Below, one piece after another: positions 1 to 64,000 of a DNA stretch of 64,000 nt. Position numbers and translations under genes: made by a program. Every line of letters starts with the position of its first letter. The first letter of the stretch is position 1. The notes under the pieces are model-generated. The model searched no databases, was not told the DNA's origin, and saw only the letters and a list, made by a program, of their open reading frames with translations. Source of the stretch: Cyclobacteriaceae bacterium (GTDB lineage Bacteria; Bacteroidota; Bacteroidia; Cytophagales; Cyclobacteriaceae); contig JAHBUB010000012.1 of NCBI GenBank assembly GCA_019638285.1, positions 1 to 64,000 on the forward strand. Direction: 5' to 3'.

Positions 1-189
1 ATCGATCACTTAAGCCCTGCTTTTATTGGTGAGCAGTTAGAGGTTATTGCAACGGTTGCTCAGTTGAATGGTAATGAGCTGATTTGTAACATTGAAGTGA
101 AGACTAAGAACAGATTGGTTGCAAGGGGTAAAACAGGGCAAAGGATGTTAAAGAAAGAAAAACTGAATAGGCTTTTTTCGAAGCCCTAA
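1..189 (+). CDS. Thioesterase-like hotdog protein, 3' end only
   Basis: An open frame runs in from the left edge and ends in TAA at 187-189, giving the last 62 residues of a protein. The stretch beginning HLSPAFIGEQLEV and the following GxxLxCxIEV-type strand resemble the second half of acyl-CoA thioesterases of the hotdog fold (FlK/YbgC-like), which hydrolyse acyl-CoA thioesters in the cytoplasm. The catalytic half lies outside the window, so substrate and family placement are uncertain. The gene ends 5 bases before smpB on the same strand and is probably co-transcribed with it. Confidence 0.6.
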   Translation: MDHLSPAFIGEQLEVIATVAQLNGNELICNIEVKTKNRLVARGKTGQRMLKKEKLNRLFSKP

Positions 190-194
190 CAAGA

Positions 195-659
195 ATGACT
201 AAAAAACGGTTTTCAAACGATATCAATATCAAAAATCGACAAGCCACCTACAGGTTTGAGCTGTTGGATAAATATGTGGCGGGTATGGTGTTGAAAGGTA
301 CGGAGATTAAATCCATCAAGGAGGGGAAGGTAAGTTTGCAGGAAGGGCATTGTTATTTTAATAATGGGGAGTTATTTGTTAAGGGTATTAATATCAATCC
401 CTATGATCAAGGCACGCATTATAATCATGAGGCAGTACGGGAGCGGAAACTGCTTTTGAAAAGAGCTGAGTTAAGAAGACTTGAAACGAAGTCAGAAGAA
501 AAAGGATTGACGATAGTTCCATTAAGACTTTTTATCAATGATCGTGGTTTTGCGAAATTGGAAATATCACTTGCTAAGGGTAAAAAGACACATGATAAAC
601 GCGAGAGTATCAAAGAGAAGGATTTAAAGCGTGAGATGGGCAGGGTAAAATTTAAGTAG
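195..659 (+). CDS. smpB: SsrA-binding protein SmpB
   Basis: SmpB binds tmRNA and delivers it to stalled ribosomes for trans-translation. The 154-residue length is normal for the family. The family signature is clear: the N-terminal NRQATYRFELLDKYVAG segment, the GTEIKSIKEGKVSLQEG motif around residues 35-51, a central oligonucleotide-binding barrel, and a basic C-terminal tail (KKTHDKRESIKEKDLKREM) that enters the ribosomal mRNA channel. The ATG at 195 gives the usual short basic N-terminus. It follows the thioesterase gene by 5 bases and precedes the NlpC/P60-like gene by 10 bases, suggesting one transcript. The tmRNA gene itself is not seen in this window. Confidence 0.97.
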   Translation: MTKKRFSNDINIKNRQATYRFELLDKYVAGMVLKGTEIKSIKEGKVSLQEGHCYFNNGELFVKGININPYDQGTHYNHEAVRERKLLLKRAELRRLETKSEEKGLTIVPLRLFINDRGFAKLEISLAKGKKTHDKRESIKEKDLKREMGRVKFK

Positions 660-669
660 GATAAAATTG

Positions 670-1464
670 ATGAACGAAGAAAGTCACGGAGTATGTCGTC
701 TTGCATTGGTGCAAGTAAGAAAAGAACCTGACGATCGATCAGAACAAATTACGCAATTACTATTCGGTGATCACTACGAAGTGTTAAGTTATTCTACTGA
801 TGGTAAATGGTTGTACATAAAAATATTCACTGATGCCTATGAGGGATGGATTGATATAAAGCAACATCATGCCATCACCCCAGAGTATTTCAATCAGATC
901 AATCAAGCCAATTTTAAAATAACGACCGATTTAACAGCTGGCATTCTTTATAAGAAAAATCCGATAACTATTTTGTTAGGAAGTATTGTTCCCATTTCCA
1001 ATTCAGAATTATTTAAAATGGAGGAACAATTTGCCTTCAATGGGGATGCCAAAAGTTTGGGACAAAAAAGAGAGTTTGAGTTTTTAAGATCCATTGCCAT
1101 CAAGTACCTGCATGCGCCCTATCAATGGGGTGGAAAAAGCCCTTTTGGGGTTGATGGGTCTGGATTTACCCAAATGGTTTTTAAAATAAGCGGTTATTCA
1201 ATTCCTAGGGATACTAATCAACAATCTGGTTGTGCCCGGCAGGTTGCAAATCTTCAGAGTGCATTGCCGGGTGATCTTGTTTCCTTTTATATTGAAAATG
1301 GTAATATTGGTCATGTAGGTATTATTCTAGAGGATCAGAAGCTCATTCATGCATCGGGCAGTGTTAAGATTGATCAACTCACAGAGGAGGGCATTGTGGA
1401 CTTTGAAAGTAAAAAAATTAGCTACCCTCTTGCGGGCATTAGGAGGATACTTGCAAACAATTAG
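670..1464 (+). CDS. NlpC/P60-like protein with SH3-type N-terminus, catalytic Cys replaced
   Basis: The 264-residue protein has the layout of Bacteroidota C40 (NlpC/P60) cell-wall peptidases: two SH3b-like segments (about residues 8-70 and 80-125) and a C-terminal papain-like domain (about 135-262). The conserved block YQWGGKSPFG is followed by VDGSGFTQ, where active members read DCSGF; the nucleophile position (residue 163) is Gly, encoded by GGG. The expected histidines are still present (GHVGII, His215; IHASG, His228). It is therefore probably not a working gamma-D-glutamyl endopeptidase, though it may still bind peptidoglycan. No signal peptide is evident. The ATG at 670 is preferred over the in-frame TTG immediately before it. 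Confidence 0.85.
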   Translation: MNEESHGVCRLALVQVRKEPDDRSEQITQLLFGDHYEVLSYSTDGKWLYIKIFTDAYEGWIDIKQHHAITPEYFNQINQANFKITTDLTAGILYKKNPITILLGSIVPISNSELFKMEEQFAFNGDAKSLGQKREFEFLRSIAIKYLHAPYQWGGKSPFGVDGSGFTQMVFKISGYSIPRDTNQQSGCARQVANLQSALPGDLVSFYIENGNIGHVGIILEDQKLIHASGSVKIDQLTEEGIVDFESKKISYPLAGIRRILANN

Positions 1465-1533
1465 CCCATTTAGTAACACGATGAAGGCAGTCGCTTCTTG
1501 TAAAAAACAAGGATTCGCACTATCTTTCCTATT

Positions 1534-2028
1534 GTGAATAATAGGGTATTGGTATTGAATCAGGATTTTAGCCCGTTGATGGTATGCTCCGTACAGCGTG
1601 CTTTTATATTGGTTTACCTTAATAAAAGCGAGATGTTACGTCCAGCCAACGGACATAAGCTTCACACGGTAACCCATAGTTTTGCAATGCCCTCTGTCAT
1701 CCGCCTCAACCGATATGTGAAGGCACCTTATAAGGGTGTGAATCTCACCAGACAAAATATTTTCAGACGAGATAATAATCAGTGCCAATACTGTGGAGCA
1801 CACAAAGACCTTACGCTGGATCATGTTATACCAAGTTCAAAGGGAGGATCTCATTCTTGGCTCAACTTGGTTACAGCGTGTAAAAGATGCAATGCTAAAA
1901 AAGGAAATCACACACCTGAAGAGGCAGCGATGTACCCTACCCATAAACCCTATAGGCCTTCCTATGCACTCTTTCTCCGTGATAACAGTGGATTTGGAAA
2001 TGATTGGGATGAGTATCTGGTGAGATAG
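1534..2028 (+). CDS. HNH endonuclease family protein
   Basis: This 164-residue protein has an HNH nuclease fold in its second half. CQYC (about residue 87) and CKRC (about 113) form the zinc-binding pairs that frame the active-site LDHVIPSSKGG segment and NLVTACKRCN. The N-terminal third (VLVLNQDFSPLMVCSVQRAFILVY) is the conserved region of the stand-alone HNH proteins found throughout Bacteroidota and cyanobacteria. A role in DNA repair or maintenance is plausible, but none is assigned with confidence. No ATG is available near the conserved N-terminus, so the GTG at 1534 is taken as the start. It lies 69 bases after the NlpC/P60-like gene on the same strand. Confidence 0.88.
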   Translation: MNNRVLVLNQDFSPLMVCSVQRAFILVYLNKSEMLRPANGHKLHTVTHSFAMPSVIRLNRYVKAPYKGVNLTRQNIFRRDNNQCQYCGAHKDLTLDHVIPSSKGGSHSWLNLVTACKRCNAKKGNHTPEEAAMYPTHKPYRPSYALFLRDNSGFGNDWDEYLVR

Positions 2029-2515
2029 GTAGAAGAATCCCCCCACTTGAGGGATTTGAACCCTGTTACTAATCTATTTTTTTTTAATTAATCAGGAATC
2101 TGAATTTGATAAAACAACCTTTAACCCTAATCATGTTATAGAATTTCTGTTTCCAGGGTTTAACTCATGACGCCTCAGTCAGAGTGTGATAAGCTACGCT
2201 TCGTCAATTGATGACGATTTCTGTCACAGCCTGATATCCGTCAAAGACGAAACGTCAGCTTCTTTGGCACAATATGCATTTCTAATGAATATTCTGGTTT
2301 AGATTACACTAATTTTTGTATTCTCCTAATACATATTCTGGGTTTAACAGATATTAATTCTATTCTTAATTTCTGGTTACATGGGATTTTATCCACTAAT
2401 CATTTGCTAGATACCATTAAAAAAAGAAATAGGGCATACCGACTAGTTATTCAGACAAGACTTTCAGATGAATATGTAAATTTACTCTGAAAAAAAACAG
2501 TTAAATTTTTAACTA
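2029..2515. other. Intergenic region upstream of susC homologue
   Basis: This 487-base AT-rich stretch has no convincing gene on either strand. It contains a cluster of five TGACG/CGTCA pentamers at 2168, 2202, 2212, 2239 and 2253; two of them form the inverted repeat CGTCA-ATTGA-TGACG at 2202-2216. It presumably contains the promoter and control sites of the SusC/SusD pair, but no clear TAnnTTTG element was recognised. A short sequence at 2050-2064 resembles the T-arm of a tRNA read on the minus strand, without the rest of the cloverleaf. Confidence 0.5.
2202..2216. promoter_or_regulatory. CGTCA/TGACG inverted repeat, possible operator
   Basis: CGTCA, a 5-base spacer ATTGA, and TGACG form a short perfect dyad about 300 bases upstream of the SusC gene. 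Three further copies of the same pentamer lie within 50 bases on either side. The dyad is seen in the sequence; the idea that a regulator binds it is inference. Confidence 0.3.
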
Positions 2516-5500
2516 ATGCTTATGAAGAAAAATATACTTCTATTTTTTTGTCTTATAGGCCTCATTGGTAATGTTGCGTTTGCGCAAAGCCGTGAAGTCT
2601 CGGGCAAAGTAACGGCAGCGGCAGATGGCTTAGGCATACCTGGCGCTAACGTAGTAATAAAGGGAACTACCCAAGGTACCATTACGGATATCGATGGAAG
2701 TTATCGGCTTAGTGTACCGGAGGGATACAACACAATTGTATTCTCTTTTATCGGCTATACCAATGTTGAAGCAAACATAGACGGCAAGTCTGTCGTGAAT
2801 GTGCAACTTAAAGAAGACATACAGCAACTCTCTGAGGTTGTGGTAGTTGGGTATGGGGAGCAAGATCGCAAAACACTTACTAGCTCTATCGTATCTGTAG
2901 ATGCCAAAAGTATTGAAAACGTTCCTATGCCAAGTCCTGATCAATTGCTTCAAGGAAGAGCGGCAGGAGTTCAAGTTTCCGCTAATTCTGGTGAGCCAGG
3001 TGGTGGTATGATGGTGCGTGTTCGTGGGTCAACTTCAATTAGTGGCGCTGGAGCAAGTGATCCGCTTTATGTTATTGATGGTGTGCCAATTGTGGCAGGA
3101 AATCTTGCGCAAACAACTTTTGGTCAGCCCTCAAACGCTTTGGCAGATTTGAACCCTGCAGATATCGCTTCTATGGAGGTTTTGAAGGATGCTTCCGCTA
3201 CCGCAATTTACGGTGCGCGCGCTGCCAACGGTGTGGTGTTGATTACTACCAAACGTGGTAAAACTGGAGATGCTAAAATCTCTGTGAATGCTTATGCAGG
3301 TACATCTTCAGCTTGGAGGAGCCCAAATGAACTTAGAGTGAGTGGTCCTGATTTTGAGAGACTACAAAATGAGGCTGCTTTGAACAACTGGAATGATAAA
3401 AATAAAGTTACACCACAACCACCTTTCGTTGCACCTTTTGCAAATCCGGACGCTGCCATGGATACCAATTGGATGGATGAAATTTTCCAGAATGGGAGTA
3501 TTCATAATATCGATGTTTCTGCTTCAGGAGGTGAAGGTAAAGTCCAATATATGGTATCTGGCTCCAACTTCGCTCAAGAGGGGTTAATCAGACCATCTAA
3601 ATTTGCACGCACCAGTGGCCGGCTAAATTTGGACTTCTTGGCAACCAATAAATTAAAGTTTGGTACTAGTATGATGTACTCAACTACTAAAAGGAATCGT
3701 TCAGCCAATGGAAATGATATTTCAGGTTCATTGACAACTGCATTTTTCTATCCAAGTGATATTCCAATTTACAACCCGGATGGGACTTATAACAGGCCAA
3801 TTTGGGAAAATCCAGTTGCAGTAGCAAATGAGACCGATTATGTGATGAACACCAATCGTTTAATTGGAAGTATCTATGGTGAGTATGAGATAATTCCTGG
3901 ACTGGCATTCAGAAGCACTTGGAGCTTGGATAATAACCTGGTTGATGAATATTCCTATGCCAGCACTAAATTAAATGCTGGTAAATCGGTGAATGGTAGT
4001 GCTACTAATAACGTAACACGTGATAATAACTGGATTAACGAGAACATATTAACTTATCAGTTTAATCTCAATAATACTCACAACTTCAACATATTAGCAG
4101 GTAACACTTTACAAGAGTCCATAAATGAATTGACAAGAGCAAATGGCCAGCAGTTTCCTGGAGATGCTTTTAAGCAAATCTCTTCCGCTGCTGTGCAGCA
4201 GTCGCGTACAGATCAAACATCTTGGGGGATTTCATCGTTTTTCACAAGGGTTAACTACGACTTAAATAAGAAGTATATGTTGACATTGAACGTACGTGCA
4301 GATGCTTCTTCTCGATTTGGTGAAAGTAATCGGTGGGGAACATTCCCTTCAGTGGCTGTGGGTTGGAGGGTTTCTGATGAAGATTTCATGAGTGGAATTA
4401 GTACCATTAATGATTTGAAATTCCGAGCAAGTTATGGAGCTACCGGTAATCAAAATGGTTTGAATAACTTCCAATCAAGAGGATTGTGGGGTGGTCAGGC
4501 CGGAGGATTGAATGGTGGAGGAGGTTCTACGCCATTGAATAATACTGGAGCTCCTGCTGCTTATGGGGATGCCCCAGGGTTTATTCCAAATCAATTGGCA
4601 AATCCGGATTTGAAGTGGGAAACTACCTATCAATTCAACGTGGGTTTCGATTTAGCTATCATTCAGAATAAAGTTACGGTGTCATTGGATTACTACAATA
4701 AGCAGACTAAAGATCTTCTTTTGGCAGTACCAGTGCCTCTTACTACCGGATATTCTACATTGTTCCAAAACTATGGCGAGATGGAGAATAAGGGTTTGGA
4801 GTTAGCTATTAATGCAGTTCCTGTCAACACACCAGATTTACGATGGGATATTAACTTTAATATATCCGGTAATAAGAATAAATTAACAAAAATTCCAGCA
4901 CCCTTCACTCAGTTTACGCGCGACTATGTTCGGGTTGAGCAAGGCTACCCGCTCTTTTCTTTCTGGGTACATGAGCAATTAGGTGTAGACCCACAAACTG
5001 GAGACATCATTTGGAATACAGGTGATGACGATACGTTTGATCCCAGTACTGATCGATTTATTGTGGGAAATGCCCAACCTAAATTTGTGGGTGGTTTGAC
5101 CAATACATTTAACTGGAAGAATTTTGATTTCACGGCATTACTTCAGTTTAGCTATGGTAACAAGATTTTGAACTACAACCGTTATTTCTACGAGCATGGT
5201 GGAGAAAGAACTACAGGCTACACCTCACAACAACTTGATCGCTGGCAACAACCGGGAGATATAACAGATATCCCTCGTATGGCCCGTGTTAACTACAATA
5301 CAAGTTATAGACCCTCACGTCACGTAGAGGATGGATCTTACCTGAGAATGAAAAATATTTCTCTAGGATATACAGTACCAAACTCCATAGCTTCAAAAGT
5401 GGGAATGAGCAGACTTCGTTTTTATGTTTCTAGTCAAAACTTATTCACCATTACGAACTACTCTGGTTTAGATCCAGAATCTACTGTAGATAGTAGTTCT

Positions 5501-5575
5501 ACAGTGAGCGGGACTGACTTGGCAGTAATGCCACAGCCAAGGGTATTTATGGGTGGTGTTAACATCACATTTTAA
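2516..5575 (+). CDS. SusC/RagA family TonB-dependent outer-membrane transporter
   Basis: This 1019-residue protein imports large nutrients, typically glycans or peptides, across the outer membrane with energy from TonB. It has a signal peptide ending at VAFAQ (about residue 24), a carboxypeptidase-like regulatory domain (about 27-110, GIPGANVVIKGTTQGTITD), a TonB-box/plug region with the SusC signatures VVVGYGEQ, GRAAGVQV and PLYVIDGVPI (about 110-250), then a long beta-barrel ending in aromatic F. ATG occurs at 2516 and 2522 in frame; the second gives a standard MKKN signal start, and either is possible. It is followed 5 bases later by its SusD partner. No glycoside hydrolase, peptidase or regulator gene adjoins it, so the substrate cannot be inferred. 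Confidence 0.96.
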   Translation: MLMKKNILLFFCLIGLIGNVAFAQSREVSGKVTAAADGLGIPGANVVIKGTTQGTITDIDGSYRLSVPEGYNTIVFSFIGYTNVEANIDGKSVVNVQLKEDIQQLSEVVVVGYGEQDRKTLTSSIVSVDAKSIENVPMPSPDQLLQGRAAGVQVSANSGEPGGGMMVRVRGSTSISGAGASDPLYVIDGVPIVAGNLAQTTFGQPSNALADLNPADIASMEVLKDASATAIYGARAANGVVLITTKRGKTGDAKISVNAYAGTSSAWRSPNELRVSGPDFERLQNEAALNNWNDKNKVTPQPPFVAPFANPDAAMDTNWMDEIFQNGSIHNIDVSASGGEGKVQYMVSGSNFAQEGLIRPSKFARTSGRLNLDFLATNKLKFGTSMMYSTTKRNRSANGNDISGSLTTAFFYPSDIPIYNPDGTYNRPIWENPVAVANETDYVMNTNRLIGSIYGEYEIIPGLAFRSTWSLDNNLVDEYSYASTKLNAGKSVNGSATNNVTRDNNWINENILTYQFNLNNTHNFNILAGNTLQESINELTRANGQQFPGDAFKQISSAAVQQSRTDQTSWGISSFFTRVNYDLNKKYMLTLNVRADASSRFGESNRWGTFPSVAVGWRVSDEDFMSGISTINDLKFRASYGATGNQNGLNNFQSRGLWGGQAGGLNGGGGSTPLNNTGAPAAYGDAPGFIPNQLANPDLKWETTYQFNVGFDLAIIQNKVTVSLDYYNKQTKDLLLAVPVPLTTGYSTLFQNYGEMENKGLELAINAVPVNTPDLRWDINFNISGNKNKLTKIPAPFTQFTRDYVRVEQGYPLFSFWVHEQLGVDPQTGDIIWNTGDDDTFDPSTDRFIVGNAQPKFVGGLTNTFNWKNFDFTALLQFSYGNKILNYNRYFYEHGGERTTGYTSQQLDRWQQPGDITDIPRMARVNYNTSYRPSRHVEDGSYLRMKNISLGYTVPNSIASKVGMSRLRFYVSSQNLFTITNYSGLDPESTVDSSSTVSGTDLAVMPQPRVFMGGVNITF

Positions 5576-5580
5576 AAACA

Positions 5581-6993
5581 ATGATCATGAAGAAAATTAT
5601 TTATAAATATTCATTGGTTCTGGTCGCTCTGATATTCGGTTGTAATACCCTAGATCAGGAGCCCCAATCCCAAATTTCAACGAATGCTGCCTTTGCTAAT
5701 CCTAATAGTGCGCAGGGAGCTGTTAATGGTATGTACAACATTCTCCAGGGTGTGTATGACTGGAGGGTGCAGGTAATTTCTGATTTGGCATCGGACGTAT
5801 CTCAACAAATCGATACATGGGATGCACTTATTAATATTGATGAGTATTCAGCGACACCTGATAATTCAGAGGTTGAAGATTTGTATGCAACATTGTACAG
5901 ATTGATTGATATTAGCAATGCAATTATTGCCAATGTAGATAACGTTCCTGATTTGGATGATACTAAGAAATCGGATTTTAAAGGACAGGCATACGGGTTA
6001 CGCGGAATTGCTTACTTTGAATTGGCAAGGTTTTGGGGTGGGATCCCGGGAGTATATGGAACAGACGGAGTGGTGATAAGAACAACACCTTCTGTAGGGA
6101 TTGATGAAAGCTCATATGCATCAAGAGCCACATTGACTGCAACCTATGATCAATCACGTCAGGATATGGAGACTGCCTTAGGTCTTTTGCCGGAGACGAG
6201 AACAGGTGTTGACCTAAGAGGCAGGGTGGTAAAGGCAACAATGCGGGCAATGCTCTCTCGTTTGCACCTTTATTTGAAGGATTATGGTTTGGCTGCACAA
6301 TATGCCACTGATGTGATTAATGACACTAAGTATTCTCTCGTAACACCCTATTCAGATATCTTTAATAAGAAGAATACTAACGAATCAATATTTGAGGTGC
6401 AATACAATTTGACAGATCGCAGTGGTATGCGTAACTGGTACTATCCTGCGGCTATGGGAGCACGAGGTGGTGCAGCACTTCATCAGGCATTTTATACTGA
6501 TATTTCGGCTGATCCATTGGATGTACGATATAAAATGACGGCATCTAGGACAACCACAAGCGGTAAGACAGTATACTATCCTACGAAGTGGCCAACACCA
6601 AACGATGATAATAACACTCAGATTATTCGAATTGCCGAAATGTATTTGATCCGTGCTGAGGCTAGAATATTAGGAACAACAGTAGATATTCCTGGAGCGC
6701 AAAGCGACATCGATGCGATACGTGGTCGTGCTGGATTGGGAGCAACGACAGCTGCTACCGTTCCAGATTTGATGGATGAGATCATGGATCAACGCAAGAA
6801 GGAGTTCTTTGCTGAAGGGCACCGTTTTTTTGATTTGGTTCGTACAGGTAGGGCGGTTTCTACACTATCGAATCTTACAAGATCGGAAGGTAGTTCCCTC
6901 TATTCAATTACAGCGGATCGCCAGGTATTTGCTTTCCCTAACAAGGACAGGCAGACCAATCCGAATTTGAAGCAAAATGAGGCTTACGATTAA
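5581..6993 (+). CDS. SusD/RagB family nutrient-binding lipoprotein
   Basis: SusD-like lipoproteins sit on the cell surface and act as a lid and ligand-binding partner of the SusC channel. The signal peptide ends in a lipobox (LIFGC, Cys21), which would be lipidated and exported. The helical SusD fold with TPR-like repeats follows; the N-terminal GAVNGMYNILQG and the C-terminal RKKEFFAEGHRFFDLVRTG motif (about residues 400-420) are family hallmarks. At 470 residues it is of normal size. It starts 5 bases after susC and ends before a strong terminator, so the pair forms a two-gene unit. The in-frame ATG at 5587 is an alternative start. Confidence 0.95.
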   Translation: MIMKKIIYKYSLVLVALIFGCNTLDQEPQSQISTNAAFANPNSAQGAVNGMYNILQGVYDWRVQVISDLASDVSQQIDTWDALINIDEYSATPDNSEVEDLYATLYRLIDISNAIIANVDNVPDLDDTKKSDFKGQAYGLRGIAYFELARFWGGIPGVYGTDGVVIRTTPSVGIDESSYASRATLTATYDQSRQDMETALGLLPETRTGVDLRGRVVKATMRAMLSRLHLYLKDYGLAAQYATDVINDTKYSLVTPYSDIFNKKNTNESIFEVQYNLTDRSGMRNWYYPAAMGARGGAALHQAFYTDISADPLDVRYKMTASRTTTSGKTVYYPTKWPTPNDDNNTQIIRIAEMYLIRAEARILGTTVDIPGAQSDIDAIRGRAGLGATTAATVPDLMDEIMDQRKKEFFAEGHRFFDLVRTGRAVSTLSNLTRSEGSSLYSITADRQVFAFPNKDRQTNPNLKQNEAYD

Positions 6994-7030
6994 AGAAATA
7001 CAGTGTTAAAGACCTTTGTATTTGGGTTTG

Positions 7031-7061
7031 ACCGGGGAGGCAATGCTTCCTCGGTTTTTTT
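7031..7061 (+). terminator. Rho-independent terminator of the SusC/SusD unit
   Basis: An 11-base-pair stem with two G-U pairs (ACCGGGGAGGC / GCTTCCTCGGT), a 3-base loop and a run of seven T. The minus strand lacks a T run, so it serves only the plus-strand SusCD transcript. Confidence 0.9.
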
Positions 7062-7082
7062 ATTCTCTATAAAAATTATATA

Positions 7083-8429
7083 TCAGAACTTTAAAGTAAA
7101 TACTGTCTTTACATGGGGGATTGAATTCACATAGAGATTGCCATTGTGCAGCTGCATGATCTGTCTGGATAAACTTAAACCAATTCCCGAGCCTGCTTTT
7201 TTTGTAGAAAAGAAGGGAACAAAAACCTTATCAAGTGCCTCTCCTATAATTCCTGGACCATTGTCTATTACTTCAATGAGAACGTGTTCGTCTACGTTTC
7301 TGCTTGTTAATTCTACTTTAGCCTGTTGTGTTTCCTGACAGGCTTCTATAGAGTTCTTTATAAGATTAATTAACACTTGCTCAATCATTTCCTCATCGGC
7401 CTCTATAGTGAGATGATCGAAGTTGAGGTTGATGGTAAACATAATATTTGATTTTTTGATTTCGTTTCGCATGAGGCTTTCTACCTTATTAATTATATCC
7501 CTTAAGTGAACCGGCTTAAAGTTAGGGTGAGGTAATGAGGTGTATTCACGATAGGCATCTATAAATTTAATCAGGCCCCTGCTTCGACTTTCAATGGTGT
7601 TCAGTCCATCCTTAAGATCTTCTGCGCTTTCGTTCTTTAATTCATAATGTTTATTTACTTGGATTAGGTCATATTCCAGTATTTCCCTCAGGGTAGAAGT
7701 AAGGGATGAAATGGGGGTGATGGAGTTCATAATTTCATGACGCAATACCCTTGTTAGGTTTTGCCAGGCTTCCAATTCCTGACGTTGAAGTTCGGTTTGA
7801 ATGTTTTGAAGTGTTACTAGCTTTATAGTGTCTCCGCGCAATCGCATTTCTGTAGCCTGAATGGTGAGCAATAGATCACTACTGCCTTTATAAAGGGTGC
7901 TTTTACCCGGCTGCACATCATAAATTGCTTTGTAGAGCCTGGAATTTATTCCTATCAATTCTTCTAGATTTTGAATGCTAGAGACGCCCATAAATTTTTT
8001 AGCATTTGCGTTGATGAGTTGTACCGCTCCATCTTCATCAAATGAGAGAATTCCTGTTCTTACCTGTTGTACAACTGTGTTTAGGTATTGCCAGTGCTCT
8101 TCTTTTTCCGAGCGCGCTTTGCGAAATGCCTCTAATACCTCGTTGAATGCTTCATTAAGTTCTTTGAAACTTTGGCCGAGTTGGTGATCGCTGGTAAATC
8201 CAGAAATAAAATCTGAATATTTTATGGATTCAAGAAAACGTGTGAGTTTGCGATTGGTTTGTGAAATGAAGCGATAAAGTTCAAAGAACTGAATGACTAA
8301 TACGATGAAAATTAGTGTCGCCACAAAAAACGTATTGGGCCTCGATAAGGAAAATACGATGATTCCCATTACAAGTCCAATGAGTATAATTCTGAACCCT
8401 ACGCGAAACCTAAAATCATTAAAGACCAT
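7083..8429 (-). CDS. NtrB-type sensor histidine kinase
   Basis: This 448-residue membrane kinase probably phosphorylates the sigma-54 regulator encoded just upstream. Two hydrophobic segments at about residues 12-28 and 32-52 anchor it, leaving almost no periplasmic loop, so it may sense a membrane or cytoplasmic signal. A HAMP-like/coiled region and a PAS-like domain (about 110-210) follow. The H-box LRHEIMNSITP (about 230) carries the phospho-accepting His; the ATPase domain has the N box (LINLIKNSIEA), VIDNGPGI and GSGIGLSLSRQI. The gene overlaps the regulator gene by 11 bases, a sign of translational coupling. The stimulus is unknown. Confidence 0.93.
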   Translation of the reverse strand: MVFNDFRFRVGFRIILIGLVMGIIVFSLSRPNTFFVATLIFIVLVIQFFELYRFISQTNRKLTRFLESIKYSDFISGFTSDHQLGQSFKELNEAFNEVLEAFRKARSEKEEHWQYLNTVVQQVRTGILSFDEDGAVQLINANAKKFMGVSSIQNLEELIGINSRLYKAIYDVQPGKSTLYKGSSDLLLTIQATEMRLRGDTIKLVTLQNIQTELQRQELEAWQNLTRVLRHEIMNSITPISSLTSTLREILEYDLIQVNKHYELKNESAEDLKDGLNTIESRSRGLIKFIDAYREYTSLPHPNFKPVHLRDIINKVESLMRNEIKKSNIMFTINLNFDHLTIEADEEMIEQVLINLIKNSIEACQETQQAKVELTSRNVDEHVLIEVIDNGPGIIGEALDKVFVPFFSTKKAGSGIGLSLSRQIMQLHNGNLYVNSIPHVKTVFTLKF

Positions 8430-9804
8430 ATTTCTCCAATCTGCGGTAAAGTGAAGACCGTGTAAGCCCTAACTCACTTGCTGCCTGAGTGATGTTACCA
8501 TTGTATTTCTTTAATACCCTTCTGATTATAATTTTCTCAACTTCTTCCAAATTGAATTGTTCAAGATTTAATTGCTGTTCACTTTCTTTATTAGTATTGA
8601 TATTAAAATTAAAGTCATCTGGTTGAAGTACAGAAGAGTTACTGAGGATTACGGCACGTTCAATTGCATGTTGAAGTTCACGAATATTTCCAGGCCAATT
8701 GTGCTTATTCAACCTGCTCATTGCTGCATCGCTCAGTTTATTCAGGCTCTTACCATATTTATTTGAGTAATGATTAAGATAGTGGTTGGCAAGGACAGGA
8801 ATATCTTCAAATCGATCTCTGAGAGGAGGAATTTCCACTTCAATTGTATTGATTCGATATAAAAGATCCTGACGGAATCTATTTTCTTTCACCATTTCGT
8901 AAAGTGGCATGTTGGTAGCGCAAATGAGGCGTATGTCAACGGGAGTTTCTTTATTCGCTCCCACACGACTTACCCTTCTGTTTTGTAATACTGCAAGTAG
9001 CTTAGCCTGAAGTGGCATGGATAAATTCCCAATCTCATCGAGAAAGAGTGTGCCTTTATTCGCAAGTTCAAAGCGCCCTGCTCGGTCTTCTTTGGCGTCT
9101 GTGAACGCACCTTTCTTATGACCAAAAAGCTCACTTTCGAAAAGTGTTTCGGTAATGGACCCTAAATCCACACTTACAAATGATTCATGCTTACGAGAGG
9201 AGTTTCTATGAATGGCACTGGCTATTAATTCTTTACCTGTTCCATTCTCACCAAGTATTAATACGTTGGCATCGGTATGTGCTACCCTTTCAATAGTTTG
9301 AAAAATCCTTTGCATGGGTTGGCTTTGCCCGATAATGTCACTGAATTTTTCATTGAGAGCCTGATTAATCTCCTTATTCTTTATTCGCAAGGACTCTATT
9401 TCATTGCGTGATTCTCTCAGCCTTAGTGAAGAATAGATGGTGGCCAATAACTTTTCATTCTCCCAGGGTTTGAGTACGAAATCAGTAGCTCCTGCTTTAA
9501 TAGCCCTTACCGCCATTTGTACATCACCATAGGCTGTGATCAAAACCACTACTGAAGAGGGGTCGATCTCCAATATTTTTTCTAACCAATAATAGCCTTC
9601 ACTACCGCTGCTAACATCTTTGGTAAAATTCATGTCGAGTAAGATGACATCATAACTCTCATTATTCATTAGGTTGACAATGGCCTCTGGATGCTTCTCA
9701 ACATCGACCTGGGCAAAGTGCCGTTTAAGGTGCATTTTGGCAGCCTTAAGTAAATCCTCATTATCATCAACTATTAATATTTTACCTGTTTTTGTATCAA
9801 TCAT
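8419..9804 (-). CDS. Sigma-54-dependent response regulator (NtrC family)
   Basis: This 461-residue activator has all three NtrC domains. A receiver domain (1-125) carries Asp57 in LLDMNF, Thr90 and Lys112. An AAA+ domain follows, with Walker A GENGTGKE (185-192), the sigma-54-contacting GAFTDA loop (232-237) and Walker B GTLFLDEIG (251-259). A Fis-type helix-turn-helix (ITQAASELGLTRSSLYRRL) lies at the C-terminus. When phosphorylated by the overlapping kinase it should drive open-complex formation at -24/-12 promoters. The best candidate target is the divergent membrane-fusion/ABC cluster starting at 10101, whose upstream region has a near-consensus sigma-54 element and repeats suitable as activator sites. 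Confidence 0.95.
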   Translation of the reverse strand: MIDTKTGKILIVDDNEDLLKAAKMHLKRHFAQVDVEKHPEAIVNLMNNESYDVILLDMNFTKDVSSGSEGYYWLEKILEIDPSSVVVLITAYGDVQMAVRAIKAGATDFVLKPWENEKLLATIYSSLRLRESRNEIESLRIKNKEINQALNEKFSDIIGQSQPMQRIFQTIERVAHTDANVLILGENGTGKELIASAIHRNSSRKHESFVSVDLGSITETLFESELFGHKKGAFTDAKEDRAGRFELANKGTLFLDEIGNLSMPLQAKLLAVLQNRRVSRVGANKETPVDIRLICATNMPLYEMVKENRFRQDLLYRINTIEVEIPPLRDRFEDIPVLANHYLNHYSNKYGKSLNKLSDAAMSRLNKHNWPGNIRELQHAIERAVILSNSSVLQPDDFNFNINTNKESEQQLNLEQFNLEEVEKIIIRRVLKKYNGNITQAASELGLTRSSLYRRLEKYGL

Positions 9805-9867
9805 GCTGTTATTTTCAATGAATTATAGAGAGCATCTTTATATGTAAATTATCCCATTTCCGAATAG

Positions 9868-9980
9868 GAACGTCCGATAGTGGGCAATATTGATACCGAA
9901 ATAGGGAATTGGGTCAAACCCTTGATTAAGCTCAAATTGGAATTAAATCTACAAATTATTTGTCCGTATTCGAACGTTCG
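9868..9980. promoter_or_regulatory. Candidate enhancer sites for the NtrC-type regulator
   Basis: Two copies of GAACGTYCG occur at 9868-9876 and 9972-9980. The second lies in the 10-base palindrome CGAACGTTCG (9971-9980). The copies start 104 bases apart, close to ten helical turns, and the nearer one is about 70 bases upstream of the -24 element at 10049. Position and symmetry fit binding sites for the regulator encoded at 8419-9804; this is inference. Confidence 0.45.
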
Positions 9981-10048
9981 CGTTCAGTTATGGACGCGAA
10001 ATCATCAGTAATAGGCATTTATTGACCTATTGATGAATCTTTTAGCCT

Positions 10049-10065
10049 TGGCACGTTTGTTGGCA
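10049..10065 (+). promoter_or_regulatory. Near-consensus sigma-54 (-24/-12) promoter
   Basis: The element TGGCACG-TTTG-TTGG matches the sigma-54 consensus TGGCACG-N4-TTGC except at the last base of the -12 half; a GC occurs one base later. It lies 35 bases before the ATG of the membrane-fusion gene, downstream of the candidate enhancer sites and next to a sigma-54 activator gene. The -12 mismatch keeps this a prediction. Confidence 0.5.
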
Positions 10066-10100
10066 ATTAGCTGATCGATATTTAAACTTTTCGGCCTTTC

Positions 10101-11351
10101 ATGGACAAACAATTAAAAAAGAAAAAATGGACAGTGAAACGGATATCTACTTTTGGAGGTATCACGTTATTGGTATTTTTTATTGCTTATCAATTTCTTT
10201 TTGCCGACAGGCGCTCAAAACTTAAAGTTGAAAAGGAAAAAATAACAATTTCCACTGTACAACGGGGGGTGTTTCAAGAATTCATCCCACAAACAGGAAC
10301 GGTAGAGCCAAGCCGGACGGTTTACCTTGATGCTATTGAAGGAGGTAACATTAAAAGAATAGTAAAAGAGAGTGGCGCCATGGTGAAAGAGGGTGACCTA
10401 ATTCTTGAGATAACCAACTTGAGCAGAGAACTTTCAGTACTGCAACAAGAGGCGCAACTGGTAGAAAGTATTAACCGATCCAGAGATACCAGATTAGGAT
10501 TGACCAGAAACGATTTGGAGCAAAGAAATTCATTAGCTCAAATTGACAACCAACTGGCTATTTTAGGGCCACAATATTTACGGCAAAAATCTTTATTTGA
10601 AAAGAAATTAATCTCTCAGCAAGAGTTTGAAAAAACAGAAGCTGACTATAAATACAATCTTCAACGCAGGGCTATTACTTACGAGGTTTATAAAAAGGAT
10701 TCACTCAATAGGATTTCTCAATTAAAAGATATTGATGTTTCAGAATCCAGGATGCGTCAAAATTTAGAAGGAGTGGGAAAAATATTAGAAAACCTTAAAT
10801 TGAAGGCACCCATTGCGGGTCAGCTATCTCGTCCTCAGCTCGAAGTAGGGCAAGCAGTTACGCAAGGTCAACGATTAGGTCAGGTAGATATTTTAGGAAG
10901 CTATAAAGTGAGGGTTCCTATTGATGAACTTTACTTACCAAGAATATCAACAGGACTTCACGCTACTACCAGCTTTGCCGGTAAAGATTATTCTTTAATC
11001 ATCACTTATATCTACCCAACGATAACCAATGGTAGGTTTGAGGTGGATATGAATTTTGATGGTGAAACACCTGATGGAATTCGCAGGGGTCAGTCTTTGA
11101 GATTAAGGATTGAGTTGGGACAATCTTCTGAAGAATTGCTTCTTCCTGTAGGAGGTTTTTATAAGGACACTGGTGGAAACTGGGTTTTTGTAGTAGAAGA
11201 GGGTGGAGGACGTGCTATTCGAAGGGATATAAAATTGGGAAGAAAGAATACCGAAAACTTTGAAGTATTGGAAGGATTAAAGCCTGGAGACAGAGTAATC
11301 ACCTCCTCCTATGAAAATTTTGGAAATAATGAGGTTTTAATATTGGATTGA
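10101..11351 (+). CDS. Periplasmic adaptor (HlyD/RND/MacA-type membrane-fusion protein)
   Basis: This 416-residue protein would bridge an inner-membrane ABC exporter and an outer-membrane channel. One transmembrane helix (about residues 17-35) follows a basic N-terminus. A barrel-sandwich half-motif (GTVEPSRTVYLDAIEGGNIKRI), an alpha-helical coiled-coil hairpin (about 100-220) and the returning lipoyl half (LKLKAPIAGQLSRPQLEVGQAV) precede a beta-barrel and membrane-proximal domain (about 270-416, including LKPGDRVITSSYENF). It is the first gene downstream of the proposed sigma-54 promoter and lies 95 bases before the ABC ATPase gene. No TolC-like gene is adjacent. Confidence 0.92.
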   Translation: MDKQLKKKKWTVKRISTFGGITLLVFFIAYQFLFADRRSKLKVEKEKITISTVQRGVFQEFIPQTGTVEPSRTVYLDAIEGGNIKRIVKESGAMVKEGDLILEITNLSRELSVLQQEAQLVESINRSRDTRLGLTRNDLEQRNSLAQIDNQLAILGPQYLRQKSLFEKKLISQQEFEKTEADYKYNLQRRAITYEVYKKDSLNRISQLKDIDVSESRMRQNLEGVGKILENLKLKAPIAGQLSRPQLEVGQAVTQGQRLGQVDILGSYKVRVPIDELYLPRISTGLHATTSFAGKDYSLIITYIYPTITNGRFEVDMNFDGETPDGIRRGQSLRLRIELGQSSEELLLPVGGFYKDTGGNWVFVVEEGGGRAIRRDIKLGRKNTENFEVLEGLKPGDRVITSSYENFGNNEVLILD

Positions 11352-11446
11352 TGCAACTATTTGAAATTTATAACGTCTAATTATAGAAATTGGAATAAGC
11401 CTAGTAACATTTATTATAACCATAACCATCTAATTGTAACACGACT

Positions 11447-12136
11447 ATGATCAAATTAAAGAATTTAGAAAAAGTGTATTCTACCGAAGAAGTAGAAACA
11501 ACAGCACTTAACAACATTAATCTTGAAATCAAAGAAGGAGAATTTGTAGCCATCATGGGACCTTCGGGTTGTGGTAAGTCAACTTTGTTAAACATTCTCG
11601 GCTTGTTGGACAACCCAACCAATGGTGAATACCATTTTGGAGAACATGAAGTGGCAAAATATTCTGAACGCCAACGCGCTCAATTGAGAAAGGGTTCAAT
11701 TGGTTTTGTGTTTCAAAGCTTTAACCTGATTGATGAGCTCACGGTATTTGAAAATGTGGAACTCCCTTTGTTGTATTTGAAAGTTCCGGCTAGCGAAAGA
11801 AAACTAAAAGTAGAAGAGGTGTTGGAACGCATGAATATAATGCACCGAAGAAACCATTTCCCTCAGCAATTATCAGGAGGTCAGCAACAAAGGGTAGCGA
11901 TTTCCCGAGCCATTGTAGCCAAACCAAAAGTAATATTGGCGGATGAGCCAACTGGAAATCTTGACTCTGCCAATGGGGAGGAAGTAATGAAGTTGCTGTC
12001 TCAATTAAATGAGGAAGGTACCACAATTGTTATGGTAACACACTCTCCTTATGATGCCAACTATGCACACCGCATTGTCAACTTGTTTGATGGTAAGGTA
12101 GTCACAGAAAATATAAAAGAGCGTTTTCACGTTTAA
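11447..12136 (+). CDS. ABC transporter ATP-binding protein (MacB/LolD type)
   Basis: A 229-residue stand-alone ATPase of the MacB/LolD/FtsE group, which powers mechanotransmission in FtsX-type transporters rather than substrate passage through the membrane. Walker A GPSGCGKS (38-45), the Q-loop near FVFQSFNLI, the signature LSGGQ (142-146), Walker B VILADE with PTGNLD (162-173) and the switch His in VTHSP are all present, so it should be active. It follows the adaptor gene and precedes two large permease genes; a terminator-like hairpin after it suggests partial uncoupling from the permeases. Confidence 0.95.
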   Translation: MIKLKNLEKVYSTEEVETTALNNINLEIKEGEFVAIMGPSGCGKSTLLNILGLLDNPTNGEYHFGEHEVAKYSERQRAQLRKGSIGFVFQSFNLIDELTVFENVELPLLYLKVPASERKLKVEEVLERMNIMHRRNHFPQQLSGGQQQRVAISRAIVAKPKVILADEPTGNLDSANGEEVMKLLSQLNEEGTTIVMVTHSPYDANYAHRIVNLFDGKVVTENIKERFHV

Positions 12137-12222
12137 TGTGAGGCAATCGTTGGTTAGACGATTGGGCAAAGATTTCAGGGTTTGATCATCCTGATTCGTT
12201 CTCTTAGTTTAGGTTTAGGTTT

Positions 12223-12259
12223 AAAATAAGGCCCTTTCCAGCATATAGGGTCTTATTTT
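12223..12259 (+). terminator. Probable terminator or attenuator after the ABC ATPase gene
   Basis: A 13-base-pair stem with one G-U pair (AAAATAAGGCCCT / AGGGTCTTATTTT) around an 11-base loop. The A-rich and T-rich arm ends give it a bidirectional terminator look. It separates the adaptor-ATPase pair from the first permease gene by 209 bases. Confidence 0.5.
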
Positions 12260-12345
12260 GACACACATACTTGGTATTGCAAGGTACTTTACAAACTAAT
12301 GCAACCATTTACTTTAAAATTTAGTCATAGATCAAAACCCCATAC

Positions 12346-14733
12346 ATGCTGAAAAATTACTTTCTTATTACCCTGCGAAGTATGATGAAGAATAAGCTAC
12401 ACATCTTCATCAATATTTTTGGTTTGGCCATTGCTGTAGCTACTTGTATTGTTTCGTATTACAATTACTCCTTCAACTCTTCCTTCGACCACAACCACAA
12501 AAATCTAAATACAATCTACCGTGTCAACTCGACCAGGGAATTTCAAAATGAGAGCACCACTTACGGTTATGTGCCCATGGGCCTGGGAAATGCCGTGAAG
12601 GAAACGGTTTCTGATGTTGATCGATTAACAAGATATTATCCTGATAGAGGAGACTTTAGAATTGGTGTAGAAATATTTTCTGAAGGTATCCAATATGTTG
12701 ATCCCGATTTCTTCAATATGTTCACTTTTGAGTTTCTGGATGGGAGTGGATCATCCATTGCAGATAAACGCACTATCATCATTAGCGAAGGGCAGGCTCG
12801 TAAATATTTTAACGATGTACATGCTACCGGAAAGGTAATTACTCAAATGTTGGATAGTGGCATGGTGAAGGAATACTTTATTGGAGGAGTATACAAGCGA
12901 CAGGCTGAAAACTCAAGTTTTGGATTTGAGGGAGCTTATACACTTTTTAATAATCAGTTTGATAATGCGACTTCCGAGTACAATGAGAACAGTTGGAAAT
13001 ACCGAACCGAGCTTTTTATTCAGATCAATGCCCCATCTCGTTTAGCCACTGTAATTAGTCAAATTCAACCTTTGACTGAGAATAATAATCGAATCAGAGA
13101 GGATTTTATAATAAAAGCCTTTGTTCTGGATCCTTTGAAGGGAATGGGGGTACGAGACAGTTACAATGAAAGGCCCGGCACGTGGACACGGGAAGCTTCC
13201 CCTTTAGCGGCAGTGATGGGTACCGCCATGATGGGAATTTTAATTTTGTTGATTGCTTGTTTCAACCTTACCAATACCTCTATTGCCATTTCTTCCGGTA
13301 GGCTTAAGGAGATTGGTATTAGAAAGGTGATGGGGAGCGAGCGCAAACATTTGATTTTGCAATTTATGGGAGAAACAGTTTTTATCTGTTTTATTTCCTT
13401 GATTCTAGGAGGGATTTTGGCTGAGTTTTTTCTCATTCCAGCGTTTAATGAAATGTGGGAAAATATGAAGTTGGAGACCAATTATTTCGGCACTCCAGAT
13501 TTTACTTTGTTTATGATAGGCACTTTGCTTTTTGTAGCCCTTGCCGCAGGAAGCTATCCGGCATTATACATCAGTAAGTTTCAATCAATAGCTATTCTTA
13601 AGGGTAAGTTAAAATTTGGAGACACCAATCCATTTACCAGGGTTTTGCTTACGCTTCAGTTTGCTATTTCTTTAATAGGGATTGTTTGCAGCTTTGCTTT
13701 TGTTGAAAATGCAAAATTTCAACGCGAATTTGATCTGGGTTTTAAGAAAAGTGACGTAATCTATTCCCAGGTGGAAAATAAATCTGACTACGAGGTTTAT
13801 AAAAATGAATTGGCAAAGGACCCTGAAATAAAATTGATCAGTGGAACCGAACATCATTTTTTCGCAAATTACTACAATGATCCTGTTAAAAGTGGAGATC
13901 GGCAGATAGAAATTGATATTCTTAATGTGGGAGATGACTATTTAAAAACAATGGGCCTGACCCTCATTGAAGGGCGGGATTTTGTGAGGGACTCCGAGAC
14001 CGACCGGAAAGAATCAGTGATTGTTACAGAGGGTCTTACACGCAAATTCGGGTGGAAGGACGCTATTGGCAAGGAAATAATTTGGATGGACACCGTAAAA
14101 CTTTATGTGGTGGGTGTTATCAGAGATGTGTACAGTCATGGGTTGTGGGACCAATTGGAACCCACCATGCTTCGGTATGGAGATAAGGAAAAAGTAAGTT
14201 ACATCGTGGTGAACGGTCCGGCAGACAAAATTACCGACATAAATAAATACATGGAAAGTAAATGGAGCGAATTGTTTCCCAATAAAATGTACAGAGGCCG
14301 ATACATGGATGAGGAGATAGTGGAAGCAAATACCGTCAATAACAACATTATGAAGATGTTTGTTTTCCTTGGTGCTGTGGCACTATTTCTTTCAGCAACT
14401 GGATTATTTACCATGCTTTCATTGAATATCATTAAGCGTATGAAAGAAATAGGAGTGAGAAAAGTACTAGGGGCATCAACTGCCAATATCTCCAAAGTAG
14501 TAAATATGGAATTTGTTGTCATTCTGTTGATTGCAAGCGGGCTGGGTGTATTGGGAGGCTCCTTTATGGCCAGCATGTTAATGAGTGGTATTTGGAATTA
14601 CTACCTGAAGGCAACTGTTTCTACCTTAGTCATTTCTGTTTTTTTAATGTTGTTTATTTCATTCGTGTCTATTGTATTTAAAACATACAATGCTGCCAGG
14701 ATGAATCCGGCCAAAACATTAAGGGACGAATAA
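12346..14733 (+). CDS. FtsX/MacB-type ABC permease
   Basis: This 795-residue protein belongs to the Bacteroidota family of double-module FtsX permeases. Each half has an N-terminal membrane helix, a MacB-like periplasmic domain and three membrane helices. The first module starts MLKNYFLITLRSMMKNKLHIFINIFGLAIA; its helical block with RLKEIGIRKVMGSERKHLILQF lies around residues 290-420. The second module ends with IIKRMKEIGVRKVLGAS (about 695) and the terminal NPAKTLRDE. It would partner with the ATPase and adaptor upstream; the exported molecule is unknown. The arrangement is often linked to envelope stress or peptide export, but that is not shown here. Confidence 0.92.
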   Translation: MLKNYFLITLRSMMKNKLHIFINIFGLAIAVATCIVSYYNYSFNSSFDHNHKNLNTIYRVNSTREFQNESTTYGYVPMGLGNAVKETVSDVDRLTRYYPDRGDFRIGVEIFSEGIQYVDPDFFNMFTFEFLDGSGSSIADKRTIIISEGQARKYFNDVHATGKVITQMLDSGMVKEYFIGGVYKRQAENSSFGFEGAYTLFNNQFDNATSEYNENSWKYRTELFIQINAPSRLATVISQIQPLTENNNRIREDFIIKAFVLDPLKGMGVRDSYNERPGTWTREASPLAAVMGTAMMGILILLIACFNLTNTSIAISSGRLKEIGIRKVMGSERKHLILQFMGETVFICFISLILGGILAEFFLIPAFNEMWENMKLETNYFGTPDFTLFMIGTLLFVALAAGSYPALYISKFQSIAILKGKLKFGDTNPFTRVLLTLQFAISLIGIVCSFAFVENAKFQREFDLGFKKSDVIYSQVENKSDYEVYKNELAKDPEIKLISGTEHHFFANYYNDPVKSGDRQIEIDILNVGDDYLKTMGLTLIEGRDFVRDSETDRKESVIVTEGLTRKFGWKDAIGKEIIWMDTVKLYVVGVIRDVYSHGLWDQLEPTMLRYGDKEKVSYIVVNGPADKITDINKYMESKWSELFPNKMYRGRYMDEEIVEANTVNNNIMKMFVFLGAVALFLSATGLFTMLSLNIIKRMKEIGVRKVLGASTANISKVVNMEFVVILLIASGLGVLGGSFMASMLMSGIWNYYLKATVSTLVISVFLMLFISFVSIVFKTYNAARMNPAKTLRDE

Positions 14734-14830
14734 AATTTACATGTTTGCTGTAACAGAACCTTATATTGGGGAGTCTAAGTAAAACAAGAATTTTGGTTTT
14801 TTTAAATTTGTCATAAATTCAAGCTGTACC

Positions 14831-17236
14831 ATGCTAAAGAATTATTTTAAAGTAGCTGTAAGAAACATTTTAAGGTATAAATTTTTCTCAGCCATTAATA
14901 TTTTGGGACTCACCATCGGAATGGCCTGTTTCCTTTTCATTTTTATTTATGTGAAGGATGAGTTGAGTTATGATAAATTCCATAAAGATGTGGATAACAT
15001 ATACCGTGTGGCGCTACACGGCAGAATTGCAGGCCAGGAAATAGACGTAACAAATACGAGTTGGCCGGTAGCGCCTACCATGGCAGAAGAAATTACGGGA
15101 GTGAGTGAGGCACTTAGGTTGTGGCCGAGGGAGGCTGGCTTAGTGTTTAAAAATGGAGATAAGTCTTTTGTTGAAAAAAATGTATTCTACGCAGACTCTA
15201 ATTTCTTCAATTTTTTCAGTTTTAGGCTCCTTGAGGGCGATTCAAAGACTGCTTTAAAGGAGCCAAATACAATTGTGCTTACGCCCGAACTTGCTCAAAA
15301 ATATTTTGGAGATGAGGATCCAATCGGGAAATTGCTAACCATTGGCAACGATAACCAGTCTTTCAAAGTAACAGGTGTGGCTGAGAAAGCGCCCAGCAAT
15401 TCTCATTTTCACTACAGTGCATTAATCTCTTTTGTGTCATCCAAAGGGATACTCTTCGAAGGTTGGACTGGAAATTCATTGCAAACTTATGTTCGACTCA
15501 ACTCAGAAACCAATCCTGAACTGGTGAACAGTAGATTAGAGGAGTTGGTTGAGAAATATGTAGGACCGGAAGTGGAACAAGGATTGGGCTTTTCTTTTGA
15601 GGAGTTTAAAAAGCAAGGAGGGGTATACAGTTACTTTGTTTATCCTTTAACAGATACCCACCTTTACTCCACATTAGAGGGCGATATAGAACCGGGAGGA
15701 GATATAAAATATGTCTATATATTTTCCCTGATAGGTGTATTCATTCTTGTTATAGCCTGTATTAATTTTATGAACTTATCTACGGCCAGGGCAGCCGGCA
15801 GGGCAAAAGAGGTGGGCTTGCGAAAAACGTTGGGTTCTTTTAGAGGACAACTTGTGTGGCAATTCATAGCAGAGTCAGTGGTATACAGTACTGTTGCAAT
15901 TATTATCGCCCTTCTCATTTGCTATTTGTTGCTTCCCTATTTCAATATTATTTCCGGGAAGGAACTGACATTTGATGCTTTGAAGAGCTTACCTTTTATT
16001 TTAAGTGTTATTGCGCTTGTGGTATTTGTTGGTTTTGTGGCCGGAAGTTATCCCGCATTTTATCTTACTTCGTTCAGCGCTGTGGAGGTTTTAAAAGGAA
16101 AAGTAAGAGCTGGGATGAAAAGCAAGGGAGTAAGGAGCACTCTTGTTGTAATTCAATTTGCCATCTCTATTTTTTTAATAATTGCGACCGTAGTGGTGTT
16201 GCAACAGCTGAATTATATGCAAATGAAGAATCTTGGATTGGATAAGCAGAACGTAATTATTTTACAAAATGCACGAAGGTTGGGTACAAACATAGAACCG
16301 TTCAAAAATTTGGTTAAACAAACTGCTCATGTAGAGAATGCGAGTTTCACGAACAATGCTTTTCCAGGAGTGAACAATACCACTGTTTTCAAGGAGGAGG
16401 GGTCGGAAATTGATCATTTGGCGGGTGCTTACTATGCAGATTATGATCAAATGGCGGTCTTGAAATTTGAATTGAAAGAGGGGAGGTATTTTTCTAAGGA
16501 CTTTGCATCGGACTCCGTTGCGGTTATAATGAACGAGGCTGCTGTTAAAGAATTTGGTTGGGAGAGTGGGTTAGAACACAAAATCATTGACTACAACGGG
16601 CCTACACCTACTGTGAAGAATGTAATTGGGGTAGTTAAGAATTTCAATTTTGAATCTCTTAAATCGGAGGTGAGGCCTTTAATTATTTCTTTAACCAATA
16701 CTTCCAATTATCTGCTTATTCGATACGCTGGAGATCCACAAGCAGTAATTGGATCGGTGCAAAAGATATGGAGTGAATATGCACCTGGAGACCCTTTTGA
16801 ATATACCTTTCTCGATCAGGATTTTGATGCTCTATTTAGGACTGAGCAACGATTAAAAAACATATTTATGGTATTTGCAGGGTTGGCTATTTTTATTGCG
16901 TGTCTGGGACTTTTTGCATTGGCAGCATTTACTACTGAACAAAGAACAAAAGAGATTGGCATTAGAAAAACATTGGGAGCAAGCGTTTCTACCTTGATCT
17001 TGTTGCTTTCAAAAGAATTTACCTTACTTGTATTAATCTCTTTTATTCCTGCTGCTGGTGCTGCATATTTCTTTTCTTACTCATGGTTGCAAGGCTATGC
17101 ATACCGCATTGGTATTGACCCTATGCTGTTCATCATCAGTGGCCTTCTGGCGTTTGTTATTGCATGGATTACAGTAGGGTTACAGGCTTTAAAAGCAGCA
17201 AGAGCAAATCCTATAAACTCTCTTCGGTACGAATGA
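14831..17236 (+). CDS. FtsX/MacB-type ABC permease, second copy
   Basis: An 801-residue paralogue of the preceding permease, with the same N-terminus (MLKNYFKVAVRNILRYKFFSAINILG), two MacB-like periplasmic regions and two helical blocks (about residues 285-425 and 680-800). The ABC-contacting motifs are AKEVGLRKTLGS (about 320) and TKEIGIRKTLGAS (about 705), and it ends NPINSLRYE. It is separated by 97 bases from the first permease. The two may form a heterodimer with one shared ATPase, or two alternative transporters; the sequence does not decide. It is the last plus-strand gene before a bidirectional terminator. Confidence 0.92.
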   Translation: MLKNYFKVAVRNILRYKFFSAINILGLTIGMACFLFIFIYVKDELSYDKFHKDVDNIYRVALHGRIAGQEIDVTNTSWPVAPTMAEEITGVSEALRLWPREAGLVFKNGDKSFVEKNVFYADSNFFNFFSFRLLEGDSKTALKEPNTIVLTPELAQKYFGDEDPIGKLLTIGNDNQSFKVTGVAEKAPSNSHFHYSALISFVSSKGILFEGWTGNSLQTYVRLNSETNPELVNSRLEELVEKYVGPEVEQGLGFSFEEFKKQGGVYSYFVYPLTDTHLYSTLEGDIEPGGDIKYVYIFSLIGVFILVIACINFMNLSTARAAGRAKEVGLRKTLGSFRGQLVWQFIAESVVYSTVAIIIALLICYLLLPYFNIISGKELTFDALKSLPFILSVIALVVFVGFVAGSYPAFYLTSFSAVEVLKGKVRAGMKSKGVRSTLVVIQFAISIFLIIATVVVLQQLNYMQMKNLGLDKQNVIILQNARRLGTNIEPFKNLVKQTAHVENASFTNNAFPGVNNTTVFKEEGSEIDHLAGAYYADYDQMAVLKFELKEGRYFSKDFASDSVAVIMNEAAVKEFGWESGLEHKIIDYNGPTPTVKNVIGVVKNFNFESLKSEVRPLIISLTNTSNYLLIRYAGDPQAVIGSVQKIWSEYAPGDPFEYTFLDQDFDALFRTEQRLKNIFMVFAGLAIFIACLGLFALAAFTTEQRTKEIGIRKTLGASVSTLILLLSKEFTLLVLISFIPAAGAAYFFSYSWLQGYAYRIGIDPMLFIISGLLAFVIAWITVGLQALKAARANPINSLRYE

Positions 17237-17313
17237 TAACTAAAATATGGAGGTTTAGGAATTGTCAAATGTTCACACCTGACAACGCTACCAATTCATT
17301 TGATATAAAAAAG

Positions 17314-17342
17314 AAAAACCCCGATTGATACCGAGGTTTTTT
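17314..17342. terminator. Bidirectional terminator between convergent genes
   Basis: AAAAACC-CCG and CGAGGTTTTTT form a hairpin with a 7-8 base loop, flanked by A and T runs on both sides. One central pair is imperfect on the plus strand and a U-G pair on the minus strand. It lies between the convergent permease and M14 peptidase genes. Confidence 0.8.
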
Positions 17343-17361
17343 CTTGATGTGTGGTTGAAAA

Positions 17362-19086
17362 TTACTTCTGCTTACTCACTACGCCTCCTTTGCGACTGTC
17401 CACTTTTATGGTATAATTCTTAGAAGACTTTATTATCCATCGCACCGTTACTGCATCTAGTCCTGGAATGCTTTTTACTGCTAGCACTGCTGGGTTATTT
17501 TTTTGTTCGTTTGTAATGTTTAAATCACGATTTTCTACGACCATCCCTGCCACAACGCTAGCACCTTGTATCGAAATGTAGTCCGGTCGCTCTATATTGT
17601 ATTTCAAATCCTGACTTGAGTGGGTAGGCATCATGCGTTCGTTTTTAACAACTGCGGTAACTTCAGTAAGTCCATTGCCTAAATTTTTCTCCGAGATGTT
17701 ATCAACACTCAACTTTGGCATATGGTAAGCATGATAAATAACAAACGACATATTTCTATGTGCATCGCTTTCCAGTAAGAAGCCCGGATCGGCACGAGTA
17801 AAATTTTTCTTTACACCTCCAATTTCGATTTTTCCATATTGAGGATGGTCATACTCTTTCCAAGGAACAATCGCATCACCAAAGAGTAAGTCGTTATTAA
17901 ATTCATAAACTTCTTCCTGTCCATCTTCCCAAGAAGACTTCTTGTTGAAATACATATATGATGTGAAGAGCTCGTTGGTGAAAGTATAAACACCACGGCC
18001 TCCATAGAACCAATCTAGCTCACCGCCAAAAACAGAATACAAATCTTTATACACAATCATGTAACGGTATCCCGGAATGAGAAGCTCACCTTTTTTTCCA
18101 ATAGCATCATAAATGCGAGAATCTTCTGCGTTATAAGTACTGGCATCTTCTTCGGCACCCGGACCACGCAATATCATTCCTCCATTATTGTGGAAGCTCT
18201 GCGCTCCGGCAATATTTGGGTGAGCCATTACGAAGTCGCGCACGTTACGATTCTCGGGTAAGGAGAATGGATATTTGTATGCTCCATTTTGAATAGGATT
18301 TGGCTGCCATTTCCAACCCCAATCACGATTCGGGTCGTAGTAGCCTTCGCCATCTTCATTCACCCGGCCATCTCCATCCGAATCAATACCCTCATAACCT
18401 AACACTTCATACTCGCCCAGTTCATCAGTTTTTGCACGTATTAGTCTGCGTGAATCATTGGGATCCTTTTTGAACCTTCCTGTTACGCTCTTGCGAATCA
18501 TTTGGGTTATGTTTCCATCTTTGTCCAAATCATCAAATCCATCTTCATTTATTTTTCCATCACGATCATTATCCACCGGTATCATACCCGAACGTGGGCT
18601 ATGAGGGGTGTTGGGGGATTTCATGAAATAGTCACGTGCATCGGGGTTGATCGTTGGTACAATATAGAAGACGCGATCAGCAAGAAGTTCTTGGATGAAT
18701 GTAATGTCTTTAAAAGTTTCAGTCAGATACCACGCTGTATATAGCGCCATTTCAGCCCCTTGAATTTCGTTACTATGAATATTTCCATCCAGGTAGAAAC
18801 CAGGTTTTTCTTCCGCTTTTCCTTTTTTAAAGTCTGTGATGGTAAGTACCCACATCTCACGGCCCTGATAGCTTTTACCAATTGATTCGAGCTTCGCCAA
18901 ATCGGGATGAGCTGCTGCTATTTTTTTGCATATATCAGTAATGCCATCGTGGGTATAATACCGATTCCAGCTAATTGGTACTTTTGGATTTTCTGGAGAG
19001 CCTGCAGCGCGAAATACTCCGTTGGCATCTTGCGCTTGTGTGGTTATGCCTGCAAGCAGAAAGAAACATATGATTAGTTTATTCAT
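17362..19086 (-). CDS. M14 family zinc carboxypeptidase, catalytic residues intact
   Basis: A secreted 574-residue metallopeptidase. A signal peptide (residues 1-18, ending TTQAQ) precedes a carboxypeptidase domain with zinc ligands His104 and Glu107 (GNIHSNE) and His299 (SFHNNGG), the substrate-binding Asn253-Arg254 pair (DPNRDW) and the catalytic Glu372 (TNELF). Two Asp-rich, EF-hand-like loops (DNDRDGKINED near 172 and DSDGDGRVNED near 235) suggest bound calcium. A C-terminal beta-sandwich-like region (about 460-574) follows. The gene lies directly downstream of a paralogue in which all these active-site residues are lost, with 12 bases between them, so the two are probably co-expressed. 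Confidence 0.92.
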   Translation of the reverse strand: MNKLIICFFLLAGITTQAQDANGVFRAAGSPENPKVPISWNRYYTHDGITDICKKIAAAHPDLAKLESIGKSYQGREMWVLTITDFKKGKAEEKPGFYLDGNIHSNEIQGAEMALYTAWYLTETFKDITFIQELLADRVFYIVPTINPDARDYFMKSPNTPHSPRSGMIPVDNDRDGKINEDGFDDLDKDGNITQMIRKSVTGRFKKDPNDSRRLIRAKTDELGEYEVLGYEGIDSDGDGRVNEDGEGYYDPNRDWGWKWQPNPIQNGAYKYPFSLPENRNVRDFVMAHPNIAGAQSFHNNGGMILRGPGAEEDASTYNAEDSRIYDAIGKKGELLIPGYRYMIVYKDLYSVFGGELDWFYGGRGVYTFTNELFTSYMYFNKKSSWEDGQEEVYEFNNDLLFGDAIVPWKEYDHPQYGKIEIGGVKKNFTRADPGFLLESDAHRNMSFVIYHAYHMPKLSVDNISEKNLGNGLTEVTAVVKNERMMPTHSSQDLKYNIERPDYISIQGASVVAGMVVENRDLNITNEQKNNPAVLAVKSIPGLDAVTVRWIIKSSKNYTIKVDSRKGGVVSKQK

Positions 19087-19098
19087 AACTCGTTCAGA

Positions 19099-20739
19099 TT
19101 AAAGAGTGATGTTCAATTTTTTAATACCCGTTTGCGCAGCACCAGCTTCAATAGTAGCTATCCCTTTGCCTTTTACGAGCCAGGATACCTCAGTGCTTTC
19201 ACCAGGTTGAAGATTGTTAATGGTAATGATCTTTCTGCCACCAACGAGTGCTTGGTCTTTTCCTAAATTCAGTGCAACGGTTATCAACTTAACCCAGTAA
19301 TTACTAGCACCCACCTCGGCAATAGCCGGAAGTTGGCCTTTGTTTAACACGGTAAGCGTTATTCTACTTATTCCATTTTCTAATGATTCTGTTTTTAAAC
19401 CGACTAAATCCAACTCTGGCTTTGCTTGAGCTAACATTACTAAAAATTTAGTATGATCAGTTGCAGCCTTTTCGATGTATTTAACTGGAGGATTTGTTCT
19501 CACAAATGGTTTGAATCCGCCTACTTCCACCGTTTTACCTGGGAAGTCAGGATGTATTATTTTTTTCCATGGAACAAAAACATCCAATCCTTCTTTCTCT
19601 GCCCATCGAATGAAATTCACATCGCTATTTTTATCATCCTTGTTTGTATTATTTTTTGTTAGTGTAGAGTCTTTAGATGCTTCAAATTTAGGCACCCACC
19701 AGCCTGGTGTGCTAAAGCTGAACCGTGCATAATGGAAGTATCCCCACTGCACAAAATCTCCTTTGGTAGGTAAGGAGGAGGGTGCATCCTTGGCTGTCAC
19801 GGATTTTTTGTAGAGATCACTCACAAACTTATTTACCTTGGCATCATTCTCAAGAATACCGGTAATCACACGCATGGTCGTTTTTGATCGATCAAACTTC
19901 CATGGCTCTGATAAATTATTGGCAGGACCAAACGTAACTACTGAGAAAATATTCGGTTTATCGTACAGTAAATCCAGTAAAGCGCGATTCTCTAGTTCGG
20001 ATACAGGGTGCTCGCCAGCCCCTGGTGTGAAATACGGGAAATCAAATGATAGACTTTTGTTAAAATGAATTCCACCTTCACCATCTTCGTTAAACGCTCC
20101 GTCTTTGTCATTGTCAATACCCTCGGTGTACAATAAATAATCCCCATGTTCACCTTTCTCCGCATTGGCTTGTACCATAATGCGGGTATCAGCAGGATGT
20201 GTTTTCCATTTACCCGTTGGGTCTTCAATGCGCATCATGGTGATGAGGCCATCACCATTCAAATCCTCAAATGGATCTTCATTTACTTTCCCATCACGGT
20301 CGTCATCTGTGGCAGATGCATTTCCGCTGCGTTCATATTTAAGAGCAGAAAAATATTGTTCTGAAGCATCGGGACTCATATTTGGAAACACATAGAATGT
20401 GGTGGTGCTTAGCAGGGTTTTAATACTATCACTTTTGGATGTCAGCATTTTTTCAATAAAAGCTACTGCCAATTCTTGGCTAAAAAGATGAGCGCCTTCT
20501 ACACCACCCACTACGGCTATGGCCGGATGTGCTGAGCGGTCACCACTGCCAATTTCCATCAGCCATATATCTTTTCCGCCTATGGTTTTGGTAATAGATT
20601 GAAGTTTGGCCATTCCACCAGAGGCACTTTCAAGGCTTTTAAGTTTTTGAGAGAGCTGGGTCTGGGTTTGGTATTCCTGAGCCGATGCTAACGGCACCCA
20701 AAGCCCGAGAACTAATAAGCTGAGGTAGTATTTTCTCAT
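19099..20739 (-). CDS. M14 carboxypeptidase homologue, predicted inactive
   Basis: This 546-residue secreted protein (signal peptide ending ASAQ, residue 21) aligns along its whole length with the M14 peptidase encoded next to it, including both Asp-rich calcium-type loops (DDDRDGKVNED, DNDKDGAFNED). The catalytic set is gone. GNIHSNE is replaced by GGVEGAH, so HxxE reads ExxH (Glu81, His84). SFHNN is replaced by TFGPANN, losing the third zinc ligand. NR becomes NK, and the catalytic Glu region reads FSTPGW. The frame is intact and the fold motifs are kept, so this is a maintained pseudo-enzyme rather than a decaying gene. It may bind substrate or pair with its active neighbour. Confidence 0.9.
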   Translation of the reverse strand: MRKYYLSLLVLGLWVPLASAQEYQTQTQLSQKLKSLESASGGMAKLQSITKTIGGKDIWLMEIGSGDRSAHPAIAVVGGVEGAHLFSQELAVAFIEKMLTSKSDSIKTLLSTTTFYVFPNMSPDASEQYFSALKYERSGNASATDDDRDGKVNEDPFEDLNGDGLITMMRIEDPTGKWKTHPADTRIMVQANAEKGEHGDYLLYTEGIDNDKDGAFNEDGEGGIHFNKSLSFDFPYFTPGAGEHPVSELENRALLDLLYDKPNIFSVVTFGPANNLSEPWKFDRSKTTMRVITGILENDAKVNKFVSDLYKKSVTAKDAPSSLPTKGDFVQWGYFHYARFSFSTPGWWVPKFEASKDSTLTKNNTNKDDKNSDVNFIRWAEKEGLDVFVPWKKIIHPDFPGKTVEVGGFKPFVRTNPPVKYIEKAATDHTKFLVMLAQAKPELDLVGLKTESLENGISRITLTVLNKGQLPAIAEVGASNYWVKLITVALNLGKDQALVGGRKIITINNLQPGESTEVSWLVKGKGIATIEAGAAQTGIKKLNITL

Positions 20740-20939
20740 AATTTGATTAAAATTTTGAATCTAAAGTTCGGGAATCCTGTTAGAAAACACCTGTCTTTTT
20801 CCCTGAGTGGTAAATTTTGATTTAATCTTTAGCATAGACTTATTCTACAACTTCGTATTTATCCTTTTTGCTGGTCCTATTGGCATACATTTTATGCAGT
20901 ATAGTACTTAACCTTTGAGGCCTGTGACGGTTGTTCTGT

Positions 20940-21653
20940 CTATGATTTTTGCTGCACTGACTGATTTTTTTTTATCTGAAGGCTCTCAAAAATCACAACA
21001 TTAATGAGAAGGAGGAGCATTCCGTAAAAGGTGTCTTCTATCGGTATGGTGCCCATACGAATGCCTATGTTCTCAGCATCATTATACCATACAATTGGAT
21101 TCTCTAATCCGGTTCCGGTTAGTATCCCATTCACCATAAAAAATGGAATAAGTATAAAAAGGAAAGTGGAATAAAACTTACCAAGATAAGATGGCTTTAA
21201 AACGAAGCGCAGGTAGAATAGAAAAATTGAACAAAGAAAAAAAGCAGAGCTGGTGTACCATTTTTCAAAATTGAGTCCGGCAATGACAAAAAGTAAAACC
21301 CCAAGGGTAAGTGTAATTGAAGGTGCGAAGCGTTCTACGTAATTCTTTTTTGAAAAGTACCCCACAGCTTCGTAGGTAAATACACAAGCATAGGGAATAC
21401 AGATAAAAAAAAGAATTTCTTCTATGGGTAGACTAAATACATAAATGCCTGTAAGGTATTCACGGTTGAACCCCCATACCCCCATGCGGGTAAACCATTC
21501 ATCCCATATCAAAAAGAAAATTGCAGGTAGTAGAATTGCTGGCCACAAGTATTTCCATTTTTTTGAAAAGTTCGCCTTGGGATGAAAACTAAAAATGAAC
21601 GGCAGCGAAATAGCGGTCAAGTCTACGATGAGATATAAATATTTTTGATTCAA
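20940..21653 (-). CDS. Lycopene beta-cyclase, fused CrtYc-CrtYd type
   Basis: A 237-residue integral membrane protein with about seven hydrophobic helices. It carries the PxE(E/D) motif of CrtYc/CrtYd-type cyclases twice, PIEE at 76-79 and PIED at 204-207, so both halves of the heterodimeric enzyme are fused in one chain. It converts lycopene to beta-carotene at the membrane. It is the last gene of the carotenoid operon. No ATG is usable: the TTG at 21653, four bases after the crtZ stop, is the probable start, which implies translational coupling to crtZ. Confidence 0.88.
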   Translation of the reverse strand: MNQKYLYLIVDLTAISLPFIFSFHPKANFSKKWKYLWPAILLPAIFFLIWDEWFTRMGVWGFNREYLTGIYVFSLPIEEILFFICIPYACVFTYEAVGYFSKKNYVERFAPSITLTLGVLLFVIAGLNFEKWYTSSAFFLCSIFLFYLRFVLKPSYLGKFYSTFLFILIPFFMVNGILTGTGLENPIVWYNDAENIGIRMGTIPIEDTFYGMLLLLINVVIFESLQIKKNQSVQQKS

Positions 21654-21656
21654 GTC

Positions 21657-22151
21657 TTATTGTGTCTCCTTTCGCTCTGTGCGAAGTTTAAAATCCTTAG
21701 ATTCATATTTCTTTGGTGCATATAGAAATCCAAAGGCTTCACAGCCTTCCTTACTGTGCTTGCTGTGGTGAATATAATGCGCATTGATCATGCGTTTTAA
21801 GTATTTTGTTTTTCTTTTTGGCCTCCACTTGATGCGTTGGTGTACAATGAAATCGTGAAATACCATGTAAAAGACACCATAACAGAGTATGCCCAAACCT
21901 ACAGCCAGCAAATAGGGATTGTATTTTACGATACTGGCATAATAGAAAAGACCAATCGAAGGAATACTAAAGACAACGGCAAACCAATCATTTTTTTCTA
22001 ATGAATGGTTGTGCACAGAGTGGTGTGATTTGTGCCAGATCCAAAGAAAGCCGTGCATGATGTATTTGTGTGTAAACCAAGCTACAAATTCCCAAAAGAG
22101 AAAAGTAGCAATTACAATGACGGCACAGATTAAAATGGTAATCCAATCCAT
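21657..22151 (-). CDS. crtZ: Beta-carotene hydroxylase CrtZ
   Basis: This 164-residue membrane di-iron hydroxylase adds 3-hydroxyl groups to the rings of beta-carotene, giving zeaxanthin. The histidine boxes are visible: HKYIMH (28-33), HKSHHSVH (40-47), HDFIVHQRI and HYIHHSKHS near the C-terminus. Hydrophobic helices lie at the N-terminus and in the middle. It starts 3 bases after the SRPBCC gene stop and ends 3 bases before the cyclase start, so the three are tightly coupled. No crtW ketolase gene is present, so zeaxanthin is the inferred product of this cluster. Confidence 0.94.
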   Translation of the reverse strand: MDWITILICAVIVIATFLFWEFVAWFTHKYIMHGFLWIWHKSHHSVHNHSLEKNDWFAVVFSIPSIGLFYYASIVKYNPYLLAVGLGILCYGVFYMVFHDFIVHQRIKWRPKRKTKYLKRMINAHYIHHSKHSKEGCEAFGFLYAPKKYESKDFKLRTERKETQ

Positions 22152-22154
22152 ATG

Positions 22155-22634
22155 TTATTGGGCGCTTAATTTGTTATTTATGTTACAAAAGTGAGATGCC
22201 AATGCACTGTACCGATAGTCAAAAATAGTATTAACTTGTCTGCCTACAAAAAGCCAATGTGCGAATCTACCTAAGAGGCCGAATGGAATTGCATAGTTAA
22301 CTTCATCGGTCATTTCCACACCCTCTTTCGTCATTTTGAAATGATGTTGATGATGCCATAATTTATAGGGACCAATGCGTTGCTCATCAATGAAATGCTG
22401 TAGCTCTTTTACTTGAGTTATTTCCGTTACCCAGTTGGTACGTATACCTGGTAAAATTTTGATTTTATAGGCAATGATTTGACCTGCGTATGTTTTGTCA
22501 CCACCGGATATATATTGAATGTCAAAACCCATATCTCGGGGAGTAATTTTGCTTAAATTTTTTGGTGAAGAGAAAAAAGACCATGCTTCCTCTAAGCCAA
22601 TGGGTAATACCTGCCTGCGTGTTAGATTATACAT
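22155..22634 (-). CDS. SRPBCC family protein of the carotenoid operon
   Basis: A 159-residue START/Bet v1-like protein: VLPIGLEEAWSFFSSPKNL at residues 8-26 is the typical opening of the SRPBCC fold, a hydrophobic ligand-binding cavity. The ATG at 22634 is preferred over a GTG two codons earlier. No catalytic function can be read from the sequence. Its position between photolyase and crtZ, with only 3 bases to crtZ, suggests a part in carotenoid handling or transfer, perhaps binding a hydrophobic intermediate, but this is inference from context. Similar proteins are sometimes named cell-division inhibitors without good reason. Confidence 0.85.
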   Translation of the reverse strand: MYNLTRRQVLPIGLEEAWSFFSSPKNLSKITPRDMGFDIQYISGGDKTYAGQIIAYKIKILPGIRTNWVTEITQVKELQHFIDEQRIGPYKLWHHQHHFKMTKEGVEMTDEVNYAIPFGLLGRFAHWLFVGRQVNTIFDYRYSALASHFCNINNKLSAQ

Positions 22635-22682
22635 TTTCACACCAATTTAAACACAAACAGGTGTGTATTGTTTTGGATTGAG

Positions 22683-23990
22683 TCAGTTATTTTGAAGTGC
22701 TCTTTTGTATGCACTAAGGACTCGTTTTCGGGCAAAAGCGTGATCTACAATCGGTTTTGGATATAGACCTGTTTTTAATTCAGGGATCCAATTTTTAATA
22801 TATGTCAACTCCGGATCGAATTTTTCGGTTTGCAGGTATGGATTAAATACCCTGAAGTAAGGAGCTGCATCACAGCCTGAACCCGCGGCCCATTGCCAGC
22901 CACCATTATTTGCAGCAAGATCAAAGTCAAGGAGTCTACGCGCAAAATAAGCTTCACCCCATCTCCAGTCGATGAGTAGATGCTTAACAAGAAAACTGGC
23001 CACAATCATCCGTACCCGATTGTGCATAAATCCGGTTGTGTTTAATTCACGCATACCTGCATCCACGATAGGGTATCCGGTGCGGCCCTTACACCACGAA
23101 TCAAACTCTGCGGGGTCATTCCTCCATTCAATTCTGTCATAGGCTGGTTTAAATGCCTGATTGACATTGGGGAAATGCCATAGAATCATATGATAAAAAT
23201 CTCGCCATATTAATTCATTGAGCCACATATCGTTTTTCTTCAATGCTTCTCCTACTAATTTTCTAATACCTACTGTGCCAAATCGCAGGTGTACACTTAG
23301 CCTTGTCGTTCCTGCTCTAGCAGGGTAGTCCCTGTCCAGATTGTAGTTTTGAATAATAGACGATTTGATAATGCGTTGTGGGAACTTAATATTTGAGGGC
23401 TGAAATCCAATTTTTTCTAACGTAGGTAATGGAAGGGTAGTCAGTTTAATAAAATTATTATAGTATTTATTAGTGGGATAAGCTTTATAATTATCTTGTG
23501 TCAGATGCGCTTTCCACTTTTTGCTATAGGGTGTAAAAACTGTGTACGGTTTGCCGTCATTTTTTATTATATCCCCCTTGTCAAAGATAACTTGATCTTT
23601 ATAGGTATTAAATTTCACTCCTTTTTCAAGAAGTATTTTTTCTACCGCTGTGTCTCTTTTTTTTGCGTACGGCTCGTAATCACTATTGGTATAGACTGCT
23701 TTGGGTGTAATTGACTTAAAGAATTTGATTGGAGAATCATGAACCACAAGAAGAGTACTTCCTATTTTCTCCAGTTCACTTTTTAATGCCAGTACCGTAA
23801 CATAAATAAAATTGACACGAGCATCATCCCTATCCTCTAATTCATCCAGAATTTCTTTATCAAAGATAAATACAGGTAATACTTGAGGGTTTTCTTTGAG
23901 CGCATGATACAAGCCGGAGTTGTCAGTCAGTCGCAAATCGCGTCTAAACCAGAAAAGAGTGGTCTCCTTTTTTATTAAGTCTGTATACAA
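22683..23990 (-). CDS. Deoxyribodipyrimidine photolyase / cryptochrome family
   Basis: A 435-residue flavoprotein that would repair UV-induced pyrimidine dimers with blue light. The N-terminal antenna domain starts TLFWFRRDLRLTDNSGL. The FAD-binding helical domain has WNELIWRDFYHMI, RTGYPIVDAGMREL and FMHNRVRMIVASFLVK, then WQWAAGSGCDAAPYFRVFNP, all typical of class I CPD photolyases; a (6-4) or signalling role cannot be excluded. There is no ATG near the conserved start; TTG at 23990 fits best. It sits inside the carotenoid operon, linking photorepair to light-induced pigment synthesis. Confidence 0.92.
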   Translation of the reverse strand: MYTDLIKKETTLFWFRRDLRLTDNSGLYHALKENPQVLPVFIFDKEILDELEDRDDARVNFIYVTVLALKSELEKIGSTLLVVHDSPIKFFKSITPKAVYTNSDYEPYAKKRDTAVEKILLEKGVKFNTYKDQVIFDKGDIIKNDGKPYTVFTPYSKKWKAHLTQDNYKAYPTNKYYNNFIKLTTLPLPTLEKIGFQPSNIKFPQRIIKSSIIQNYNLDRDYPARAGTTRLSVHLRFGTVGIRKLVGEALKKNDMWLNELIWRDFYHMILWHFPNVNQAFKPAYDRIEWRNDPAEFDSWCKGRTGYPIVDAGMRELNTTGFMHNRVRMIVASFLVKHLLIDWRWGEAYFARRLLDFDLAANNGGWQWAAGSGCDAAPYFRVFNPYLQTEKFDPELTYIKNWIPELKTGLYPKPIVDHAFARKRVLSAYKRALQNN

Positions 23991-24020
23991 CGATAGGAGA
24001 TTAAAAAGGGAAATGGAATT

Positions 24021-24536
24021 TCAATGCTCTTTATTGTGTCTTGTGTATTCATTGACAATTAGATTCAGCCAGTAAGTATATAGATGTGGAGACTGAGACA
24101 ATTGAAGTTTTAGTTCATCCAGACTTACGTAGCTAAAGCCATCTAATTCGCTTCTATTGATGGTGGGCTCGCCATCAAACTGGCAGACATATACATGATC
24201 AAATTCATGTTCAATTAAATCATTTTCTAATTCAACTTTGTATTTGAATTTATAAAGGTATTTGGGTTGTATGTCAATGCCCAATTCTTCTTTCATTCTT
24301 CGCTTGGCCGCATCATCCGTATTTTCCCCCGGTTTCGGATGACTGCAACAGGCATTGGACCACAATCCTGCGCTATGATATTTCGATTTGGCTCTTTTTT
24401 GCAAAAGCATTTCTCCTTTTGAATTGAATACCAATACAGAGAAAGCACGATGCAATAACCCTTCGCGATGGGCTTCCATCTTTTCCATAGTCCCTATTGG
24501 GTCATCCTCCTCATTCACTAAAATTACGTGATCCAT
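24021..24536 (-). CDS. idi: Isopentenyl-diphosphate delta-isomerase, type I
   Basis: A 171-residue Nudix-fold enzyme that interconverts isopentenyl and dimethylallyl diphosphate, supplying precursors for carotenoids. Features include the N-terminal VILVNEEDDPIGTMEKMEAHREGLLHRAFSV stretch, the active-site cysteine in SNACCSHPKPGE, the Nudix-like RRMKEELGI and the EHEFDHVYV region with metal ligands. Length and motifs fit type I Idi. It lies 3 bases after crtB and 30 bases before the photolyase start in the same operon. A GGPP synthase gene (crtE) is not in the window. Confidence 0.95.
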   Translation of the reverse strand: MDHVILVNEEDDPIGTMEKMEAHREGLLHRAFSVLVFNSKGEMLLQKRAKSKYHSAGLWSNACCSHPKPGENTDDAAKRRMKEELGIDIQPKYLYKFKYKVELENDLIEHEFDHVYVCQFDGEPTINRSELDGFSYVSLDELKLQLSQSPHLYTYWLNLIVNEYTRHNKEH

Positions 24537-24539
24537 AGG

Positions 24540-25382
24540 TTAAATAAGATTGAACTGATGTTTAAGGTAAGAATAAAACAAAATAGAGAATTTATACCTG
24601 TTTGGAATACGAATTCTGTTTTCAAGAACATACTCAGATGGAGTATTCTTTATTTTGTTGAATAAGGCCATATAGTAAAGATAAGCCACGTGCACTCCGA
24701 GTTTTGAACTCCTCGGAAGCTGTTGTATCCCTTTATACCCTTCATTAAAATCTGCTGCTATACTATCTTCAATCTGTTTCTTGCTGTTATCGTTGAAATT
24801 ATCCAGGTCAACTTCGGGAAAATAGGATCGCCCCATTCCTATATAATCTGCATTGAGATCACGGAGAAAATTTATTTTTTGAAATGCTGAGCCCAGACGC
24901 ATTGCCATTGGCTTCAATTTATTATAAGAGGTTGCATCTCCGTTGCAAAATACCTTTAAGCACATGAGACCCACTACTTCTGCGGAACCCAATATATACT
25001 CTTCAAATGATTTCTGGTTGTGATTTTTTCCGTTGATATCCATTTCCATGCTGTGAAGAAACTGTTCGATCAGCTCGTGATCAATTTGGAATTGATTAAC
25101 TGTAAGTTGAAAACTTTGTAAAATAGGATTGAGACTTATCTTTTCATCGATGGCCTGATAAGTCTCTGTTCTGAATCTGTCTAGTAATGATTTTTTGTTA
25201 TACGGATGAAAAGTATCTACTATTTCATCGGCAAACCTTACAAACCCGTAAATAGCGTATATGGGATCTCTTAATCCTTTATGAAGACAGAGTATGCCTA
25301 AGGAAAAGGATGTGCTATAGGCTTTTGTAGTGAGCCTGGAGCACTTTATAGCATTTTTATCAAACAGTTCTTGTGGTGTCAT
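24540..25382 (-). CDS. crtB: Phytoene synthase CrtB
   Basis: This 280-residue prenyltransferase condenses two geranylgeranyl diphosphates to phytoene, the first committed carotenoid step. The first Asp-rich motif is in YGFVRFADEIVD (about residues 45-56) and the second in NFLRDLNADYIGMGRSYFP (about 171-189); AYSTSFSLG near residue 22 is the substrate-flap region. Squalene synthase family membership is certain; phytoene rather than squalene is inferred from adjacency to crtI, 24 bases upstream. Confidence 0.95.
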   Translation of the reverse strand: MTPQELFDKNAIKCSRLTTKAYSTSFSLGILCLHKGLRDPIYAIYGFVRFADEIVDTFHPYNKKSLLDRFRTETYQAIDEKISLNPILQSFQLTVNQFQIDHELIEQFLHSMEMDINGKNHNQKSFEEYILGSAEVVGLMCLKVFCNGDATSYNKLKPMAMRLGSAFQKINFLRDLNADYIGMGRSYFPEVDLDNFNDNSKKQIEDSIAADFNEGYKGIQQLPRSSKLGVHVAYLYYMALFNKIKNTPSEYVLENRIRIPNRYKFSILFYSYLKHQFNLI

Positions 25383-25406
25383 TAAGCGGATAATGAATTG
25401 AAACGA

Positions 25407-26888
25407 TTAACTGGCTTTTCTTCTTTGTCTTTTTATAAGTTCTTGTGCCACTACCTGTCCTGATATAAGTGAGGGAGGTACCCCCGGCCCCGGAACAGTT
25501 AACTGACCTGTATAAAACAGATTGGAAACCTTTTTGTTTACGATAGATGGTTTTAAGTTGGCAGTTTGCCCAATGGTGTTGGCCAAGCCGTAGGCGTTTC
25601 CTTTAAAGGAGTTATAATTTTCAATAAAATCGCGATGTGCATAACTCCTTTTATATATGATATGTGGAGTAATTGACTGTCCAGTTAGTTTCTCTATCCT
25701 GTTGATAACAAGCTTAAAATATTTTTCCCTTGTGTGCTCTTCATCTTTAAGGTCCGAGGCCACAGGGATTAATATAAATAGGTTTTCGTGCCCATGGGGT
25801 GCTACTGTGGGATCTGTTTTAGAGGGACAGCATACATAAAATAGAGGATTGGTGGGCCATGAAGGATTTTGATATATTTCTTTGGTATGAAGAGCGAAAT
25901 CTTCATCGAAAAAGAGATTATGATGAAGAAGATTGTCTAATTTTTTGTTTATACCTAAGTAGAAAATCAAACTGGAGGGAGAAAGTTTACGTGTTTCCCA
26001 GTAGTTTTCACTATACCTTCTGAATTTTTTTGGTAACAAATGTTGTTCTACATGATGGTAATCGGCACCCGCCACAACATGATCAATAGCTATAAGACTT
26101 CCATTCACATTAATGGACTCAACATTTGAACCCTTCACATTGAGTGACTGCACGTTACTATCGAATTTAAACTTTACCCCTTTTTCTTCAGCTAACTTTA
26201 CCATACCCTCAATAATCTTGTACATCCCGCCTTTTGGATACCAGGTACCAAGTACCATGTCCGCATAATTCATAAGGCTATAAAGAGCGGGTGTATTTGA
26301 GGGAGCGGCACCAAGAAAAAGAACTGGAAATTCAAGCAATTGAACTAACCTAGGGGACTTGAAGTGTTTTTGTATATACTTACTAATGGATTCAAAAACG
26401 TGAAGTTTAAAAACTCCTTTAATTAATTTGGGGTCAATCAATTCCAATAATGACAAGCCCGGTTTGTAGACCAAGTCTTCAATCCCTACTTTATATTTGT
26501 AAGCTGCTTCTTCAAGAAAAATTTTAAGTTGGTCGCTACTTCCTTTCTCTTCTCTTTCAAACAATGCGTATAATTCTTCCAACGTGGATGGGATATCCCA
26601 AATCTCGCCTTGAGGTAAGAAAACACGGTAGGAGGGGCTAAGTCTTTCTAGTTGATAGTAATCGGAAACAGATTTCCCAAAGCGGTTGAAGTATTTTTCA
26701 AATACATTGGGCATCCAATACCAACTGGGCCCCATATCAAATAAGAAGCCATTGGATTCAAACTTCCTTGCACGACCTCCAGCACTATCGTTCTTTTCGT
26801 AAACAGTTACATCAAAACCTTCTGCTGCCAGCGTTGTTGCTGCTGATATTCCAGCAAAACCTGAACCTATGACAGCAATTTTTTTCAT
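25407..26888 (-). CDS. crtI: Phytoene desaturase CrtI
   Basis: A 493-residue FAD-dependent membrane-associated desaturase that converts phytoene to lycopene in four steps. The N-terminal dinucleotide fold is AVIGSGFAGISAATTLAAEG, followed by EKNDSAGGRARKFESNGFLFDMGPSWYWMP. The C-terminal signature is NLFYTGQLTVPGPGVPPSLISGQVVAQEL (about residues 455-485), typical of bacterial CrtI. It is the second gene of the operon, 24 bases after the ECF sigma factor gene and 24 before crtB. Confidence 0.95.
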   Translation of the reverse strand: MKKIAVIGSGFAGISAATTLAAEGFDVTVYEKNDSAGGRARKFESNGFLFDMGPSWYWMPNVFEKYFNRFGKSVSDYYQLERLSPSYRVFLPQGEIWDIPSTLEELYALFEREEKGSSDQLKIFLEEAAYKYKVGIEDLVYKPGLSLLELIDPKLIKGVFKLHVFESISKYIQKHFKSPRLVQLLEFPVLFLGAAPSNTPALYSLMNYADMVLGTWYPKGGMYKIIEGMVKLAEEKGVKFKFDSNVQSLNVKGSNVESINVNGSLIAIDHVVAGADYHHVEQHLLPKKFRRYSENYWETRKLSPSSLIFYLGINKKLDNLLHHNLFFDEDFALHTKEIYQNPSWPTNPLFYVCCPSKTDPTVAPHGHENLFILIPVASDLKDEEHTREKYFKLVINRIEKLTGQSITPHIIYKRSYAHRDFIENYNSFKGNAYGLANTIGQTANLKPSIVNKKVSNLFYTGQLTVPGPGVPPSLISGQVVAQELIKRQRRKAS

Positions 26889-26912
26889 TTATTTTTAATT
26901 TAGTGGGTATGG

Positions 26913-27416
26913 TTACTTATACCCTACCAATTTCTTTTGAATTTCTTTACGAGCATGAAATATCCTGTTTTTAACAGTCCCAATGGGGATGTTCAAATGC
27001 TCAGCGATTTCATGGTATTTATACCCTGTACTGTACATTTTAAATGGGATTTGTAGTTCTTCTTTTACTTCATTTATATTCTTCCATATCTCTTTGAATT
27101 CTAACGATTTTTCAGGCCGATTAAAAGTATGGTTATCTGCTACATTCAGATAATAAAGTTCTTTTGTATTATCGGTTGATGTCTTGGCTATTTTGGCTTT
27201 ACGATAGTTGTTAATAAATGTGTTTCTCATAATAGTGAACAGCCAGCCTTTTAGATTGGTATCCGCTTTGAATTTGTCCCTATAGGTAAGGGCCCTTAGC
27301 ATGGTGTCTTGTACCAAATCCTGTGATTCTTCTGCATTTCGAGTAAATCGATAGGTAAATCCCTTCAAGGTATCGTTAAGGGCAGAAATTTGGGTTGAAA
27401 ATTCTGTCGAAGTCAT
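26913..27416 (-). CDS. ECF-type RNA polymerase sigma factor, first gene of carotenoid operon
   Basis: A 167-residue sigma-70 family factor. Region 2 is at about residues 15-80 (FTYRFTRNAEESQDLVQDTMLRALTYRDKF and LKGWLFTIMRNTFINNYRK). Region 4 is at about 105-160 (PFKMYSTGYKYHEIAEHLNIPIGTVKNRIFHARKEIQKKL), so it is complete. No anti-sigma factor gene is adjacent. It heads the carotenoid operon and is transcribed from the intergenic region that holds the two inverted repeats. It may amplify the light response by driving this or other promoters; its regulon cannot be read here. Confidence 0.93.
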   Translation of the reverse strand: MTSTEFSTQISALNDTLKGFTYRFTRNAEESQDLVQDTMLRALTYRDKFKADTNLKGWLFTIMRNTFINNYRKAKIAKTSTDNTKELYYLNVADNHTFNRPEKSLEFKEIWKNINEVKEELQIPFKMYSTGYKYHEIAEHLNIPIGTVKNRIFHARKEIQKKLVGYK

Positions 27417-27417
27417 A

Positions 27418-27512
27418 TTGTTTAATTATTATGCAACAAAATTAAACAAAATAAATTATCACACAATAATTTTATATGATTTGTTTAATTATATATAAAA
27501 AATATTAAACAA
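27418..27512. promoter_or_regulatory. Two identical inverted repeats, candidate CarH-type operator
   Basis: TTGTTTAAT-N14-ATTAAACAA occurs twice, at 27418-27449 and 27481-27512. Arms and spacer length are identical and the spacer sequences differ. The copies start 63 bases apart, close to six helical turns. The proximal copy overlaps the predicted -7 element of the operon promoter, so a bound repressor should block transcription. The MerR/B12-type regulator gene lies immediately upstream and is the obvious candidate for the binding protein. Repeats are seen; binding is inferred. Confidence 0.65.
27437..27466 (-). promoter_or_regulatory. Predicted promoter of the sigma/carotenoid operon
   Basis: On the minus strand, TTG (27466-27464), a 19-base spacer and TAATTTTG (27444-27437) match the Bacteroidota housekeeping pattern TTG-N17-23-TAnnTTTG. 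The expected start of transcription lies a few bases downstream, leaving a short leader before the ATG at 27416. The -7 element lies inside the proximal inverted repeat. Confidence 0.6.
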
Positions 27513-27517
27513 AAATA

Positions 27518-28387
27518 TTACACCAATACCTGTCTTAATACAGGTATACTATTGAAATGCTTGAGATTTTCATGTTTTGAGGTGATCAATTCTGGTAGTT
27601 TACCAGAGGCAAGAATGGTAGCGGTTGGAAAATCTTTAATCAATCTTGTAAGGTATTCAAGCGCTGCTTGGGGTCTTTGAGGGGCAGTGAGAGAGGTAAT
27701 GATAAATTGCGGCTGATGTATTTTACATACTTTTTTCAGATCATCGTAAGGCAAATGCTGCCCCAGATAGTATACTTTAAAACCCCAGTTCCTGACGAGA
27801 TAATGGTAAAAAAGAAGCCCTATTTCGTGCAATTCATTTTCAGGAAGGAAGAGCACCACTTTAGTAGCGTCTTTCTTTGGGAAAGGTAGGGAATCAATCG
27901 CCACAATGATCTTTTGTCGAATCAGGTTAGAAATAAAGTGTTCTTGTGCAGGAGTAATATTTCCTGTTTGCCACAAGACCCCGATTTTTTCTAGAAATGG
28001 GTAAACGATTTCTACTATTGTTTTCTCGAAACCGAACTTCATGATGAGGTGAGAAAGAAGCTTTTCAAACTGCTCTTCTTCCATATCGATCATTTCGACT
28101 ACAAGCTGATCAATAAATAGATTGGGATCCTGATGGTTAGAGGTGAGTTCTACAATCTTTGTATTGATCTCTTCCTCCGTCATTCCGGCAATTCTTGAAA
28201 TCTTTACCCCTTCACTATTGAGTAATGATACATTGATAATCTTTTTTAGATCATTATCGGAATAGTATCGAATATTGGTAGGCGTTCTTTTAGGAATAAT
28301 GATACGATGCCTTTTTTCCCATATCCTAATGGTATGGGCTTTGATGCCCGAAAGCGTTTCAAGTTCTTTAATGGAATAGCTTCCCAT
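27518..28387 (-). CDS. MerR-family regulator with B12-binding domain (CarH-like light sensor)
   Basis: This 289-residue protein combines a MerR winged helix-turn-helix (1-72, YSIKELETLSGIKAHTIRIWEKRH) with a four-helix cap and a Rossmann-type cobalamin domain (about 85-289). The cap carries the Wx9EH signature (Trp139, Glu149, His150). The cobalamin domain has ExHxxG (Glu185, His187, Gly190), the position of the lower cobalt ligand. In the known family members CarH and LitR, adenosylcobalamin makes the protein a DNA-binding tetramer in the dark and light disassembles it. All key residues are kept, so B12-dependent light sensing is likely. The gene lies 101 bases upstream of the carotenoid operon in the same orientation. 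Confidence 0.9.
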   Translation of the reverse strand: MGSYSIKELETLSGIKAHTIRIWEKRHRIIIPKRTPTNIRYYSDNDLKKIINVSLLNSEGVKISRIAGMTEEEINTKIVELTSNHQDPNLFIDQLVVEMIDMEEEQFEKLLSHLIMKFGFEKTIVEIVYPFLEKIGVLWQTGNITPAQEHFISNLIRQKIIVAIDSLPFPKKDATKVVLFLPENELHEIGLLFYHYLVRNWGFKVYYLGQHLPYDDLKKVCKIHQPQFIITSLTAPQRPQAALEYLTRLIKDFPTATILASGKLPELITSKHENLKHFNSIPVLRQVLV

Positions 28388-28464
28388 ATTAATTATCTCG
28401 CTGTAGTAACTTCGGTTTGGCTAAATTGTTCAATAAATCCAATATTAAATATACTACCAGCACC

Positions 28465-30900
28465 ATGCAAGACAGGCTAACCATGGGAAAAGAATGGTTT
28501 GCACGCAAAGGGTGGAAGCCTTTTCCGTTTCAATTGGAGGCGTGGGAAAGTTACTTACATGGTCAAAGCGGGATGGTAAATGCACCTACCGGAAGCGGCA
28601 AAACCTATTCGCTGGTTGTTCCCATTATTCTTGAAGCACTTTCAAGTGAAAAAAAACCGAATAATGGACTGCAGGCCATTTGGCTGACACCTATCCGTGC
28701 GCTGGCGAAAGAAATAAAATATGCGGCAGAATTGGCTATTTCTGAAATGGGTTTGGATTGGAAGGTGGGCATTCGATCTGGAGATACTACTTTGGCAGAG
28801 CGTAAAAAACAGAAAGACAATCCCCCACAATTTTTAATAACAACCCCCGAGAGCTTGCATTTGCTTATTGCTCAGAAAGGTTACAATACTTATTTCAAAA
28901 AAATGAAAGTGGTAGTGGCAGACGAATGGCATGAGTTAATGGGATCGAAGCGAGGAGTTCAGGTAGAGCTGGCACTCTCTAGATTAAAACATGTCTCCAC
29001 CAATCTGAAAATTTGGGGGATATCAGCGACCATTGGTAATATGGATGAGTCTGTACAGGTTTTATTGGGTGATTATTTTTCAATGAAAAACCATAAGATC
29101 ATTAGGGCAGAAATGGAGAAGAAGATCGAGATCCATTCCATCATGCCAGACGATCATGATAAATTGCCATGGACAGGTCATATTGGAATTCACCTGCTGG
29201 ATAAAGTAGTGGAAATTATTAAACAGAGTAATGCCACATTAATTTTCACAAACACCAGGTCATTTGCAGAAATATGGTATCAAAAATTACTGGATAAGGC
29301 ACCTGAACTTTCAGGGTTAATTGCCATGCATCATGGATCCATTGGCCTTGATTTGAGAAATTGGGTAGAAGAACAACTTCATGCCGGAAAAATCAAAGCA
29401 GTGGTCTGTACCTCAAGTCTGGATTTGGGAGTAGATTTTCGCCCGGTGGAAACGGTAATACAAGTGGGAAGCCCCAAAGGCATAGCGAGGTTTTTACAAC
29501 GTGCGGGTCGAAGTGGCCATCAACCGGGAGCAACAAGTAAAATTTACTATTTACCCACCCATGCTTTAGAACTAATTGAGGCGGCCGCATTGCGCCAAGC
29601 AATAAAACAGAAAATTGTTGAGGAGAGAATTCCATACGTTCGCTCATTTGATGTTTTGATACAATATTTAATTACGCTGGCGGTGAGCGAGGGGTTTGAG
29701 TCTGACAAAATATTTAAAGAAGTGCAGGGAACGTATAGTTACGCTTCTCTTGAGAAAGAAGAATGGAATTGGTTGCTGAGATTTGTCACTTCGGGTGGCG
29801 AGGCGCTGACGGCATATGATGAATTTAGAAAAGTAAATCTGGAAAACGGAATTTTTAAAGTTGACAACCGAAGGATTGCACATAGGCATCGGCTTTCGAT
29901 AGGGACTATCGTTGGTGATATCTCCTTGCTTGTAAAATATGTTTCCGGTAAAACATTGGGTTCTATTGAAGAGTACTTTATCTCTAGCCTTAATCCAGGG
30001 GATGTATTTTGGTTTGCAGGAAGAAACCTTGAATTGGTGCGAGTGAAAGACATGACTGCCCAGGTAAGAAAAACCAATAAAAAATCCGGCAAGGTGCCTT
30101 CATGGCAAGGGGGGCGCATGCCTTTGTCATCGGAAATGGGAGACCTTATTCGATATAAGATTCATGAATTTGTAAATGGGAGAAGGTTCGATCCTGAAAT
30201 GCAGTTTCTAATGCCTATGTTACAACTTCAAGAAACACTTTCTTTATTGCCCGATAAAAATCAATTTCTGATAGAGAGCCTTGCTTCTAGAGAAGGCCAT
30301 CATGTAATGATGTACCCGTTTGAAGGAAGGTTTGTTCACGAAGGCATGGCTGCTCTGATAGCGTATCGTATTTCCAGGATCAAACCCATCACTTTTTCTA
30401 TTGCTATGAATGACTATGGATTCGAATTGCTCTCCGATCAGGAAATACCCATAGAAGAAGCAGTAGAAACCAATATGTTGGGAATAGAAAACCTGACAGA
30501 GAACATTCTGGCAAGTATAAACTCAGTGGAAATGGCAAGAAGAAAATTTAGAGATATAGCAGCCATTTCAGGTCTTGTCTTTAAGGGCTTTCCAGGCCAG
30601 CGGGTTAAGGACCGACATTTACAGTCTTCATCCCAATTGTTTTTTGAAGTCTTTCATGACCATGAGGCACACAACCTGCTTTTACTGCAGGCTTTTGAAG
30701 AAGTAATGGATTTTCAATTAGAAGAATCAAGGTTAAGGAAGGCACTGGATAGAATTGCACATCAAAAAATTACAATCAAATACCCCGCACGACCTACACC
30801 CTTTGCGTTTCCTATTATGGTAGATCGATTACGGGAAAAGCTCACTTCTGAAAAATTAGAGGATCGTGTAAAACGAATGCTGATTCAGTATAACACCTAA
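28465..30900 (+). CDS. Ligase-associated DNA damage response DEXH box helicase (Lhr-like)
   Basis: An 811-residue superfamily 2 helicase of the Lhr type. It has the Q-like PFPFQLEAWESYLHGQ stretch, Walker A APTGSGKT (about residues 38-45), motif II DEWH (about 153), motif III SATIG, motif V SSLDLGVDFRPVETVIQVGSPK and motif VI QRAGRSGHQPGA, then the Lhr winged-helix and C-terminal DUF4145-like core. It matches the helicase of the bacterial ligase-associated repair cassette, whose PdeM member is encoded at 33387; the ATP-dependent ligase and exonuclease genes are absent here. ATG at 28465 is preferred; the frame is open upstream to a TTG at 28417, and ATG 28483 is also possible. Confidence 0.9.
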   Translation: MQDRLTMGKEWFARKGWKPFPFQLEAWESYLHGQSGMVNAPTGSGKTYSLVVPIILEALSSEKKPNNGLQAIWLTPIRALAKEIKYAAELAISEMGLDWKVGIRSGDTTLAERKKQKDNPPQFLITTPESLHLLIAQKGYNTYFKKMKVVVADEWHELMGSKRGVQVELALSRLKHVSTNLKIWGISATIGNMDESVQVLLGDYFSMKNHKIIRAEMEKKIEIHSIMPDDHDKLPWTGHIGIHLLDKVVEIIKQSNATLIFTNTRSFAEIWYQKLLDKAPELSGLIAMHHGSIGLDLRNWVEEQLHAGKIKAVVCTSSLDLGVDFRPVETVIQVGSPKGIARFLQRAGRSGHQPGATSKIYYLPTHALELIEAAALRQAIKQKIVEERIPYVRSFDVLIQYLITLAVSEGFESDKIFKEVQGTYSYASLEKEEWNWLLRFVTSGGEALTAYDEFRKVNLENGIFKVDNRRIAHRHRLSIGTIVGDISLLVKYVSGKTLGSIEEYFISSLNPGDVFWFAGRNLELVRVKDMTAQVRKTNKKSGKVPSWQGGRMPLSSEMGDLIRYKIHEFVNGRRFDPEMQFLMPMLQLQETLSLLPDKNQFLIESLASREGHHVMMYPFEGRFVHEGMAALIAYRISRIKPITFSIAMNDYGFELLSDQEIPIEEAVETNMLGIENLTENILASINSVEMARRKFRDIAAISGLVFKGFPGQRVKDRHLQSSSQLFFEVFHDHEAHNLLLLQAFEEVMDFQLEESRLRKALDRIAHQKITIKYPARPTPFAFPIMVDRLREKLTSEKLEDRVKRMLIQYNT

Positions 30901-30993
30901 AGTTCAAGTCTTACCTGGAAATAATAGTCTGGTACCTGGAATGATGATCTCTAGTAATTTTGCTTGTAACCCCAGACTAATGCCCTTGTTTTT

Positions 30994-33252
30994 CTAATCT
31001 TTCTTCTCAGTGGTGACTATAGAATGTTGCACAAACTCATAGTAAAGCAGGTACATGCGATGAACTACAGCTACTATATCTTTCGTCTCTAACAAAATTC
31101 TTGTTTGTAAAAATGCCATCCGATTTCCTAAATCATCATTTTGGATATCTACCACCATGATATCTAGCTTTTTATAAATGGTCAATAAGAGCTTATCCTT
31201 TTGCCTTTCTAATTCATCATGGTTGTCAAATCTCAAATGCTCAATCGAATCTGCGCTTAGGTTAATAAAAATTCCCAAGTCCGTCATTAAATGATCAAAA
31301 GCATTAATATATTTCTTTTTTGGAGGCGAATGGAGATTGATAACATGGTTTGCACAGATTTCATTAAGTAATTGTGCACTTTGATATAAGTCTTGCACCA
31401 GGTCAAAAACAAGAATGTACAATCTTCCTGCCGCCACGTTACCTTTCTCAATTTTCTTTACGTATTTGATTATTTTATTATGTAATTTTTCGTTCTGCGC
31501 TTGTAGTTTATGAATTTCCTTTCTAGACTTTACCAGCGCATCTTTATTTTCGTTTATTAAAGATTTAATACTGAAAACGCTCACCTTCATTACCGTTCTC
31601 AGATTCTTCACGGTGTTAATCTTACTTTCATCAATTACTTCTTGAATATTAACGACTGCACCAGCAAGAAATTGATTGTTAGACTCCTCCTCATCCACTT
31701 TTCTTTTAAACACAATATGGCTGCGCACCAGAAGGAATGCGGCCACAGCGACAAGTGAGAATATGCCGACCATTCCAGTTTTGTAAATTATAAGCGCAAA
31801 GAAACCGCAAGAAGTAAAAGCTACAAGGGCGGTGATTAGCCACCCTGCAATTACATTTACTACGCCAGCGACCCGATACACAGCGCTTTCTCTTCCCCAC
31901 GCCTGATCAGCAAAAGAGGTACCCATGGCAACCATAAAAGTGACAAAAGTGGTGGAGAGGGGTAGTTTTTTTGAAGTAGCGTAGGCGATCAAAATACTGG
32001 AAACCAAAAGATTAACTGAGGCCCGAATTAAATCGAACGATGGTTTTTCTTTTTCGTCTACACCATCAACTCCATTTTTAGTAAATCGCTTAGACAAGGA
32101 AACACGCCAAGTTTTAGGCATTAGGGCCTCTGCTATATTACCTGCACCAATACCAATGCTCACCAATACGCGTGAAAGAAAATTGGCCTTGAATCGCTCA
32201 TCCCCTTCATCCTGACGGCTGAGAGATACCTCGGTTTCACTAACTTTCCTGCTTTTGGCGTTTGTCCAAAGTGTAAATACCATTATGATCCCGCTTATGA
32301 ACAGTATCCACGATGGAGTAGATACTGTTAGCGCAAGCCCTGCCATATTAAATTCATTGGCAGGAATATTTGAAGCAGCCCAGGTTTGAAATGAAATAAG
32401 CCCAGCCACGGCAACTCCGATAAAGTTCACGAGGTCATTGCCTGCAAAAGCCATGGCCAATGAAAAGGTACCCAGCAATACTACTGCCTTTAATGGATTT
32501 ATTTTTTTCCACCACATCAATATTTGTATGGTGATGCTCCAGAAAGCCAATGATATTACCACTATCATCCAGGCGTGGGCCATCACCCAGTCGACTTGCT
32601 TGAGACTTACTAAGGTACTGCCTTTCACTCCTTTTATAAAAAGGAAATAGATGATGGTGGTGATTGCGATACTACTAAAAACCGCACCATATCTTTTGAG
32701 GTTTCGTTCGAGATTGAATGTAAAGATGATTCTCGAAATATGCTGGACAATAGCCCCTACAATGAAGGAGATGAATACGGATAAGAATATACCGGAGATG
32801 ATGGTGATTGCACTGGAATAATTAATTATTTCACGCCATTTCTCAAAACCATATCCACTATCGAAAGCGATTAGTAAACCGGTAACAAGGGCACCTCCTA
32901 AAAGCGCGAAGACAAGCGAAACAGTAGTGGAGGTGGGCAGGCCGAGCGTATTATAAAAGTCCAGCAAAATGATGTCGGTAAGCATAACCGCTAAGAATAC
33001 GATCATGACCTTGTCAAAGGTGAAAAAGGCAGGATTGAATATGCCTTTTCTTGCCACCTCCATCATGCCACTGGAAAATGAAGCGCCTAGTAAAATACCA
33101 AGGCTGGCAACTATAAGTATCGTTTTAAGAGAAGCCACCTTAGACCCAATGGCCGAATTGAGGAAATTTACAGCATCGTTGCTTACCCCTACGATTAAGT
33201 CAATAAAGGCAAGTAAAAAGAGAACACAGATCAGAACCAAGTATATACTCAT
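30994..33252 (-). CDS. PiT-type inorganic phosphate transporter with soluble C-terminal domain
   Basis: A 752-residue membrane protein. The PiT signature occurs in both repeats, GVSNDAVNFLNSAIGSK near the N-terminus and FAGNDLVNFIGVAVAG near residue 270. About ten to twelve hydrophobic helices occupy residues 1-515, with a hydrophilic loop at about 330-410. Residues 520-752 are a soluble, mostly helical region with a coiled-coil segment (KSRKEIHKLQAQNEKLHNKIIKYV), suggestive of a PhoU-like regulatory domain fused to the transporter; that assignment is by overall character only. It would import phosphate with a cation. It stands between the helicase and pdeM genes on the opposite strand. Confidence 0.9.
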   Translation of the reverse strand: MSIYLVLICVLFLLAFIDLIVGVSNDAVNFLNSAIGSKVASLKTILIVASLGILLGASFSSGMMEVARKGIFNPAFFTFDKVMIVFLAVMLTDIILLDFYNTLGLPTSTTVSLVFALLGGALVTGLLIAFDSGYGFEKWREIINYSSAITIISGIFLSVFISFIVGAIVQHISRIIFTFNLERNLKRYGAVFSSIAITTIIYFLFIKGVKGSTLVSLKQVDWVMAHAWMIVVISLAFWSITIQILMWWKKINPLKAVVLLGTFSLAMAFAGNDLVNFIGVAVAGLISFQTWAASNIPANEFNMAGLALTVSTPSWILFISGIIMVFTLWTNAKSRKVSETEVSLSRQDEGDERFKANFLSRVLVSIGIGAGNIAEALMPKTWRVSLSKRFTKNGVDGVDEKEKPSFDLIRASVNLLVSSILIAYATSKKLPLSTTFVTFMVAMGTSFADQAWGRESAVYRVAGVVNVIAGWLITALVAFTSCGFFALIIYKTGMVGIFSLVAVAAFLLVRSHIVFKRKVDEEESNNQFLAGAVVNIQEVIDESKINTVKNLRTVMKVSVFSIKSLINENKDALVKSRKEIHKLQAQNEKLHNKIIKYVKKIEKGNVAAGRLYILVFDLVQDLYQSAQLLNEICANHVINLHSPPKKKYINAFDHLMTDLGIFINLSADSIEHLRFDNHDELERQKDKLLLTIYKKLDIMVVDIQNDDLGNRMAFLQTRILLETKDIVAVVHRMYLLYYEFVQHSIVTTEKKD

Positions 33253-33386
33253 GCAGCTTGAAAGATATTAGTTGAGCCGTTTATTAACAAAAAGCCCACA
33301 ATTAAACTTCAAATTTCTCTCAAATAAGGTGTATGCACAATTAAATTCAGAGATTTGAATCCAGGATATTTCAATAATGTTGAATT

Positions 33387-34049
33387 GTGGATGTAGTGGC
33401 AGACAATGTATTCAGAATAAAGGGCGTTAATCTTCAATTGCTACCTCAGAAAGCAGTTTTGTTACCTGAAGATCAGATTTTGCTCATTGCTGACTTGCAC
33501 CTGGGGAAAGCCAATCATTTTAGAAGATCGGGCATCCCGGTTCCAAATGCTGTCAATAGTAAGAATCTTGAAACCCTTATTGACCTTATCAACAGGCATA
33601 AACCTGAAAAAGTAATTTTTCTTGGAGATCTTTTTCACAGCTCATACAATGAAGAGTGGGAGGCACTGGGACAAGTAGTTAGACATTTTGCTTCGATCCA
33701 ATTTCAATTGGTACGTGGAAATCATGATATTATGAGTGAATTACAATATAAAAGATGCCGGCTACAATTATTTGAACAAATTAAAATGGGACCGTTTTTG
33801 CTCACACATGAGCCATTGAAGGTGATTCCTGAAGACCAGTATAATCTTGCAGGTCATATCCATCCAGGGGTGAGGCTAATGGGTAAAGGAAAACAATCAA
33901 TGACGTTGCCATGTTTTTTTTTCGGACAAGAACAGGCCATACTCCCAGCATTCGGTGCATTTACAGGTTTTGTAAGTGTGCGCGTGTCCAGGAAGGATAA
34001 TGTATTTGTGATCGCAGATCAGCGTATAATAAAAATCAATGATGAATAG
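33387..34049 (+). CDS. pdeM: Ligase-associated DNA damage response endonuclease PdeM
   Basis: A 220-residue calcineurin-like metallophosphoesterase. Its metal-binding motifs are complete: LIADLHLGK (about residues 33-41), FLGDLFHS (about 75-82), VRGNHDIM (about 110-117), LTHEP (about 138) and AGHIHPGV (about 152). These and the length match PdeM of the bacterial ligase-associated repair group, whose Lhr-like helicase is encoded 2.5 kb upstream on the same strand. GTG at 33387 is taken as the start because no in-frame ATG precedes the conserved block. The stop codon overlaps the CapA-like gene by 11 bases, indicating translational coupling. Confidence 0.9.
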   Translation: MDVVADNVFRIKGVNLQLLPQKAVLLPEDQILLIADLHLGKANHFRRSGIPVPNAVNSKNLETLIDLINRHKPEKVIFLGDLFHSSYNEEWEALGQVVRHFASIQFQLVRGNHDIMSELQYKRCRLQLFEQIKMGPFLLTHEPLKVIPEDQYNLAGHIHPGVRLMGKGKQSMTLPCFFFGQEQAILPAFGAFTGFVSVRVSRKDNVFVIADQRIIKINDE

Positions 34050-35406
34050 GAGCATATTTATAGTTCTATCCCTAATTTTCAACGCTCATTTCGCCCAATG
34101 TCAGGACACAACAAGTGTTTCTTTACTATTTGTGGGAGATGTCATGCAGCACGATTCACAGATCACTGCAGCTTATAATCCTGTTTCAAAAGAGTATGAT
34201 TATAGTGCCTGCTTTCAATATATAAAGCCAATTATTCAATCTGCCGACATTGCCTTTGCCAATTTGGAAGTGACACTTGCGGGCCCACCTTTTAAAGGCT
34301 ACCCACAATTCAGCGCTCCGGATGAATTGGCAAAAGAATTAAAAAATACAGGGTTTGATGTATTGGTCACCGCCAACAATCATAGTTTGGATAGAAGAAA
34401 GAAAGGATTGGAGCGTACGATTGATGTACTAGATAATTTGGAGGTACTCCATACCGGCACTTTTAAGGACTCCACCTCAAGGGCTTTGCAATATCCATTG
34501 GTATTCGAAAAGAATGGATTCCGGTTTTCATTGCTCAACTATACCTATGGCACCAATGGCATTCCAGTTACCAAACCAAATATTATCAATCTTATTGATA
34601 CACTACAAATTAAAAAAGATTTGGCAAAAGCAAAACAACAGCAGACAGACGTTACTATTGTTTTTATGCATTGGGGAACAGAATATCAGGATATACCCAA
34701 TCGCTCTCAAAAAGAAATCGCCACATTATGTTTAGAGAATGGAGCAACGTTGGTAATTGGTTCTCATCCGCATGTGCTACAACCTATGGATTGGGATAAA
34801 GCACAGAATACGTTGGTTGCCTATTCCCTTGGAAATTTTGTTTCAGGGCAGCAATCCAGGTATCGTGATGGTGGGGCCATGCTTTGGGTTGAATTGGAGA
34901 AACTAAAAGTTTCAGATTCCTCATCCATAGTTAATATAAAAAATGCTGCTTATGAGTTGGAATGGGTATACCGAAACAATGAGGTGCCTAAAAAATATTT
35001 TATTCTTCCGGTAAAAGAGTTTGAAGAGGATACTCTCCAGCTAACGAATAAGACTTCCAAAGACATGTTCAGAATTTTTAAAGAAGATTCTAGAAAGTTA
35101 TTTCAAAATAATAAAGGTATAACTGAGTCAGTCCGGATGCCACTTGAAATCAGCTACTATAAAATACTACTTACCAGTTCGTCAGATTCAATTCCTATTG
35201 CAGACTCCACGAATGTTCTGCATTTTTATGGTTTGGATGTGGAACAAGTAAGCGACACCTTATATAATTGGACATCGGGAAAATTTTACGATAAGGAGAC
35301 AGCAGAGCAAGCGCTTGCAGAGATCAGGTCATTTACATCATTTACCGATGCGAAAATTGTGTGGTACTATTGGGACAGGAGGAGGGAAGGATTTAACGTC
35401 CGGTAA
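34039..35406 (+). CDS. CapA family protein with SPOR-like C-terminus
   Basis: This 455-residue exported protein has a signal peptide (ending about AQCQD, residue 23) and a CapA/PgsA-type metallophosphatase-like domain (about 25-290). Motifs include LLFVGDVMQHDSQI, FANLEVTLAG, VTANNHSLDR, FMHWGTEYQ and VIGSHPHVLQPMD, the usual metal-ligand positions of the family. Some members act in poly-gamma-glutamate production; most roles are unknown. The last 75 residues (YNWTSGKFYDKETAEQALAEI) look like half of a SPOR domain, which binds denuded peptidoglycan; that is a weaker call. It overlaps pdeM at its start and a minus-strand barrel gene by 14 bases at its end. Confidence 0.85.
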   Translation: MMNRSIFIVLSLIFNAHFAQCQDTTSVSLLFVGDVMQHDSQITAAYNPVSKEYDYSACFQYIKPIIQSADIAFANLEVTLAGPPFKGYPQFSAPDELAKELKNTGFDVLVTANNHSLDRRKKGLERTIDVLDNLEVLHTGTFKDSTSRALQYPLVFEKNGFRFSLLNYTYGTNGIPVTKPNIINLIDTLQIKKDLAKAKQQQTDVTIVFMHWGTEYQDIPNRSQKEIATLCLENGATLVIGSHPHVLQPMDWDKAQNTLVAYSLGNFVSGQQSRYRDGGAMLWVELEKLKVSDSSSIVNIKNAAYELEWVYRNNEVPKKYFILPVKEFEEDTLQLTNKTSKDMFRIFKEDSRKLFQNNKGITESVRMPLEISYYKILLTSSSDSIPIADSTNVLHFYGLDVEQVSDTLYNWTSGKFYDKETAEQALAEIRSFTSFTDAKIVWYYWDRRREGFNVR

Positions 35407-36079
35407 ATAGTAACCCAATAGAAAACTCTAGACCGGTAAAATCAATTTTAGCATCTGGAAAGTCTGCACTTATTGTTTGATTAGGTCCACTTAACAATCC
35501 TCCACTGTAATTCCCCAATATCGGAAACTTAGATGTACCGTTCAGATAGTTACACTCCAGTGAAATACCGAACTGGCGTGTAACGTATACGGTAAATTCT
35601 ACACCAAAATGGATTCCAAAACCAGGATTGTTTTGAAATAATAAGTTCGCATTGGCAATGTCCCATCCTTGGTAATCGCGCAGCGCGCGGTCCATATTTC
35701 CGTAATCAATTCGCTGGTCAAAACCATAAAAAAAGAATCCACCTCCTTTAATATCAAATTGCGCCTGCTTTCCCGCGAATTTCAGTACTAGCTCTGCAGG
35801 GACGAAAATAGTAAAATTGGGGCCTGTAAGTGATTTATTACTTTCGAAAGGAAGGTCAATTACATTGAGACCAGCCATTCGATATAAAGAAGCGCCTGTT
35901 TCAATGGCCAAAAAACGATTGAGATCGAAGCCAACACCTCTCAAGGAAAATGGACTGATTGGAGTGGAGAAGGATCCGTTTCTGGGGATAAAATAAGAGA
36001 ATGAGAGCCCAACATTTTGAGCAAAGACGCTGCAAAGGCTCATTATCACAAAAAAACAGGTAATCAAACTTTTTTTCAT
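35393..36079 (-). CDS. Predicted outer-membrane beta-barrel protein
   Basis: A 228-residue protein with a clear signal peptide (MKKSLITCFFVIMSLCSVFAQ). The remainder is made of alternating amphipathic strands rich in Gly, Phe, Tyr and Asn (for example GIHFGVEFTVYVTRQFGISLECNYL), ending in an IGLLF strand. This is the pattern of 8-10-stranded outer-membrane barrels of the Bacteroidota, such as PorT/OmpW-like families, but no specific family is recognised and no function is proposed. Its 3' end overlaps the capA-like gene tail to tail. Confidence 0.75.
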   Translation of the reverse strand: MKKSLITCFFVIMSLCSVFAQNVGLSFSYFIPRNGSFSTPISPFSLRGVGFDLNRFLAIETGASLYRMAGLNVIDLPFESNKSLTGPNFTIFVPAELVLKFAGKQAQFDIKGGGFFFYGFDQRIDYGNMDRALRDYQGWDIANANLLFQNNPGFGIHFGVEFTVYVTRQFGISLECNYLNGTSKFPILGNYSGGLLSGPNQTISADFPDAKIDFTGLEFSIGLLFTGR

Positions 36080-36225
36080 CCTTACTAATATTTTCTCATG
36101 TTAAAGTTACTTACATGCCATATCTTTCTTCATTGATTATGGGGTGTTATTTTCAAATCCTGTGAAAAGGCATTATTTTTCAGTTACAACAATAATAAAC
36201 CCCTAAACCTTAGTATTAAACTCAG

Positions 36226-37932
36226 ATGAAAAAAACATTTATAGTACTTATAGCATGGTTTTTGTTTTCGTGTGGTGAGAAACAGGCCCCTGCTGACATG
36301 ATTATTTCGGGAGGAACAATATACACAGTAGATGATGGCCAATCCACAGTGGAGGCGGTAGCAGTTTCATCCGGAAAGATTGTTTTTGCAGGATCTTCTG
36401 GTGAAGTACAAAAATACAAGGGAGATCAAACACAGATGATAGATCTTCAAGGAGAAACCATGACACCTGGGTTTATTGAATCACATGGCCATATCATGGG
36501 GCTTGGTTACAATGAAATGAATCTCGATTTGATGGATACCAAAAGTTGGGATGAAATTGTTGAGCGTGTAAAGGAGGCGGTAGGAAAAGCGAAACCAGGT
36601 GAATGGATTATTGGCAGGGGTTGGCATCAGGATAAATGGGATAAAAAACCGGAGAAAATGGTAAAGGGGTTCCAAACCCATCAAAAGCTGAGTGAAGTGT
36701 CACCTGATAATCCTGTGTTTCTGAGTCATGCGAGTGGCCATGCAGGTTTTGCCAATGCCAAAGCCATGCAAATTGCGGGGGTGAACCAAATGTCCATTGA
36801 AAGAATGGAAAAGGACATGGGTGAGGGAGGTGAGATTATTCGTGATGAGTTAGGGAATCCCACGGGCCTATTTAATGAGAGGGCTCAATCTTTGATTGGT
36901 AAGTATATTCCCGAAAGCTCTGAAGAAACGGATAGTAAAGCGTTTGAAATGGCCATGAATGCCTGTGCCAAAGCGGGTATTACGAGCTTTCATGATGCAG
37001 GTGCCTCACGAAAAGACATAGCCTTATTTAAGAAATTTAAGGCAGCAGGAAACTTGAAAACCCGCATGTATGTAATGATAACAGGCCGAGATCCCGAATT
37101 GGTGCACGAATGGTTTCGCAAAGGACCTGAAGTGGATAGCACTTGTTTCCTGACCATTCGCTCCGTTAAACTCAATTGCGATGGCGCTCTGGGATCACGA
37201 GGTGCTTGGCTTCTTGAACCTTATGAAGACAGACCAGGGTGGTATGGTATGCCTACCATTTCGATGGACACAGTACTTAGTGTCTCAAAGGCAGGATTGA
37301 AAGCTGGCTTTCAGGTATGTTCTCATGCCATTGGCGATAGGACAAATCGTGAGGTTCTCGATCGTTATGAAATTGCATTTAACGAAAATCCGGATAAGGC
37401 TAAAGACCATCGTTTTAGAATAGAGCATGCGCAACATGTGCATCCAAATGATATTCCAAGATTTGGGAAAATGGGTGTTATTGCGGCCATGCAGGCCATC
37501 CACTTGTCATCGGATCGACCCTGGGCCATTGATCGATTGGGTGAAAAGCGCATAGTAGAAGAGACCTATGTGTGGCAAGACCTTATGAATTCAGGGGCAA
37601 TGATTATCAATGGTACGGATGTTCCAGTGGAGCCTATCAATCCTATCGCCTGTTTTTTTGCCTCTGTAACGAGACAAACATTAGACGGCAAACCAGAAGG
37701 AGGGTATGAACCAAATCAAAAAATGACCAGAGAACAGGCATTGAGGTCTTACACGCTTGATGCTGCCTACGGGGCATTTCAGGAGGATTATCTAGGATCT
37801 ATTAAAGTGGGTAAAGCGGCAGATTTCACCATCTTCAGCAAGGATATTATGACTGTACCTGATAATGAATTGCTGTCAACTGAAATTGCCAAGACCATTG
37901 TTAATGGCAAAGTGGTTTATTCTAAAGATTGA
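36226..37932 (+). CDS. Amidohydrolase family lipoprotein (YtcJ-like)
   Basis: A 568-residue exported metal-dependent hydrolase. The signal peptide ends in a lipobox (WFLFSCG, Cys16), so it is membrane-anchored. The amidohydrolase-3 layout follows: a small beta domain with MIISGGTIYTVDDG, the metal-binding GFIESHGHIMG (about 83-93), GWHQDKWDKKP, CDGALGSRGAWL (about 310), the HAIGDR and IEHAQHVHPND histidines, and NGTDVPVEPINPI with the conserved Asp. The C-terminal beta strand has KVGKAADFTIFSKD. Substrates of the YtcJ group are mostly unknown amides. It is a single-gene unit ending at a strong bidirectional terminator. Confidence 0.92.
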   Translation: MKKTFIVLIAWFLFSCGEKQAPADMIISGGTIYTVDDGQSTVEAVAVSSGKIVFAGSSGEVQKYKGDQTQMIDLQGETMTPGFIESHGHIMGLGYNEMNLDLMDTKSWDEIVERVKEAVGKAKPGEWIIGRGWHQDKWDKKPEKMVKGFQTHQKLSEVSPDNPVFLSHASGHAGFANAKAMQIAGVNQMSIERMEKDMGEGGEIIRDELGNPTGLFNERAQSLIGKYIPESSEETDSKAFEMAMNACAKAGITSFHDAGASRKDIALFKKFKAAGNLKTRMYVMITGRDPELVHEWFRKGPEVDSTCFLTIRSVKLNCDGALGSRGAWLLEPYEDRPGWYGMPTISMDTVLSVSKAGLKAGFQVCSHAIGDRTNREVLDRYEIAFNENPDKAKDHRFRIEHAQHVHPNDIPRFGKMGVIAAMQAIHLSSDRPWAIDRLGEKRIVEETYVWQDLMNSGAMIINGTDVPVEPINPIACFFASVTRQTLDGKPEGGYEPNQKMTREQALRSYTLDAAYGAFQEDYLGSIKVGKAADFTIFSKDIMTVPDNELLSTEIAKTIVNGKVVYSKD

Positions 37933-37950
37933 TAGTTTAAAGCCCATAAA

Positions 37951-37989
37951 AAAAGCAAAGCCCTTGAATGTTCAAGGGCTTTCGCTTTT
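37951..37989. terminator. Bidirectional Rho-independent terminator
   Basis: A perfect inverted repeat AAAGCCCTTGAA-TG-TTCAAGGGCTTT (37957-37982) extends, with one mismatch, into AAAAGC/GCTTTT on its outer side, giving T runs on both strands. It lies between the convergent amidohydrolase and TerB-like genes. Confidence 0.92.
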
Positions 37990-38006
37990 CAAAGGATTTG
38001 AATTCT

Positions 38007-38399
38007 TTATTTCAAAAATTTACGAGCCCTCTCAACCAACATTTTACGATCTGCGGTAATGGTAGGGTCACTATAGATTCGAGAGGAGAGTTCTGCTACT
38101 ACAGCTTTTTTATATCCCAATTTTTCGGCTACCTCCTCACAAAAACTTATTTCACTTTTGAAGACTTGGCCATCTGCTTTCATAAGCTGAATTAAGAGAT
38201 AGAGGTTTTCAAACTTTTGATCCTCACTGAAAGCACTAAGATCTCCTATAGGTTGTGGCGCTTTCATCATTTCATCTATTTCATCTCTTGAAAGGCCATT
38301 TGCTTTGCCGATCATATGGAGAATTTTTGCTTCTTTTTCGCCTACTGTCATGTCACTGGCAGCCAGGTTGATTAAAATATTAAGCTGTTCTTTAATCAT
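38007..38399 (-). CDS. TerB-like protein
   Basis: A 130-residue all-helical cytoplasmic protein with the pattern of TerB/DjlA-type domains: LINLAASDMTVGEKEAKILHMIGKANGL, then a second helical repeat around LIQLMKADGQVFKSEISFCEEVAEKLG. Two acidic positions, in MTVGEKE and DGQVFKSE, correspond to the metal-binding sites of such folds. Tellurite resistance is only the family label; no other ter genes are present, and the real role is unknown. It is a single gene converging on the amidohydrolase. Confidence 0.75.
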   Translation of the reverse strand: MIKEQLNILINLAASDMTVGEKEAKILHMIGKANGLSRDEIDEMMKAPQPIGDLSAFSEDQKFENLYLLIQLMKADGQVFKSEISFCEEVAEKLGYKKAVVAELSSRIYSDPTITADRKMLVERARKFLK

Positions 38400-38559
38400 A
38401 GTAGTAGTTTGTTTTCGCTAAAGGTGATGGTTGTGAGCTGAAATTTAGGCAAAATTGAATGAATTTTTATAACATGGATAAAAAAACCTTATAAAGACAT
38501 TATTTGCAAGCAACCCTCTTATAGTGAGGTTGTCATTAGTTACAAAAACGTGCTTTAAT

Positions 38560-39240
38560 ATGAGAAAAATAGTAGTGATTGGATTTTTGCTTACGCTGAT
38601 TACTCCGCTGTGGGCACAGAATAGTGAAGTAAGGTCTGTTGGTTCATTCAGTGGGATTAAGTCGGCAGAAGCGGTGGATGTATACCTGAAAAAGGGAGAT
38701 AAAGAAAGTGTGAGAGTAGAAGTAACAGGTACCTCATTATCAGATGTGATTACTGAAATTTCAGGTTCATACCTCAAAATTCACATGGCCAGTGGAAATC
38801 ACAGAAGAGTAGATGCGAAAGTGTATGTGACTTATGTTAATTTAGATAAAATTGCCGCAAGTTCAGCTTCGAATGTATTTTCAGAAGGACCCATTAAAGC
38901 CTCATCAATCGAAATTAGTGCAAGCAGTGCAGGATCTATTGAAATAGGTTTAGATGCGACAGCGGTAAGTGCAGATGTCTCAAGTGCCGGTGATATTGTT
39001 CTTGAGGGCAAGGCCAGTTCATTGAATGTAGAGGCAAGCAGTGCAGGAGACATTGATGCCTATAGGCTTGAAAGTGAATCGGTGCGTGCCAGAGCGAGTA
39101 GTGCCGGCACGGTGAAAGTGACTGCCACTAAATCACTTGATGCCAGGGCCTCAAGTGGGGGGGATGTCCGCTATAGAGGGAATCCTATGAAAACCAATAC
39201 AGATTCCAGTAGTGGAGGATCAGTAAAAAAATCTAACTAA
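38560..39240 (+). CDS. DUF2807 (head GIN domain) secreted protein
   Basis: A 226-residue exported protein. The ATG at 38560 opens a proper signal peptide (MRKIVVIGFLLTLITPLWAQ); the frame upstream of it has no such start. The body is the DUF2807 fold, with VGSFSGIKSAEAVDVYLKKG at its N-terminal side and a right-handed repeat of short strands reading ASSAGSIEIG, VSSAGDIVLEG, ASSAGDIDAY, ASSAGTVKVT and ASSGGDVRYRG. A terminal Ser/Gly tail ends in KKSN. Such proteins are common in Bacteroidota and are sometimes called putative autotransporter adhesins; experimental function is lacking. Confidence 0.88.
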   Translation: MRKIVVIGFLLTLITPLWAQNSEVRSVGSFSGIKSAEAVDVYLKKGDKESVRVEVTGTSLSDVITEISGSYLKIHMASGNHRRVDAKVYVTYVNLDKIAASSASNVFSEGPIKASSIEISASSAGSIEIGLDATAVSADVSSAGDIVLEGKASSLNVEASSAGDIDAYRLESESVRARASSAGTVKVTATKSLDARASSGGDVRYRGNPMKTNTDSSSGGSVKKSN

Positions 39241-39241
39241 A

Positions 39242-39415
39242 TTAAGAACCTGATGCCAAACGGTGCTTCCTGTCTATAGAAACCTCTTTCAATTGACGCT
39301 CCTCTCTAATATTTTGTTCGAAATTTAAAATAGCTCGATTAAAGCTCTGCAAATAAGCAGAATCTGATTTAATCATTTTAGGCCATTTAGGCCCTTTGTT
39401 AATGAAATTGATCAT
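39242..39415 (-). CDS. Possible small basic protein, 57 residues
   Basis: An uninterrupted minus-strand frame from ATG at 39415 to TAA at 39242 encodes a 57-residue polypeptide beginning MINFINKGPKWPKMIKSDSA, rich in Lys, Arg and Asn and without a signal or membrane segment. The composition looks protein-like (FNRAILNFEQNIREERQLKEV resembles an amphipathic helix), and the frame fills a region that otherwise has no gene. No family is recognised and no promoter or ribosome-binding site supports it, so it remains a candidate only. Confidence 0.35.
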   Translation of the reverse strand: MINFINKGPKWPKMIKSDSAYLQSFNRAILNFEQNIREERQLKEVSIDRKHRLASGS

Positions 39416-39647
39416 AATTTCATGGTTTGGGTGTTTTAACGTAAACCAATGGGGATTGGTTATACTATCTCTTCAGATATACAGACAGTCAAACGGCTAT
39501 TTACCCCTAAGTAATTGAGCTTTGACTTTAAATCAAATTGTGATTCATCGTTATCTCATCGGTTTGATTATTAACCTAGTATCTAAATATTTAATACTTT
39601 TTTTAGAAAAGTGGGTCAAATTTTAAGCAGTATTCGGTAAAAGTATA

Positions 39648-39655
39648 TACATTTG
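39648..39655 (+). promoter_or_regulatory. TAnnTTTG promoter element before glutamine synthetase
   Basis: TACATTTG matches the Bacteroidota -7 pattern TAnnTTTG, 30 bases before the ATG at 39686. It overlaps the upstream in-frame TTG at 39653, which argues that the ATG is the true start. A good -33 TTG was not found at standard spacing. Confidence 0.4.
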
Positions 39656-39685
39656 CTTCAGAATACATCAAATAACAACCACTAC

Positions 39686-41848
39686 ATGGCAACTTTACGT
39701 TTTAAAGCACTAAATACATTAAATAGCAGAGCTAAGGTTCAGGTTGACATACCGTCTGCCAAAGTCTCAGAGTTTTTTGGAGAGGATTCATTTGGGATGA
39801 AACAAATGCTTAGCGCACTGGCACCAGCGGTATATAAAAAAGTTAGTGAAGCCATTAAAAATCATGAAAAGATAGATCCAGAAACTGCTGATTCAGTGGC
39901 ATCTGCGGCTAAAAGCTGGGCCATGAGTAAAGGCGCGACTCATTTTACCCATTGGTTTCAACCATTGACAGGAGGAACTGCCGAGAAGCATGATTCTTTT
40001 TTTGATCCTATATCTGGAATAGAAAAATTTAAAGGAAGTGAATTGGTTCAGCAAGAACCTGATGCATCTTCATTTCCCAGTGGTGGAATAAGAAGTACTT
40101 TCGAGGCTCGTGGTTATACTGCCTGGGATCCTACTTCTGATATGTTTATTTATGGCAAAACCCTATGTATACCCACTGTATTTGTTTCCTATACGGGAGA
40201 GACACTGGATACAAAATCACCGTTGCTAAAGGCATTAAAGGCAGTGGATAAAGCGGCTACCTCTGTTTGTCAGTTCTTTGATAAAGATGTAAATAAGGTC
40301 GTGGCATTTCTGGGCTGTGAGCAGGAATACTTTGTGGTAGACAGGGCCCTTTTTATGGCCAGACCGGACCTGGTGATGACAGGGAGAAGCGTATTCGGCC
40401 ATGCTCCTGCAAGAGGACAACAATTGGATGATCACTATTTTGGTGCTATACCCACCAGGGTTTATAAATTCATGAAGGATTTTGAGATAGAAAGCTGGAA
40501 ATTGGGAATTCCTTTGAGAACACGCCACAACGAAGTAGCACCAAGCCAATTTGAGGTAGCCCCATTATTTGAGGAGGTCAACGCAGCCAATGATCACAAT
40601 CAATTATTAATGGACGTGATGAACCGAGTATCCGAGCGGCATAATCTGAAAGTACTCTTTCATGAAAAACCATTTGCAGGACTTAATGGCAGTGGAAAGC
40701 ATAATAACTGGTCGTTAATAACAAATACCGGAGTTAATCTTTTTGCCCCTTCTAGCACTGCTAAGGATAATCTTTTGTTTTTAACATTTTTTGTGACGGC
40801 CATTAAAGCAATTCATGAGTATGCAGATTTGGTCATGGCAAGCATAGCGTCCGCTGGTAATGATTTCCGGCTAGGTGCCAATGAGGCTCCTCCCGCCATC
40901 ATGTCGGCATTCATTGGAAAGCAAATGAATGATGTACTGGATGAGCTGGAGAAAAATGGAAATGTGAAAATTGAAAAGGGTGACAATATGTACATGAAGC
41001 TTGGAATAGACCAAATTCCAGAAATCATATTGGATGCTACAGATCGCAATCGCACTTCACCATTTGCATTTACTGGTAACAAGTTTGAGTTTCGTGCGGT
41101 TGGATCGAGCGATAATAGTGCTACCCCCATGACCGTACTTAACCTTATTATGGCAGATCAACTTTTGGATTTCCATACTGCTGTAAGTAAGGAAATTGAA
41201 AAGGGAGTCGAAAAAAGAATGGCTATCGTAGGCGTACTCAGAAAATACATTAAGGAATCAAAGTCGATCAGATTTGAGGGGGATGGTTATAGCGAAGGAT
41301 GGGTGAAGGAAGCTGAGAAAAGAGGTTTGAGTAATATCAAGAACATGCCGCGTGCCATTGAACCTTTCTTATCTAAAAAATCAATTGAATTATTCGAAAG
41401 ACATTCTATTTTCAATAAAAAAGAGATAGAGGCCAGAAATGAAATCAAGTTAGAGGGCTATATTAAAAAAGTTCAGATAGAAGCCCGCATCATGTGCGAT
41501 CTTGCTACTAATCACATTGTACCCACAGCCATTTCTTACCAAAATAAATTGATCACCAATGCCAACGGATTAAAAGGATTAGGGATTGATAACACCGGAG
41601 TGGTTGCAACAATTAAGGAAATTAGCGGATATATCGATTCGATTAAAGAGAATGTAACAAAGATGACTGATGAAAGGAGGAGGATAAATAAAATTAGTGA
41701 AACGGATAAGCGTGCCTTTGGATACTGTGATGACATTAGAGAAAAATACTTCAGTAAGATTAGAAGAGCTGTAGATAAGTTAGAATTGTTGGTTGATGAT
41801 GAAGACTGGCCGTTGGTTAAGTACCGCGAACTATTGTTCTTACGATAA
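39686..41848 (+). CDS. glnN: Glutamine synthetase, type III (GlnN)
   Basis: A 720-residue enzyme that makes glutamine from glutamate and ammonia with ATP. The large size and sequence are those of GSIII, the form typical of Bacteroidota, not the 470-residue GSI. The N-terminal GSIII domain carries SVASAAKSWAMSKGATHFTHWFQPLTGGTAEKHD. The catalytic core has FLGCEQEYFVV (about residue 212), RHNEVAPSQFEVAP, NGSGKHNNWS and NKFEFRAVGSSDNSATP. The C-terminal helical region forms the dodecamer interface. The ATG at 39686 gives the usual MATLRFKAL start. Confidence 0.96.
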   Translation: MATLRFKALNTLNSRAKVQVDIPSAKVSEFFGEDSFGMKQMLSALAPAVYKKVSEAIKNHEKIDPETADSVASAAKSWAMSKGATHFTHWFQPLTGGTAEKHDSFFDPISGIEKFKGSELVQQEPDASSFPSGGIRSTFEARGYTAWDPTSDMFIYGKTLCIPTVFVSYTGETLDTKSPLLKALKAVDKAATSVCQFFDKDVNKVVAFLGCEQEYFVVDRALFMARPDLVMTGRSVFGHAPARGQQLDDHYFGAIPTRVYKFMKDFEIESWKLGIPLRTRHNEVAPSQFEVAPLFEEVNAANDHNQLLMDVMNRVSERHNLKVLFHEKPFAGLNGSGKHNNWSLITNTGVNLFAPSSTAKDNLLFLTFFVTAIKAIHEYADLVMASIASAGNDFRLGANEAPPAIMSAFIGKQMNDVLDELEKNGNVKIEKGDNMYMKLGIDQIPEIILDATDRNRTSPFAFTGNKFEFRAVGSSDNSATPMTVLNLIMADQLLDFHTAVSKEIEKGVEKRMAIVGVLRKYIKESKSIRFEGDGYSEGWVKEAEKRGLSNIKNMPRAIEPFLSKKSIELFERHSIFNKKEIEARNEIKLEGYIKKVQIEARIMCDLATNHIVPTAISYQNKLITNANGLKGLGIDNTGVVATIKEISGYIDSIKENVTKMTDERRRINKISETDKRAFGYCDDIREKYFSKIRRAVDKLELLVDDEDWPLVKYRELLFLR

Positions 41849-41891
41849 TCCCTGCGTTGACTTGATGACTTTTTAAATCATTGATTTTTTG

Positions 41892-41928
41892 TTACCATTG
41901 CCGACTTTAGGTTGGCAATGGTAATTCT
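41892..41928 (+). terminator. Hairpin terminator after glutamine synthetase
   Basis: A perfect 11-base-pair stem (TTACCATTGCC / GGCAATGGTAA) with an 11-base loop, followed by TTCTT. The T run is weak, but the location between convergent genes supports a terminator in at least one direction. Confidence 0.55.
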
Positions 41929-42007
41929 TAAAATGTCAATAGGGTTTACTGCCAGGGTATGGAAAATAAATTAGGAGAAACATTTATATTAAAAGAAGAC
42001 CTATACC

Positions 42008-43654
42008 TTAAAGAAGATTTAGCATCTTCTTATATTCCTCGGGCTTATTGAATACCTCAATTGATTTTTTAATGTCGGAATCACTTTTAAACTCTACTTC
42101 AGTTACTCCTTTTTCCAGGTAGTATATAGAAGCAATGTCCTGCTCAAGAAGCATTCTAATTTGATCCTTAAATGTGTAGAGGTCTTTTTTCCTGCTTTCT
42201 TTTACAAGTTCAGCAACTTGTTCAATTTGTGGACTGAGCTCGTTGAAATATCGCTCCCGTTTTGCTTGCTCTCTGAGTGAACTTAATTCAATTTCTACCG
42301 GTGATCGATAGTTGTATTGTTTGGATTTTACCCAACTGACGAAATCATCATATTCTTTGTCTGTCAGTTTGAATTCACGAGCGGGTGGAATGATAGGATG
42401 TTGAGAGGCATACGATGCAGCATAGTCTAAAATAAATCCATTGGTATAAAGCATCTTTGTTAGCGAAGAAACCTCATCATTACCCACTGTAAGGTCTGGG
42501 TCAATTCCTCCACCATCGTATACTATTCTTCCGTTTGTTGTTTTAAATTGTTGTTTTAGAGAATCAGGAATAGCGCCCACGCTGCCGTCTTCTCTTCGAT
42601 GGGAATAATCCAGCACTTGAATGCATCGACCTGTAGGTGTATAGTACTTTGCGGTTGTTATTTTTACTTGCGAATTATAGGATAGTTGACGTGGAATTTG
42701 CACCAACCCCTTTCCAAATGATTTTTCTCCTATAATCACTGCCCTGTCATAATCTTGCAAGGTACCAGCAACAATTTCGGAGGCAGATGCGCTACCGCGA
42801 TTGATAAGTACCGCCAAGGGAATCTCGAGATCAACCGGATTGTTAAGCGTTTCGTAGGTCGCGTTGCTATTTTGTACTTTGCCTTTGGTAGTTACTACCT
42901 TTTTTCCTTTAGGAATAAAAATGTTACAAATGTTTACAGCTTCAAGAAGCAGACCTCCTGGGTTATCTCTCAAATCGAGAATGATGTTTTTTGCACCTTG
43001 ATCTTTTAAACTAACTACTGCATTTCTCACTTCCTTCCCTGCATCAGGTGTAAAATCCGTGAGCTTTATATAACCCGAATTGGTACCCACCATGCCGAAA
43101 TAGGGCACGTTGCTCATTTTTATTTTTTCCCGTTTAAATTCTAAATTGATTAAGCTTGGCACACCCACTCTTTTTACACTCAGTTTTACAGTAGTACCTA
43201 CCTGGCCGCGCATGAGTTGGTTGGCCTCCTCAATGGATATTTTTGCTAACTCAATCTCGTCCAGTTTAATTACTTCATCGCCAATCTTCAATCCATTTCT
43301 CTGGGCAGGATAGCCTTCGTATATCATGGTAATCAATGTGCGGGTTCCAATTACTCTGGTTGCGGCTCCGATGCCGCCATATTGGCCGGTATTCATCGTG
43401 CGATAAGTTTCTACCTCATCCTCAGCGATATAATTAGTGTAAGGATCCAGCGATATGAGCATTGCATCAATACCGGTACGTATAAGTTGATTTGGATTTA
43501 CTTCATCCACGTACAATGCGTTGACTTCTTTGAATAAGGAAGCAAAAATATCCAGGTTTTTAGCGATCTCGAAATAGCGATCAGCGGGAGGAGTGAATGA
43601 AAAAGCAAAAACCCCCAGCACCGAAATTAATGACACGATTAATAACTTCCTCAT
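42008..43654 (-). CDS. S41 family C-terminal processing protease
   Basis: A 548-residue periplasmic serine protease of the Ctp/Prc type. A single hydrophobic N-terminal segment (LLIVSLISVLGVFAFSF) exports or anchors it. A PDZ domain (about residues 75-160, QYGGIGAATRV...GYPAQRNGLKIGDEVIKL) selects C-termini. The peptidase core has DLRDNPGGLLLEAV, NRGSASASEIVAGTLQD with the nucleophilic Ser, and GEKSFGKGLVQ with the catalytic Lys. A C-terminal helical extension (about 430-548) is typical for Bacteroidota members. ATG at 43654 is chosen; the in-frame TTG three codons earlier lies inside a TAnnTTTG promoter-like element. Confidence 0.93.
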   Translation of the reverse strand: MRKLLIVSLISVLGVFAFSFTPPADRYFEIAKNLDIFASLFKEVNALYVDEVNPNQLIRTGIDAMLISLDPYTNYIAEDEVETYRTMNTGQYGGIGAATRVIGTRTLITMIYEGYPAQRNGLKIGDEVIKLDEIELAKISIEEANQLMRGQVGTTVKLSVKRVGVPSLINLEFKREKIKMSNVPYFGMVGTNSGYIKLTDFTPDAGKEVRNAVVSLKDQGAKNIILDLRDNPGGLLLEAVNICNIFIPKGKKVVTTKGKVQNSNATYETLNNPVDLEIPLAVLINRGSASASEIVAGTLQDYDRAVIIGEKSFGKGLVQIPRQLSYNSQVKITTAKYYTPTGRCIQVLDYSHRREDGSVGAIPDSLKQQFKTTNGRIVYDGGGIDPDLTVGNDEVSSLTKMLYTNGFILDYAASYASQHPIIPPAREFKLTDKEYDDFVSWVKSKQYNYRSPVEIELSSLREQAKRERYFNELSPQIEQVAELVKESRKKDLYTFKDQIRMLLEQDIASIYYLEKGVTEVEFKSDSDIKKSIEVFNKPEEYKKMLNLL

Positions 43655-43660
43655 ACTATT

Positions 43661-43668
43661 CAAATTTA
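43661..43668 (-). promoter_or_regulatory. TAnnTTTG element immediately before the S41 protease gene
   Basis: On the minus strand TAAATTTG lies only 6 bases before the ATG at 43654. If it is the -7 element, the mRNA would start at or very near the start codon, giving an almost leaderless transcript. A TTG lies 24 bases upstream, slightly beyond the usual spacing. Confidence 0.35.
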
Positions 43669-43734
43669 TTCAAAACCCCATTTAGAAAATAGCAATATCA
43701 CTTTTTTATGACGATTCTTGACTAAATTGTCTGG

Positions 43735-43822
43735 AATGTCAGGATAAACCCTGACATTGAAAATGAAATCAGCCGTTGGTTTAACTTAAACTTCTTTGCC
43801 TAATTTCATTTTCAATCGTCAG
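43735..43822. repeat. Long nested palindrome in the RidA-S41 intergenic region
   Basis: Two overlapping dyads occupy this stretch. AATGTCAGG (43735-43743) pairs with CCTGACATT (43750-43758) over a 6-base loop. CTGACATTGAAAATGAAAT (43751-43769) pairs with a matching arm at 43803-43822, interrupted by one bulged G, over a 33-base spacer. The spacer itself has the palindrome GTTTAACTTAAAC (43779-43791) at its centre. CCTGACATT can pair on either side, so the two stems exclude each other. Function is unknown: regulatory RNA, attenuator or palindromic repeat element are all possible. Confidence 0.6.
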
Positions 43823-43899
43823 TACAAAAAAGTCCTTTGAGTTTTTGGGTTTATTGAATAATAACGAGGATAGTAAAAAATAGTATGAGATAATCGGGA

Positions 43900-44361
43900 T
43901 TAATTCAGTTTGAAGAGCACCTCAATTTCAACAGGAATTCCTTCAGGAAGTGAGCTCATTCCAACGGCACTTCGCACACCCACACCTTTGTCTTCACCCC
44001 AAACATTGGCAAATAGTTCACTGCAACCATTAATTACGAATGGGTGACGCGTGAAATCCGGAACGCAGTTGACCATTCCGAGCAATTTGATCACCCTTTC
44101 AACGCGATCGAGACTACCCAAGTATTTTCTCAATGTGGCCAATATAGCAAGTCCAACTTGCTGTGCCGCAAGCTTTCCAGCATCTGCATCCATGTCTTGA
44201 CCTACCTTGCCTACAATCCATGTTCCGTCTTCTTTTAATGTTCCATGCCCTGATACTAAAGCATGATTTCCGTCAATAAGTAGTAATTTATAAACGCCTA
44301 GTGGGTCTGGTGATGCAGGTAGTGTTAGTCCTAATTTTTCGAATCTTTGTTCTGCTGTCAT
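43900..44361 (-). CDS. RidA family protein (YjgF/L-PSP)
   Basis: A 153-residue member of the RidA family, which hydrolyses reactive enamine/imine intermediates in the canonical branch. Conserved features are QQVGLAILATLRKYLGSLDRVERVIKLLGMVNCVPDF and the GVRSAVGMSSLPEGIPVEIEVLFKL C-terminus with the key Arg. The N-terminal region (LPASPDPLGVYKLLLIDGNHALVSGHG) is of the longer subgroup, so the substrate may differ from that of classic RidA. It lies 4 bases after a small conserved gene and downstream of fabH in the same direction. Confidence 0.92.
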   Translation of the reverse strand: MTAEQRFEKLGLTLPASPDPLGVYKLLLIDGNHALVSGHGTLKEDGTWIVGKVGQDMDADAGKLAAQQVGLAILATLRKYLGSLDRVERVIKLLGMVNCVPDFTRHPFVINGCSELFANVWGEDKGVGVRSAVGMSSLPEGIPVEIEVLFKLN

Positions 44362-44365
44362 GTAA

Positions 44366-44593
44366 TTATTGCAATTTATCAGGAATTTGTATAATTTTTA
44401 CTACAATCTCATGTGGATCACCGTCTTTATCCAATAGATTAAACCTTATGGCAGGATTATCTTTTTTTAGATCTGACTCTGCATGGATAATCTTATTGTC
44501 TAGCAAATGTTTTTCTATTTCGCTCTGCAATATAAGCAACGCATTGGCCATGTCTACTTCAAGAGGGCTGGGATTGTAAGAAGTTGTTTTCAT
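44366..44593 (-). CDS. Small hypothetical protein, 75 residues
   Basis: A 75-residue cytoplasmic protein with a helical first half (SPLEVDMANALLILQSEIEKHL) and a beta-rich second half (PAIRFNLLDKDGDPHEIVVKIIQIPD). It lacks cysteines, signal peptide and membrane segments. No family is recognised. It sits 4 bases upstream of the RidA gene start and 16 bases downstream of fabH, all on the minus strand, so it is almost certainly co-transcribed with them. Clean ATG, good composition and tight spacing support a real gene. Confidence 0.75.
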   Translation of the reverse strand: MKTTSYNPSPLEVDMANALLILQSEIEKHLLDNKIIHAESDLKKDNPAIRFNLLDKDGDPHEIVVKIIQIPDKLQ

Positions 44594-44609
44594 AACTTAT
44601 AGGGTATGT

Positions 44610-45611
44610 TTACCATTTAATTAAAGCCGATGCCCATGTAAAGCCGCTACCAAATGCAGCTAGACAAATAATGTCATTTTTCTTCATTTTCCCCTCAGCC
44701 CATGCTTCACTCATTGCGATAGGAATGGAGGCAGCTGTTGTATTTCCATATCGCATTATGTTGTTGTATACTTTTTCGTCAGGTAATCCCATTTTTTGTT
44801 GTATGAACTGACTGATTCGCAAGTTTGCCTGATGAGGAACAAGCAAACTAATGTCTTCCTTCTTCATGTTATTTGCTGCCAGTGCTTCATTGATCACCTC
44901 TGTGAAGCGCACCACCGCATGTTTAAATACCTGACTTCCGTTCATTACTACTTTAAATGAAGTGGTATCCAAAATTTGCTCTGGTTGGCGTTCGGCATGG
45001 GGTCTGCTGCTTCCCGGATCTTTTACATACAATTCTTCCGCAAAATTTCCATCAGAGTGAAGATGTGTAGACAGTATTCCCGGTTGATCTGAAACTTGTA
45101 AGATAGCTGCACCGGCACCATCACCAAAAATTACTGCAGTATTCCTTCCCCTTGTGGTAAGGTCCAAAGCGGTGGATTGAATTTCGGCACCGACAACAAG
45201 AATGGTTTTATACATGCCCGTTTTAATAAACTGGTCGGCTACAGATAGGCCATAAATAAAACCAGAGCAGGCATTGCGGATATCAATAGCTGCAATCCGT
45301 CCGTCAAGTCCCAATTCTCTTTGCAGCAATACACCAGAACCAGGGAAAAAATAATCGGGGGTGATAGTGGCAAAAACGATAAAGTCAATATCCGTCTCTT
45401 TTAGCCCCGCTCTTTCCAGGGCCATGCGGCTCGCCTTGGCCGACATATTAGCAACTGTATCTTTAGCAGGATCAATCCATCTGCGTTGCTTTATACCCGT
45501 GCGTTCTACGATCCATTCATCAGTAGTATCAATAATATTGGATAGGTACTGGTTGGAGATCACCGTTTCTGGTAAGTAATGCCCCAGGCCAACTATTTTG
45601 GAGTATTTCAT
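44610..45611 (-). CDS. fabH: 3-oxoacyl-ACP synthase III (FabH)
   Basis: This 333-residue thiolase-fold enzyme starts fatty-acid elongation by condensing an acyl-CoA with malonyl-ACP. The catalytic triad is intact: Cys115 in IRNACSGFIYG, His in LLVPHQANLR (about residue 258) and Asn in RYGNTTAASIP (about 288). The N-terminal GLGHYLPETVISN and the acyl-binding ERTGIKQRRW are typical. Many Bacteroidota have several FabH paralogues; this one is not next to acpP or plsX, so a specialised acyl chain is possible. It leads the fabH-small protein-RidA unit. Confidence 0.95.
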   Translation of the reverse strand: MKYSKIVGLGHYLPETVISNQYLSNIIDTTDEWIVERTGIKQRRWIDPAKDTVANMSAKASRMALERAGLKETDIDFIVFATITPDYFFPGSGVLLQRELGLDGRIAAIDIRNACSGFIYGLSVADQFIKTGMYKTILVVGAEIQSTALDLTTRGRNTAVIFGDGAGAAILQVSDQPGILSTHLHSDGNFAEELYVKDPGSSRPHAERQPEQILDTTSFKVVMNGSQVFKHAVVRFTEVINEALAANNMKKEDISLLVPHQANLRISQFIQQKMGLPDEKVYNNIMRYGNTTAASIPIAMSEAWAEGKMKKNDIICLAAFGSGFTWASALIKW

Positions 45612-45662
45612 GATTAAAGGTTCCTAATTCAAAACTCCATATTCATCCGATGAATATTGAGT

Positions 45663-48467
45663 TTACAATACAACATTAACAATTTTACCGGGAACAATAA
45701 TTACTTTTTTAGGTGCTTTGCCTTCTGTCCATTTTTGCACTATCTCTGATGCCAGCACCTGCTTCTGAATATCTTCTTTTGGCATATCCAATGCCATATT
45801 CATTTTAGCCCTCACTTTTCCATTAATTGAGATTGGGTATTCAAATGAACTTTCCACTAAATACTTCTCTTCCACTTTATGATAAGTGGCGTTGAGTACC
45901 GTATCAGAATGCCCCATTTTTTCCCATAATTCTTCGGCCATATGAGGAGCAAAAGGAGAGAGGGCAATTATCAACGGCTCAATTACAGCGCGTTTATTAC
46001 ACTTCAACGCATTCAGTTCATTGATGCAAATCATAAACTCACTCACAGAAGTATTAAAAGAGAAATTGTCGATATCCTGTTCAATCTTCTTGAGTGTTTT
46101 ATGCAATACTTTTAATTCTTCTTTGGTGGGTTCAGCATCACTGAGCTTCAAATTACCTTCTGCATCATGCATTAGGTTCCAGAACTTTCTTAGGAATTTA
46201 TAAACCCCGTCTATTCCGCTGGTGCTCCAAGGCTTGGATTGCTCCAACGGCCCAAGGAACATTTCGTACATGCGAAGGGTATCTGCTCCATAGTTTTCTA
46301 TAATGTGGTCTGGATTGATCACGTTAAAGTATGACTTACTCATTTTTTCAATGGCCGAACCACATATATATTTACCATTTTCCAAAATGAATTCTACATT
46401 AGCGAAATCAGGTTTCCATTTTTTGAATTGTTCAGTATCTAATTCCAGACCGTTGACAATGTTGACATCTACGTGGAGTGCATCTGTCTCATATTGATTT
46501 ATTAAACCGTGCGACACAAATTGATTTTTCCCACGAATCCTATAAACAAACCTTGAGTCTCCCGTAATCTTACCTTGGTTGATTAACTTCTTAAAGGGTT
46601 CATCAAAATTCAGGTAACCTAAGTCGTGCAATACTTTTGTCCAAAGTCTCGCATACAACAAGTGAGCTACGGCATGTTCTGATCCACCTACATATACATC
46701 TACCTGATTCCAGTATTCGAGCGCTTCTTTGGAGGCAAACTCTTTTTCATTGTGTGGATCCATGTAACGCAGAAAGTACCAGGCTGCTCCGGCATGGGTA
46801 GGCATGGTATTGGAATCTCTTTTTTCATGAGGGCCGATATTGATCCAGTCCTTCAGGTTGGCCAACGGGCCTTCTCCAGAACCGGAAGATTTGAATTCGT
46901 TGGTATCCGGAAGTTCTAAAGGTAAATCCTTCTCATCCATGGCATAGGGCATATCGTCCTTGAACACCACGGGGAATGGTTCTCCCCAGTAGCGTTGACG
47001 ACTCCAGCCAGCATCTCGCATTTTATAGTTCACCTGTCTTTCGCCAATTCCCATCTCTACCAACTTATCGATCACCACTTTCATGGCATCTTTCATTTTG
47101 GTGCCATTCAAAAATTCAGAGTTGGTTAAAGTTGCTTCATAGGTGGGATTAGCTTCTTTACCGTTATAATGCTCTCCAATGATATTGGTAATGGGAATGT
47201 TAAAATGTTTGGCGAATCGATGGTCGCGGTCATCACCACACGGCACCCCCATGATTGCGCCTGTTCCATATCCTGCTAATACATATTCACTGATCCAAAT
47301 AGGAACCTCTCTTTGGTTGAAGGGATTGATGGCATATGCCCCTGTAAAACAGCCCGTGATCTTTTTCACTTCTGCCATGCGATCTACTTCTGATCTGCTT
47401 TCCACATAGCTGAGGTACTTGTCTATTTCACCTTTATGAGATGAACTGGTAATGTCTTTTACCATGTCATGTTCAGGAGCGACCACCATAAAATCCACAC
47501 CAAAAATGGTATCAGGACGAGTGGTAAATACCATCATGTTTTTAACGATAGCTTTTTCACTCTTAAGTGCAAATGTAATCTTAGCTCCCTCGCTTCGTCC
47601 AATCCAGTTGCGCTGAATGTCTTTCATGGATTCGCTGAAATCCACTTCCTTCAATCCTTTCAACAAGCGCTCTGCATATTCTGTAATGCGCAAACTCCAC
47701 TGGCGCATTTGTCTTTTTACTACGGGGTGTCCACCTCTGTAGCTAACGCCATTAATCACTTCATCATTGGCCAATACTGTGCCCAGTGCCTCACACCAGT
47801 TGACATCGGTGTGCGCCAGATAGGCCAGACGATATTGCATCAATATTTCCTGCTGAATTTTTTTATCAAACGATTTCCAGTCCGATGCACTAAACGCTGA
47901 GTTGCCTGATGGCAATCGATACTTAGCGTTGGGAAAATGATGATTCTTGTTTCCTTCCTTTTCGAAATTGGCAATGAGTTGTTCAATGCGTTCTGCTTTT
48001 TGAAGGCTACGATTGAACCAACTATCGAACAATTGTAAAAAGATCCATTGGGTCCATTTATAGTATTTTGGATCGCAGGTCCTTACCTCACGACTCCAGT
48101 CATAACAAAAGCCAATTCGGTCCAGTTGCTTTCTAAACGTCTCAATGTTTTTTGCTGTGGAAATGGCCGGATGCACGCCATGCTCGATGGCATATTGTTC
48201 TGCAGGCAACCCAAAAGCATCGTATCCCATAGGGTGCAGCACATTGAAACCTTTTACGCGTTTGAACCGGGCAACAATGTCCGTAGCTATATAACCCAAT
48301 GGATGGCCAACATGTAAACCAGCACCTGACGGGTAGGGGAACATATCCAGGGCATAATACTTGGGTTTTGAGGGGTCGTTGCTGACCTTATACACCCCAT
48401 CTTGACGCCACTTTTGTTGCCACTTTTCTTCTATTTTCTTGATCTCTTCTTTGCTATAGTCCGCCAT
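45663..48467 (-). CDS. leuS: Leucyl-tRNA synthetase
   Basis: A 934-residue class I aminoacyl-tRNA synthetase. The HIGH-type motif is HVGH (residues 52-55) in PYPSGAGLHVGHPLGY. The CP1 editing domain lies at about 230-430 (TTRPDTIFGVDFMVVAPEH), and the KMSKS loop reads EKMSKSYFN at about residue 708. The anticodon-binding helical domain and a C-terminal domain ending PKKVIIVPGKIVNVVL complete it. Insertions such as the segment near residues 165-210 explain the length above 860, which is usual for Bacteroidota LeuS. It is oriented like fabH, with 51 bases between them. Confidence 0.97.
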   Translation of the reverse strand: MADYSKEEIKKIEEKWQQKWRQDGVYKVSNDPSKPKYYALDMFPYPSGAGLHVGHPLGYIATDIVARFKRVKGFNVLHPMGYDAFGLPAEQYAIEHGVHPAISTAKNIETFRKQLDRIGFCYDWSREVRTCDPKYYKWTQWIFLQLFDSWFNRSLQKAERIEQLIANFEKEGNKNHHFPNAKYRLPSGNSAFSASDWKSFDKKIQQEILMQYRLAYLAHTDVNWCEALGTVLANDEVINGVSYRGGHPVVKRQMRQWSLRITEYAERLLKGLKEVDFSESMKDIQRNWIGRSEGAKITFALKSEKAIVKNMMVFTTRPDTIFGVDFMVVAPEHDMVKDITSSSHKGEIDKYLSYVESRSEVDRMAEVKKITGCFTGAYAINPFNQREVPIWISEYVLAGYGTGAIMGVPCGDDRDHRFAKHFNIPITNIIGEHYNGKEANPTYEATLTNSEFLNGTKMKDAMKVVIDKLVEMGIGERQVNYKMRDAGWSRQRYWGEPFPVVFKDDMPYAMDEKDLPLELPDTNEFKSSGSGEGPLANLKDWINIGPHEKRDSNTMPTHAGAAWYFLRYMDPHNEKEFASKEALEYWNQVDVYVGGSEHAVAHLLYARLWTKVLHDLGYLNFDEPFKKLINQGKITGDSRFVYRIRGKNQFVSHGLINQYETDALHVDVNIVNGLELDTEQFKKWKPDFANVEFILENGKYICGSAIEKMSKSYFNVINPDHIIENYGADTLRMYEMFLGPLEQSKPWSTSGIDGVYKFLRKFWNLMHDAEGNLKLSDAEPTKEELKVLHKTLKKIEQDIDNFSFNTSVSEFMICINELNALKCNKRAVIEPLIIALSPFAPHMAEELWEKMGHSDTVLNATYHKVEEKYLVESSFEYPISINGKVRAKMNMALDMPKEDIQKQVLASEIVQKWTEGKAPKKVIIVPGKIVNVVL

Positions 48468-48565
48468 TGTGCCTTTTCTGCCTTAGATAAAGCGCAAAAA
48501 TAAGGCAAAGCGGGGAGAAAGTCAGCCTGCTTAGGGTGTCTATGGGCTACAATAATTCATTAGGG

Positions 48566-49867
48566 TCAGTTGACTTTCGACTTATCGATTCGGCTGGGCG
48601 TATCCACCCCATTTACTATTGTTTTTGAGCTTAGCGCAATACCTCGAATAACATTGGTGATGTTGGCCATGTCCAAGGTGGAAACCTCGTCATCCACCGT
48701 GTGGTAATAGGGGTCGGTAGGAATTTGATCAGTAGAGATAGAATGGGCGGGTACTCCGTGTCGTGCCAGTGTTGCATTATCTGATCTATAAAATAGATTT
48801 TGTTCTGGATAAGGATCTGGATGAATTTGGAAGGAAGATCCTTCTAAGTTTTTTTGAAGGATTTCCCCAAAATCACTTCGTTCAAAGCCTGTAATAAAAG
48901 CAGCATCCTTTCCCCATTTGGAAGGCTTCCCAATCATTTCAATGTTAAACATGGCTACTACTTTATCTGGGTCCAATTGTTGAGAAAAATACCTGGAGCC
49001 AAAGCCTCCGATCTCTTCTGCTGTGAAAGCCACGAAGATCAGAGACCTTTCGTTTGATTTTATTTTACTGAAATATTTAGCCAATGAAATTACAGCGGTA
49101 GTGCCAGAGGCATCGTCATCGGCTCCGTTGGCAATGGAATCGCCCGCAACAGGTTCCTGAATTCCGATATGATCATAATGGGCCGAGAAAACCACACTCT
49201 CGTTAGGTTTAGATTTGCCAGGTAATATGCCTACGATATTGGCCATTGTAATTATTTCCTTGCCTTGAGTGGCTTTCACAGAAATGTCATTTGGTCTTTC
49301 TTCATCGAGAATATAAAGGATCGATCCGGTTGACTTTGCGTCAGGGTCAAGGATTTTTGGACGACTGAGGTAATGTTGTGCGGATTTAAATTCTTCCGCA
49401 TGTGTTTTGTTTACCAACACAATTTTATCGCCACCCTTTCTTTCTATGGCCGAAATGGTAGGAAAGAGCGGTTGGCTTTTTCCAATCGTATCAATGGGAG
49501 TAGCGGAGTTCAAATTGATCGCTTCTGCTCCCGAAGAGAGAAGAAGGCGATCTTCAGGAATTTTGTTTCCCGCAACAATTACCTCCAGGCTGGTTCTACT
49601 CAATTTTATTTTCTGAAAATCCTGACGATAACCGGATAAACCCTGCATTGTTATTAAGCCAGCCTTTTTAAACTGCTTTTCAATAAAAGCTCCTGCTTTG
49701 TCGATGTCTTCAGGCACCAAAGCAGATCTTCCACGCATGTTGTCAGAAGCAAGCGTGTTGATGATCTTGGAGACTTGTTTTTCCTTGATCAGCTTATTGA
49801 CATCCTGTGCTAATAAAGGTTGAGACAATATTACTGCAAGTAATATGAGGTAGGGGATACGCTTCAT
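48566..49867 (-). CDS. M28 family zinc aminopeptidase
   Basis: A secreted 433-residue peptidase. The signal peptide ends at LLAQD (about residue 21). A protease-associated-like insert (about 90-200) interrupts the fold. The di-zinc site is complete: SAHYDHIG (His), NGADDDASGTTAV (bridging Asp), FTAEEIGGFGSRYF (catalytic Glu and metal Glu), NIEMIGKPS (Asp/Glu position reads Glu) and HSISTDQ plus DPYYHTVDDEV (His). It probably trims peptides in the periplasm or outside the cell. It lies 98 bases downstream of the leuS start region and is read in the same direction. Confidence 0.9.
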   Translation of the reverse strand: MKRIPYLILLAVILSQPLLAQDVNKLIKEKQVSKIINTLASDNMRGRSALVPEDIDKAGAFIEKQFKKAGLITMQGLSGYRQDFQKIKLSRTSLEVIVAGNKIPEDRLLLSSGAEAINLNSATPIDTIGKSQPLFPTISAIERKGGDKIVLVNKTHAEEFKSAQHYLSRPKILDPDAKSTGSILYILDEERPNDISVKATQGKEIITMANIVGILPGKSKPNESVVFSAHYDHIGIQEPVAGDSIANGADDDASGTTAVISLAKYFSKIKSNERSLIFVAFTAEEIGGFGSRYFSQQLDPDKVVAMFNIEMIGKPSKWGKDAAFITGFERSDFGEILQKNLEGSSFQIHPDPYPEQNLFYRSDNATLARHGVPAHSISTDQIPTDPYYHTVDDEVSTLDMANITNVIRGIALSSKTIVNGVDTPSRIDKSKVN

Positions 49868-50008
49868 TTGACTGGGGTTTATTCGGCAGCCAAATTACCT
49901 TTTTGCACCCTAATAAAACAAATTCAGGATAGTCGTATTTCTTTTTGACAGTTCATCCAACCCAATCTACAGTTCAGTAACACCTTTTGCGAGGTATTGA
50001 CCTATGAA

Positions 50009-50031
50009 GTGAATATTTACGCTGTATTCAC
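50009..50031. promoter_or_regulatory. Perfect inverted repeat at the start of the TonB-dependent receptor gene
   Basis: GTGAATA, a 9-base spacer and TATTCAC form a perfect dyad ending 6 bases before the ATG at 50038. It could be an operator or an RNA hairpin that occludes the start. The function is not shown. Confidence 0.4.
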
Positions 50032-50037
50032 AAAATT

Positions 50038-52191
50038 ATGAGGACCGCAGTACTAATACTCTTACTCTTCATCACCAGCACTACCTATGCGCAGACTATC
50101 ATTTCTGGAGTGGTAACTGATGAAAAGGGAGCAGCTATTCCCGGAGCCAATGTTTCAATTGAAGGAACTTATGATGGCGCCAGTACTTCTGTTGAGGGTG
50201 TATTTCAATTTGACACCAGTGAAAAGGGCGCCCATATAATTACTATATCTTTTATTGGCTTCAAGACTTCAAGTCAACCGGTGAACTTAACTAGTGAACC
50301 TATTCAACTAAAAATTTCATTAAAAGAGGAGATTAATCAGTTAGAGGCAGTAGTGATTTCTGCAGGTTCTTTTACCGCAGGAGAGGAAAAAAGAAGAACA
50401 ATTTTAAAAGCAGTTGATATTGCTACTACGGCTGGGGCCACCGCTGACATTGCTGGCGCACTGAATACATTACCAGGTACACAAAAGGTAGGAGAGAGTG
50501 GAAGGTTGTTTGTTCGTGGTGGAGATGGAAGTGAAACAAAGACATTTATTGATGGCATGTTGGTAGCCAATGCGTACAGTCCGTCTGCTCCAAACACGCC
50601 ATCAAGAGGACGTTTTCTGCCCTTTATGTTTAAGGGAACCAGTTTTAGTACGGGAGGGTATTCTGCAGAATATGGGCAGGCACTTTCTTCAGCGCTTGTT
50701 CTTGATTCAAAGGATAAGGCAGATATCAATCAAACTGACTTGGGGTTGCTTTCGGTGGGTGGTGATGTGGCGCATACGCAGGTTTGGGATCGGGCATCTA
50801 TTACAGGAAAGATACAGTACACCAACATTCGTCCTTATTTTGGAATGATCAATCAGGAAATAGATTGGGTAAAACCTCCTGCTTCTATTGAGGGTAGCAC
50901 TGCTTTTAGACAAGAGGTGGGTGATCATGGTATCGTAAAGTTTTTTGGAAACTTTAATCATTCTGATTTTAAGTTATATCGTCACGACATCCTTGATCCT
51001 ACTAAGAAAAAATCTTTTGATTACGCGAATAATTATAGGTATGGCAATGCCTCATTTTTGCAGGCATTCAATAACAGGTGGTCTGTAAGAGGAGGGCTTT
51101 CGTCTAACTACAATGAAAATAATATTCTTTTTGAAGGCAAGCCTATTGATGAGGTAGAAAACGAAACTCATTCAAAATTAGTTTTTGAAAACACTCTTTC
51201 CGATCGCGTAGAATTAAAGTTTGGTGTGGAGCATTTTCAGTCAAACTATAAAGCTTCACAGCCAGATAGTTTACTCATTCAGCAGACTGTTGCGTTTAGC
51301 ACTCCTATCACAGCTGGATTTGCAGAAGCAGAAATCTATGCCAGTAAATATTTTGTGACTCGTGCAGGAGCAAGAACTGAGTTTAATGGATTAACAGAAA
51401 AACTGAGTGTTGATCCACGACTTTCGATCGCCTATAAGCCATTCAGGCATGGCCAGTTTTCGTTGGCTTATGGGCAATTCCGTCAGGTGACACAAAATCA
51501 ATTTCTCAGAGTGAATCAAAATCTGGAGGAAGAAAAGGCAGCGCATTATATTTTGAATTATCAGGTAATTACTGACAATCGCACATTCAGGACTGAGCTT
51601 TATTATAAGCGATATTCCAATCTTGTCAAATTTATTAATGGAAATCCTGAACAACTTACTAATGCTGGGAGAGGATATGCACAAGGGTTTGAATTGTTTT
51701 GGCGAGACAGTAAGTCCATTCGCAATTTAGATTACTGGGTATCCTATTCTTATCTGGATACAGAACGCGATTATTTGAATTTTCCTATACCATCGGCTCC
51801 TAGTTTTGCTTCTACGCACAATTTTTCAGTGGTAGGTAAGAAGTTTGTCTCGGAGATTAAATCACAGCTTGGAATCACTTATTCCTACAGTAGTCCAAGG
51901 GCTTACAACAATCCTAATAGTGAAATTTTTAATAATGGGAGAACGCCCGCGTATCAGGATTTGAGTGTGAATATTTCTTACTTGCCAAAACCCTTTCTGA
52001 TTATTCATTTATCTGTTACTAACGTGCTTGGCAGAGATAATATTTTTGGATATGAGTACAGTGAAACTCCTGATAACAATGGGCACTACTTGAGCCGGGC
52101 CATTCGTCAGCCTGCAAAACGATTTTTGTTTCTAGGCGTATTTTTCACCATTTCAAAAAACAAATCAATCAATCAATTACCAAATTTATAA
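50038..52191 (+). CDS. TonB-dependent receptor with carboxypeptidase-like N-terminal domain
   Basis: A 717-residue outer-membrane receptor. The signal peptide ends TTYAQ (residue 19); a carboxypeptidase-regulatory-like domain (about 20-105, ISGVVTDEKGAAIPGANVSIEGTYDGAST) precedes the plug (EAVVISAGSFTAGEEKRR ... FIDGMLVANAYSPSAP) and a beta-barrel (about 240-717). It is shorter than SusC proteins and has no SusD partner, so it belongs to the FecA/BtuB-like group of uncertain ligand. It is followed 11 bases later by a periplasmic TPR-like gene and then by a LytS/LytTR pair, which may regulate it. Confidence 0.92.
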   Translation: MRTAVLILLLFITSTTYAQTIISGVVTDEKGAAIPGANVSIEGTYDGASTSVEGVFQFDTSEKGAHIITISFIGFKTSSQPVNLTSEPIQLKISLKEEINQLEAVVISAGSFTAGEEKRRTILKAVDIATTAGATADIAGALNTLPGTQKVGESGRLFVRGGDGSETKTFIDGMLVANAYSPSAPNTPSRGRFLPFMFKGTSFSTGGYSAEYGQALSSALVLDSKDKADINQTDLGLLSVGGDVAHTQVWDRASITGKIQYTNIRPYFGMINQEIDWVKPPASIEGSTAFRQEVGDHGIVKFFGNFNHSDFKLYRHDILDPTKKKSFDYANNYRYGNASFLQAFNNRWSVRGGLSSNYNENNILFEGKPIDEVENETHSKLVFENTLSDRVELKFGVEHFQSNYKASQPDSLLIQQTVAFSTPITAGFAEAEIYASKYFVTRAGARTEFNGLTEKLSVDPRLSIAYKPFRHGQFSLAYGQFRQVTQNQFLRVNQNLEEEKAAHYILNYQVITDNRTFRTELYYKRYSNLVKFINGNPEQLTNAGRGYAQGFELFWRDSKSIRNLDYWVSYSYLDTERDYLNFPIPSAPSFASTHNFSVVGKKFVSEIKSQLGITYSYSSPRAYNNPNSEIFNNGRTPAYQDLSVNISYLPKPFLIIHLSVTNVLGRDNIFGYEYSETPDNNGHYLSRAIRQPAKRFLFLGVFFTISKNKSINQLPNL

Positions 52192-52202
52192 ATCCAATAA
52201 TT

Positions 52203-52835
52203 ATGAAAACTACTATGTTAATTTTATTCACTTTCTGTTCTGTTGCCTTGTTTGCCAATGACAAATACGAACAAGCCATGCAAACCAACATTCAAGCAAT
52301 TTACAAAGCGCAAACCGTGGAGGATATGCAGCAAGCTGTCAATGCGTTTGAACGTATTGGAGCTGCGGAGAAAAATAAATGGGAGCCATTCTACTACGCC
52401 TCCTTTGGTTATATCATGATGTCGACACGGGAAGAAGATGGTTCTAAAAAGGATATAATGCTGGATAAAGCTACCGATGTGCTCAAGCAAGCCAAAACAA
52501 TTAATGCCAATGAATCTGAGATTGTAGCATTGGATGGTTTTATTTACATGATGCGAGTTACGGTTGATCCTGCTACCCGGGGCCAACAATACTCCGGTTT
52601 GGCAATGCAGGAATTTAATAAGGCATTGGCTATAAACCCTGAAAACCCAAGGGCAATGTACTTGTTGGCGCAGATGGAATTTGGAACCGCTCAATTTTTT
52701 AAAGCATCGACAGCCGATGCATGCGCTACAGCGGCAAAGGCAATTGAAAAATTCGATAACTATAAAAATGAAAATGCTTTGGCGCCAAGATGGGGAAAGG
52801 AGTCTGCTCAAAGAGTAGCGAGTCAATGCAATTGA
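52203..52835 (+). CDS. Periplasmic TPR-like protein
   Basis: A 210-residue exported protein: signal peptide MKTTMLILFTFCSVALFAND (cleavage around residue 19), then helical hairpins with TPR character, for example YEQAMQTNIQAIYKAQTVEDMQQAVNAFERI and AMQEFNKALAINPENPRAMYLLAQMEFG (about residues 125-155). It starts 11 bases after the TonB-dependent receptor stop, so the two are co-transcribed; a role as a periplasmic partner of the receptor is inferred from that alone. No named family is recognised. Confidence 0.85.
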   Translation: MKTTMLILFTFCSVALFANDKYEQAMQTNIQAIYKAQTVEDMQQAVNAFERIGAAEKNKWEPFYYASFGYIMMSTREEDGSKKDIMLDKATDVLKQAKTINANESEIVALDGFIYMMRVTVDPATRGQQYSGLAMQEFNKALAINPENPRAMYLLAQMEFGTAQFFKASTADACATAAKAIEKFDNYKNENALAPRWGKESAQRVASQCN

Positions 52836-52930
52836 GCTATAAATAGATGATGGAATTCTGTCTTTTAATTTGTTCCAATAATTAAAACTGGTTCTGGTTG
52901 ATAACTTGGCGAGTTGATTACCTTTAAGCA

Positions 52931-53947
52931 ATGACAAAAGAAAGTAAAGCAAAGGAATACTTGCTGGTTATTGTGGTATCCGTTGTGGGTTCTGTTGCAT
53001 TGACGTACCTAACCTGTGACTCCTGTCATGATGATCCAATGCGATTTTTTTATTATGCTTCCTTATACACTGCTCTCTGGGCTGGCCTCTGGATTGGTAA
53101 TAGTTATATGAATGATTTTCTTAGTGAGAGAATTTCCTGGATAGAAACGCCAATTAAAAGACTTGTTGTGGGAATTATTGCAACGATTCTTTTTACAGTA
53201 ATTGTGGCTATCATTATTCTCAAAGGTTTTGAGTTCGCCATGGGCTTTAGATTCAATAGTTATTTAGAGATTATTCAGGTAACACTGATTATTACATTTT
53301 TCATTTCTCTATTTTTCCATAGCCGAGGATTTTTAATGGAATGGAAACGCTCAGTAGTGGAGGCTGAGCGGTATCAAAAAGAAAGTATAAAAGCCAATTA
53401 TGAAAGTCTAAAGAATCAGGTGAATCCACATTTTCTATTTAACAGCCTCAATGCACTAACAAGTCTGGTTTATGAAGATCAGGACAAGGCAGCAAAATTC
53501 ATTAAACAGTTATCAGATGTATATCGATACGTGTTGGATACGCGTGGTAGAGAAGTGGTTGCCATTGAAGAAGAATTGCAATTTTTAAATTCCTATTTGT
53601 TTCTTCAGGAAATAAGGTTTGGGGGCAAATTAATAATTATGAATGACCTTAAAGAGTTGAAAGGAAACGTACCGCCATTGGCTTTGCAAATGTTGGTGGA
53701 GAATGCTATTAAACACAACATAGTTTCTGAAGCTCAGCCACTGACAATTCAGCTTTATAAAGAGCAGAACAATATGGTGGTGGTTAACAATTTGCAGTTG
53801 AAGAAGGATTTGTCTGAGGGTTTATCTGGGGTGGGGCTGGATAACATTAAAAAGAGATATCAGTTCCTAAGCAACGGTATGATTGAAGTTGTTAAAACTG
53901 AAAATAGTTTTTGTGTAAAACTTCCAATATTGAGCGAGGTGAAATGA
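52931..53947 (+). CDS. LytS-type sensor histidine kinase
   Basis: A 338-residue membrane kinase of the LytS/YehU group. Four hydrophobic helices occupy about residues 8-140, with a Cys pair in LTCDSCHDD after the first helix that could be redox- or metal-sensitive. The His-kinase core begins KNQVNPHFLFNSLNALTSLV (phosphorylated His near residue 165), and the ATPase part includes LQMLVENAIKHNIV and GVGLDNIKKRY. It overlaps the response regulator gene by 4 bases (ATGA), a classical coupled pair. Its signal is unknown; the receptor operon just upstream is a plausible target or source. Confidence 0.93.
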   Translation: MTKESKAKEYLLVIVVSVVGSVALTYLTCDSCHDDPMRFFYYASLYTALWAGLWIGNSYMNDFLSERISWIETPIKRLVVGIIATILFTVIVAIIILKGFEFAMGFRFNSYLEIIQVTLIITFFISLFFHSRGFLMEWKRSVVEAERYQKESIKANYESLKNQVNPHFLFNSLNALTSLVYEDQDKAAKFIKQLSDVYRYVLDTRGREVVAIEEELQFLNSYLFLQEIRFGGKLIIMNDLKELKGNVPPLALQMLVENAIKHNIVSEAQPLTIQLYKEQNNMVVVNNLQLKKDLSEGLSGVGLDNIKKRYQFLSNGMIEVVKTENSFCVKLPILSEVK

Positions 53948-54705
53948 GAGTATTAATTATTGAAGATGAGCCCTTGGCCGCGACAAGATTAAAAAGCCTG
54001 CTTACTAAGTTGGATACATCAATGACTATGGTTGATGTACTTGATTCGGTGAAGGCTTCAGTAAACTGGTTCAATACATATCAGCCTCCTCAATTGATTT
54101 TTATGGATATTCAATTGGCAGATGGATCCAGTTTTGAGATTTTTGAAAAGGTTACTGTAAAGGCGCCCATTATATTTACTACGGCCTATGATGAATACGC
54201 CATTAAAGCATTTAAGGTAAATAGCATTGATTACCTTTTAAAGCCCATTGATGAGGATAGCCTAATCAAAGCATTGGATAAATTTAGGTCGTTGAACGAG
54301 GTGCAAACGATCCAGCAAACTATTCTTGCTCAAATTGGCTCCACCATGCAACAGTTGACACAGAGGTACAAAGAGCGGTTTGTAATAAAAGTGGGCGATC
54401 ATTTGAAATTTATCGATGTAGGGGACATCCAATACTTTTATAGTGAGGAAAAGATTACGTTTTGCATTACAAATGATAAAAGAAAGCACATACTCGATTT
54501 CACACTCGATCAGCTAGATGAGCTTGTTGATCCTTCTAAGTTTAGCCGGATAAATCGAAAATATATTGTGAGTATTAATAGTATCATTGATGTAATTAGC
54601 CATACTAATAGCAGGCTAAAGCTTATTTTAAAGGCCAGTGATGACAATGACGTAATTGTAGCCCGTGAACGGGTACAAAGTTTTAAAAATTGGCTTGACA
54701 GATAG
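53944..54705 (+). CDS. LytTR-family response regulator
   Basis: A 253-residue regulator with a receiver domain (residues 1-120, MRVLIIEDEP, phospho-acceptor Asp55 in LIFMDIQLADG, Lys in DYLLKPID) and a LytTR DNA-binding domain (about 150-253, RFVIKVGDHLKFIDVGDIQYFYSEE ... FSRINRKYIVSINSI). The ATG at 53944, overlapping the kinase stop codon, is the natural start; longer versions lack support. LytTR regulators bind imperfect direct repeats; no such site was identified with confidence in the upstream receptor promoter. Confidence 0.94.
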   Translation: MRVLIIEDEPLAATRLKSLLTKLDTSMTMVDVLDSVKASVNWFNTYQPPQLIFMDIQLADGSSFEIFEKVTVKAPIIFTTAYDEYAIKAFKVNSIDYLLKPIDEDSLIKALDKFRSLNEVQTIQQTILAQIGSTMQQLTQRYKERFVIKVGDHLKFIDVGDIQYFYSEEKITFCITNDKRKHILDFTLDQLDELVDPSKFSRINRKYIVSINSIIDVISHTNSRLKLILKASDDNDVIVARERVQSFKNWLDR

Positions 54706-54708
54706 ACT

Positions 54709-55797
54709 CTATTCTTGATTCATAAAATCGCTGATCAGGCAGTGAAAATGATGAGTTCCCTTTTCTTGTTTTACTGAATACCGCCCATGTTTATAAAACC
54801 GAGAACGGATTCCCTTTTGAACATTTTGCACAATATCTTCATCCTCCATCTCCACAGTATGGAGATCAGATCCTGCGCCATGATCAAGTTTGCCTTCATC
54901 CCAAACATAAGATAGAAACGACACCTTACATTGATCAACAGCTATTGGATCGACAATGTTAATGGATAACCCCCAAGGATAGAAGTTAAACATCATGTTG
55001 GGGAAAACCCAGAAATAATACCCGGCAATTTTTTTTCCATAGTCCACTGATTCTTTGGGTAAATCGAAGACATGTTCGTCCTTTTTTGCAATACCAATTT
55101 GAAGAGAGCTGTATTTATTCAATTCAATGGTATAATTACCATAATCAATAGCAGCGTTAAGGCCTGCATGCACAAAAGGTATATGGAATCCCTCTAGGTA
55201 ATTTTCGCAATACAGTGCCCAGTTTGAAGAGACTATATAAGATTTGGACAAGTCTGGTCTGAGTTTGAATTCCGAAAGGGGCATCCAATTCACTCGTTCC
55301 ATCATTGGCCCAAGGAATTGGTCAGCGGATGTTTTTGCATTTAGGGATGTGAATATCCACTTACCCCATTCGTAGAGAGGCACAGAGGTTAAATCATCAT
55401 CTTTTGTGGGAAAGTTTTCAACTTCCTTAAACTCGGGCATGGATTGGAATTTTCCGTCTAAAGAAAATCTTCTGCCATGGTATTTACACCTGAGGTCATT
55501 GACTTTGCATGGTTCCTCTATCAAGAGATTCCCTCTATGGGTACATACATTTGACAAACAACGGAGATTTCCGGTTTTATCTCGGCAAAGTATTAATGGT
55601 TCATTGATATAATCTTCTAATAGATTTACAGGGATTGCGAAACCATTCTCTTTTACCTGATCGGTATCGCCAACCAATTGCCACGTTTTACTAAATATTT
55701 TTTCTTTGGCCGCTTCGTAGTATTCCTGACTAAGGTAAAAATCGGTGGATAGCGTTTTCGCTGTAGCAATATTGTTATCCATTATTAATTTCTTCAT
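54709..55797 (-). CDS. Rieske 2Fe-2S aromatic ring-hydroxylating oxygenase, alpha subunit
   Basis: A 362-residue oxygenase subunit. The Rieske cluster ligands CTHRG and CKYHGRRF lie at about residues 86-110. The mononuclear iron site is in SNWALYCENYLEGFHIPFVHAGL (about 190-212), with a C-terminal Asp in the catalytic domain. The family includes aromatic dioxygenases, choline/carnitine monooxygenases and related demethylases; no small subunit, ferredoxin or reductase gene is adjacent, so the substrate is unknown and electron donors must lie elsewhere. ATG at 55797 is preferred over a TTG six codons upstream. It converges with the LytTR gene, 3 bases apart. Confidence 0.9.
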   Translation of the reverse strand: MKKLIMDNNIATAKTLSTDFYLSQEYYEAAKEKIFSKTWQLVGDTDQVKENGFAIPVNLLEDYINEPLILCRDKTGNLRCLSNVCTHRGNLLIEEPCKVNDLRCKYHGRRFSLDGKFQSMPEFKEVENFPTKDDDLTSVPLYEWGKWIFTSLNAKTSADQFLGPMMERVNWMPLSEFKLRPDLSKSYIVSSNWALYCENYLEGFHIPFVHAGLNAAIDYGNYTIELNKYSSLQIGIAKKDEHVFDLPKESVDYGKKIAGYYFWVFPNMMFNFYPWGLSINIVDPIAVDQCKVSFLSYVWDEGKLDHGAGSDLHTVEMEDEDIVQNVQKGIRSRFYKHGRYSVKQEKGTHHFHCLISDFMNQE

Positions 55798-55898
55798 AAA
55801 CCTAAATTTATTCAAATTATTGGATGGATTTCAGATTAATATATTGTTTTCTCTTTATAAGAGTTTTATGTGGTTAATTTAAAATTAGGATTTGGGAA

Positions 55899-56117
55899 TT
55901 GAATATTAGGAGAGCTTTAAGAAATGCTGTATTGAACAAGCGCATCTCAGCGAAGAAATTGAACCTTTTTGGTGGTAGGGAGAATGATGTGCCAACCGAG
56001 GAGTTGTCAATAAAGATAAAGGCAATGTATAAAATGTCTTACCCGAAACTATTTGGCTACCATTGTATAGATGAAGAATATTACAATAAGAAGGATCCAA
56101 ACCCCGTACATGATTAA
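55899..56117 (+). CDS. Doubtful small ORF, 72 residues
   Basis: A plus-strand frame from TTG at 55899 to TAA at 56115 encodes a basic 72-residue polypeptide (NIRRALRNAVLNKRISAKKL, later SYPKLFGYHCIDEEYYNKKD). Composition is protein-like and it occupies a gap between divergent genes, but the start is non-ATG, no family is recognised, and the opposite strand is also open over part of it. Listed only as a possibility. Confidence 0.25.
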   Translation: MNIRRALRNAVLNKRISAKKLNLFGGRENDVPTEELSIKIKAMYKMSYPKLFGYHCIDEEYYNKKDPNPVHD

Positions 56118-56293
56118 ATCTGTCCTCACATAAGCACGATATTCATTCCACATTTTCTTCATCCTTGTTAACATCTTGTAAAATTACACAAAGCAGGAAA
56201 TCAATTATAGTAGCTAATGCAAATTTGGCGATTAATAGGATTAAAATTTAATAATACAGAAGTATGGTAGTTTGAGGTTACTAACGTAGCTTA

Positions 56294-59200
56294 ATGGCCG
56301 TATTTTATTTTGAAATGATAATTACTAAAATGGGTTTGGCGGTATCTATCTGCCTGTTCTTTATCGGAGTGAGTAAAGGTCAGGAATCTGTCACTCAAGA
56401 GACGAGCCCTGCCAGCATGAAGTGGTACCAGATTAACACCCACCATTTTAGAATACTGTATCCTTATGGATTTGAAAAGGAGGCAGAGCGTGTGGCCAAT
56501 ACGCTTGAGCACATCCGGGAGCCAGAAGCAGCAAGCCTCGAGGTCATGCCGAAAAAGATATCGGTAATACTGCATAGTCAATCCGCCATTTCCAATGGAT
56601 TTGTGACCCTTGCACCCAGAAGATCGGAGTTTTATGCGATGCCTCCACAGAATTACAATTTTATTGGCACCAACGAATGGCTTACATTACTTTCTTCTCA
56701 TGAATATCGCCACGTTGTTCAGTTTCAGAAGAGTTTGACGGGGTTTAACAAAGGGATTCATCTGCTATTTGGCCAGCTTGCTCAGGCAAGTATGGCTTTT
56801 GTGGCAGTACCTCAATGGTTTTGGGAAGGAGATGCGGTAGCTACTGAGACCGCATTTACTTCCAGTGGAAGGGGAAGGATACCGGAGTTTGATATGTTGT
56901 TAAGAACAAATTTGCTAGAGGGAAGGAATTTTAATTACCACAAACAATATTTAAGATCGTATAAAAACAATGTCCCCGATCATTATGTATTAGGCTATCA
57001 CATGGTTTCCTATTTACGGAAGAAAACAGGGAATCCGCAAGTATGGTCTGACATTACAAAGCGTGCATGGAGTATTCCATTTATCCCATTTACTTTTTCT
57101 AATGCTATTAAAAAGGAAACGGGCATGTATGTGACCGATCTCTACAAAGAGATGGCCCTTGATTTGAAAAAAAATTGGAAGGAACAACAAGACGCACTTG
57201 CGCTGACCCAATTTGAAAAAATAAATAAGAGGCCGACCAAAGTCTATACTGATTATTTGTATCCTCAACCATTGAGTAATGGAAAGATTGTAGCGCTTAA
57301 AACGGGAATTGGAGACTTCTCCCAATTGGTAACACTTACTGAAGGCGGAGCAGAGAAGAAACAGTTTGTGCCTGGGCCCATCAATGATGCAGGGATGCTT
57401 TCTGTGGCGGCCGATAGGGCAGTTTGGAATGAATATCGTTTTGACCCGCGTTGGCGAACTAGATCATATTCAATTATAAAAGGGTTTGATTTTAATACTG
57501 GCAAGTCCAAAGTAATTGCAAAACATGAACGCTACGGTGCTGCGGCTTTATCTTCGGATGGAAATAGAGTGGCAACCGTTCAAGTAGATGAATCTTATCA
57601 AAATAACCTGATGATTTTGGATTACAATACAGGTGCGGTAGTTAAAAAGATAGAGAACCAAGATAATCATATCCTAACCATGCCCAGGTGGAGCCATGAT
57701 GGAAAACAAATAGTCTACATTCAATTAAGCAATGACGGAAAACAAATAATGGCGTTCGATGTCGCTTCATCTGTGATAAAACCATTGTACCAGGCAGGTG
57801 ACGAGAATGTTGGGCATCCTGTTTTGTTTGATAATTTTTTAATATTCAACTCATCTTATAGTGGTATTGATAATATTTATGCTCTGGATATAGCTACACA
57901 GAAGCGTTATCAAATTACATCTGGTAAATATGGCGCGTTCAACCCTTCCATTTCTGAAGATGGAAAAACAATGTATTACAATGAGCAAACCAAAGATGGT
58001 TTTGATGTCGTGAAAATACCTTTTGATCCGGAGAAATGGACAGCCATTGAAGCGGTAGCAGTGCAGCCAAGCCTTTTTGCCAATATGCTTTCGGAGCAAG
58101 AGGGGCAGCCTACATTGATGGAATCAATCCCTACGATCGAGTATGAGCGCAAACGCTATCATCGTGCCAGTGGAATGATGAATCTGCACTCATGGGGACC
58201 TTATTTTACCAACTCAATATACCAGGCCAATTTGGGGATTACATCCAAGGATATTTTAAGTACCACTGAGATAAGTGGCGGATATACCTATGACATCAAT
58301 GAAAAAACCGGTGCTTGGGGTGCTGGAATTAGCTATCAAGGAATGTATCCTATAATTGATGGAAACTTCAGTTATGCTAAACGAAGTAACTCTGATGCTA
58401 TTTTTGGTAGAGATGTCGAATTTAAATGGACCGAGATTGGTGGAGCGATTGGAATCAGGGTTCCTTTGATCCTGACTAGCTCAAAATATAATACAAGTTT
58501 GTCGGTTGGAAATTCGGTGGGGTACACACAAGTCTCCGGATTTAAAAATGCTGTAAGTGAGAATGGAGTGGTTATTTCTTCTGGGTTTGGAAGGCTGGTG
58601 CCTGCAAACGATTCACTGGCATATAACTTTACAGATAAAGCCAGTAACGGGGATTTATTATATAATCAATTCTCCTTCAGCTTCATCAATTTATTAAAAC
58701 GGAGTCGGAGAGACTTTAATTCTAAGTATGGACAATCTTTAGCGTTTGAAGCATACAACACACCCTACGGGGGCGATTTTGTTGGGCACTTATATGTCGC
58801 CAGAGGTGCTTTTTATTTTCCTGGGCTACTCAAACATCATTCTCTTTATTTTAGAGGGGGCTATCAGCAAAGATTGTCCGACTTAAATTTTGATACCTAT
58901 ACTTTTAGAAATAAGCTCGCTAAACCTAGAGGCTATTCTTATCCACAAGACTCACGCTTTTATTCAATTTCGACCAACTATGCGCTGCCCTTATGGTACC
59001 CTGATATTAGCATTGGACCGATTTTAAATATCCAACGGATCAAAGCAAACTTGTTTTATGATTATGGAAATGGGGAAGGGCATCAATATTTTTATCGTTT
59101 TGAATCGGGGCAACCCACTACCGTATATTCTATTAACAATGCCGATGTGTACCAATCCTTTGGTGCCGAAATAACTTTTGATATTAACATAATGAGATTC

Positions 59201-59305
59201 CTGCCCCAATTTGAATTGGGACTCAGGAGCTCCTATACCAAGGCCAATCGATTTAACGAGGGAGGGGCCGTCTTTGAGTTTATCTTGGGAAATATTCCAT
59301 TCTGA
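56294..59305 (+). CDS. Zincin metallopeptidase-like protein with beta-propeller and outer-membrane barrel
   Basis: A 1003-residue exported protein with three parts. After a signal peptide (cleavage near residue 30; the true start may be ATG 56315 or 56330) comes a gluzincin-like domain (about 45-300) with HEYRH at 136-140 and a candidate third ligand Glu178 in WFWEGDA. Residues about 310-600 contain TolB/PD40-like propeller blades (ALSSDGNRVATVQ, WSHDGKQIVYIQ, SISEDGKTMYYNE). The last 370 residues alternate like a transmembrane beta-barrel and end in Phe, as BAM substrates do. It suggests a surface peptidase carried on its own membrane anchor. Substrate is unknown; the gene stands alone. Confidence 0.82.
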   Translation: MAVFYFEMIITKMGLAVSICLFFIGVSKGQESVTQETSPASMKWYQINTHHFRILYPYGFEKEAERVANTLEHIREPEAASLEVMPKKISVILHSQSAISNGFVTLAPRRSEFYAMPPQNYNFIGTNEWLTLLSSHEYRHVVQFQKSLTGFNKGIHLLFGQLAQASMAFVAVPQWFWEGDAVATETAFTSSGRGRIPEFDMLLRTNLLEGRNFNYHKQYLRSYKNNVPDHYVLGYHMVSYLRKKTGNPQVWSDITKRAWSIPFIPFTFSNAIKKETGMYVTDLYKEMALDLKKNWKEQQDALALTQFEKINKRPTKVYTDYLYPQPLSNGKIVALKTGIGDFSQLVTLTEGGAEKKQFVPGPINDAGMLSVAADRAVWNEYRFDPRWRTRSYSIIKGFDFNTGKSKVIAKHERYGAAALSSDGNRVATVQVDESYQNNLMILDYNTGAVVKKIENQDNHILTMPRWSHDGKQIVYIQLSNDGKQIMAFDVASSVIKPLYQAGDENVGHPVLFDNFLIFNSSYSGIDNIYALDIATQKRYQITSGKYGAFNPSISEDGKTMYYNEQTKDGFDVVKIPFDPEKWTAIEAVAVQPSLFANMLSEQEGQPTLMESIPTIEYERKRYHRASGMMNLHSWGPYFTNSIYQANLGITSKDILSTTEISGGYTYDINEKTGAWGAGISYQGMYPIIDGNFSYAKRSNSDAIFGRDVEFKWTEIGGAIGIRVPLILTSSKYNTSLSVGNSVGYTQVSGFKNAVSENGVVISSGFGRLVPANDSLAYNFTDKASNGDLLYNQFSFSFINLLKRSRRDFNSKYGQSLAFEAYNTPYGGDFVGHLYVARGAFYFPGLLKHHSLYFRGGYQQRLSDLNFDTYTFRNKLAKPRGYSYPQDSRFYSISTNYALPLWYPDISIGPILNIQRIKANLFYDYGNGEGHQYFYRFESGQPTTVYSINNADVYQSFGAEITFDINIMRFLPQFELGLRSSYTKANRFNEGGAVFEFILGNIPF

Positions 59306-59387
59306 TGTGACCCGTTCTAATTTGAATATGGTTGTTTTTACAGCTATTTTTGAAGAATTGATTCTAATTTAATATAGCGTTATAACA

Positions 59388-60992
59388 ATGGCAGAAATAG
59401 TCCGAATGCCGAAAATGAGCGATACCATGACCGAAGGGGTGATCGCCAAATGGCATAAAAAGGTGGGTGATACAGTTAAGTCTGGAGAACTGATGGCAGA
59501 AATAGAGACAGACAAGGCTACGATGGATTACGAGTCGTTTAATGAGGGTGTGGTTTTACATCTTGGCGCTAAAGAGGGGGAAGCAGTTCAAATAAATGGT
59601 ATACTGGCAGTTGTAGGTAAGAAAGGGGAGGATTTTAAGGAATTGTTGGCAAGTTCATCTCAAACTAAAACAGCTGCCACGGGGGGCGAATCAGAAACAT
59701 CACAAAATAAAGAAACAGCAGTGGCAGAACAGGTAGATACTTCAAACATCAAAGCCGAGTTGGTATTGATGCCAAAAATGAGCGATACAATGGCCGAGGG
59801 TGTAATCGCAGCCTGGCACAAAAAAGTGGGAGACACAGTGAAGTCAGGAGAACTAATGGCCGAGATAGAAACAGACAAAGCGACAATGGAATACGAGTCG
59901 TACCATACGGGGACTGTACTTTACATTGGTGCCAAAGAAAAAGAATCCATTCCGGTGAATGGCGTCCTAGCTATTATTGGTGAAAAAGATGCTGATTGGA
60001 AGACTTTATTAAAATCATCACAGCAAACTGAAGCTCCGAAGGAGGAGAAGAGCGCCAGCACACCTGCAGCCTCCACTACGCCTACCTCTCAGTCTTCAAG
60101 TTCGTCATCATCACAACCCAGCAATGGTAGATTGAAGGCTTCACCACTGGCAAAAAAGATGGCCAAAGACCTTGGCTATGATATTAGTAAAATTGAAGGT
60201 TCGGGTGATCAGGGGCGGATTACAAAGAGAGATATAGAAAACTTTAAGCCGGGAGCCTCTGCCTCTAAAGAATCAGGAGCAGCCGTTGCGTTGCCATCTG
60301 TGGTAGGTGAAGAGAGCTTTGAAGAGATCACTCTTTCTCAGATGCGCAAAACAATCGCTCGTAGGTTGTCAGAGAGCAAGTTTACAGCGCCTCATTTTTA
60401 TCTTACCATGGAGATCAACATGGACAAGGCTGTGGAAGCACGTAAGAGCATCAATGAAGTGGCTCCTGTAAAGATTTCTTTTAATGATTTTGTAATAAAG
60501 GCAGTGGCAGCAGCTTTGCGTCAACATCCGGATGTCAATGTTTCGTGGTTGGGAGATAAAATTCGAAAAAACCACCATATACATATTGGGGTGGCCGTTG
60601 CCGTTAATGATGGTTTGGTTGTTCCTGTAGTTCGTTTTGCAGATAACAAATCGTTAGCTCATATTTCTTCTGAAGTGAAAAACCTTGCGCAACGCGCGCA
60701 TGACAAAAAACTTCAGCCAAGTGATTGGGAGGGAAGTACTTTTACCATCTCTAATCTTGGAATGTTTGGAATTGAAGAATTTACGGCCATTATCAATCCT
60801 CCTGATGCTTGTATTCTAGCAGTAGGGGGAATAAAGGAAACTCCCATTGTGAAAAACGGACAAGTGGTACCCGGAAATATAATGAAGGTAACCATGTCTT
60901 GTGATCACCGTGCAGTAGATGGTGCGGTAGGATCAGCCTTCCTTAAGACCCTAAAAGGTTTGTTGGAGGATCCTGTAAGAATCCTTATTTGA
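59388..60992 (+). CDS. Pyruvate dehydrogenase complex E2, dihydrolipoamide acetyltransferase
   Basis: A 534-residue E2 core enzyme that transfers acetyl groups to CoA. Two lipoyl domains (about residues 2-78 and 124-200) have lipoylated Lys43 and Lys164 in ETDKATM. A Ser/Pro/Thr linker follows, then the E1/E3-binding domain (about 247-285, ASPLAKKMAKDLGYD ... GRITKRDIE) and the catalytic domain (about 310-534) with His507 and Asp511 in CDHRAVDG. The two lipoyl domains are nearly identical even at DNA level, suggesting a recent duplication. Pyruvate rather than another 2-oxoacid is the likeliest substrate. E1 and E3 genes are not in the window. Confidence 0.93.
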   Translation: MAEIVRMPKMSDTMTEGVIAKWHKKVGDTVKSGELMAEIETDKATMDYESFNEGVVLHLGAKEGEAVQINGILAVVGKKGEDFKELLASSSQTKTAATGGESETSQNKETAVAEQVDTSNIKAELVLMPKMSDTMAEGVIAAWHKKVGDTVKSGELMAEIETDKATMEYESYHTGTVLYIGAKEKESIPVNGVLAIIGEKDADWKTLLKSSQQTEAPKEEKSASTPAASTTPTSQSSSSSSSQPSNGRLKASPLAKKMAKDLGYDISKIEGSGDQGRITKRDIENFKPGASASKESGAAVALPSVVGEESFEEITLSQMRKTIARRLSESKFTAPHFYLTMEINMDKAVEARKSINEVAPVKISFNDFVIKAVAAALRQHPDVNVSWLGDKIRKNHHIHIGVAVAVNDGLVVPVVRFADNKSLAHISSEVKNLAQRAHDKKLQPSDWEGSTFTISNLGMFGIEEFTAIINPPDACILAVGGIKETPIVKNGQVVPGNIMKVTMSCDHRAVDGAVGSAFLKTLKGLLEDPVRILI

Positions 60993-61004
60993 GTCTAAAC
61001 TCTA

Positions 61005-61544
61005 ATGGAAAAAATTCGGTCCACAACTATACTTGCTGTGCTGCACAATGGCGAAGTGGCCATTGGTGGAGATGGACAAGCATCCATGGGCAATACCGTA
61101 GCTAAAAGCAACGTAAAGAAATTGCGTAAACTGCAAGATGGAAAAATTGTAGTTGGCTTTGCCGGTTCGACAGCAGATGCTTTTACTTTGTTAGATAGGT
61201 TCGAAGAGAAATTAAATTCTTTTGGTGGCAACATGAAAAGAGCTGCCATCGAATTGGCCAAAGATTGGCGCATGGATCGCTACCTCAGAAGACTGGAAGC
61301 CATGATGATTACTACCAGCAAAGATGAATTACTCGTGCTTTCTGGCACGGGTGATGTGTTGGAGCCCGATAACCAGGTAGCAGCGATAGGTTCTGGAGCC
61401 ATGTATGCACAAGCGGCAGCGCTTGCTCTCAAAAAGCATGCACCACAACTCTCTGCCGAAGAAATAGTGAAGGAAAGTCTGCATATCGCTGCAGATATTT
61501 GTGTGTTCACCAATCACAATCTGATCATCGAAAAACCGCTGTAA
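61005..61544 (+). CDS. hslV: ATP-dependent protease subunit HslV
   Basis: A 179-residue proteasome-like peptidase that works with the HslU ATPase. The N-terminal MEKIRS would be removed to expose Thr7 as nucleophile (TTILAV), followed by [26 protein letters not shown], the family signature, and [21 protein letters not shown]. Length and motifs are normal. It lies 12 bases after the E2 gene and is probably co-transcribed with it. hslU is not adjacent within the window, which is common in Bacteroidota. Confidence 0.96.
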
Positions 61545-61550
61545 TTCTTA

Positions 61551-62735
61551 TTAGGATTGTTCAATAGCTTTGAGTAGGATTTCGCTGGAGGATTTTATTT
61601 CATCTTCCGTAATTGATAGAGGAGGTGCTATTCTAAAGCTGTAGGGACAAGAGAGGAACCAAAAGCAGATGACTCCCATTTCCAATGCATTGTTCACAAT
61701 CCGCTTTACTTTTTCTTCCGACTCGAAGTCAATAGCAAAAAACAAACCCATCCTACGCATTTCTTTGATAGAAGGATGCGCCAGGTATTTTTCAAATAGC
61801 TTTCCTTTTCTCTCTACCTGTTCCACTAACTTTTCTTCCTGAAGTACTTCGAGAGTAGCCAGAGCGGATGCACAGCAAAGGGGGTTACCACCAAAGGTGG
61901 TAATATGCCCAAGCATAGGATCGTGAGTCAATAATCTCATCAACTTCTGATCAGCGATAAAGGCCCCAATGGGAAGCCCTCCTCCAAAGGCTTTTCCGAT
62001 GGTTAAAATATCGGGAACGATATCGAATTGTTCAAAAGCAAATAAAGTTCCTGTTCTGCCCATTCCGCACTGAATCTCATCCAGAATGAGTAAGGCTCCC
62101 GTCTCATCACATTTTTCTCTTAACGCTTTCATATATTCCCTTGTAGGAATTCTCACTCCTGCATCTCCCTGAATGGTCTCCATGATCACGCATGCGGTTT
62201 TATCGTTGATGGCTGAAAGGTGATCAAGGTTATCAAATTCTATAAAGTGGATACCAGGAAGTAAAGGGCGGAAGGCATTTTTTTTCGTTTCGTTACCTGA
62301 AACGCTTAGCGATCCATGTGTGCTTCCGTGATATGACTTTTGAAATGAAATAATATTAGTTCTACCCGTTGCTCTTTTGGCTAGCTTTAATGCGCCTTCA
62401 TTGGCTTCCGTGCCTGAGTTGACAAAGTAGCAGCAGTTGAGTGACCCTGGGAGCAGTGATGTTATTTTTTGTGCCAGCAGGTTAGGTGTAGATTGGATGT
62501 ATTCCCCATACACCATTACGTGTAAATGCTTATCGGCCTGGTCTTTGATGGCTTGTACTACTTTTGGATGCCGATGGCCGATATGGGTAACGCCAACGCC
62601 TGAAATCAAATCGATGTATCGTTTACCACCCGGCTCGTACAAGTAAATACCTTCTGCGCGTTCAATAGGAATTAGAAATGGAAATGGAGTAGTTTGGGCG
62701 AGGTGGATTAAGAAAACTTCTGAGCTGTATTCCAT
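61551..62735 (-). CDS. Class III (aspartate family) aminotransferase
   Basis: A 394-residue PLP enzyme of the acetylornithine/ornithine/GABA aminotransferase type. PLP-binding Lys is in DILTIGKAFGGGLPIG (about residue 245); YFVNSGTEANEGALKLAKRATGR binds the phosphate, SYHGSTHGSLS and ILDEIQCGMGRTG are further signatures. The precise substrate cannot be decided: the gene is not within an arginine cluster, so ornithine, acetylornithine or a beta-amino substrate are all possible. ATG at 62735 is chosen; a TTG two codons upstream is the only earlier start. It converges on hslV with 6 bases between stops. Confidence 0.92.
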   Translation of the reverse strand: MEYSSEVFLIHLAQTTPFPFLIPIERAEGIYLYEPGGKRYIDLISGVGVTHIGHRHPKVVQAIKDQADKHLHVMVYGEYIQSTPNLLAQKITSLLPGSLNCCYFVNSGTEANEGALKLAKRATGRTNIISFQKSYHGSTHGSLSVSGNETKKNAFRPLLPGIHFIEFDNLDHLSAINDKTACVIMETIQGDAGVRIPTREYMKALREKCDETGALLILDEIQCGMGRTGTLFAFEQFDIVPDILTIGKAFGGGLPIGAFIADQKLMRLLTHDPMLGHITTFGGNPLCCASALATLEVLQEEKLVEQVERKGKLFEKYLAHPSIKEMRRMGLFFAIDFESEEKVKRIVNNALEMGVICFWFLSCPYSFRIAPPLSITEDEIKSSSEILLKAIEQS

Positions 62736-62762
62736 AGACAAATCTACCTACTTCATGAGGCA

Positions 62763-62795
62763 AAAGAAAAGCCCTTCCCATTTTTTGGGAAAGGC
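62763..62795 (-). terminator. Terminator downstream of the 41-residue membrane gene
   Basis: On the minus strand GCCTTTCCCA-AAAA-TGGGAAGGGC forms a 10-base-pair stem with one U-G pair, followed by TTTTCTTTT. It lies 25 bases after the stop of the small gene at 62821 and before the aminotransferase start. Confidence 0.8.
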
Positions 62796-62820
62796 CAGAA
62801 TTCGTTGCTTTCAAAGTATA

Positions 62821-62946
62821 TTATTGAGCTTCCAAAACAATAGAGATTATTATTCCCATGATAATGATTATACCCAGGAATATTACTTCCCAATGTCTTC
62901 CAGAATACCGTCCCCCTGGGTAAACCAAGTTTTTTAATCTATTCAT
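62821..62946 (-). CDS. Probable small single-span membrane protein, 41 residues
   Basis: A minus-strand frame from ATG at 62946 to TAA at 62821 encodes 41 residues: a basic, Gly-rich N-terminus (MNRLKNLVYPGGRYSGRHW) and one strongly hydrophobic helix (VIFLGIIIIMGIIISIVL, about residues 21-38) ending LEAQ. A good terminator follows 25 bases downstream, which supports an independent transcript. Positive-inside charge predicts a cytoplasmic N-terminus. No family is recognised; small membrane proteins of this kind often modulate transporters or stress responses, but none is assigned. Confidence 0.55.
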   Translation of the reverse strand: MNRLKNLVYPGGRYSGRHWEVIFLGIIIIMGIIISIVLEAQ

Positions 62947-63355
62947 GTCAGGTAGCTTTTGGTGATACAAACTTGTTATGCAAAGCTTTGGAATTTGTAA
63001 TGAAGGATTTCATCAAATACACTGAAAATCATACATCAGTAAAGAAGTCCTACAAGTATTGCTTTAAGCAAATAAAAGCTGCCCCTACGGGTATTTTAGA
63101 TATTACCTGGCCATTATTTCTCCGTTTTATAGAGGATTGGGCTTAAAGATTGATAAGTCGGGACCGTTTCTTTTACTTTTTTTTGTGAAACGCAGGTTAA
63201 ATGAAAGGGCTATTGCTCTGCAGAATGCTCAGCAACAATACAGAGTATATTTCCTACCAATGAGCTCAACTATCGAGTAAACGATCAAATCGATATTTCA
63301 AGTTCCGGTGCTCCTACCTTTTCCGGTCAGACCCCAACTGAGGTTCAGGTGTCTA

Positions 63356-63404
63356 CTTTGAACCTTGAACTTTAAACTTTGAACTTTAAACTTTGAACTT
63401 TGAA
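63356..63404. repeat. Heptamer tandem repeat, seven copies
   Basis: Seven contiguous 7-base units read CTTTGAA, CCTTGAA, CTTTAAA, CTTTGAA, CTTTAAA, CTTTGAA and CTTTGAA. The tract ends 5 bases before the GAPDH stop codon on the minus strand. It is an intergenic simple repeat; length variation between strains would be expected. Confidence 0.9.
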
Positions 63405-63408
63405 TTCT

Positions 63409-64000
<592 letters not shown>

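Follow-up and report, generated by a model that had tools for sequence, protein, structure and literature searches.

Paired inverted repeats between a CarH-like MerR/B12 regulator gene and its sigma factor and carotenoid genes, putative operators of a light-related regulon in Cyclobacteriaceae and related orders

Analysis of the promoter region of a carotenoid gene cluster in a Cyclobacteriaceae bacterium revealed two exact copies of a 32-bp inverted repeat. Very probably, they serve the neighboring MerR/B12 regulator as operators and identify a light-related regulon that extends to related orders. The window, i.e., the whole stretch of DNA analyzed, comprises 64,000 nucleotides (contig JAHBUB010000012.1, positions 1 to 64,000 of the forward strand). 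As the original prediction had it, the two copies are identical and carry N14 spacers, TTGTTTAAT-N14-ATTAAACAA, at 27418-27449 and 27481-27512, 63 bp from start to start. Both are contained in the 101-bp gap between the regulator gene and the sigma factor gene. The features of the locus are as follows.

27518 to 28387, minus strand: MerR/B12-domain regulator of 289 aa, CarH-like, likely binder of both sites (Pfam MerR_1 and B12-binding_2; Thermus CarH is the best match in the PDB)
27481 to 27512, no strand assigned: distal (upstream) putative operator, TTGTTTAAT-N14-ATTAAACAA (exact match; similar sites in relatives)
27464 to 27466, minus strand: TTG of the -33 type, putative sigma/crt promoter (from the sequence; 19 nt ahead of the -7 box)
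27447 to 27454, minus strand: TTATTTTG, -7 box with one mismatch at offset 58, overlapping the left arm (place usual in relatives)
27437 to 27444, minus strand: TAATTTTG, -7 type box within the proximal operator (from the sequence; offset 68 from the start of the distal site)
27418 to 27449, no strand assigned: proximal putative operator, TTGTTTAAT-N14-ATTAAACAA (exact match; similar sites in relatives)
26913 to 27416, minus strand: ECF sigma factor, which heads the apparent operon (Pfam Sigma70_r2 and r4_2)
25407 to 26888, minus strand: crtI-type desaturase (NCBIfam CrtID, 746.7 bits, above cut-off)
24540 to 25382, minus strand: phytoene synthase crtB (Pfam SQS_PSY and position; NCBIfam CrtB models below cut-off)
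24021 to 24536, minus strand: isopentenyl-diphosphate isomerase idi (NCBIfam PRK03759 above cut-off)
22683 to 23990, minus strand: DNA photolyase phr (Pfam FAD_binding_7 and DNA_photolyase)
22155 to 22640, minus strand: 161-aa protein without Pfam or NCBIfam match, which by eye we take to be SRPBCC-like
21657 to 22151, minus strand: 164-aa protein without Pfam or NCBIfam match, by eye presumably CrtZ hydroxylase-like
20940 to 21653, minus strand: lycopene cyclase (Pfam Lycopene_cyc; NCBIfam CarR_dom_SF)

The gene order on the minus strand is regulator, two-site gap, sigma factor, crtI, crtB, idi, phr, two short genes, and lycopene cyclase. Because the listed reading frames from the sigma factor through the lycopene cyclase are separated by 3 to 42 bp, these eight sigma-crt-phr genes appear to form a single operon. 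The window contains no 32-bp site preceding the regulator's own gene and no Rfam match at the gathering threshold. Next to the distal site, the final part of the regulator gene contains an 11-bp inverted repeat (27526-27547) that is unrelated to the 32-bp repeats. The genome also encodes a cobalamin adenosyltransferase (PF01923). A search for rhodopsin found no match in this genome, but none in any control genome either, so that a rhodopsin gene may have been missed.

The 32-bp pair is alone of its kind in its own genome. The two sites are the sole exact matches in 3.98 Mb, and a reversed-pattern control gave 0. Dinucleotide shuffling of the window produced no exact match in 100 rounds; when up to 3 mismatches were allowed, shuffled sequences gave a mean of 0.22 matches, and the real window held just the two 32-bp sites. 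When arms of 8 bases were used, the genome revealed 2 exact sites (the window pair), 0 with one mismatch, and 89 with up to 3 mismatches versus 119 for the control. As this count falls below that of the control, the weaker sites are indistinguishable from chance, and no further regulon targets are claimed in this genome.

The distribution of the motif was compared with that of the regulator gene. Exact sites with 8-base arms occurred in 100 of 196 family genomes (reversed control, 4 of 196), and the regulator gene occurred in 170 of them. The motif was found in 99/170 genomes with the regulator versus 1/26 without it, 6 of these 26 having been identified by elimination (Fisher p = 5e-8; this p-value and that for the genus ignore relatedness, which inflates them). 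The sole genome with the motif and without the regulator, G244, is 81% complete; among the 177 family genomes that are at least 90% complete, the numbers were 93/161 and 0/16. At genus level, with up to one mismatch, the motif was present in 20/23 genomes with the regulator versus 3/13 without (p = 2e-4), and in 18 of the 20 a match lay on the contig of the regulator; the reversed control gave 6/23 and 8/13. The exact 8-base-arm site was absent from 71 of the 170 regulator-bearing family genomes, which speaks against the assignment, although degenerate sites are common. Beyond the family, 70 of 148 genomes sampled from the order had the motif (control, 3), as did 37 of 296 sampled from the phylum (control, 6). 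Split by eye, the 37 include 29 of 61 genomes from further orders of the class and 1 of the 223 genomes that do not belong to the class, with 223 obtained by difference. At one locus (L044, genome G076), the 3-kb stretch holds sigma-crtI and the operator but no regulator, which is encoded elsewhere on that contig at a distance of about 6 kb.

Conservation was analyzed in 111 distinct regulator-to-sigma gaps, which remained from 183 loci after removal of loci lacking either gene and of repeated gaps. Scoring of the two best sites per gap used a fixed inner spacing of 16; as sites were picked by likeness to the motif, conservation values per gap and position are inflated. With this bias, the best site matched at least 14 of 16 arm bases in 104 of the 111 gaps. 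The inner spacing was scanned from 6 to 28 in the last 300 bp of each gap. Sites with at least 15 arm bases were found in 75/111 gaps at spacing 16, in 10 at spacing 17, and in 0 to 3 at each other spacing; with at least 14 arm bases, the numbers were 104/111, 22, and 0 to 16. The latter include 11 to 16 gaps at inner spacings of 6 to 9, which, like the 22 at spacing 17, count against the operator reading. In Markov-resampled gaps, spacing 16 yielded an average over 20 rounds of 0 at level 15 and 0.5 at level 14. A search of 74 family genomes with spacers of 6 to 26 gave a spacer of exactly 16 in 55 of 75 among the matches listed (counted by eye); the reversed control gave 21 sites over all spacers in the same genomes.

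The distance between the two best sites falls into classes. The sites were 62 to 65 bp apart in 51/111 gaps and 43 to 45 bp apart in 21/111; the remaining 39 gaps showed other distances, many with a single convincing site. Where both sites had at least 13 arm bases (73 gaps), 42 lay at 62 to 64 and 14 at 43 to 44. Fulvivirga, Pontibacter, Rufibacter, and Sabulibacter are among the named loci of the 63-bp class; in the 44-bp class, Algoriphagus accounts for 9 of the 16 named loci. The predicted position of both sites on the same face of the helix holds in the window, where 63 bp corresponds to 6.0 turns at 10.5 bp. As a general rule, 10.5-bp phasing is ruled out by the 43- to 45-bp class (4.1 to 4.3 turns).

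Comparison of the arms with known operators revealed the half-site. The arms contain TGTnnA and TnnACA, whose fixed letters are all among the best-conserved arm positions; in the 63-bp class (48 sites each, proximal and distal, themselves picked by motif likeness), they were kept at 0.90 to 1.00. At the nn positions, TT and AA prevail; conservation there was lowest at 0.62 (63-bp class, position 6 of the proximal site) and 0.53 (44-bp class, position 28 of the distal site). The inner bases gave no support to a third half-site midway in the operator, being less conserved than the arms; the exceptions are the -7 element (44-bp class) and A-rich or T-rich stretches. When TnnACA pairs were counted across the 111 gaps irrespective of the full motif, there were 173 inverted pairs at offset 24 versus 0.9 expected, 22 at offset 25 versus 0.6 expected, and 10 direct pairs at 11 bp versus 1.8 expected. 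In place of the three or four 11-bp direct repeats of tandem CarH operators, inverted pairs dominate in these gaps. Further enrichment near offsets 39 and 42 to 44 and at everted offset 20 results from the two-site spacing. Extra half-sites at +4 and +22 of the proximal sites account for no more than a part of the direct pairs at 21 bp (44 versus 2.7 expected). The published CarH half-site is likewise TnnACA and occurs in tandem 11-bp direct repeats, according to excerpts of PMC9304148. The original statement that the motif is unlike known CarH operators thus applies to orientation and spacing; the half-site is identical. The geometry of the putative operators, inverted TnnACA half-sites at a fixed 24-bp offset, is new.

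Promoters of Bacteroidota follow the pattern TTG-N19-TAnnTTTG. The proximal copy covers a -7 box (TAATTTTG, 27444-27437 on the minus strand) 19 bases from a TTG (27466-27464), in agreement with the original prediction, and the sigma factor ATG (27416) begins one base past the proximal site. The predicted carotenoid promoter does have carotenoid genes downstream; the promoter itself is that of the ECF sigma factor gene heading them. A sigma-70 promoter scan gave matches at chance level. The offset of the -7 box from the start of the distal site was tallied in gaps in which both sites had at least 12 arm bases. It was 58 to 60 in 15/15 gaps of the 44-bp class and 57 to 59 in 30/48 gaps of the 63-bp class, to which the window belongs. 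In these 30 gaps the box lies 9 to 11 bp further upstream than in the window and overlaps the left arm; at this usual place, the window has TTATTTTG alone. The perfect -7 box of the window is displaced by 10 bp, and a shift of about 21 bp was observed in five other gaps. Of the 28 gaps of the 63-bp class with a perfect promoter match, 21 have the box at 57 to 59 and 5 at 79 to 80; the remaining 2, those of the window and locus L004, have it at 68. In the 7 gaps with a moved promoter, the operators are still 63 to 64 bp apart. That the promoter moves while the operators stay in place favors, in few and related sequences, a coupling of the two operators to each other over anchoring of each to the promoter.

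Genes downstream of the motif were examined at 81 motif loci (30, 26, and 25), a non-random draw. In 67/81, the motif precedes sigma/crt, photolyase-cluster, rhodopsin, pterin-synthase, fasciclin, or regulator genes. The downstream gene was a homologue of the window's sigma factor at 30 loci, 6-pyruvoyl tetrahydropterin synthase (PTPS) at 10, a fasciclin protein at 9, crtI beside the regulator at 6, rhodopsin at 4, an SRPBCC-like gene with a photolyase about 1.3 kb further on at 3, and a regulator homologue at 3. With L198, where sites lie ahead of both sigma factor and regulator and which was tallied under sigma, four loci carry the motif before a regulator homologue (L197, L198, L201, and L229). 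Photolyase, crtB, and flavin reductase were found at one locus each, and a weak photolyase-like match at 2. Other or unassigned genes followed at 11 loci, three of them with DUF4397-domain genes behind the operator (L186, L187, and L192). Pfam analysis confirmed the tested representatives, namely rhodopsin, fasciclin, PTPS, photolyase, and a beta-carotene dioxygenase (L234). The repeat was thus found in relatives before sigma, crt, and photolyase genes, where the original prediction had placed it. At L234 (748-2463), the rhodopsin and beta-carotene dioxygenase genes diverge from a region that holds the operator and a second site, whose starts are 34 bp apart. A divergent L,D-transpeptidase-like gene was observed at 8 of the 10 pterin synthase operator loci (L042, L043, L046, L047, L048, L053, L055, L061, L062, and L210). 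A second site of at least 14/16 within 25 to 160 bp occurred at 1 of 42 loci with other targets (L234), which suggests that bridging of operators is not a general requirement.

The regulator has the domain order of its proposed class, an N-terminal MerR HTH followed by C-terminal cobalamin-binding domains, according to both Pfam and fold. MerR_1 and B12-binding_2 scored above cut-off, and B12-binding scored 21.2 bits, below its cut-off of 32.1. The best PDB match by sequence and by fold is Thermus CarH. The structure model (pLDDT 88.1) gave a TM score of about 0.6 to the query for the top full-length CarH chains, with a different placement of domains, and of about 0.85 to the target at 2.7 A for the cobalamin domain alone. 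Comparison with 153 relatives, the distinct homologues from the fetched loci, revealed conserved ligand positions. Wx9EH is present as W139, E149, and H150 (kept in 153, 153, and 152 of 153), and ExHxxG as E185, H187, and G190 (E in 153, H in 152, and G in 88). The lower axial histidine of Thermus CarH, His177, lies within ExHxxG. The rest of the cobalamin motif is SxL...GG; the window reads SLT and SG in this region, and G262 is kept in 151/153. The position of Thermus His132 is occupied by Gln (residue 140), in an alignment that is ungapped there, and the relatives have Q in 115, L in 24, and H in 3. The NCBIfam CarH equivalog NF052513 is the best NCBIfam match, with 103.1 bits, below the 400-bit cut-off. 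As the curated cut-off and His132 both fail, the regulator was not filed as CarH proper; it is CarH-like by its predicted function. The earlier interpretation is in part borne out: co-occurrence, the TnnACA half-site, and the motif before regulator homologues support the assignment to a MerR/B12 regulator, and His132 and the NCBIfam cut-off speak against a regulator that works like CarH.

In the LitR-LitS system of Streptomyces, a MerR/B12 regulator is likewise encoded next to an ECF sigma factor gene and crt/phr genes. The regulator of the window shares with CarH of Thermus thermophilus and Bacillus megaterium the MerR HTH and B12 domains, Wx9EH, ExHxxG, fold, TnnACA, and carotenoid targets. 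It differs from these systems in the missing His132, the score far below the NCBIfam cut-off, and two separated operators at the sigma/crt promoter, with the inverted 24-bp offset in place of tandem 11-bp direct repeats nnnnTnnACAn. Overlap of the operator with promoter elements is common to CarH systems (PMC9304148, in excerpt) and the window. The class II LitR proteins PplR1/PmlR2 of Pseudomonas recognize T(G/A)TACA-N12-TGTA(C/T)A, with two sites at P6650, one over the -35 region and one past the start, and their targets are light inducible (excerpts of PMC9758184). Two sites per promoter and the TGT and ACA letters of the half-sites are common to that system and the window, whereas the distance between the starts of the half-site hexamers is 18 bp there and 24 bp here, and the core is TGTACA there and TAAACA here. 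In Myxococcus xanthus, where carotenoid genes and the ECF sigma factor CarQ are involved (excerpts of PMC9304148 and PMC8156234), the regulator is also associated with carotenoid genes and an ECF sigma factor, as in the window. The CarA/CarH operator of about 55 bp was first described there as two inverted repeats and is now read as 11-bp direct repeats; the inverted repeats of that operator are degenerate in relatives (PMC9304148, in excerpt), whereas in the gaps analyzed here it is the inverted form that is conserved.

These comparisons suggest a CarH-like dark repressor that acts with a different operator geometry on the two 32-bp sites and has cobalamin and light as signals, a reading that we consider likely. 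From the sequence we infer regulator binding, repression, and the adenosylcobalamin and light signals. The protein encoded at 27518-28387 would bind both inverted repeats as operators, each arm offering a TnnACA half-site, inverted and at the fixed 24-bp offset. With cobalamin bound, the regulator would in the dark occupy the site upstream of the -33 element as well as the one that covers the -7 element and the start, and exclude RNA polymerase from the sigma-crtI-crtB-idi-phr genes. Light would break the cobalt-carbon bond and release the regulator, and the operon would be made. A wider proposal is more tentative, and we hold it to be possible rather than probable: a CarH-like branch in the phylum may use symmetric TnnACA pairs at the 24-bp offset, with a single tetramer bridging operators at 63 or 44 bp at the sigma/crt promoter, lack the His132 switch, and govern carotenoid, photolyase, pterin, and rhodopsin genes as their master light switch. 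Within this proposal, light release would need another chemistry, since the His132 switch is missing.

The alternatives concern the signal and the identity of the binder. The sites may bind the regulator while the protein is CarA-like and blind to light, acting constitutively or on another signal (cobalamin status or a partner protein), with any light effect being indirect; we consider this rather unlikely. Such a protein would fit Gln or Leu at the His132 position in 139/153 relatives and the SxL...GG part that is not intact in the window. Excerpts of PMC10442372 report that His132 of Thermus CarH is needed for light-driven disassembly and that without it most of the tetramer persists in light, and note an earlier study to the contrary. 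The class II LitR PmlR2 has an internal B12 domain, yet receives its signal from a LOV partner (PMC9758184, in excerpt). The near-invariant Wx9EH and ExH ligand positions and the light-related targets of the motif argue against blindness to light, as does the report, in the excerpts of PMC8156234, that a missing signature motif largely explains the B12 independence of CarA and that both motifs define CarH homologues.

It is improbable that the repeats are recognized by another transcription factor or by the ECF sigma factor itself and that the regulator is a neighbor by coincidence. Since the sites reach into the promoter, a part of the motif might help in recognizing it; the motif, however, tracks the regulator gene across genomes, its half-site is the CarH half-site, and it is found at loci where the gene behind it is not a sigma factor gene, e.g., before crtI by the regulator (6) and before regulator homologues (4). 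We know of no sigma factor recognition element that is a dyad this wide. An AT-rich coincidence or a structural element of the regulator gene, such as a terminator or cruciform, is hardly credible. The intergenic DNA is AT-rich and the unrelated 11-bp inverted repeat lies nearby, but the result of 0/100 shuffles, the spacer of 16 in 55/75 among the matches listed, and arms better kept than most inner bases all contradict it. The CarH-like dark repressor remains the preferred reading.

Searches of the open-access PMC literature found no paper on CarH in Bacteroidota, and among the matches listed, none was recognized as describing this operator or regulon. Excerpts of PMC11855829 describe a MerR-family gene in a Nonlabens crt cluster and mention no operator. 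In one Chryseobacterium, carotenoids are light induced and no car or lit operon was found, according to excerpts of PMC7064467, so regulators of this kind are wanted. If the proposed role is correct, one short DNA word would map the light response in a large group of bacteria, including the timing at which rhodopsin and retinal synthesis are switched on. The DNA-binding domain of CarH would then work in symmetric as well as tandem geometry, and a sharp question would arise as to how light releases a CarH-like protein without His132.
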